From positions 1 to 26,560 of IMG/VR virus record IMGVR_UViG_3300028573_000049: a stretch of 26,560 nucleotides of DNA. One strand, given 5' to 3'. This DNA comes from a virus. The stretch's first letter is position 1. Each line of letters begins with the position of its first letter. Positions 1-26,560 of this stretch are shown one piece after another. The notes under the pieces were generated by a model. That model saw only the letters and a list, made by a program, of their open reading frames with translations, was not told where the DNA came from and ran no database searches. The position numbers and the translations under genes were made by a program.

Positions 1-298
1 CGCCGAGAACTCTGGAATTGACGACGGCGTTACCCATTTTTGAAGGTTCTACACTTCCAAAGGTCGAACCGCCTACTCCGTATTCCTGTTCCTTATCCTG
101 TGGCGTGTTATCGGACGAAAACCACTGGCGAAGATGGAAGGCGATGCTTTCCCCAACCCCCAACAATGTTCCACGTGGAACATTTGACGGACTCGATACG
201 GGATTCCCTTGCTCGTCCCACGCAGTATTGGGCGACGACTCAACCGGCTTACCGTTCTCATCCCACTCGCGGGGTTGCGTTATTGCGGTAGCTGCCAT
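1..298 (-). CDS. Start of a virion protein gene, truncated by window edge
   Basis: Open from an ATG at 298 to the window edge (99 codons visible, no stop). The start overlaps the end of the upstream gene by 19 bases, and a GAGG stretch lies just before the ATG. The N-terminus holds a short duplicated motif, WDENGKPVESSPN followed by WDEQGNPVSSPSN. No domain is recognisable in the visible part. In T7-type ejection modules the gene after the gp14 and gp15 positions encodes the large gp16 internal protein, so a long ejection protein is a reasonable inference from gene order only. The coding sequence contains a perfect 20-bp palindrome with a parS motif (165-184). Confidence 0.7.
   Translation of the reverse strand, partial: MAATAITQPREWDENGKPVESSPNTAWDEQGNPVSSPSNVPRGTLLGVGESIAFHLRQWFSSDNTPQDKEQEYGVGGSTFGSVEPSKMGNAVVNSRVLG
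165..184. other. parS-like 20-bp perfect palindrome (ParB-type site)
   Basis: The sequence AATGTTCCACGTGGAACATT is its own reverse complement over all 20 bases. Its inner 16 bases, TGTTCCACGTGGAACA, have the form of chromosomal parS, the site loaded by the CTP-dependent clamp ParB (general form TGTTNCACGTGAAACA and its symmetric variants). It lies inside the coding sequence of the truncated leftmost gene. No parA or parB gene is visible in the window, so a user would have to be a host ParB or a protein encoded elsewhere in the phage. Function is inferred from the motif only. Confidence 0.6.
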
Positions 299-1947
299 GT
301 CCTCGTCTTCGGGTTCCAGACTGCGTTATCAGGTACGCCACCGGGTTTCGGTGGGGTGTTCTGCTTGGGGTTGAACACGTCGCCAAGAGAGTCGAGGGAC
401 TTGTTGATACGCTCGATGTTTCGTGGCTCCAGAATCTCATTTATAGCTCTTTGCTTTTCAACAGAAGTGGCGTTGGGCTGCTTCTGAATAAATGAGTCGA
501 ACTCACTGACTGCCTCTCCACGCGTCCTGTCGTCCAACGCCGCAGCGTTAGTAAAAATTGAATAGAACGGCTTGTTAACAGGGTCAGTCTCGTAGGAGTC
601 CGTCATGCGGATAGCTTCAGCGACCTGTTGCGACGACATCTTTCCCGGACCCCGACCGACCATTGTGTTTAATTCCTCGCGGCTGTGACGTACGCCGTTG
701 GCTAGGTCACGCTGAATGACACCGAGCTGCTCAAAGCTCTGGTCCTGCCACTGCTGCCGCATAAGTGACTGCCGCTGAAGGCTCAAGCTTCCCAACTCAA
801 GATTCGTTCTGATGATGTCCTTGCGCAGATTGTTCAAGTACGTCACGGCCTTTGGAGAGCCACCGTCCTTCATAACGGCACGCTGAATATCCGTCTCCGA
901 CATCTTTCCGCTGCTCACATCTACCATGTACTTCTCAACCACATCGTTGTCGTTGTCGGTTTGCACTTTACGTGCGCGAGTCTCTTGGCGGTCTACATCC
1001 TCACCAATCTTGTCCAGAATCTTACGGTTAGGATTGCCGTTTGAGTCAACAAACCCATTATCCTTCGCCCACTTATCATTAGTCGTGGCGTTGATTTTGT
1101 GTTCATAGTCCCATCCATCGGTAAGCTGGTTGAACTTGGCTGTCGATGCGTTCAGGTCCTCAGACTCATGGAGATTAGCAAGTTCCCGGTCACGGTTCTC
1201 AGACTTCGTGATGAGTGCGTTCTTGGTAGCCGGGTCGAGATGGGGATAGCTGTCGCCTGATTTGAGGTTCTGGATATTGCTCTTGCGAACATTGGCGTCA
1301 GGACTGTTGGCATACGCCTCAATCATCCCCTTTTCGTAATCCTGATCCCACTGCTGCATCACCTGTTCAGCCTGCTCGGGAGTCATAGTCCCAGCCTGAT
1401 GAATCGAAGAATCCAGCTTCAACTTGAACTGCTCTCTCTCCACGTTTGGACTACCACCACCCACTGTAGTGGTGATAGCATCCTGCTGGGACTTTCCGTA
1501 CAGAACTTCATTCGCCGCACGATCTGACTTGGTGATGATGTCGGCTTTCTTGGCGTTGACCGTTCCCTGAATCTCTACGTCCTGCTGCATTCGGTAGAGT
1601 CCCAACGAACGGGCGAGAACCTTGTCGTGCTCATATGGAGTCAGAACGGAGTCGAGTTCACCTTTGGCGTGGTCGTAAATCTGCTGTGCTTCTTCAGGGG
1701 ATGTAGCTTTACTGAGGTCGGTGTAGACCTGCATCTTGCGGCGGTCAAAGGCAATCTCAGCTTGCTTGGCTTTCACCTGACGCTGCGCGGCGATGAGATG
1801 ACCTTCGACTGCCGACGAACCAGCGGCGAGGTCTTCTGTCTCCTGCCCAAGTCCCGCGATGGTTCCACCAACTGAGCCGAACTGCTGTGGCGAAGCATTG
1901 GGTCGTGCTACGGGTTCGTCAACCGGGAGTCCGCCTATTTGTGCCAT
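280..1947 (-). CDS. Large helical virion protein at the gp15 (internal/ejection protein) position
   Basis: A 555-residue protein, rich in Gln, Asp, Lys and Ala, with long predicted helical stretches and a Pro-rich C-terminal tail. There is no catalytic motif or signal peptide that I recognise. It follows the gp14-like gene directly, sharing the A of a TAATG junction (stop TAA at 1949-1947, ATG at 1947-1945), so translation is probably coupled. In T7-like phages this slot encodes an internal core protein ejected into the cell to form part of the trans-envelope DNA channel. The assignment rests on gene order, size and helical composition, not on a recognised domain. A general virion structural protein is the alternative. 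Confidence 0.65.
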   Translation of the reverse strand: MAQIGGLPVDEPVARPNASPQQFGSVGGTIAGLGQETEDLAAGSSAVEGHLIAAQRQVKAKQAEIAFDRRKMQVYTDLSKATSPEEAQQIYDHAKGELDSVLTPYEHDKVLARSLGLYRMQQDVEIQGTVNAKKADIITKSDRAANEVLYGKSQQDAITTTVGGGSPNVEREQFKLKLDSSIHQAGTMTPEQAEQVMQQWDQDYEKGMIEAYANSPDANVRKSNIQNLKSGDSYPHLDPATKNALITKSENRDRELANLHESEDLNASTAKFNQLTDGWDYEHKINATTNDKWAKDNGFVDSNGNPNRKILDKIGEDVDRQETRARKVQTDNDNDVVEKYMVDVSSGKMSETDIQRAVMKDGGSPKAVTYLNNLRKDIIRTNLELGSLSLQRQSLMRQQWQDQSFEQLGVIQRDLANGVRHSREELNTMVGRGPGKMSSQQVAEAIRMTDSYETDPVNKPFYSIFTNAAALDDRTRGEAVSEFDSFIQKQPNATSVEKQRAINEILEPRNIERINKSLDSLGDVFNPKQNTPPKPGGVPDNAVWNPKTRTWQLPQ

Positions 1948-2456
1948 TAGCTTAGGTTCATCGTCAGATTCGATACGCTACCAAAGTCTGTTTCGCCACC
2001 GTCGCCACTGCCACCTTCGTACCCCGTGGCCTTGAGGTAGTTCTGCGATGCGTTGCTGATTCCTGAGAGCATGGAGCCGATACCAGCCAGCCGTCCGCGC
2101 CAAGCAGCAATCTTTCCGTAGTATTGTTCCAGCGTGGCCTTCTCCGTTCCTGCCTGCCGAATCTCTGCGGCTTGTCGCCCACCACGTCCCGCCGTCGCTG
2201 CCATCATCAGAAGCGGGGAACCGGAGGTAATGTCCACGCCAGAGGCCGCATACGCTGCTGCCTGCTTTCCGACAAGCTGAGAGTAGCGTTGCTCGTTGGC
2301 AATCAGGTTCTCCGACATGTCCTGAAGGTCAATCTGGGCGTTGTAGTCGTAAGCCGCCTTCTCCTGCTGGCCAGCCTTGATCTGACCCTCGCCGGAGAGG
2401 ATGGAGCCGACTACCCCGATACCAAACGAACCCGCCGCTTCTGTTTGAGGACTCAT
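1947..2456 (-). CDS. gp14-like internal virion (ejection) protein
   Basis: A 169-residue protein. The N-terminal segment is Gly-rich and weakly hydrophobic (GIGVVGSILSGEG). It is followed by a long helix with Tyr-Asn-Ala-Gln, then the motif AAYAASGVDITSGSPL near residues 67-82, and a second helical region ending in a Gly-rich tail. The ASGVD..SGSP pattern in the middle of an Ala/Gln helical protein is typical of podovirus gp14-type internal virion proteins, which leave the capsid during infection and assemble in the outer membrane. The gene overlaps the gp13-like gene upstream by ATGA (2453-2456) and shares TAATG with the 555-residue gene downstream, as expected for an ejection-protein operon. 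Confidence 0.75.
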   Translation of the reverse strand: MSPQTEAAGSFGIGVVGSILSGEGQIKAGQQEKAAYDYNAQIDLQDMSENLIANEQRYSQLVGKQAAAYAASGVDITSGSPLLMMAATAGRGGRQAAEIRQAGTEKATLEQYYGKIAAWRGRLAGIGSMLSGISNASQNYLKATGYEGGSGDGGETDFGSVSNLTMNLS

Positions 2457-2869
2457 GGCTTAACCTTTGCGTACATCAAACACGTCTCACCTTCCGGCCC
2501 AAACTGTTTCAACGTTCCCTCGTACTCGAATCCTAAATGCTTGAATAGCAACGGCGAAACCATAATCGAACACGTCGCCTGTATCCGCCTGAATCCCCCT
2601 TCAACAAAGAGCACTGGCAGCAGGTCGCGGAGGTACTTGTAGCAAATGCGAATGTTCTTCCTGAAATACGGAGTCGGAAGAATCCACGCTTCGCCACGGT
2701 TCCACTGGAGATTCACCACCCCACCCGCGAACACCGGATGACCGTCAACCAGAAGGCAATACCCTACGCTACCCGTCGAGAGGTAAGACTTCTGCAACTG
2801 GTCGCGCATTGGATGACCGTAGAGCAGGACGGCCAAGTGTTCGAGATTCAGACGCTGCAACTTCCTCAT
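2453..2869 (-). CDS. gp13-like GNAT-fold virion protein
   Basis: A 138-residue protein shaped like a GNAT acyltransferase. It has an N-terminal helix region, a central beta segment (GYCLLVDGHPVFAGGVVNL), a helix after RKNIRICYKYLRDLLP, and a C-terminal strand-helix-strand ending in HLGFEYEGTLKQFGPEGE. The last element (LGFEYEG) is the usual GNAT motif B region, where a rank-and-file position follows the helix. T7 gp13 and many podovirus relatives in this slot have this fold, often without proven acetyltransferase activity. The canonical acetyl-CoA loop (Q/R-x-x-G-x-G/A) is not obvious, so the protein may be structural. Gene position between the tail protein and the gp14-like gene supports a virion or assembly role. 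Confidence 0.72.
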   Translation of the reverse strand: MRKLQRLNLEHLAVLLYGHPMRDQLQKSYLSTGSVGYCLLVDGHPVFAGGVVNLQWNRGEAWILPTPYFRKNIRICYKYLRDLLPVLFVEGGFRRIQATCSIMVSPLLFKHLGFEYEGTLKQFGPEGETCLMYAKVKP

Positions 2870-2870
2870 A

Positions 2871-4613
2871 TCAATCCTGATTGTACGAAAGCCTCAAAAC
2901 AATCCCCCGAAGGGTGAATGGCAACGGATCGGACTGTGTGATGAAGAACGTAGACTCATCATCCCAATCCGCATCGAGGTCTCGGGTCAACTCCAGCGTC
3001 GGCATCTTCCCGCAGGTAATCTGTAACGGCTGTGTAATCGAAATCGCGCAACTGGCCGTCGCATTGTTCTCTAGCGAGTCCTGAACCTGTGCCGTGTATG
3101 GGTATATTCCCAATGCCGTTGGGATTCCAGTAATCGCTCCCGTGCTCGCATTGAGAGATAGTCCCGGTGGAAGTCCACCACTGATGATGGAGAATGTGTA
3201 AGGAGGCTTCCCGCCCGTCGCTACGACTGCCGAGTTGTACATAACTCCCAAATACGCAACACCCGAAGCACAAGCCAGTGACAGTGATAGTTTGAATCCG
3301 AGAATTGCCGCCTGCAACGTCCCTGTCATCGGGGAAACGTCAAACACGTTGTCGTAAGTTCCCGGGGCACTCTCTACTTGATCGGCTAGTGCAAGAGAAT
3401 ACGGATACAACTGGACGAATCCCGAATCGGAAAGCTGGAAGCGAAGGTTTCCCAAGTTTAGTGCCGGAACGAATGCCTGTTTGTCTCCTGCACCGGACAC
3501 CGGGCCACCGAAGAAACACGACACGAGCAACGAGTTCGCGGCAGATACCGGCACCCCACCTGTGTCTACAGTGCTTGATGAGCCATTCCCGAATGATGCT
3601 CCCAGATACCCAGAAACAGCCTCATACTCAGCGATGATGAGGGACAGAGAGTTGTCGTCCCCCCCGCCAAGGGTATTCATCGTTACCGAGTTCGCGCCGC
3701 CTGCACAGTTTATCGCGTAGGCCACGACTAGGCTGTTTGAAGGCGAACTCCCATCGTAGACGATGACCCATTCGTTTCCGTTCGTGTCGGTGATGACCGG
3801 GTTTAACCGCTCGATAATCATGCCGATGGCAACGAGAAGATTCCCCGCCGTGTTCGGATGCGGAAACACTGCCGTCGTCGTATCAGTGATAATCGAGGTA
3901 TTGGCAAAGCACCCAACCTGAACCAGCGGAATCGTCAGAACCGTGGGCGAGAGCGCCAATAGGACAACGGCCATCATGTCGGGAGTGCCGCTGGCAACCG
4001 ATGCGACGTTATGTTCTGATCCGCCCGACGATAGCTTGTCCCAACTAGCGGCTGACAGGAACGTGTTGCTGGCTGCTTGACGTCCCGTGAATCCCGCCGA
4101 TGCCGTGAAGGTGTACGTCGCTCCCGTGACCACAGGACTCGCCATCGCCGCCGAATAGAGCATCTGCCCACTCACGGCAGTAATTGCTAGACTATCAACC
4201 GAAGTGGAGCCGGTATCAAATGTCGTGGAGTTGAACGACGATGGACCGATAGCCGAAGCACTCGCCACACCGGAGTATTCATCAATCAGCAACCACGGCT
4301 GAACCGTTCCTCCGTAGTTTGCGGTGTACGTTACGTTGGTATCCCCACCAGCGCAGTTCAGAGCAACAAAGGTGTAGAGGATGAAGCACTGCGTTCCAGC
4401 GGCCCGAGTAACAACCGGAGACATCGTGGCCAACTGCCAAGCGTTGCCACGATTATCCGTGATCTGTGGAAATCCCTTGGCGTCCGAACTTAGCTGATTG
4501 CACCCGATAGACAGTACTAGGCAGTCTCCAGCCGTAACGCCAGAGAGAGAAACACTTCCACCGTTACCCGTTGGCCCGTAAGCCGATGCACCTTGTACGT
4601 GGGAAATGCTCAT
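2871..4613 (-). CDS. Tail-associated protein with two tandem beta domains and a putative Ig domain
   Basis: A 580-residue protein made of an internal duplication. Residues about 1-222 and 228-445 share the order GD/NCLLV..IG, ITD.(R/N)GN.W, (L/I)NCAGG(D/A)..VT and a closing (I/L)I.EY....G, consistent with two copies of a jelly-roll-like domain. Residues about 446-527 form a putative Ig domain of the PF05345 type (GGKPPYTFS, LPPGLSL, STGAITGIPT, Y..QV.D). About 50 further residues follow. The ATG overlaps the nozzle stop by ATGA (4610-4613). Placement after the nozzle gene suggests a tail spike, fibre or host-binding accessory protein. Which of these is not decided by the sequence. Confidence 0.7.
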   Translation of the reverse strand: MSISHVQGASAYGPTGNGGSVSLSGVTAGDCLVLSIGCNQLSSDAKGFPQITDNRGNAWQLATMSPVVTRAAGTQCFILYTFVALNCAGGDTNVTYTANYGGTVQPWLLIDEYSGVASASAIGPSSFNSTTFDTGSTSVDSLAITAVSGQMLYSAAMASPVVTGATYTFTASAGFTGRQAASNTFLSAASWDKLSSGGSEHNVASVASGTPDMMAVVLLALSPTVLTIPLVQVGCFANTSIITDTTTAVFPHPNTAGNLLVAIGMIIERLNPVITDTNGNEWVIVYDGSSPSNSLVVAYAINCAGGANSVTMNTLGGGDDNSLSLIIAEYEAVSGYLGASFGNGSSSTVDTGGVPVSAANSLLVSCFFGGPVSGAGDKQAFVPALNLGNLRFQLSDSGFVQLYPYSLALADQVESAPGTYDNVFDVSPMTGTLQAAILGFKLSLSLACASGVAYLGVMYNSAVVATGGKPPYTFSIISGGLPPGLSLNASTGAITGIPTALGIYPYTAQVQDSLENNATASCAISITQPLQITCGKMPTLELTRDLDADWDDESTFFITQSDPLPFTLRGIVLRLSYNQD

Positions 4614-7318
4614 GGTTGTCTCCCATGAGCGCCGGGGCCGTAAACGATGTCGTACATGTAGTCGGGGTCGTCTTTGATTCCGTACTTCCCACCCAAGGAC
4701 TGGTAGATTGAGATGGTCACTCGATTCAGCTTCTGCTTCTGACCACGCGTCGAGAATGTCGGATTGGTCACGACCGGGTTAGTCGGCTGAACCGTCATGG
4801 TGTACGGCAGTCCAATCGTGATCTGCGAACAGTAATAATCAAACGTCATCGTGTCGCTGGTTACGACTGTAGGCGGAAGGATGATGGCGCAGTCCCCGAC
4901 CGCCGTGACGGACTGGCCCAATAGGTAGTTCATGCCCGTTACTTCGTTCGTCACCGGCAAAGCCCTGCCACCACCGATGTACGTTCCCCACAGCGTCGAG
5001 TCCACATCCTGAAGCTGGAACGTACCGGATCCGGGGTCAGAACCAGCAACGATGTATGCTTGTGTCTTGTCCTGATTCACCTGCCACATCCCGCTACCAT
5101 TGGGATTATTAGGATTTGGCGGTTCCCCAATCACGGTAGAAATCTGAACGAAATCGCCGTTGGCAAAGTTCTGGCCCGGAGCTGTGACCACACAGGGATT
5201 CGCATTCGTGATTCCCGTAATGAGAACAGGAAGCCCCATCTTCAGTTGCAAGCCACAGTGAACGAAGAAGGCATTAGACAAGTCGTTGAATAGTTCCTGT
5301 GGGTAGAAGTATTCGACGTATCGTGCCTGATTGCCATTCACGATTCCACGGTTGACTTCAACAACAACCATGTCCTCTTGGCCTTCGCCGCTGATGACTG
5401 CAACCGACTCGATGATTCCGTTCTCAGGGAGCATGTTGATACGGAACCACGCGAATACCTGGTCCTGCTTGTTGAACACCAACCCGATTAGCTGACCGTC
5501 AGCACGTACTGCCCAGAAGATGGGATATGGCTCGGACTGAAAGGCCGTCTGCAAAATTCCAGACTTCATCTCATTCGGCCCAATCGTGATTTGCCGATTC
5601 AGACGAGTCAGGTCGAAACTGTTCCACTCGTTGCTTACGAAGTCAAACACGAGGAACATGACCTGCTTGGCAGAGCGAGAGACGAAGATAGCCGAGTCCC
5701 CAACAAGCTGCGGCTGCATGTTGCTGACGCCGATGGACGTTTGCTTCGCGGCTGTCACTCCCGACTGCGTGAGCGCCCCACCATTCGGCCCCGTCATAAT
5801 CCAGACGCCACCAGCCGTTCCCAAAATGAGAGCTGTGGGTGAACCAATCATGTTGATGATTTGGTCGAGCAGGGTACTCAGAAGCGTGAACTGGATGGCG
5901 TAACTGTCGTCGTTCGGATCGCAGATGAAGTTCGTAAAGTCGTTGATAGTGCTGCCGTTCATCTGCGTAGGGTTGTCGTCCGTTCCGCCAACACACAGAC
6001 GGCCCTGATAGAACGTCCCACACGCCGGGTAATTTCCTGCCGAATCGAAGAATGGAATCACCTTGACGGCGAATCCACCACCTGAATATGGAAGGAACGA
6101 AGTCGATGGAACGGGAACCGTGGACATCTGACCTGAGTAGGAATTAGACGTGCTGAGGTTGTAGACCCCAACACCTCCGGGTGTTCCCGATGCTTGCGAG
6201 ACGACTGCGGTCCCACCAGCCACACCGGGGAAGTAAACGTCCACACCGATTCCGATGAATCCAGCAGTAATTGCCGATACGTTCATCGTTAGGCCGGAGA
6301 TAGAGCCAGTCCAGATTCCCCCGCCTTGCACGTCCACAAGGTTGTAGGCGAATCCTCCGGTTCCTGTCATTCCAGTCGCCACCACCTTTTGGGGGATGTT
6401 GACCTGATACGTTCCCGTTCCACCACTGCCCGAAAGGTACTGCGTGATGATTGTGTTCGGCTGAACGTTTGGCCCCTGTACCTGCATCCCAATCAGGATG
6501 GTTCCCGACGATACTGCTGACACCGTGAGAATCAGTCCAGCGTTCGGAGTTCCTGCTGTGTCGTCAATGTGGCCGGTAAACGCCGCCGTAACACCACTGT
6601 TGAGAACTGGAACAGTAAAGAACTCACCCTGATTCAGTTCAACCATCCCTGTACATTCGTTGATGTACACGCGGTCCCCAAGCGAGAAGCCGGGAGCATC
6701 GGTAATCATCACTGCGGGAAATGCTTGGGTAATCTGGAGAATCGGAACGCCGAGAGCTGAATAGCCCGTCGTTACAATACCAGGAGTTCCACGATATGCA
6801 GGATCGCCGGGAGCGACAGGAGGGCCACCGGGGGGAGCGAGATTGTAAGTCCAGTTCGATGGCCCGTGCCGCTCCACGCAAGCCGGAGGATAGCTTGGAT
6901 GGAATATCCAGAGAACATCGGCGCTCTGTGTCGCGCAATCGAGTTGAAACAAATCCTGTTGCGTGTATGGCGTAATTAGTTGAATCGGAGTTCCGCCACT
7001 TTCGACTAGCCCCAAGTCCCAAACGCCTTCATTCGATGGGGACCAGATGCGGATGATACCGGCGGTGAACTCAAGAATCGCTCCCTGCGTAGTCGAGAAC
7101 TGAAAAGGAATGAGACGGGCCGGAGCCAGATTGTTCTGTGTCTTCCCGGCAAAGTATGTACCGGGCATCTTCTTGGCCCCGCCTTCGACAAGCGGAAAGC
7201 AGTTCTCCATCACCCGGCAGGATGATTTGTACTTGGCGATGTCCTCCCGATTGAACAGGAGTTCTGAAATCTCACCCCCATTGAACGTGTTAACGCTGTG
7301 GTAGATTTTCTGACCCAT
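4610..7318 (-). CDS. Tail tubular protein B / nozzle (gp12-like)
   Basis: A 902-residue protein. Its opening is characteristic of podovirus nozzle proteins: FNGGEISELLFNREDIAKY, then C..MENCFPLVEGGAKKMPGT, then a strand run ILEFTAGIIRIW. Further typical parts are the FYQGRLCVGG segment around residue 435 and MQPQLVGDSAIFVSRSAKQV in the middle. These proteins form the hexameric tail nozzle below the adaptor ring. Two copies of a small beta module are inserted around residues 245-315 and 335-400. The gene starts directly after the adaptor stop, with a GGGGAGG sequence about ten bases before the ATG, and ends in an ATGA overlap with the next gene. Confidence 0.88.
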   Translation of the reverse strand: MGQKIYHSVNTFNGGEISELLFNREDIAKYKSSCRVMENCFPLVEGGAKKMPGTYFAGKTQNNLAPARLIPFQFSTTQGAILEFTAGIIRIWSPSNEGVWDLGLVESGGTPIQLITPYTQQDLFQLDCATQSADVLWIFHPSYPPACVERHGPSNWTYNLAPPGGPPVAPGDPAYRGTPGIVTTGYSALGVPILQITQAFPAVMITDAPGFSLGDRVYINECTGMVELNQGEFFTVPVLNSGVTAAFTGHIDDTAGTPNAGLILTVSAVSSGTILIGMQVQGPNVQPNTIITQYLSGSGGTGTYQVNIPQKVVATGMTGTGGFAYNLVDVQGGGIWTGSISGLTMNVSAITAGFIGIGVDVYFPGVAGGTAVVSQASGTPGGVGVYNLSTSNSYSGQMSTVPVPSTSFLPYSGGGFAVKVIPFFDSAGNYPACGTFYQGRLCVGGTDDNPTQMNGSTINDFTNFICDPNDDSYAIQFTLLSTLLDQIINMIGSPTALILGTAGGVWIMTGPNGGALTQSGVTAAKQTSIGVSNMQPQLVGDSAIFVSRSAKQVMFLVFDFVSNEWNSFDLTRLNRQITIGPNEMKSGILQTAFQSEPYPIFWAVRADGQLIGLVFNKQDQVFAWFRINMLPENGIIESVAVISGEGQEDMVVVEVNRGIVNGNQARYVEYFYPQELFNDLSNAFFVHCGLQLKMGLPVLITGITNANPCVVTAPGQNFANGDFVQISTVIGEPPNPNNPNGSGMWQVNQDKTQAYIVAGSDPGSGTFQLQDVDSTLWGTYIGGGRALPVTNEVTGMNYLLGQSVTAVGDCAIILPPTVVTSDTMTFDYYCSQITIGLPYTMTVQPTNPVVTNPTFSTRGQKQKLNRVTISIYQSLGGKYGIKDDPDYMYDIVYGPGAHGRQP
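6119..6586 (-). repeat. Two tandem copies of a small beta module inside the nozzle gene
   Basis: Codons for residues about 245-315 (6374-6586) and 335-400 (6119-6316) encode divergent copies of one module. It has the pattern strand-LTVSA(V/I), S/T-x-G-x-I-x-I-G-x-x-V, a Gly-rich turn and G.G.Y.(V/L). The copies align at protein level but have clearly diverged in DNA. A third copy lies in the adaptor gene (7670-7867). Confidence 0.6.
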
Positions 7319-8257
7319 CTACCAGCCGCCTCCCCAATAGCCGCGATACAGACCGGCGTACCGCCCTGCCGTCACCCAAGTCTCTGAACCCGTTTCGTCG
7401 CTTTCGTAGTCGGATGTCTCATTCTGCGCTTCGGCTGAGTTCAGGGAGTCGCGGTACATCTGCATCATGCCTTCAAACTTCGACTTGTCTTCGGTGATGG
7501 CTATTGCCAGTTCAGCCGCGAGACGGTTGGCGAGACAGTTCACGAACCCCGGCATCAACTGCGTGTAGTCGGAGATGAGTTGAATGTAGGTAATCTTCGC
7601 AGGCCCACACCAACCAAGATAGTTGGTGAACACGAACTTGCTCGCACCGACCAATGGATTAGGCGATGACATCGCCTCACTACCAACCGTAACCGAGGAA
7701 TCGCTAAGTGTGTACGTTCCCTGATACCCAGTTCCCGTTCCAAACGCCGAGATGAACGTACCAAGCGGAACGCCCTGACCAAACACAGGCTGATTCAACG
7801 ACAACTGACCCTGCGACAACTGCGTGACTGTCATCGTGCCATTCGTGATGGATGCCACGAAGATGCAGGGCGTCGGCTGAGTCTCTACCTTCCAATCGCC
7901 TTCCGGCCAGAATGGAGGGTCACGGCGGTCATACCATCCCCAATTATCTCCGCCCCACATCCAGCCGTAGTTCTGGTTTATCTGACGACGGCGAGGACGA
8001 ACGAAGCGCAGAAAGTCGGACGGCAACGCCCAAGCTGCTTTGTAAGCGTAGAGCGGAGGTTGTGGACTCAACTGTAAGAACGTCCGAGTCTTAGCAAACT
8101 TCCAATCGCGTTCTGAGAGAACTTCCTGAAAGATTGGGTCCCAGACCAGCAATACCTTCTTGGCGTTGGGCTTGTCTTCGTTGACATCGCTGATGCCGCC
8201 ACGGGCACCAATGCGACCTAACGCCAAGTTCGAGATTGAGGTCTGAGAGTAGTTCAC
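7319..8257 (-). CDS. Tail tubular protein A / adaptor (gp11-like)
   Basis: A 312-residue protein. The N-terminus ISNLALGRIGARGGISDVNE, followed by VLLVWDPIFQEVLSERDWKFAKTR, is the classic head-to-tail adaptor signature (small helical start, then a conserved Trp before the F-A motif). It forms the ring between portal and nozzle. Residues about 131-196 are a beta module absent from short family members. The C-terminal half (NCLANRLAAELAIAITEDKSKFEGMMQMYRDSL) is the conserved helical part. The start is GTG at 8257 with a GGAGG site six bases upstream, lying inside the end of the zinc-finger gene. The stop abuts the nozzle ATG. Confidence 0.88.
   Translation of the reverse strand: MNYSQTSISNLALGRIGARGGISDVNEDKPNAKKVLLVWDPIFQEVLSERDWKFAKTRTFLQLSPQPPLYAYKAAWALPSDFLRFVRPRRRQINQNYGWMWGGDNWGWYDRRDPPFWPEGDWKVETQPTPCIFVASITNGTMTVTQLSQGQLSLNQPVFGQGVPLGTFISAFGTGTGYQGTYTLSDSSVTVGSEAMSSPNPLVGASKFVFTNYLGWCGPAKITYIQLISDYTQLMPGFVNCLANRLAAELAIAITEDKSKFEGMMQMYRDSLNSAEAQNETSDYESDETGSETWVTAGRYAGLYRGYWGGGW
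7670..7867 (-). repeat. Third copy of the inserted beta module, in the adaptor gene
   Basis: Residues about 131-196 of the adaptor read FVASITNGTMTVTQLSQG, then a VFGQGVPLGTFI segment, then GTGTGYQGTYTLS. This matches the two nozzle modules in order of strands, Gly-rich turn and closing GTY strand. The insertion sits between the conserved N-terminal and C-terminal halves of the adaptor. Confidence 0.55.
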
Positions 8258-8258
8258 C

Positions 8259-8774
8259 TTACGCCTCCACGGGGGCCGCTACGACTTCGTGACTCTGCTT
8301 GTGAATCCGCATCTCATAGGGATTGGCGCAAACAGTTTCGCAGCCGGGAGTCTTGCACTTGTAGGTGCGGCCCTTCTGCTTACCGCGCTGATCCTTATGA
8401 ATGACTGGCTCCTCGTCGTGATCAACGCCTTCTTCTTCCTCCCGTGCCTGAACTTCAGCAATCTGCTTCTTCAGCTTGCTCTGATGCATGGAGTTCATGT
8501 GCGTGCCCATCTCGTTGAACTTGTCGAAGTAGGCGCCGCAGTCCTTGCAGAACCAGATGGAGTCGGCGGGAGACGACGCAGAGGCGCGGTCGAACTCGAA
8601 ACACCAACGAACCTGAGTTCCCTGCTTCCAGAAAAGCGAAAGAAGTTTGCGCTGTTCCGGGTCGGATAAGTCCAGCTTGTACTGCTTGTTGCGCTCAAAC
8701 TTGACGCACCCTTCACTGATTTTGGACGGACCACTCAGCAGTGATTCGTAGGTGCAGGTTGCTTCGATAATCAC
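8259..8774 (-). CDS. Two-C2H2-zinc-finger protein in the virion operon
   Basis: A 171-residue protein if started at the GTG at 8774, which has a perfect GGAGG five bases upstream. A longer frame to 8963 runs over the upstream gene and is unlikely. The N-terminal 90 residues are an unrecognised alpha/beta region with many Lys and Trp. Two classical zinc fingers follow. The first is C-x2-C-x12-H-x4-H (CKDCG to MNSMH); the second is C-x4-C-x12-H-x3-H (CKTPGC to HKQSH). They are separated by an acidic helix rich in Glu and then Lys. C2H2 fingers of this spacing are common in eukaryotes and uncommon in phage structural operons. Position between cement protein and adaptor suggests a head-completion, DNA-binding or regulatory role. 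The function is unknown. Confidence 0.75.
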   Translation of the reverse strand: MIIEATCTYESLLSGPSKISEGCVKFERNKQYKLDLSDPEQRKLLSLFWKQGTQVRWCFEFDRASASSPADSIWFCKDCGAYFDKFNEMGTHMNSMHQSKLKKQIAEVQAREEEEGVDHDEEPVIHKDQRGKQKGRTYKCKTPGCETVCANPYEMRIHKQSHEVVAAPVEA

Positions 8775-8783
8775 GGTTCCTCC

Positions 8784-8814
8784 AAAAATGGGGAGGGCCT
8801 TGCCAACCCTCCCC
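8784..8814 (-). terminator. Rho-independent terminator after the cement protein gene
   Basis: On the minus strand an 8-bp GC-rich stem, GGGGAGGG with CCCTCCCC (8814-8807 and 8797-8790), encloses a 9-base loop and is followed by ATTTTT. It begins about ten bases after the cement gene stop and ends only four bases before the GGAGG of the zinc-finger gene. It would reduce transcription into the tail genes, leaving capsid and scaffold mRNA in excess. Confidence 0.75.
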
Positions 8815-8823
8815 GTCAGGCTG

Positions 8824-9576
8824 CTACTGCTCGCCACCAGTGCGCGGACCAAACCACGAAACGATGGTTCCCAGAGTTGCGTTGCTGCCGGAAAGTGCAG
8901 CGTAGAACCGCAGGAATTCAAGAACTGCGCTCTGCTGCGTGGGAATGAAGTAGTGAGCACCAACGACCTGCATCTGTGCCAGGGTCAGCGAACGCGAAGC
9001 AATCGCACCCGGAGTCCCGTTATACGTTGCTGCGGTCGTAGCCGAAGTACAGACTTGGAAGTTAACACTGCCCAGAGTGTTGAACGGGCTGGTGATGATG
9101 ATGTGGAGACCAACTTCCACACCACCCTGTCCCACAACTTCAGGCGGGAAGGTGTAACCCTTCTCGGTGAGTGACGGGAACGAAGGCAACCACGGGAAAG
9201 CTCCACCGGAGTTCGGCGCACCGAAGTCCAGTTCGAGGTTGCTGTACTGCGAACCCGCTTGGCAGAGAACATCGCCAATGATGGGAGGGTTGACGTTGGC
9301 AGTCGTGGTCGTCACGGTCTGTGTAGCGTTGACCGTGGCTGTACCCGAACTTCCGCCGCCAGTCAGGATAGCCACGACTTCCACGTTCTGAGTCGTGTAT
9401 CCACCACCAGCGAGAGTCACGATCTGGCCGGGGATGACCTGCCCGGTTGCGACCGTGTAGGTAAGCGTGAACCCCGACTGCGAAACGCCAGTCAGGGTTG
9501 TGAGGGTTGAAGTTTCAGGCTGACCAGCCGTGGAGCTGGAGCCGTGGAGATATGCAAGTGCGTCACGATACGGCAT
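8824..9576 (-). CDS. Bbp16-like capsid cement protein with N-terminal beta insertion
   Basis: A 250-residue protein. The C-terminal part (about 95-250) has the layout of the BPP-1 cement protein Bbp16: an early LDFGAPNSGG, a strand VGLHIIITSPFNTLGSVNF with a serine-rich turn, IASRSLTLAQMQVVGAHYFIP, and FLRFYAALSG....GTIVSW near the end. Residues about 25-90 are an added Gly/Thr-rich beta segment, since the family is usually much shorter. Such proteins form trimers stabilising the capsid shell. The gene follows the major capsid gene by nine bases with an AAGGAG site, and a terminator follows it. Confidence 0.75.
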   Translation of the reverse strand: MPYRDALAYLHGSSSTAGQPETSTLTTLTGVSQSGFTLTYTVATGQVIPGQIVTLAGGGYTTQNVEVVAILTGGGSSGTATVNATQTVTTTTANVNPPIIGDVLCQAGSQYSNLELDFGAPNSGGAFPWLPSFPSLTEKGYTFPPEVVGQGGVEVGLHIIITSPFNTLGSVNFQVCTSATTAATYNGTPGAIASRSLTLAQMQVVGAHYFIPTQQSAVLEFLRFYAALSGSNATLGTIVSWFGPRTGGEQ

Positions 9577-9585
9577 AGTCGCTCC

Positions 9586-10638
9586 TTAGCTGATAACGGT
9601 TTCGGTCGAGAGAATCTTTTCCGAAACGAGAATCGGGATGTTCTGGAACTTGGTGACCGAGCGCCCAAACACGTCCGTCTCTTTCGAGTCGAAGTAGGTA
9701 TAGGCGTTCAGCTTCTGGCTGACCGAACGGATGTCAACCTGAGTCTTTAGCAGGCGGTTCATCACCAGAACGGTTCCCGGTGCTTCACCAGCCATCGGCA
9801 ACTGGTTCTTCGCCTCGATGAAGATGTTCTCATCGAAGTTGTTGGACGACAGCGCCGTGGGGTTGATGTTGCAGATGCGCTGAACGCACCGCTCATCACC
9901 AATCTGGATACCCATACGCCACGTGAAGTGGGTACGGTAGACCTGCATCAAAGCAGGAAGCTGAGGGCCAAAGCCGGTAGACGCCGGAGTTTCCTTCGTC
10001 ACGCGGCCCAAGTCCTCCATCTTGAACCCAGCAGGAGTGTTCGGCGGATAGATGCCGTACACCTTGTCCTCGCCCAACTCCATAAAGTAGGCAGAGGTGC
10101 AAGCGCCGGTTGTCGCACCGTTAGACCACACGTTGGGAAGCCAAGTCGTGTCGCCGTTCGGATACGATTCGAGGTTGTTGAAGCGAGTCGCAAGGCCGTT
10201 GAACGAACCGGGGTCCTGCGCCAGGTTTCCGTAGAACAGCAACGACTCCATGTACTGACCGAAGCCTTCAACGTGGCCAGCGTCCTGCTTGCTGCGCCAC
10301 ATGGCCGGGTCGTTCTGGATCATCAACAGTTCTTCGTCAACTTCCGAGTAGGCTTCAAACAACGCCATCGGATCGCTGATTTGCGTGAGCTTCGACGCCG
10401 TGGGCTGAACGCCGGTGTTGAAGCGGCGAGTCTGCGGAGCCGGAAGCGAATCGCGCCGACTGGTTACGTTGGCGAGAATCTGGTTGGCCGTGACCATCGG
10501 GAGGTAACGGATGAGTGGATACATGCGGTCGAGAACTTCACATACACGGAGGAAGGGAGCACGAGCGTCCACCGTGGAGTATGAGTTCACGACATCCTGT
10601 AGGGTTTGATACCCCAACTGTGAAACATCTGTCGCCAT
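9586..10638 (-). CDS. Major capsid protein (BPP-1 Bbp17 / HK97-fold type)
   Basis: A 350-residue protein. Recognisable parts are the N-terminal helix LQDVVNSYSTVDARAPFLRV, the central E-loop-like region with RFNTGVQP, the FYGNLAQDPGSFNGLATRF segment, YGIYPPNTPAGFKMEDLG, and the C-terminal MNRLLKTQVDIRS followed by YFDSKETDVFG. These fit the short HK97-fold capsid proteins of BPP-1-like podoviruses. The gene lies between scaffold and cement genes. AGAGGAG stands six bases before the ATG, a strong site suited to high expression. Confidence 0.9.
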   Translation of the reverse strand: MATDVSQLGYQTLQDVVNSYSTVDARAPFLRVCEVLDRMYPLIRYLPMVTANQILANVTSRRDSLPAPQTRRFNTGVQPTASKLTQISDPMALFEAYSEVDEELLMIQNDPAMWRSKQDAGHVEGFGQYMESLLFYGNLAQDPGSFNGLATRFNNLESYPNGDTTWLPNVWSNGATTGACTSAYFMELGEDKVYGIYPPNTPAGFKMEDLGRVTKETPASTGFGPQLPALMQVYRTHFTWRMGIQIGDERCVQRICNINPTALSSNNFDENIFIEAKNQLPMAGEAPGTVLVMNRLLKTQVDIRSVSQKLNAYTYFDSKETDVFGRSVTKFQNIPILVSEKILSTETVIS

Positions 10639-10656
10639 AACAATCTCCTCTAGAGA

Positions 10657-11412
10657 CTATCGGCGGAGGCCCATGTCCTTCATCTGAGGGCTGTTTGGGT
10701 ACTCAAAGCCGCTGGTTCCAGCAGCCTTGCGTTCTCCAATTCCACCAGTGGGTGACACGTCTTCGCCGGTTAAAGCGGCCAGCTTGACGAGCAGCTTGGT
10801 AGTGGCAAGGCGAACATGTTGCGGTGCGTCCGCGAACGCCTTGTCAAACTCGCTGTCTCCATGCTTGAGCCACATTCGTTTGGCCAGTTCCACGTTGGTC
10901 TCGTACTTGTCGCCCATCTCGCTTCGGAGCGTCTTTTCAGCAGCAGCGGATTCAGCAGCCACGGCATCGTTGTGAGCCTTCACCATCGCATTCATCTGAG
11001 CATTCCACTTCCCGCTCAGTTGCTTGGCTTGGGCTTTCGTCAATCCCAGACTGTGAAACTCCTGCTTCCATGCACTCGTCCACTCGGAGGCGTTCTTGTC
11101 TTCGCCATCGAACTCATACTCACTGGCTTGTTTCGGTCGGCCTAAAGCGTCGTAGTAGGCAGAAAGATCGTCAGCACTCGGATTCTCCGGCAACTTCGGG
11201 ATGTAGTTAGCCTTCTCAGCTTCAAGCGTCGTGGCCTTTGTCTTCCAGCCAAGAGCATCCTTGGTAAAGTCGCCCACGGTCTTGTAGGTCGAGAGGTCGG
11301 CATTCTGCTTGAGGTCGTCAGGCAAACCTGCACGCCATCCCAAAGATTCAGGTTGCTGTGGTGCTGCTTGCTGCTGCGTATCCGGCTGCGCTACTACGGC
11401 TGCTGTAGACAT
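10657..11412 (-). CDS. Capsid scaffolding protein
   Basis: A 251-residue acidic and Ala/Gln/Lys-rich protein. It has a Gln-rich N-terminus, a WRAGLPDDLKQNADLSTYKTV segment near residue 25, a long helical centre (ALGRPKQASEYEF, then TKAQAKQLSGKWNAQMNAM) and a C-terminal PNSPQMKDMGLRR. The W..GLPDDLK opening and placement immediately upstream of the major capsid gene are the usual signs of a podovirus scaffold, needed for procapsid assembly and later lost. An AAAGGAA site precedes the ATG. Confidence 0.85.
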   Translation of the reverse strand: MSTAAVVAQPDTQQQAAPQQPESLGWRAGLPDDLKQNADLSTYKTVGDFTKDALGWKTKATTLEAEKANYIPKLPENPSADDLSAYYDALGRPKQASEYEFDGEDKNASEWTSAWKQEFHSLGLTKAQAKQLSGKWNAQMNAMVKAHNDAVAAESAAAEKTLRSEMGDKYETNVELAKRMWLKHGDSEFDKAFADAPQHVRLATTKLLVKLAALTGEDVSPTGGIGERKAAGTSGFEYPNSPQMKDMGLRR

Positions 11413-11455
11413 GATTTCCTTTCCCCTTGGCTTCTAGGCTTAGGGAGTTTGAAGG

Positions 11456-11920
11456 TTAGCTCGGTTGGCCGAATGCGATGACCAAAGAGGTCGCGGCACC
11501 GGCAGTCACGGTCAAAGTATCCTGCGCGCTCAGTCCGTTGCTCGAATCGGTCACGCCGACGCCGGTCGTACCAACGGCCAAAGCTTTGAACGTGGCCGAA
11601 CCGTCAGGGTTTTGCGTCAGAGAAGCGATGGACGGATCATTCACCGACCACGCAACGGTTGCGGGATTGATGGTAACGGGCTGGCCAGCCGCATCGGTTT
11701 CGCTGATGGTTGCGCCGATGGACTGCGTATCTGTCATCTGTGCTGGCATTGATGTTCCTTTCTGCGGTGGTTGGGGCTTGCCCCAGTGAATACTTAGATA
11801 AGTTGCGACCCCGATTCCGAGAGCGCGCCCAATCAGCTTGAGTTCGGCAAGTATTGCTTCCAGCAACCGGGGAACGCTAGTCGCCGGTACGGGAGCAAAA
11901 ATGTGATCGCCTACTTCCAT
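11456..11920 (-). CDS. Ig-like small virion protein, possible dual start
   Basis: A continuous frame of 154 codons from ATG 11920. Residues 1-57 carry a hydrophobic or amphipathic helix (RLLEAILAELKLIGRALGIGVATYL). Residues 58 onward, from a second ATG at 11749, form a bacterial Ig-like (BIG2-like) domain: VTINPATVAWSVNDPSIASL, then FKALAVGTTGVGVTDSSNG and a final TLTVTAG. The inner ATG has a strong AAAGGAA site, while the outer ATG has only a weak GGGA. A 97-residue product from 11749 may therefore be the main or a second product. Ig-like domains of this kind commonly decorate phage particles. The outer start is supported by the tight junction with the upstream stop (11923). Confidence 0.6.
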   Translation of the reverse strand: MEVGDHIFAPVPATSVPRLLEAILAELKLIGRALGIGVATYLSIHWGKPQPPQKGTSMPAQMTDTQSIGATISETDAAGQPVTINPATVAWSVNDPSIASLTQNPDGSATFKALAVGTTGVGVTDSSNGLSAQDTLTVTAGAATSLVIAFGQPS

Positions 11921-11922
11921 AG

Positions 11923-12147
11923 TCACAGTCCCATCTTGTAATCGAGAAGTGGAACTTTCTTTTCCTTCAGGCCCTTGCTGCGATAGCCTTCCTTCCAAGC
12001 CCGGAACCGCTTGGCCTGTTCGGTCAGCATCTCCTGTTGGTCATCGAGGATGGCTCCGTTCGGCCTCCCACCACCTGCCGCACCCACGCTTCGAGCACGG
12101 CTTCCGGCCGGCTTGCCACCATCAGTTTTTCCTCCACCTTTGGCCAT
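11923..12147 (-). CDS. Small basic hypothetical protein
   Basis: A 74-residue protein with a Gly/Lys/Arg-rich, probably disordered first half (MAKGGGKTDGGKPAGSRARS) and a helical, Lys-rich second half (EMLTEQAKRFRAWKEGYRSK). No family recognised. It starts two bases after the preceding stop and ends two bases before the next ATG, so it is part of the virion operon. Its basic tail would suit nucleic-acid or scaffold contact, but that is inference. Confidence 0.6.
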   Translation of the reverse strand: MAKGGGKTDGGKPAGSRARSVGAAGGGRPNGAILDDQQEMLTEQAKRFRAWKEGYRSKGLKEKKVPLLDYKMGL

Positions 12148-12149
12148 CG

Positions 12150-12608
12150 CTACACCTCACTCAGAACCCAACCGCCAGTTCCGCCAACCCAGAGATTCCA
12201 GAATCCGTTGCTGGCTACCAGAATCGTTACCGCACCTGCATGAGCCGGAGCCGTTAACGTATCTCCCGCCGTGGCCGTACCGTTTACGATTTTGTTCGCG
12301 GCAGTCGTCACTACGTTCTGGGTTGTGTTCGTGTTGACCAGAATCAGCACTTTTCCTACATCGCCAGCGCCGGGAGTAGCAAGTGTCGCTGCATCCGGCC
12401 CCGTGCTAGTGAATACGGCGATGTTCACCGCATTGGCGAATGTCACCGCATCGGTAGCGCCAGAACAAGTCTGGACACAGGGAGCGAGGTTAGTCGCTCC
12501 CGATGTCTGCTGGACAACTACCGTTGCAGGCAACAAGTTGTACGGAACGGTCGCTGCTGGCTGATTCGACGTACCGAAGTTCGTTGGTGTGATGGTTACG
12601 CTTGCCAT
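12150..12608 (-). CDS. Beta-rich virion-associated protein
   Basis: A 152-residue protein starting at ATG 12608, just after the upstream stop at 12611. The longer frame upstream is a shadow of the neighbouring gene. It is Thr/Ala/Val-rich, with repeated short strands, a Cys pair (CVQTC), the segment GDVGKVLILVNTNTTQNVV, and a C-terminal GFWNLWVGGTGGWVL. This composition and the gene neighbourhood fit a small capsid or head-fibre accessory protein. Its layout resembles the next gene upstream (12611-13012), and the two may be distant duplicates. Confidence 0.65.
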   Translation of the reverse strand: MASVTITPTNFGTSNQPAATVPYNLLPATVVVQQTSGATNLAPCVQTCSGATDAVTFANAVNIAVFTSTGPDAATLATPGAGDVGKVLILVNTNTTQNVVTTAANKIVNGTATAGDTLTAPAHAGAVTILVASNGFWNLWVGGTGGWVLSEV

Positions 12609-12610
12609 GT

Positions 12611-13012
12611 TTACGTGTCCGCCGTCACGCGAAGAATATCGCCCGCTACCGAGTCCATCACCAGAATCGCCTTCTTCCCATTGGCAACGGTGATTCCGGT
12701 TCCGCCCGTCACCTTCCACACCGAGGACTGGCCGCTGTTGTTGTAAACCGTGAACACCAAGCCGGGTAGAACGGCAGGCCACTGGACGGTGGTTGCTCCA
12801 CTTCCCGCGTTGGTCAGAGTGTAGTAGCTGGAACGGGTCTGATTCAGCGAGAGGTTGATGGTGTTGGTTGAACCAGCACCGCCAACGTTGATGTCCGTCT
12901 CTTTATCGAGAGCGAACGTACCGGGGCCTGCTTCTTGGGGGTAGCGAATTCCGCCACCAGAGGCCGGGCCACCATACCGAATATTGTCGTAATACGGAGG
13001 ATTACCGCCCAT
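12611..13012 (-). CDS. Beta-rich virion-associated protein
   Basis: A 133-residue protein with a Gly/Pro/Tyr-rich N-terminus (MGGNPPYYDNIRYGGPASGG). The beta-rich body contains a TINLSLNQTRSSYYTLTNAG segment, then VQWPAVLPGLVFTVYNNSG and GITVANGKKAILVMDSVAGD. The V....NNSG then WKVTGG....A.GK.AIL pattern is common in phage head or tail decorating proteins. Its start overlaps the end of the Bbp19-like gene by 11 bases. No enzymatic motif is seen. Confidence 0.65.
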   Translation of the reverse strand: MGGNPPYYDNIRYGGPASGGGIRYPQEAGPGTFALDKETDINVGGAGSTNTINLSLNQTRSSYYTLTNAGSGATTVQWPAVLPGLVFTVYNNSGQSSVWKVTGGTGITVANGKKAILVMDSVAGDILRVTADT

Positions 13013-13247
13013 TTTGTTCTCCTTCTGTTCGGGTTTCTAAGCCGAGCTGTGTATACAGCGGGTTGAACGCTCCAGCCATCTGCAAAATCACCAGAGCACA
13101 AGAGCGTTGTGTGTTCATCACGACATCCCCGGGTTCCACTGCATCGAAGAAGTGAAACAACCGGGCAATGTCACCGAGTACCAAATGTCCTTCTGCCGTT
13201 CCAAAAACGTTGCGATATCGCTGCTGCATCTCCTGCGCCGGGTTCAT
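13002..13247 (-). CDS. Bbp19-like small phage protein
   Basis: An 81-residue protein. The segment YRNVFGTAEGHLVLGDIARLFHFF matches the core of the Bbp19 family: an F.....G..VL.DL....H.F pattern, followed by a conserved short helix (RSCALVILQMAG). Members sit between portal and capsid genes in BPP-1-like and many other podoviruses. Their role in assembly is not established. The ATG overlaps the stop of the preceding small gene (ATGA). Confidence 0.75.
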   Translation of the reverse strand: MNPAQEMQQRYRNVFGTAEGHLVLGDIARLFHFFDAVEPGDVVMNTQRSCALVILQMAGAFNPLYTQLGLETRTEGEQNGR

Positions 13248-13420
13248 ACTTCACGAACTCCAATCGGACCCTTACACGGAAGATTGAACTTTAGATAACG
13301 AATCACTGCTTCAAAGTCGGTTGGTTCCGATTCAATTCCACTAGGAGTAATGATGACAAAACGCCGACTATACTGCTGCGCTAACTCTATCTCCCGAAGT
13401 GTTGGTTTCCTATCTCTCAT
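13244..13420 (-). CDS. Short hypothetical protein between portal and Bbp19 genes
   Basis: A 58-codon frame (MRDRKPTLREIELAQQYSRR to GPIGVREV) linked by ATGA overlaps on both sides: its ATG overlaps the stop of the 62-residue gene and its stop overlaps the Bbp19-like ATG. It has a charged helical N-terminus, then FVIITPSG and an FEAVIRYLKF segment. No family recognised. The double overlap and lack of any other gene here argue that it is translated. Base composition is more AT-rich than the capsid genes. Confidence 0.65.
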   Translation of the reverse strand: MRDRKPTLREIELAQQYSRRFVIITPSGIESEPTDFEAVIRYLKFNLPCKGPIGVREV

Positions 13421-13605
13421 TGCTGCTGTGGCTTATAAATCTCTGAAAGTTTTTTGATGGATTCGTCGGATGCCAAAAATGATACGCGGTCACTAGCGCA
13501 GCATCCAACTCCAGCACAGGACTCGATATAATCCTTCTTGTAGTATCCCCATTGCCATCCATGAAGTTTGCAATAGGTAACTTTCGGAAACATTTGGTCG
13601 CTCAT
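13417..13605 (-). CDS. Cys-rich small hypothetical protein
   Basis: A 62-residue protein with Cys at 12, 30, 35 and 36 and His at 15 (YCKLHGW, then ESCAGVGCC), followed by a charged helix. Metal binding or a disulfide is possible but the spacing fits no family I recognise. Its ATG overlaps the portal stop (13602-13605) and its stop overlaps the next ATG. It is noticeably AT-rich relative to the portal, suggesting a later insertion beside Bbp19. Confidence 0.6.
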   Translation of the reverse strand: MSDQMFPKVTYCKLHGWQWGYYKKDYIESCAGVGCCASDRVSFLASDESIKKLSEIYKPQQQ

Positions 13606-15476
13606 TGAGCCGGAGCCTCACTTCCCGGTTCGAGCAACTTCTGTACCAGCGAACCCTGTTCGGGAGCCTTAGCCAGTGACGCAGCGCCACGCGCAATCTT
13701 GGGGAAGTTCTCAGCCGTGCGCTCCTGCTGCGCCATCTGATTTCTCTGCTGGCGAATCGCCATAATCTCTCTAGCAGGCCGCTTCAACTCCTCGGGGAAC
13801 CCAACGGCATCCATCACTTCATTCGCCGCGGCATCGAAGTTGATAGCGTCAATCACAGTCGGGTTCACCTGCGCCATGCTGGTCAGAAGATTGATTCCCG
13901 TGGTGATGGCGCGAACCTTCGTCAGCCGGGTCTGGGCCTGCGCCAGCATTCCCATGTACTGAATCTCTACCGGGCCGTGAACTGATTCGGTCAGAATATC
14001 GGGAGGCGTCGGTATACGCCCTGCCGCAGCCTCAATCGAGTACACACGGTATATCAGGGGATCGAACGCCTCCGACTGCAAACGCCCAACACGGGTTCCG
14101 AGAATCGCTGCCTTCTCGCCCTGCAACTCCGCAATCTGTTCTGTGACCATGCGCTCAGACTTACCACTCGCTGCCAACTGCGACATCATCATAAAAACGT
14201 CGGTGTGAAAGTGCTGGTTGATGATCTGCCGCACCCGATCCTGGTATTCGACGTTGAACGGGAGATTCTGTACGCCGGTATAGAGCGGCATGGGAGCACG
14301 AGCACGGATGTCGCCGCGATTCGATTCGAGATAAGTGATACCAGCGGGGCCGCGTTGGATAGCACCACGGAGGTCGGAGTAGGCAATCAACGGAGGTTCG
14401 GCGGCTTGGTGGGCGGTAATCAGGTTGGTGCGGCCCATCTGGTTCGCTTGCGCTATCGAGACAAAGGCTTCATGCGACGGTCCACGACCGTAAATCTCGT
14501 CGTCGTTCTTCCACCACCGCCACGCAATCATCGGGTTGGTGTCGTAGCCACTACTCTGCAACAGCTTCGAGCCACCTGAAATATCCATGATGGTGACGCG
14601 TCCGCTTCGGTACTGAAGCACTCCACCCTTGTTGTAAATCCAGTCGGAGGCGAACTGCTTGCTCTTGGAGTCGATGCGGTCAGAACGATAATCGGTATTC
14701 GGATAAATTGCGTGCAGGACTTGCCGCGTGGCATACATGTTCTGCTCGTAGTCACGCTGGAAGTTGTCGTCTACCTGCTTCATCTTCTCCTCGCCAAACT
14801 TCTGCTTCAGTTGGCGAAGGGTCATAATGTACACGCGGTAGACGGTATCGACTTTGCCCCACTGGTTCTCGGAGATGAAGCACTCGCGGAAGTGAGGAAC
14901 GGTGAACACAATCGTTGCCTGCGGTACGTCTTCCTCGATCTGCATGTAGGCAGTGCCGCAGGTAGCGCCATCGGAGATGAACTGAGGAATCAGGTCGTAG
15001 AAGTTAGAACGGTTGAAGGCCGAGTACATGACCGTCTGGCAGTCCTGAATCCACTGCTGGACTTGGGGGTAGGAGTCGATGCGCTTTCCGTTCCATGCAC
15101 GCATCCCGACTGATCGGGGGAAGTTGAACTTACCCGGAATTTCAAGGGCGAACCAGGGCTGATTCCGACTACACAGATATCCGACCATGCCATCCACAAG
15201 CATGTTTCGTGCGAGCATGGCTGAGTCATCGAATACCTCCTGCCCGGTCTGCTGTCCGTCCCATAGGTTCCAATCCTGTACAAACCTCCGTCCGTGATTG
15301 ACATACATGATGATGTTGTCAATCATCGGCTCCCACTGGATACGGTAGTCGGCCATCACCTGGAGGTACTTCTGGCAGTCCTTGGCTTTCTGCTCGTCGC
15401 TCCGTTCGCCCATAGAAGATGCTGGGTAGGAGTTCGTAGTCAGGAACTGCCGAAGATTCATCGAGGGATAAGGCAT
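13602..15476 (-). CDS. Portal (head-tail connector) protein
   Basis: A 624-residue protein of the podovirus head-tail connector family (PF12236 type). Typical parts are the early RIQWEPMIDNIIMYV helix, DDSAMLARNMLVDGMVGYLCSRNQPWFAL, FISDGATCGTAYMQIEED, a long central stretch with MIAWRWWKNDDEIYGRGPSHEA, and the C-terminal helices after FFTHTDVFMMM-like IINQHFHTDVFMMMSQLA. Twelve copies would form the ring at the capsid vertex through which DNA is packaged. The C-terminus is Ala/Gln/Glu-rich. The ATG shares a TAATG junction with the small gene upstream. Confidence 0.92.
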   Translation of the reverse strand: MPYPSMNLRQFLTTNSYPASSMGERSDEQKAKDCQKYLQVMADYRIQWEPMIDNIIMYVNHGRRFVQDWNLWDGQQTGQEVFDDSAMLARNMLVDGMVGYLCSRNQPWFALEIPGKFNFPRSVGMRAWNGKRIDSYPQVQQWIQDCQTVMYSAFNRSNFYDLIPQFISDGATCGTAYMQIEEDVPQATIVFTVPHFRECFISENQWGKVDTVYRVYIMTLRQLKQKFGEEKMKQVDDNFQRDYEQNMYATRQVLHAIYPNTDYRSDRIDSKSKQFASDWIYNKGGVLQYRSGRVTIMDISGGSKLLQSSGYDTNPMIAWRWWKNDDEIYGRGPSHEAFVSIAQANQMGRTNLITAHQAAEPPLIAYSDLRGAIQRGPAGITYLESNRGDIRARAPMPLYTGVQNLPFNVEYQDRVRQIINQHFHTDVFMMMSQLAASGKSERMVTEQIAELQGEKAAILGTRVGRLQSEAFDPLIYRVYSIEAAAGRIPTPPDILTESVHGPVEIQYMGMLAQAQTRLTKVRAITTGINLLTSMAQVNPTVIDAINFDAAANEVMDAVGFPEELKRPAREIMAIRQQRNQMAQQERTAENFPKIARGAASLAKAPEQGSLVQKLLEPGSEAPAQ

Positions 15477-15754
15477 TACGTTCCTAGCGTTGCCGACTGC
15501 GTTTGTGCTGGCTGTGCTCCAGTTGGACTAGTGAGAATGGTTGACGACAATCCACGACGTTCGCGGAGCGCATGAGCTTGAGCCAACGCAGCGGCTTGTT
15601 GCTCCTTGGCCTGGGCGGTTTCGCTGGCTATTGGGGTAGGGGCAGATGGGGCCTTGGGTGCATTAGCCTCTTCAAATCCGGTTACTGCTAGACCTCCAGC
15701 CGCAGCCGTGATCGATGCAATCGCCGCTATTGTTCCAACCGATATTCCCGACAT
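15476..15754 (-). CDS. Small virion-associated protein beside the portal
   Basis: A 92-residue protein. Residues 5-25 form an Ala/Ile/Gly-rich hydrophobic helix (GTIAAIASITAAAGGLAV). A Pro/Ala/Gln linker follows, then ALRERRGLSSTILTSPTGAQ. The last motif (R.RG..STILT....G) recurs in short proteins encoded next to portals in several podoviruses. The function is unknown; membrane or capsid association through the N-terminal helix is inferred. A holin role is conceivable from size and the single hydrophobic segment, but the gene's location argues for a virion part. Confidence 0.65.
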   Translation of the reverse strand: MSGISVGTIAAIASITAAAGGLAVTGFEEANAPKAPSAPTPIASETAQAKEQQAAALAQAHALRERRGLSSTILTSPTGAQPAQTQSATLGT

Positions 15755-15756
15755 GC

Positions 15757-16215
15757 TTAAACTCCAGTAAATAGAACCATATCGTCGTCCTGAGTTCTCG
15801 ACAATAGGCAGTGTGATTCGTCGGTGAATTGCGACTCAGCTTCCTCAACAGTCTTAGCGTCAGACGGAAATACCATAGTTATCTCCACTAACCCTCTCGT
15901 AATGTAGATACACTTTCGACCGGAGTTTGCTGGTATAACGCTATATCCTTCCACTCGAACCCACTGATCGCCTGCAAGTAAATCACAAATTCCGTTAATC
16001 ACAATCAGTGTTGGAACTTTTATGAGGACGCTGGTAAAGACTGTGTTCGGCTGCAAGCGAACAGTTCTAACATACAGTCCGGCATGAAAGATATGCTCGG
16101 TACGAATCTTGATCTGCTCACGCTGCCGTATGCGGTCCTCGACAATCAGAACTTTCTGAAGGGCTTCATCCGGAGTTGCTGGCAGCAAGTTTCCCAATAT
16201 TTCAAGTGTGCTCAT
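15757..16215 (-). CDS. Cupin-like virion protein
   Basis: A 152-residue protein started at ATG 16215, which has GAGGAG six bases upstream and overlaps the previous stop (ATGA). A longer frame to 16317 overlaps the acetyltransferase and has no better start. The body HIFHAGLYVRTVRLQPNTVFTS, then ICDLLAGDQWVRVEGYSVIPA and GRKCIYITRGLVEITMVFP, follows the strand order of the small phage cupins encoded near portals. These have H.F..G.Y.R...I..G tailed by a KPG.KR-like turn. The metal-binding His set of enzymatic cupins is incomplete, so a structural role is more likely. Confidence 0.65.
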   Translation of the reverse strand: MSTLEILGNLLPATPDEALQKVLIVEDRIRQREQIKIRTEHIFHAGLYVRTVRLQPNTVFTSVLIKVPTLIVINGICDLLAGDQWVRVEGYSVIPANSGRKCIYITRGLVEITMVFPSDAKTVEEAESQFTDESHCLLSRTQDDDMVLFTGV

Positions 16216-16658
16216 ACCAAACTCCTCATGTAGACAGAGTTGGTTCGATTGGCGGTAACCGAAAGCAGGCGGTCGAACCTGCTGTTTAATAGAGCACTGT
16301 AAAGAAACGCCACGCATCCGTTTTCTTTGGCGTACTTTTCTATAAACTCCATCAACTCCCTACCGGCACCGTTATACTTTTTTGAAACGAAAATGCTTTC
16401 AGTCGAGGCTATCTTTTTACCGTAATGGGGCAACACGTAAATTAGAACAGCCGCGAACCCTACTAGCATCTCATCGCGGTACGCCGCAAACCCCTGAAGT
16501 GCTCCCGATTTCTCCATCATCGCGTACATTTCTTTCTGTGGGATGGCTTTACCAATACCAGGAATCGAGCACTCGTCAGCATATTCATCGAGCAACGATT
16601 GGGAGTTTTTCTCCATCCAGAAATCTTCATAACTGATCTTCTTGATTGAGTATTGCAT
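16212..16658 (-). CDS. GNAT-family acetyltransferase-like protein
   Basis: A 148-residue protein with GNAT architecture: N-terminal helices (SLLDEYADECSIPGI), a strand pair QGFAAYRDEMLVGFAAVLIYVLPHYG, the strand ASTESIFVSKKYNGAGRELMEF, and a helix-strand C-terminus. KKYNGAGRELMEFIEKYAKE is a good match to motif A, with the R/K-x-x-G-x-G/A acetyl-CoA pyrophosphate loop followed by a helix. It is probably catalytic, unlike the gp13-like protein. The substrate is unknown. The gene is more AT-rich than its neighbours, a possible sign of transfer. GGGA precedes the ATG. Confidence 0.78.
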   Translation of the reverse strand: MQYSIKKISYEDFWMEKNSQSLLDEYADECSIPGIGKAIPQKEMYAMMEKSGALQGFAAYRDEMLVGFAAVLIYVLPHYGKKIASTESIFVSKKYNGAGRELMEFIEKYAKENGCVAFLYSALLNSRFDRLLSVTANRTNSVYMRSLV

Positions 16659-16688
16659 TTCCCAATCCTAAATCGTCACATCTCTCTC

Positions 16689-18416
16689 TTATCTCATGTG
16701 TAAGCCAAAGTAAAGGGGATTGTACGCGTCCCCTTGTTCTACTGGAGGAACCCAACCCTCCGGTTGTGGTACTCGGTACACTGGTTGTTCCAAAGCGCCG
16801 TACCGAACACAGTCGCAGAAGTCCTTAAAGTCCTCCTCCGGCTTATCGCTCCCCTCTTTCCAGCGGTAGTTGAACATGTCCTGAATCGGGCCACGGTCCC
16901 CTCGACATGCCTCTTTCGCGAACATCATGCCGGGGAACTCTCCGTCCTTCACCGCGGAATAGTGCTTGGCCAAGTACTCCTTCACCCGCTTGTGACCTAA
17001 CGCGATGTCACCCGGCGAACTGTGAGAGAGCCGAATCTTCTTGATGCCCGACCGCTCCAACTCCTCCTCCCACGTCGTCGTCTCATCGGCGGTCTGAACG
17101 GTCTTGGCCCCAAACTTTGCATCGAGGATGACCATTGCGGGTTCGCGGTAGTCGTGTTCGGCGCGTTTGACCATCACCGATCGGGCGATCTTCCCGATGT
17201 TTCCCGCGGTGAGAAGGTAGTCATACCAGTAGATACGATTGGCAGGACGTGAGTTGACCACGATCTCCTCGGATGAGACAGCACCAAACAACCATCGTGT
17301 AGGACGTGCATCAGACGGATCCACACACTCAATCCGCATCCAGTTGGGCGGAATCCTGAAATCCTCGTATAAATGAACGTCACGGTCTAACTCCTTGTAG
17401 ACCATGCCCGAAAGATGCTTCCACTTGCCTTCCTCACGGGCCTCTCGCTCATCCACGTCCGTAATTGTCTTGAGGTAATTATCAATACCGGCGCGGGGCA
17501 TGAACCCGAGAATCTTATGGCACTGCGGACAGCGGTTTACCGGGCGCTGCTGTCCTGGATCCAACTTGTCCGGGTCATTCTCCGGTATGGTCACATCGCA
17601 GTCACGGCACCAGTCCTGACAGTTCTCCCAAGTACTACACCGGAAAATGGCAATGTTCTGGTCCTCGCCCTCATTGTTGAAGGCGTTAAGGCTAAAGATG
17701 TCATAGATATACGGCTCCTTGAGCGGGGTCATGGTGAACCACGAAGGAGCGTTCGTCGCCATCTTGCCGCGGTTAGCAGCGTTCAGAATCGGCTGGGGAG
17801 GAGGTTCGTCCCAGTGTATCCAATCGGATAGCACACCCTCAAACGTATCCGCGCCCTGAACGTAGCTTCGAAAGTGAATCTTCGACCCACAGGGATTCCC
17901 GAAGTAGTCGTACTTCAGTGTCAGGCACTTGATCGAACCATCCGAGTAACGGTCGTACTCAGCCTCACAGTGCGCAGGAATGAACTCTCTGAACAGTGGC
18001 TCGATACGCTGAATCAGGTTCTGACCCGCAACCTCAACCCCAACCATCCCCACATTCGGCACTTTCATCCGCGTATAAAAGTCAGGGTCGTTCTTGTCCA
18101 GCCACGGGCGAAACCCCATCGCGTGAGCAATATCCTCAGCTACACCGATAGTAGTCTTACCACTTTGATTTCCGGCCTCAAAGATTCTCGTCCGCGGCAT
18201 CCGACCAGACTTGTTCTTGATCCGAAAAAAATCCTCCTGCACCCGGTTCGGCTTCAGAAACCACAGCTTATTCGCCGCCTTCGCCTTCGCATCAACCAGG
18301 TCCAGCGTCTCCGGCTTCTTTGGGTCATACCCCGACACGATCTGCGAAATAGCCGCAGCTGTCGCACTGACCGTCACCCCGCCTACCGTCTGCTCCCGCT
18401 TCCTACGCGCCATCAT
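16689..18416 (-). CDS. terL: Terminase large subunit (packaging ATPase/nuclease)
   Basis: A 575-residue protein. Walker A is EAGNQSGKTT (residues 80-89, Lys87) and Walker B is DWIHWDEP (198-205, Asp203-Glu204). Nuclease acidic residues are probably Asp366 (ECVDPSDA), Asp432 (VILDAKFG) and the closing DFCDCVRYG (Asp532, Asp535). Between the two domains, residues 266-299 hold a Cys cluster, C-x3-C-x2-C and then C-x2-C, which looks like an inserted zinc ribbon. The protein drives DNA into the procapsid and cuts concatemers. Two adjacent ATG codons (18416, 18413) follow a GGCGGAGG site; the second is better spaced. Confidence 0.92.
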   Translation of the reverse strand: MMARRKREQTVGGVTVSATAAAISQIVSGYDPKKPETLDLVDAKAKAANKLWFLKPNRVQEDFFRIKNKSGRMPRTRIFEAGNQSGKTTIGVAEDIAHAMGFRPWLDKNDPDFYTRMKVPNVGMVGVEVAGQNLIQRIEPLFREFIPAHCEAEYDRYSDGSIKCLTLKYDYFGNPCGSKIHFRSYVQGADTFEGVLSDWIHWDEPPPQPILNAANRGKMATNAPSWFTMTPLKEPYIYDIFSLNAFNNEGEDQNIAIFRCSTWENCQDWCRDCDVTIPENDPDKLDPGQQRPVNRCPQCHKILGFMPRAGIDNYLKTITDVDEREAREEGKWKHLSGMVYKELDRDVHLYEDFRIPPNWMRIECVDPSDARPTRWLFGAVSSEEIVVNSRPANRIYWYDYLLTAGNIGKIARSVMVKRAEHDYREPAMVILDAKFGAKTVQTADETTTWEEELERSGIKKIRLSHSSPGDIALGHKRVKEYLAKHYSAVKDGEFPGMMFAKEACRGDRGPIQDMFNYRWKEGSDKPEEDFKDFCDCVRYGALEQPVYRVPQPEGWVPPVEQGDAYNPLYFGLHMR

Positions 18417-18537
18417 CCTCCGCCAGATTCACCGACTCCGGCTCACATAACCACTCCTGCCACCATACCGAGTTCCTACTCAACATCACCGTCCCATCGG
18501 CCCGAATCAAAAACTCGCATTGTTCGTAAGCTTCCAT
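18403..18537 (-). CDS. Short hypothetical protein before terL
   Basis: From ATG 18537 it encodes 44 residues (MEAYEQCEFLIRADGTVMLS to NLAEDDGA) and overlaps the terL start by 14 bases. A GTG at 18609 would give 68 residues and overlap the upstream gene by 58 bases. Neither start has a convincing ribosome site. The FLIRADGTVMLSRNSVWWQEWL core, with alternating strands, looks like real protein. No family recognised. Placement between small and large terminase genes suggests packaging, by position only. Confidence 0.5.
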   Translation of the reverse strand: MEAYEQCEFLIRADGTVMLSRNSVWWQEWLCEPESVNLAEDDGA

Positions 18538-18550
18538 TGTTTTCAACGAC

Positions 18551-18763
18551 TTACGAAATCCCTTTGCGGGAAGAATATCGGTAGGGGGTGATACCGCATC
18601 GGACCCCACCCCTGCCTATGGGGGCGGTGGCCTGCCCTAAGTAATTCTTATTCGCCGGCCCTGCCCAGCCATCTCTTTTTTGCTGCTGTGTAGTTCTTAC
18701 CACTCGCCGTTGACTACCTTGATTCTCTGCCTGCATTTTGTCTCTGCTGGCGTGGGGTATCAT
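18551..18763 (-). CDS. Small basic hypothetical protein
   Basis: A 70-residue, Arg/Lys/Gln-rich protein (RVVRTTQQQKRDGWAG, then NKNYLGQATAPIGRGG) with few hydrophobic residues, probably largely disordered. Its ATG overlaps the stop of the small terminase gene by ATGA (18760-18763), which supports coupled translation. No family recognised. Its coding DNA contains a GC-rich inverted repeat near 18606-18631, CCACCCC against GGGG with a GGTGG arm, which may only reflect composition. Confidence 0.5.
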   Translation of the reverse strand: MIPHASRDKMQAENQGSQRRVVRTTQQQKRDGWAGPANKNYLGQATAPIGRGGVRCGITPYRYSSRKGIS

Positions 18764-19191
18764 CGCTTGTCGTCGTCCCGTTTTCGTAGCTGCTCAAGCA
18801 CATCGACTAGGGCAGTGACGTGGATGCTAGTCGGTAAACCACTCATTAGCTGGATCTTATCCTGCAGGATGGCAACTCCGGTCACGATCTGCTGGAAGCT
18901 AGCGTTTGTAAAGTGCTCAGGAGTAAGGGATGATAGCGCCCTATGTTGTACAGATTCGAGGATTGCAGGTTTGTCAGCACGGAACTGATTTAGTTCGTCG
19001 GGAGTGATTTCCTTAAGGTAGCTCTTAAGAACCTGTGAGACGTTTGCTTCCGAGCATCCTGTTTTCTTAGCTATGACAGCTTGCGGCATGTTCGGGTTAC
19101 GATCTCGCAACTTGCGAATCATGTTGGCACGTTCGCCGTGCCGTAGTTTCGGCTGTTCAGCAGGTAGAACGATTGGTTCTGAAGTGCTCAC
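18760..19191 (-). CDS. Probable terminase small subunit (HTH DNA-binding)
   Basis: A 143-residue protein. Residues about 20-58 form a helix-turn-helix (ERANMIRKLRDRNPNMPQAV, then KKTGCSEANVSQVLKSYL). A helical oligomerisation-type region and a C-terminal charged helix (LVDVLEQLRKRDDDKR) follow. HTH followed by helical bundle at the upstream end of a terminase-portal operon is the usual organisation of TerS, which recognises the packaging site. The start is GTG at 19191 with no ribosome site. A TATACT -10 lies only seven bases upstream, so the transcript may be leaderless. A transcription factor is the alternative. Confidence 0.7.
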   Translation of the reverse strand: MSTSEPIVLPAEQPKLRHGERANMIRKLRDRNPNMPQAVIAKKTGCSEANVSQVLKSYLKEITPDELNQFRADKPAILESVQHRALSSLTPEHFTNASFQQIVTGVAILQDKIQLMSGLPTSIHVTALVDVLEQLRKRDDDKR

Positions 19192-19197
19192 GAAGTA

Positions 19198-19203
19198 AGT
19201 ATA
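19198..19203 (-). promoter_or_regulatory. Candidate -10 element for the minus-strand packaging operon
   Basis: TATACT on the minus strand (plus AGTATA) ends seven bases before the GTG of the small terminase-like gene. The -35 match is weak (GACAAG at 17 bp or CGGACA at 19 bp). If used, transcription would begin at or next to the start codon. Confidence 0.4.
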
Positions 19204-19376
19204 GAACAGTAAGTCAAGTACTTGTCCGCTTCGCGGATAGCCTACGGCAGTAATGAGACAAGGCTGTTTTTTAGGAGTTACCAGGAAGTAAACAATTCGC
19301 CGAAGAACGGTGTCAGTAGGCTGCTATCTCGTATCCCCTGCCTTGGTTTGCGTTTCCGCTCAGGCAGGACTGCCGC

Positions 19377-19616
19377 TCAGTAGCGACCTTGACCGGAGTG
19401 ATCCCCGGCGTGCGTTTTCGCACTACTCTCCATTTCTGGAGCGGATGAGTGGGGAGAACCAGTTAATGTGAAACTCCCAGCCGTACTGCTGTCTTTGCGC
19501 TTTCTTTTGAATCCACCAGCAGCGTAAAACTCACGCCATGCAGCCCGTAGCTCAGGCGAGGAACTAGCACGTTCCTTCCTGATATTGCTTTTGCCAGGAT
19601 GCCGCGTCCACTGCAT
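19377..19616 (-). CDS. Doubtful small basic protein in the divergent region
   Basis: A 79-codon frame from ATG 19616 (92 codons if a TTG at 19655 is used). The N-terminal half is basic (GKSNIRKERASSS, then REFYAAGGFKRKRKDSS) and the C-terminal half is Ser/Gly/His-rich and low in complexity. GGGG lies too close to the ATG to be a good ribosome site. No family recognised. It could be a real short gene or chance. Confidence 0.3.
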   Translation of the reverse strand: MQWTRHPGKSNIRKERASSSPELRAAWREFYAAGGFKRKRKDSSTAGSFTLTGSPHSSAPEMESSAKTHAGDHSGQGRY

Positions 19617-19681
19617 ACCCCGAAAACTATCACCTATCCCCTTATTTGCAAGCAACTTTACAATTCTTTACATATTCTCTA

Positions 19682-19710
19682 TTGACGCGTTGACGCGTTC
19701 ATGCGAATAT
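19682..19710 (+). promoter_or_regulatory. Rightward early promoter with tandem TGACGCGT repeats
   Basis: TTGACG (19682-19687), a 17-bp spacer, then an extended -10 TGC-GAATAT (19702-19710). The -35 lies within two abutting copies of TGACGCGT (19683-19690, 19691-19698), a likely operator. The first gene starts at 19737 with AAGGAG. Confidence 0.5.
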
Positions 19711-19736
19711 GTACCTGTTGTTAAGGAGTAACCACG

Positions 19737-19937
19737 ATGACCAAACAATACAGAGACTTCACCGCAACCGAATACTCCAAGATGCACTGCACGTCCTACA
19801 CGGGAGGAGCGGCTTGGCTGAGCACTGACGGCGGTCACATCGTAGTGGCTTGCACGCCAATCGAGATCATGCGGTATTTCCAGAAGAATCCGCAATCCAC
19901 TGTTCGCGGAGAGTTCGTGCCCGCACAGAGCCTGTAA
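19737..19937 (+). CDS. Hypothetical protein, first gene of the rightward operon
   Basis: A 66-residue protein (MTKQYRDFTATEYSKMHCTS to VRGEFVPAQSL). A mixed alpha/beta pattern has one strand GGHIVVACTP and a following helix IEIMRYFQKN. No family recognised. It has an AAGGAG site eight bases before the ATG and lies about 27 bases downstream of the predicted rightward -10, so it is probably made early. A role in early takeover is inference from position. Confidence 0.7.
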   Translation: MTKQYRDFTATEYSKMHCTSYTGGAAWLSTDGGHIVVACTPIEIMRYFQKNPQSTVRGEFVPAQSL

Positions 19938-19979
19938 CCAATCAACCCAGCGTTACCACGCTGAGAAGGAGTGACACCA

Positions 19980-20123
19980 ATGACACTGGATCAAGCAGTC
20001 ACCTGTGAACTTTCTGAGCTTAGGGTAGAGATTTCCGACATTGAGAGCGGATGGCCCGAGCCACCTCTAGCCGCTCACTTGTCCGACCTCAAGGACATTC
20101 TTGAGGAGCGTGAAGGTCAATGA
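19980..20123 (+). CDS. Short acidic hypothetical protein
   Basis: A 47-residue protein starting MTLDQAVTCELSELRVEISD and ending DLKDILEEREGQ, acidic and mostly helical. AGAAGGAG lies seven to nine bases before the ATG. Its stop overlaps the ATG of the HTH gene (ATGA at 20120-20123), so translation of the two is likely coupled. No family recognised. Confidence 0.65.
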   Translation: MTLDQAVTCELSELRVEISDIESGWPEPPLAAHLSDLKDILEEREGQ

Positions 20124-20314
20124 ACCCCATCGAAGCCCTAACCCACGCTATAGCGGCATACGGTAGCCGCAATGCGTTCTGTAAGGCTAACGGCCTGTCA
20201 CTGAGCTACGTAGCCGACGTGCTGAATGGGCGCCGCGAACCTGGGCCGAAGATCTTGGCCGTGATTGGGTGGGAGCGCGTAACCGAAGTGAAACCGAAGG
20301 AGCAGACGAAATGA
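20120..20314 (+). CDS. Cro-like helix-turn-helix protein
   Basis: A 64-residue protein. ALTHAIAAYGSRNAFCKANG followed by LSLSYVADVLNGRREPGPKI forms a compact HTH of the Cro/XRE-like type: the first helix, then a SLSYVADVLNGRR recognition helix region and a final PGPKILAVIGWERV helix. Such short proteins are common in phage early operons and bind operators as dimers. The tandem TGACGCGT repeats upstream are a candidate target. It ends in a Lys-rich tail and overlaps the next ATG (20311). Confidence 0.75.
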   Translation: MNPIEALTHAIAAYGSRNAFCKANGLSLSYVADVLNGRREPGPKILAVIGWERVTEVKPKEQTK

Positions 20315-20532
20315 CCGATATCAAGCAGGTGTTAGAAGGGCGCCCGACGCCGTGGGTTTATCAGGAAGAATCAGACACCTATACGCACATCATCCGCGAT
20401 GCGCGCGGAAATCAACCGATCGACTGGCCAGCTGGAAGATTGCTTCCTACCCCGTTACTCGGCTTAACCTCTCCCACGGAGCGGGATGGCGCGGCTCGTG
20501 ATGGTCTACCGCGCCACATACTGAGCCAATAA
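20311..20532 (+). CDS. Hypothetical protein, paralogue of the 20953-21300 protein at its N-terminus
   Basis: A 73-residue protein from ATG 20311, with AAGGAG eight to nine bases upstream and overlap with the previous stop. The N-terminus (DIKQVLEGRPTPWVYQEESD) matches that of the later protein (DINQVLERATARPWERREHY) in the DI-x-QVLE...PW pattern and the following short strand and turn. After about residue 37 the two differ: here the tail is Pro/Leu/Arg-rich without the expected helices, so it may be a truncated or frameshifted relative. The function of this RPW-type family is unknown. Confidence 0.65.
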   Translation: MTDIKQVLEGRPTPWVYQEESDTYTHIIRDARGNQPIDWPAGRLLPTPLLGLTSPTERDGAARDGLPRHILSQ

Positions 20533-20572
20533 CCACGCTCCCACTAATCGGCCATTTAAAGGAGCTACACGT

Positions 20573-20812
20573 ATGACACGAATCGCATTCAGGGAAGTTT
20601 CGTTACACGCAAGTAAGCGCGGGATTTGCCCTATATGTGGGAAACGTGCTGAACGCAAAAGTAAATTCTGGCAGACCATGAGTCCGTTCAACAAAAATGG
20701 TAACGGCATTCCTAAGTCGTCGGATGAGATTCTGGCAGAACTGCGAATAGAACGTGGTATATGGCTGACCGCCGATGTGAAGCATTCACACTGTGACGAG
20801 GTGGCGCTATGA
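20573..20812 (+). CDS. Small zinc-ribbon-like hypothetical protein
   Basis: A 79-residue protein with C-x2-C at residues 19-22 (GICPICGKRAERK) and a C-terminal HSHC group, which together could bind one zinc. The middle is charged and helical (SSDEILAELRIERGIWL). AAAGGAG stands nine bases before the ATG. Its end (GAGGTGGCGCTATGA) is repeated exactly at the end of the 20953-21300 gene and creates an ATGA start for the next frame. Confidence 0.65.
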   Translation: MTRIAFREVSLHASKRGICPICGKRAERKSKFWQTMSPFNKNGNGIPKSSDEILAELRIERGIWLTADVKHSHCDEVAL

Positions 20813-20956
20813 CGTATATCGAACTGGTAACTGAACGTAACCTGCTGCAATCGGCACTTGACGCGGGCGAGGTGGCTGCTGGATAAACGCGCAGTGGAAA
20901 GGCTGAAGCAGCAACTGGAAGAGATTGAGAGAAAGATGGGGAGGGTGGCAGCATGA
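20809..20956 (+). pseudogene. Coiled-coil small gene split by a frameshift
   Basis: From ATG 20809 (ATGA overlap with the previous gene) the frame reads MTYIELVTERNLLQSALDAG and ends at TAA 20884-20886 after 25 codons. In the next frame, CTG GAT AAA from 20879 continues as LDKRAVERLKQQLEEIERKM and stops at 20956, directly overlapping the following ATG. Joined near 20876-20881, the two halves give a coherent coiled-coil protein of about 50 residues that fits the operon's spacing. A one-base indel, a sequencing error or programmed frameshifting would all explain it. Confidence 0.5.
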
Positions 20957-21300
20957 CAGCTGATATTAATCAGGTGCTGGAACGGGCAACGGCGAGGCCG
21001 TGGGAACGACGAGAGCATTATGCCGGGATTCCCATTCACGGCCCCAATAACGAGTACGTAGCCGCAGTCGTACAGTGCCCGCCATGCGGTGGGAAGGTTA
21101 ACGCCGAACTCATCGTCACCGCCGTCAACTCCTTCGAGAGCCAGCGTGAGCTGATACGGGAACTGGCAGAGGCGCTAACCGAACTATATAGCGATACCGC
21201 AGATTACATTGCGCGCAACAACCTTGGCGATATTCACCATAACCAGTCAATGAAAATGGCCAACGCCGCTCTCGCTAAAGTACGGGAGGTGGCGCTATGA
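20953..21300 (+). CDS. Hypothetical protein of the RPW type
   Basis: A 115-residue protein. The N-terminus is ADINQVLERATARPWERR, then HGPNNEYVAAVVQCPPCGGK with a C-x2-C pair, then NAELIVTAVNSFESQRELIR and a C-terminal helical segment. The order 'ARPW - strands - NAELIVTAVN - helix' is common in short phage early proteins with no known function. It shares its N-terminal motif with the 20311-20532 protein. GGGGAGGGTGGCAGC precedes the ATG as ribosome site. The stop overlaps the next ATG. Confidence 0.7.
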   Translation: MTADINQVLERATARPWERREHYAGIPIHGPNNEYVAAVVQCPPCGGKVNAELIVTAVNSFESQRELIRELAEALTELYSDTADYIARNNLGDIHHNQSMKMANAALAKVREVAL

Positions 21301-21467
21301 ACGCCCTGACCCGCCGCTCTCGCCCTGAGCTGTCGCTGGCTGTCCTGATCGAAGCTGTGACGGATGCGCTGGGCCTGGTCGCATTCATGGCAGCGTGCTG
21401 GGCCGCGCTGTGGGCGGTACAACATTCGAGTGACGTGGCCTATTGGCTGCGGATGCTGGGGAGGTGA
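21297..21467 (+). CDS. Small single-pass membrane protein
   Basis: A 56-residue protein. A basic N-terminus (MNALTRRSRPEL) precedes one hydrophobic helix, roughly residues 22-42 (TDALGLVAFMAACWAALWAV), with a short polar tail ending LRMLGR. By the positive-inside rule the N-terminus is cytoplasmic. It starts by ATGA overlap behind GAGGTGG. It may be an inner-membrane accessory or holin-like peptide, but nothing identifies it. Confidence 0.62.
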   Translation: MNALTRRSRPELSLAVLIEAVTDALGLVAFMAACWAALWAVQHSSDVAYWLRMLGR

Positions 21468-21471
21468 GAAC

Positions 21472-21612
21472 GTGAGCGACATTCCCATTGCAAGGTATGA
21501 CTTCGACCCAAACGATTATTGTGACCTATGTGGGTATCTCGTGGAGGAATGCCAGTGTGGAGAAATCTGCATCGACTGCGGGTGCCCGATTGCCGAATGT
21601 AGATGTGAATAA
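21472..21612 (+). CDS. Cys-rich mini-protein with two metal-knuckle repeats
   Basis: Starts at GTG 21472 with GGGGAGG about eight bases upstream and gives 46 residues. Two repeats stand side by side: YCDLCGYLVEECQCGE and CIDCGCPIAECRCE, each with C-x2-C-G/x, a short helix or turn and C-x-C-x. Nine Cys in 30 residues make metal binding very likely. The N-terminal 16 residues are acidic and aromatic. No family recognised. Confidence 0.65.
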   Translation: MSDIPIARYDFDPNDYCDLCGYLVEECQCGEICIDCGCPIAECRCE

Positions 21613-21613
21613 C

Positions 21614-21631
21614 CGTCTCCGGCCAGAGACG
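21614..21631 (+). other. Short intergenic hairpin
   Basis: CGTCTC and GAGACG form a perfect 6-bp stem around a 6-base loop directly after the stop of the Cys-rich gene. No T-run follows, so it is not a standard terminator. It may mark an mRNA boundary or stabiliser. Confidence 0.35.
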
Positions 21632-21659
21632 CGGCCCCGCTCCCACATGGAGATTCTGT

Positions 21660-21743
21660 ATGAGCCTGATCGTCCTGTTGGTGGGCCTGTTGGCAGTGGT
21701 TCTGTTCTGCCTCTGCTGCGACGTGAAACCCAATACCTTTTGA
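21660..21743 (+). CDS. 27-residue transmembrane peptide
   Basis: ATG 21660 with GGAG seven bases upstream gives MSLIVLLVGLLAVVLFCLCC followed by DVKPNTF. Almost the whole peptide is one hydrophobic helix with a Cys cluster (CLCC) at its end, followed by a short polar tail. The next gene starts 13 bases after its stop with its own GGAGG, as expected for a real cistron. A small membrane regulator or lysis-type peptide is possible; nothing decides it. Confidence 0.5.
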   Translation: MSLIVLLVGLLAVVLFCLCCDVKPNTF

Positions 21744-21756
21744 ATGGAGGAACCCC

Positions 21757-21921
21757 GTGAAGCTGAAATGGCGAGTATTTGAGCCGCAACCGTTCAGCGC
21801 AATGCGTTTACTTCTGACGCTCCCGAGAGTGCGCGAGTATCTAGGGCACGCTGAGACTGTGCGCCGATTCCGATATTGGCGCGAGGAAGCCAACCGTCTC
21901 GTTATGAGGGAATCCCTATGA
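21757..21921 (+). CDS. Small basic hypothetical protein
   Basis: Starts at GTG 21757 behind a strong GGAGG (six-base spacing) and encodes 54 residues rich in Arg (MRLLLTLPRVREYLGHAETV, then RRFRYWREEANRL). Amphipathic basic helices suggest nucleic-acid or membrane-surface contact. The stop overlaps the next ATG by ATGA (21918-21921). No family recognised. Confidence 0.6.
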   Translation: MKLKWRVFEPQPFSAMRLLLTLPRVREYLGHAETVRRFRYWREEANRLVMRESL

Positions 21922-22055
21922 CCATCCTCACCTGCTTGCCCTACATCGTCGCCACGTTCCTTGGCGGCTGTACCTGTGGCTGTGCTCTCGCGCTCTGGCT
22001 GCACAAAACCGGAGAGCGCGACTGCTCCGACTGGCACATCAGCGGAGAGAAATAA
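21918..22055 (+). CDS. Small Cys-rich membrane protein
   Basis: A 45-residue protein. Residues 3-29 are hydrophobic with Cys at 6, 18, 20 and 22 (LPYIVATFLGGCTCGCALAL), then a polar tail HKTGERDCSDWHISGEK. It is probably single-pass with Cys in or near the membrane. A lipoprotein signal is unlikely since no lipobox of L-x-x-C with small residues fits a cleavage site well. It overlaps the previous gene by ATGA. The function is unknown. Confidence 0.55.
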   Translation: MTILTCLPYIVATFLGGCTCGCALALWLHKTGERDCSDWHISGEK

Positions 22056-22136
22056 ATGCCCGTTAGTGCCTTGCACTGTTGGTGGTGGTGGTGGCAATAT
22101 GGACTACATGAAAAACAACACTTTGAAGTGCCGTAA
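22056..22136 (+). CDS. 26-codon leader-like ORF with five consecutive Trp codons
   Basis: ATG 22056 follows the previous stop directly (TAAATG), with GGAGAG about eight bases upstream. It encodes MPVSALHCWWWWWQYGLHEK and six more residues before TAA at 22134-22136. Five TGG codons occupy 22080-22094, and the ATG of the zinc-ribbon gene lies at 22099 in another frame, just past them. A ribosome slowed on the Trp run would therefore sit over the next start. It may be a regulatory leader peptide or a chance frame over a GGT repeat. Confidence 0.35.
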   Translation: MPVSALHCWWWWWQYGLHEKQHFEVP

Positions 22137-22227
22137 GTGCGGCGCGGACTGGGAACAGCGCAAGCCTACGAAGCCCGTTAAGTGTCCGCGCTGCTGGAGT
22201 CCCAACTGGGACAGGAGAGCCAAGTGA
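22099..22227 (+). CDS. Small zinc-ribbon protein
   Basis: A 42-residue protein from ATG 22099 (a second ATG at 22108). LKCRKCGADWEQRK, then VKCPRCWSPNWDRR, give two C-x2-C knuckles separated by 14 residues with the usual Trp and Arg/Lys-Pro positions of short rubredoxin-like zinc ribbons. Many such proteins bind DNA or accompany other small regulators. Its ribosome site would be the GGTGG run, which also encodes the Trp run of the overlapping ORF. The stop overlaps the next GTG. Confidence 0.65.
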   Translation: MDYMKNNTLKCRKCGADWEQRKPTKPVKCPRCWSPNWDRRAK

Positions 22228-22469
22228 CGAAAATCTCACAGCGTCAAGCTCGATGGTATCGCCGTGAGGCTAACCGATTGGCTGAAATCCTCAAAAATCA
22301 GCGGCGGTCGTGGCCGAAAGAGTGGCCGTCAAGTACTGTTCTTGGCCGCCTCGACGTAGGCGATAGAGCACTTGCCATCGTGGAAACTGCCCGGCGCTTA
22401 AATCATGCCGTAGTAGTAGTGAACGATGGCAGAACACTAATCATGTTTGGCATGGAGGCAGGGAAATGA
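22224..22469 (+). CDS. Hypothetical protein
   Basis: Starts at GTG 22224, overlapping the previous TGA, with AGGAG seven bases upstream; 81 residues. The N-terminal half is basic and helical (QRQARWYRREANRLAEILKN, then QRRSWPKEWPSS). The C-terminal half has a strand-helix-strand look (LGRLDVGDRALAIVETARRL, then AVVVVNDGRTLIMFG). No family recognised. An earlier ATG at 22182 lies inside the zinc-ribbon gene and is unlikely. Confidence 0.62.
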   Translation: MTKISQRQARWYRREANRLAEILKNQRRSWPKEWPSSTVLGRLDVGDRALAIVETARRLNHAVVVVNDGRTLIMFGMEAGK

Positions 22470-22672
22470 CAACCGAACAGAAACTGAAAGACGCGAAGTG
22501 GGAGCTGGCGTATCACGAGAAGGAATCCCAATCCCATCAACTCAAAGCCCAAGCGTTCCGCCTGTTGAAAGACGAACTGGAGCGCACTCTTTCATTCGAG
22601 CAGATGCTGGCCGAAACTAAGGCCGAAGTTAACGCCAAGCTGACGAAAATTACGGAAGGGATACGGCAATGA
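22466..22672 (+). CDS. Coiled-coil hypothetical protein
   Basis: A 68-residue protein that is nearly all helix and highly charged (EQKLKDAKWELAYHEKESQS, then LLKDELERTLSFEQMLAETK). It has heptad-like spacing of Leu and Ala and probably dimerises. It starts by ATGA overlap with the previous gene and ends by ATGA overlap with the DUF7666-type gene. No function recognised. Confidence 0.65.
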   Translation: MTTEQKLKDAKWELAYHEKESQSHQLKAQAFRLLKDELERTLSFEQMLAETKAEVNAKLTKITEGIRQ

Positions 22673-23385
22673 CGCGCTTTTACCACTTCACGGGCAAGAC
22701 GCTGCGCGATGGTAATCCTATCCCGCCGATTGGCGAATGGCTGGAGTATAAGGGCAAAGTCATTATGTGCAAGTCGGGATTGCACGCTAGCCCTACCGCT
22801 TTCGATGCCCTTCAATATGCTCCCGGCGAGTTCCTCCACCTTGTTGAATTGGACGGCGAAATTATCCACGAGGGCGACAAGTCGGTAGCATCTAGGCGAA
22901 AGATCGTGGCGACCATCGACGCTACCGATTTACTTCGCAAGTTCGCCCGTACCGTCGCCTTAAAAGTTATTCACCTTTGGGATGCTCCCGCCGTCGTTCG
23001 TGAATACCTAGAGACTGGCGACGAAGGTAAGCGGGCTGCTGCGTGGGATGCTGCGTGGGCTGCTGCGCGGGCTGCTGCGCGGGCTGCTGCGCGGGCTGCT
23101 GAGTGGGATGCTGCGTGGGATGCTGAGCGGGCTGCTGAGCGGGCTGCTGCGCGGGCTGCTGCGTGGGATGCTGCGTGGGATGCTGCGGCGGCTGCTGCGC
23201 GGGCTGCTGAGCGGGATGCTGCGCTGGCTGCTGCGTGGGATGCTGCGGCGGCTGCTGCGCGGGCTGCTGAGCGGGATGCTGCGCTGGCTGCTGCGTGGGA
23301 TGCTGCGTGGGATGCTGAGCGGGCTGAATATAAAGCCATCTTCAACGCTATGGTTGGCGAAGCCTTTTCGGAGGTGAAGCAATGA
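22669..23385 (+). CDS. DUF7666-type phage protein with long Ala-rich repeat tail
   Basis: A 238-residue protein. Residues 1-115 match the uncharacterised DUF7666 type: GEWLEYKGKVIMCKSGLHAS, ALQYAPG, VELDGEII, SRRKIVATIDATDLLRKFAR and VVREYLETGDE. Residues 123-218 are 24 tetrapeptides of the form [A/D]A[A/E][W/R/L/A], certainly one continuous helix. The last 20 residues (AEYKAIFNAMVGEAF) are less repetitive and resemble the usual family tail. Members of this family are frequent in phage early regions and often end in such Ala/Trp/Arg repeats. The function is unknown. Confidence 0.75.
   Translation: MTRFYHFTGKTLRDGNPIPPIGEWLEYKGKVIMCKSGLHASPTAFDALQYAPGEFLHLVELDGEIIHEGDKSVASRRKIVATIDATDLLRKFARTVALKVIHLWDAPAVVREYLETGDEGKRAAAWDAAWAAARAAARAAARAAEWDAAWDAERAAERAAARAAAWDAAWDAAAAAARAAERDAALAAAWDAAAAAARAAERDAALAAAWDAAWDAERAEYKAIFNAMVGEAFSEVKQ
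23035..23322 (+). repeat. 12-bp tandem repeat tract with a perfect 60-bp duplication
   Basis: Twenty-four units of 12 bases with the consensus G[A/C]TGCTG[A/C]G[C/T]GG encode the Ala-rich tail. Within it, 23179-23238 and 23239-23298 are identical 60-bp copies, which indicates recent slippage or unequal recombination. The tract is open in several frames on both strands because of its period and lack of TA-containing codons. Confidence 0.85.
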
Positions 23386-23402
23386 GCTGGGCTGACCAAT
23401 GA
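23382..23402 (+). CDS. Six-codon relay cistron (MSWADQ)
   Basis: ATG 23382 overlaps the stop of the repeat-protein gene (ATGA). Six codons later the TGA (23400-23402) overlaps the ATG of the next gene (ATGA at 23399). The GGAGGTGAAGC just upstream is a good ribosome site for 23382, while the gene at 23399 has none of its own. The mini-frame would carry ribosomes across the gap. Confidence 0.45.
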   Translation: MSWADQ

Positions 23403-23581
23403 GCAAGGATGTGATCCACGATTGCCCAGAATGCGGCTTGTCCTGTACCTGCGATGACTACGAAATCTGCGGCCAGTGCTGGCATGAATGCCAACACCCC
23501 GGCGCATGGAAAGAGAACCCCGATTGCCTGTCGAACCGCGACTGGAACGGGATGCCAATATCGAGCATTGAGGAGGAGTAA
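23399..23581 (+). CDS. Cys-rich small hypothetical protein
   Basis: A 60-residue protein. CPECGLSCTCDDYEICGQCWHE, read in parts as CPEC, CTC, C-x2-C and then ECQH, gives eight Cys and several His within 35 residues. A double zinc-knuckle protein is the natural reading. The C-terminus is acidic (ISSIEEE). Its ATG lacks a ribosome site and is reached through the six-codon cistron, and its own end (GAGGAGGAG) is the ribosome site for the annealase gene. Confidence 0.65.
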   Translation: MSKDVIHDCPECGLSCTCDDYEICGQCWHECQHPGAWKENPDCLSNRDWNGMPISSIEEE

Positions 23582-23582
23582 A

Positions 23583-24845
23583 GTGAGCACTGCAACGGAT
23601 GGACTGATCGGTATGGACAAGTCCGACAACAGCAAACTTATCAAGGCTCTTGCCGAAGCCTGTGACGCCGTGGGAGGCGTCGAAAAGAAGGGCACTAACG
23701 AGGCGCAGCGGTATAAGTACGTCAAGGCTGCCGACATCGCCAAAGCAATCCGCCATGAACTGTTCGGGCGGGGAATCGTCATCCTCCAGAGTGAGCATGA
23801 ACCGGACTTCGTTGAGGTTCAGCTTGCGCCGGATCGTGACGGCAAGCCGCGCTCCACTTTCGAGGTTCGCATCTGTACCGACTACACGCTAACAGATGGC
23901 GTAGGAAGCGTTACGTTGAGCGGATGGGGGGTGGCTAGAGATTCGGGCGACAAGGCCATCTGGAAGGCAAAGACGGGCGCCCTCAAGTACTTCCTGAGAG
24001 GCATCGGACTTATCCCCGACGAAAAGGAAGACCCTGAGTACGACAAGGGCGAGAAACCTGAATCCCGCGACGAAATGGGAGAGATGGATCAGGATAGCCA
24101 CGGTGTCATCCGACTGGCCGGAATCCTTGAGGAAGAAAAGCAGTCGAAAGACAACTTCTGGTACAAGGTCAGGACGCTGGACGAAGATGGGCGCGAAACG
24201 CTGGTCTACGTGGTTTCCCCCGTTGCCAGCGATTCAGGCCGCTTGGCCGAACGCGTCGGCTGGTTGGTGGACCTCCAGGTTCGCCCGACAGAGACGACCA
24301 AAGCCGGAGTCTTTACGCTGGTCAAGGTGCTGAACGTCCGCAAGCCTGTTACGTCGGTGAACCCTCCTAGCGCATCACCCACCCAAACCGAGCAGGCCGA
24401 CTTAATGACTTCAGAGATTGCGAGGCCAGGGCCATCTTGTAAAGAGTGTGGCTCAACATTCGGCATCCACAAGGTAACCTGCCCCAACTTTCGCTGCAAG
24501 CAGTGCGGGGCTACGGGGAAATCACCCGATCATCACGGAGGCTGCCCCAAATCAGTCGAGCAGGCCAGCGGTGCGCCTGAACCTGCTCCGCTTTTCGAGG
24601 ATGACGACAACCTGACGAAGATCGCGTGCCACGTCACCGACACTGAGAAGCGAACCACGAAGGCGAAGAAGCCGTATTGGTTGCTGCAATGCGCCGTAGA
24701 GGGCGCTGGTGAGCTTCCCGTACACGTTTGGGACTCCAAGCTGTTTGACCGCGCCCAAGCCCTTCTGGGCAAGGATGCGACGCTTGGCTGCCGTCGTAGC
24801 GAGAAGGATGACAAGGTGTATTACGCTTTGGAGCAGATTTACTGA
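23583..24845 (+). CDS. ERF-type single-strand annealing protein with OB-zinc-OB extension
   Basis: Starts at GTG 23583 behind GGAGGAG; 420 residues. Residues 15-150 match the ERF family: LIKALAEACDAVGGV, NEAQRYKYVKAADIAKAIRH, SVTLSGWGVARDSGDKAIWK and ALKYFLRGIGLIPDEKEDPE. Residues about 172-255 have five short strands (VIRLAGILEE to FTLVKVLNV) like an OB fold. Residues 286-321 carry two zinc knuckles, C-x2-C-x6-H-x3-C and C-x2-C-x9-H-x2-C. Residues about 345-420 (KIACHVTDTE to YYALEQIY) look like a second OB fold. ERF proteins anneal complementary strands in phage recombination. The tail probably adds single-strand binding. The OB reading is inference. Confidence 0.82.
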   Translation: MSTATDGLIGMDKSDNSKLIKALAEACDAVGGVEKKGTNEAQRYKYVKAADIAKAIRHELFGRGIVILQSEHEPDFVEVQLAPDRDGKPRSTFEVRICTDYTLTDGVGSVTLSGWGVARDSGDKAIWKAKTGALKYFLRGIGLIPDEKEDPEYDKGEKPESRDEMGEMDQDSHGVIRLAGILEEEKQSKDNFWYKVRTLDEDGRETLVYVVSPVASDSGRLAERVGWLVDLQVRPTETTKAGVFTLVKVLNVRKPVTSVNPPSASPTQTEQADLMTSEIARPGPSCKECGSTFGIHKVTCPNFRCKQCGATGKSPDHHGGCPKSVEQASGAPEPAPLFEDDDNLTKIACHVTDTEKRTTKAKKPYWLLQCAVEGAGELPVHVWDSKLFDRAQALLGKDATLGCRRSEKDDKVYYALEQIY

Positions 24846-24934
24846 TGAACATCCACACGGACACCGTTCGCTGCGCGGTCTGCGGCAAGCTGAAGCTGAA
24901 AACGTGGCGACGGTGCCCGTGCTGTAAAAGCTAG
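24845..24934 (+). CDS. 29-residue zinc-knuckle mini-protein
   Basis: ATG 24845 shares its A with the annealase stop (TGATG). It encodes MNIHTDTVRCAVCGKLKLKT then WRRCPCCKS, with C-x2-C and C-x2-C knuckles separated by 11 residues and many Lys/Arg between. This is the minimum size for a zinc ribbon. Coupling to the annealase gene suggests co-production. No family recognised. Confidence 0.55.
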   Translation: MNIHTDTVRCAVCGKLKLKTWRRCPCCKS

Positions 24935-25050
24935 GACTGCTGCAACACATGGCAGTTCGGGACGCGGCAGGCGTATAGCGGTAGAAGTCCTGCCGCAGTC
25001 TAAATTGAAAAGCCGCCCCGTTAAGAGCGGCTTGCGCGAGTCAGATTTAA
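24935..25050 (+). ncRNA. Structured intergenic segment with alternative hairpins
   Basis: Between the mini-protein and the next promoter are several perfect stems: ACTGC/GCAGT (24936-24940 with 24952-24956), GCGGCAGG/CCTGCCGC (24964-24971 with 24989-24996), a competing GACTGC/GCAGTC (24935-24940 with 24995-25000), and AAGCCGC/GCGGCTT (25010-25016 with 25027-25033). A coding reading is not seen. A processed or terminated RNA end, or a small RNA, is possible; no RNA family is recognised. Confidence 0.35.
25010..25033. terminator. Candidate terminator stem-loop
   Basis: A 7-bp stem AAGCCGC/GCGGCTT encloses a 10-base loop. Rightward it is followed by GCGCG with no T-run. Leftward it is followed by TTTCAATTT, so as a terminator it suits minus-strand transcription better. 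It may still end the early mRNA together with the hairpins upstream. Confidence 0.4.
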
Positions 25051-25053
25051 CAC

Positions 25054-25082
25054 TTGACAGTTACAAATGTTCGTCGTAACGT
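25054..25082 (+). promoter_or_regulatory. Promoter of the replication genes
   Basis: A perfect -35 TTGACA (25054-25059), a 17-bp spacer and a weak -10 TAACGT (25077-25082) lie just ahead of ATG 25089. Transcription would start at or near the start codon, and no ribosome site is present. Confidence 0.45.
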
Positions 25083-25088
25083 GACGCC

Positions 25089-25904
25089 ATGCCTTTTGTA
25101 AAGATTGATACAGGAATCCTCGAATCGACGCTCTGGATTGACCGCGCAGCGCGTGACATTTTCATCACTGCGTTGCTCATGGCCGAGCCGAGAGAGATAA
25201 CCGAACCGACCCCGACTTACTTCGTTGACCGCATCGAGGAAACGGGGTTCATCGTTCCGCCCGGATGGTACGGGTTTGTCCCCGCCGCCAGCGTCGGAAT
25301 TGCACGGAGGGCGCTCGTAGAACCAGAGGAAGGCATTAAGGCTCTGGAGACGCTTGGGGGTGCCGACCCTCACAGTCGCTCCCCAGAATACGAGGGTCGC
25401 AGACTAGTTCGCATCGACGGCGGATTCATCGTACTGAACTACTTCAAGTATCGGGATCGGGATTACACCGCTGCTGAACGTATGGCGAAGCTACGCGCCC
25501 GTCGTAAGGCTCAAACCGTTACGCCGAACATGTACGACGTTACGCGTAACAGTGACGTAGCAGATGCATATGCAGATTCAGATGCAAATGCAGAAGCAAA
25601 TAAGAACTACGACGAAGTAGCGAAATTGCCTTTACCGAACAAGAAGGAATACCCCGTCTATCGGCAGATGCATGAAGTTTGGGTTCAGGCATATCCCGGC
25701 GTTGACGTGATGGCCGAGTACCCCAAGATGGCGGCATGGTTAGTGTCGAACCCGACTCAGGGAAAGACTGCACGCGGCATGGGCCGATTCATCAACAACT
25801 GGCTATCACGCGAACAAGACAAGCCGAAAGGGGGTCAGCGAAATGGAAAGTCAACGCTTATCGACGCAATCCGAGACAGCCGCAGAATGCCGAACTTTGG
25901 ATAA
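25089..25904 (+). CDS. Phage replication initiation / replisome-organiser-like protein
   Basis: A 271-residue protein. The N-terminus (FVKIDTGILESTLWIDRAAR, then DIFITALLMAEPREI) and GFIVPPGWYGFVPAASVGIA match a common phage replication-protein type related in layout to O-like organisers. A winged-helix-like region (ALVEPEEGIKALETLG to GGFIVLNYFKYRDRDYTAAE) is followed by a basic segment RMAKLRARRKA. Then comes an acidic-Ala linker of the ADAYADSDANAEANK type near residue 160. The C-terminal part (YRQMHEVWVQAYPG, then ARGMGRFINNWLSRE) is helical. It probably binds the origin and helps load the helicase. The start lacks a ribosome site. Confidence 0.7.
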   Translation: MPFVKIDTGILESTLWIDRAARDIFITALLMAEPREITEPTPTYFVDRIEETGFIVPPGWYGFVPAASVGIARRALVEPEEGIKALETLGGADPHSRSPEYEGRRLVRIDGGFIVLNYFKYRDRDYTAAERMAKLRARRKAQTVTPNMYDVTRNSDVADAYADSDANAEANKNYDEVAKLPLPNKKEYPVYRQMHEVWVQAYPGVDVMAEYPKMAAWLVSNPTQGKTARGMGRFINNWLSREQDKPKGGQRNGKSTLIDAIRDSRRMPNFG

Positions 25905-26322
25905 CCTGCTCTATCTCCTTAGCTGCGAATGGCATATACCGCAGGAGAAGATGGCTGGCCGTCGTTCCTCGATGCTCCAACAACTCCGCACGATGGGTGA
26001 GCGCCGGTTGCGCGATGCCGTCCAGAAGTGCATCGCTGGCAAGACTTCCGACTTCTGCCCTTCCACGTCCGTCATCGCCAGCTTTGCGCCTGACGCCATC
26101 AGCATCAACGACCTTCGCCAGCAGCAGCATGAGGAAGAACTGAACCGGCTGCGCCCGATTCGTAAGTCCAACCCTGACGACTTCTTCGGTGAGGCCGACG
26201 TGGTGTGCATGATGAGGCTGCTGAAAGAGCGTAAGGATAAGGGGTTGCCGAGATTGAGTCATGATCAGGTGATTGCGGAAGTTCTTGCTATCCGCCACGC
26301 CTGCCAGGAGAAAGCACGATGA
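25843..26322 (+). CDS. Hypothetical protein following the replication gene
   Basis: A 159-residue protein whose ATG lies 62 bases inside the preceding gene, with AAAGGGGG eight to thirteen bases upstream. It is mostly helical and charged (LDNLLYLLSCEWHIPQEKMA, MGERRLRDAVQKCIAGKTSD, SINDLRQQQHEEELNRLRPI, LPRLSHDQVIAEVLAIRH). Position directly after the replication initiator suggests a helicase-loader or other replication accessory role, by gene order only. No Walker motif is present. Confidence 0.65.
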   Translation: MESQRLSTQSETAAECRTLDNLLYLLSCEWHIPQEKMAGRRSSMLQQLRTMGERRLRDAVQKCIAGKTSDFCPSTSVIASFAPDAISINDLRQQQHEEELNRLRPIRKSNPDDFFGEADVVCMMRLLKERKDKGLPRLSHDQVIAEVLAIRHACQEKAR

Positions 26323-26507
26323 CCATAGCAGAAAAAATTGCACGCGAGAAGTTGGGCTGGAAGTGCTCGCTGATGAACCACGAGAACAACTTGTGGGACG
26401 TTGCGTTAGATTGGTCGGCAGAACAGGCATCACTCGCTATTTCAGATGACAATTCGGTTGATCGCTCTGCCGCCATCTTCAGAATTCTTCAAGGAAAGAC
26501 GCGATGA
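26319..26507 (+). CDS. Small hypothetical protein
   Basis: A 62-residue protein (MTIAEKIAREKLGWKCSLMN to FRILQGKTR), mixed helical, with no cysteine pairs or motifs. It starts by ATGA overlap with the previous gene behind CCAGGAG and ends in ATGA overlap with the next. The VALDWSAEQASLAISDDN segment may form two short helices. No family recognised. Confidence 0.6.
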   Translation: MTIAEKIAREKLGWKCSLMNHENNLWDVALDWSAEQASLAISDDNSVDRSAAIFRILQGKTR

Positions 26508-26560
26508 CACAACTGGAAGCAGTACGCGACGTTACGCATCAAGGATCGTGGTGGACGCTG
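26504..26560 (+). CDS. Start of a gene truncated by the window edge
   Basis: ATG 26504 overlaps the previous stop (ATGA), with AAGGAAAG seven to fourteen bases upstream. Only 19 codons are visible (MTQLEAVRDVTHQGSWWTL), too few to assign a family. Confidence 0.5.
   Translation, partial: MTQLEAVRDVTHQGSWWTL

Follow-up and report, generated by a model that had tools for sequence, protein, structure and literature searches.

The window analysed here is the whole of a 26,560-base virus record (IMGVR_UViG_3300028573_000049), a linear 26.6-kb contig that is itself a fragment. Its plus strand carries at 23583..24845 an open reading frame of 420 amino acids that starts with GTG at 23583, runs uninterrupted to the stop at 24845, and encodes an apparent ERF-family annealase with a candidate OB / zinc / OB tail, while the opposite strand encodes a terminase, a head-tail connector and tail proteins recognised through Pfam and PHROGs. 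A Shine-Dalgarno-like GAGGAGGAG, read from the sequence, lies on the same strand at 23570..23578, four bases 5' of the GTG. This reading frame is real, and its tail is very probably coding, since the GC content at codon positions 1/2/3 is alike in the ERF domain (0.62/0.41/0.68) and in the two tail segments called OB1 (0.64/0.39/0.75) and OB2 (0.59/0.39/0.73) below. The neighbourhood of the gene has features of its own. Small Cys-rich ORFs, probably encoding zinc proteins, occur at 21364-21612, 21961-22227 and 23399-23581, and a 12-base unit is repeated in tandem at 23030-23326 with a higher period of 60 bases (about 5 copies). This array sits within ORF 22669-23385 and encodes an Ala/Trp/Asp/Arg repeat; other frames are also open across it, including minus-strand ORFs of 132 and 275 aa. 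Towards its N-terminus the product of ORF 22669-23385 matches DUF7666 in Pfam (8.3e-11). Elsewhere, a minus-strand tail protein (phrog_376, 4610-7318) contains a short match to the FCCH domain of ubiquitin-activating E1 (6e-7) that barely exceeds the Pfam cut-off.

The N-terminal domain of the protein (residues 21-165; 23643..24077, plus strand) can be assigned by profile to the ERF family of single-strand annealing proteins, as the initial annotation had proposed. The Pfam match (PF04404; 25.5 bits, E 1.5e-5) lies just above the curated cut-off of 25, and phrog_155, the Erf-like annealing proteins, matches the same residues at 7.8e-15. Homologous domains in IMG/VR relatives are 54-77% identical, and in one of these, L001, the ERF profile scores 33.2 bits. 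An N-terminal annealase domain and a phage early-gene setting are what the protein has in common with the family of the phage P22 Erf type (PF04404, PHROG 155). The remainder of the chain has no counterpart in the ten reference ERF proteins with which it was compared, drawn from annotated phages and a plasmid: none contains a C-x2-C motif or a tail resembling OB1 or OB2 in sequence.

Two parts of this tail are predicted by AlphaFold2 to adopt OB folds. The first (OB1, residues 176-253; 24108..24341, plus strand) was modelled at a pLDDT of about 63-82 with strands at 176-187, 192-199, 205-212, 228-235 and 243-253, the fourth preceded by short helical turns. The second (OB2, residues 343-420; 24609..24842, plus strand) has the topology E-E-E-H-E-E at a pLDDT of about 70-81 when residues 272-420 are modelled alone (single sequence, mean pLDDT 56), and in the run on the whole protein (alignment of 4 sequences, mean pLDDT 59) it shows the same strand order, most of the domain scoring about 62-78; linkers and the zinc region fall below 50. 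Both segments thus show, in a moderate-confidence prediction, the fold's defining five strands, the third and fourth of them separated by a helix, and the earlier proposal that the tail consists of OB folds has so far held. A structure search points the same way. With Foldseek, the best PDB matches of the whole model are CST/CTC1, p204 HIN, Pot1, Cdc13, SSB, RPA32 and PolD DP1, and those of the zinc-OB2 model are LEF-3, Rim1, PriB, SSB, Teb1, Rpa1, IF1 and similar proteins; from their known folds we take nearly all of them to be OB-fold proteins, and some single-domain matches of the whole-model search probably fall on OB1. Because the best E-values are modest, 3.6e-4 (with an rmsd >25 across several domains) and 0.004 for OB2, weight is placed on the consistent fold class, no one match being decisive. 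The segments might instead be beta-rich domains of another kind, such as SH3-like barrels, that weak data drew AlphaFold2 into modelling as a common fold; a low confidence overall, alignments that comprised 4 sequences in one run and 1 in the other, and the failure of every sequence profile to match would fit this, but agreement between the two runs on the five strands and helix of segment 2, together with the near-uniform fold class of the Foldseek matches, makes it quite unlikely. With moderate confidence, then, residues ~176-253 and ~343-420 are predicted OB folds.

OB folds are often unrecognisable by sequence, so that a missing sequence match does not exclude the fold. Neither segment has a match in Pfam, PHROGs, NCBIfam or the PDB, and the profile search suggested for the tail accordingly yielded no OB family from the first three. 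The initial annotation had also seen in the two segments a shared pattern, and its elements are present (EEEK...FWY...VYVV in one, TEKR...PYW...VHVW in the other), but their similarity is no greater than chance would give: aligned by Smith-Waterman, segment 1 and segment 2 score lower than the mean of 2000 shuffles (z -0.8), of which 82-84% do as well or better, and hhalign gives a probability of 0.1%. An internal repeat at the sequence level was rejected on these grounds. What the segments have in common is their predicted order of secondary structure, or fold, and since they are not detectably similar the pattern is either an echo of that fold or chance. In charge, the parts of the chain fall into two groups, OB1, the zinc region and OB2 being basic (pI 8.3, 8.9 and 8.5) and the linkers and ERF domain acidic (~4.1 and 5.3); as 18% of 80-aa segments from other window proteins are equally basic, this lends mild support to nucleic acid binding. 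The predicted strands also carry aromatic residues, W193, Y194 and Y209 in OB1 (all conserved in L001) and Y365 and W366 in OB2.

Between the two predicted OB folds, a low-complexity linker (residues 254-285; 24342..24437, plus strand), with a pLDDT <50 over most of its length and a pI of 4.1 across 257-285, leads into two putative CCHC zinc-binding motifs found by motif scan at residues 286-300 and 305-321 (24438..24545, plus strand). The first is C286-C289-H296-C300, with the spacing C-x2-C-x6-H-x3-C, and the second C305-C308-H317/H318-C321, with C-x2-C-x8/9-H-x3/2-C. The two zinc knuckles described earlier are thus there as C-x2-C...H...C motifs but depart from the canonical C-x2-C-x4-H-x4-C spacing. 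They resemble a short duplication (CKECGST / CKQCGAT) and would be expected to bind zinc; against Pfam the region gives weak matches only (Zn_ribbon_LapB, 0.007, under the cut-off), and neither AlphaFold2 run produced a confident structure for it.

The succession of OB fold, zinc and OB fold had been likened to that of replication protein A, and as an analogy this stands, RPA and archaeal Rpa1-like proteins also combining several OB folds and zinc on one chain. As a statement of membership it does not. RPA and its archaeal relatives have a single C4/C3H zinc finger, inserted into the OB fold of DBD-C, where it separates strands 1 and 2 (PMC8329085), and no annealase domain, whereas the window protein has two CCHC motifs before an OB2 that retains all five strands in the model; RPA families show no sequence match to it. 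Direct fusion of an RPA homologue to ERF might appeal to the OB-zinc-OB order of archaeal HvoRpa3 (one OB fold, a zinc finger and a C-terminal DBD-C; PMC8329085) and to the RPA subunits among the structural matches, but the number, type and position of the zinc motifs, with an OB fold uninterrupted by zinc, and the lack of a match to RPA families make it very improbable, and RPA membership was rejected. The protein may nevertheless work in an RPA-like way.

Among the relatives in IMG/VR, L001 and L002 (IMG/VR records 3300036876_000045 and 3300037169_000023), count as one relative, which has ERF and OB1 in common with the window protein (63% identity over residues 16-276; 53% in OB1) and then ends after about 55 further residues that contain neither zinc motifs nor OB2. 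Measured against L001, the coding signal extends into the tail, dN/dS being ~0.11 for ERF and ~0.23 for OB1 at a dS close to saturation. Besides ERF-OB1, the 27.5-kb contig of L002 matches the window only across 78 residues of a single structural protein. Two further records, L004 and L005, have only the ERF domain of the protein in common (54-59%) and carry a different C-terminal segment. With two relatives sharing ERF only and one sharing ERF and OB1, the tails appear modular, or variable. No sequence relationship was detectable between the tail of L001 and those of L004 and L005, and a common helical tail is for that reason not claimed. Window ORF 22182-22469 is 53% identical over 86 residues to L004 6033-6290, so ERF is not the sole gene common to the window and L004. 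Upstream of erf, L001/L002 have a small Cys-rich ORF (L001 3154-3444) similar to window ORFs, and L001 has near erf three arrays of the 9-base unit ACTGCTCCG (1559-1746, 2082-2374 and 5133-5348), which in one frame encode Cys/Asp repeats of the DCxDCSDC type.

Wider searches added little to this set. OB1 as a query alone recovered no relatives, and as a profile only the L001/L002 relative again; OB2 and the zinc region had none in viral contigs or in annotated phages (best E 1), and a pattern-based search of a genome collection returned none either. Searching DNA with a pattern built on the ERF motif gave no match, but known members hold the motif only partly and the pattern was probably too strict. 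OB2 and the zinc motifs turned up in none of the other sequences searched and so lack support from conservation, and OB-zinc-OB after ERF was seen here once. In BFVD, the matches include A0A6G5YK83 (403 columns) and A0A8S5SHZ3 (326 columns), aligned for most of the length, which could share the ERF / OB / zinc / OB architecture. No ERF-OB fusion was described in the literature searched, which is weak evidence of absence.

Basic OB-type domains with aromatics on their strands would give the annealase an SSB function of its own, and most of the structural matches are ssDNA binders. Our main reading, at a probability of roughly 0.6, is that this is a tailed-phage ERF annealase in which a predicted OB fold, two CCHC motifs and a second predicted OB fold replace the usual small C-terminal region and form an SSB-like tail. 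By analogy with other Rad52-superfamily annealases, the ERF domain would form an oligomer that pairs complementary strands; the tail, which probably binds ssDNA and affects annealing, would grip the strand and prevent it from closing up, taking over in cis the part that an independent SSB plays in trans for other phage annealases. RNA, proteins and sugars are further ligands of OB folds, and OB folds and zinc knuckles both mediate protein contacts as well. The main rival is that the tail is a docking platform for partners (an exonuclease, the host SSB or a polymerase) and not an ssDNA-binding device, occupying the position at which Red-beta has its partner-recruiting helical C-terminal domain. 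Rad52-superfamily annealases anneal via the N-terminal domain, their C-terminal parts serving for partner contacts (PMC11783212), and in Red-beta the C-terminal domain binds host SSB, as recombination in vivo requires (PMC8303780); that the close relatives L004 and L005 carry a different segment at the same place also speaks for docking. Against it, basic charge and aromatics on the predicted strands suit nucleic acid, as does the prevalence of ssDNA binders among the structural matches, and we consider docking somewhat unlikely.

YqaJ exonuclease was found in none of the five records (the window and four related ones), which may be fragments, and the SSB families PF00436 and PF10991 gave no match in the same records, the annealase itself being included for PF00436. 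The initial remark that the window has no separate SSB thus holds for these two families, and a PHROGs scan of the small ORFs agrees with it, but it means little in a record that is a fragment. Of ten other ERF loci inspected, three have an annotated SSB gene no more than about 700 bases from erf, a point in favour of the main reading.

Coupling of annealing to ssDNA binding has precedents. One is HSV ICP8, which is not known to be related to ERF. This single viral protein is described as both binding ssDNA and annealing (PMC13137030). Phage systems with a separate SSB, such as Sak4-SSB of HK620 and Red-beta with host SSB, couple annealing to an OB-fold ssDNA binder; there the contact between the two proteins runs through the tail of an SSB or through a helical C-terminal domain (PMC5928155, PMC8303780), and full activity of Sak4 depends on its cognate phage SSB (PMC5928155); in the window protein, the predicted OB folds lie within the annealase itself. 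Extending the SSB-like reading, an ERF ring or filament with two OB folds per subunit might load, open and anneal DNA as a single-polypeptide annealase-SSB, with no need of host or phage SSB. We put this forward tentatively, with the odds against it; if true, the phage would escape the host-specific contact with SSB that other phage annealases rely on.

That one protein should do a job usually split between two is plausible and, if the models are right, would be modestly unusual. Phage annealases serve genome engineering, and for Sak4 and Red-beta a dependence on SSB partners is on record; an annealase that carries OB folds itself would allow a test of whether a single chain can incorporate that dependence. 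For the family, it would show annealases swapping their tails as modules, with ERF joined to other tails, to a single OB fold, or to the full OB-zinc-OB series.
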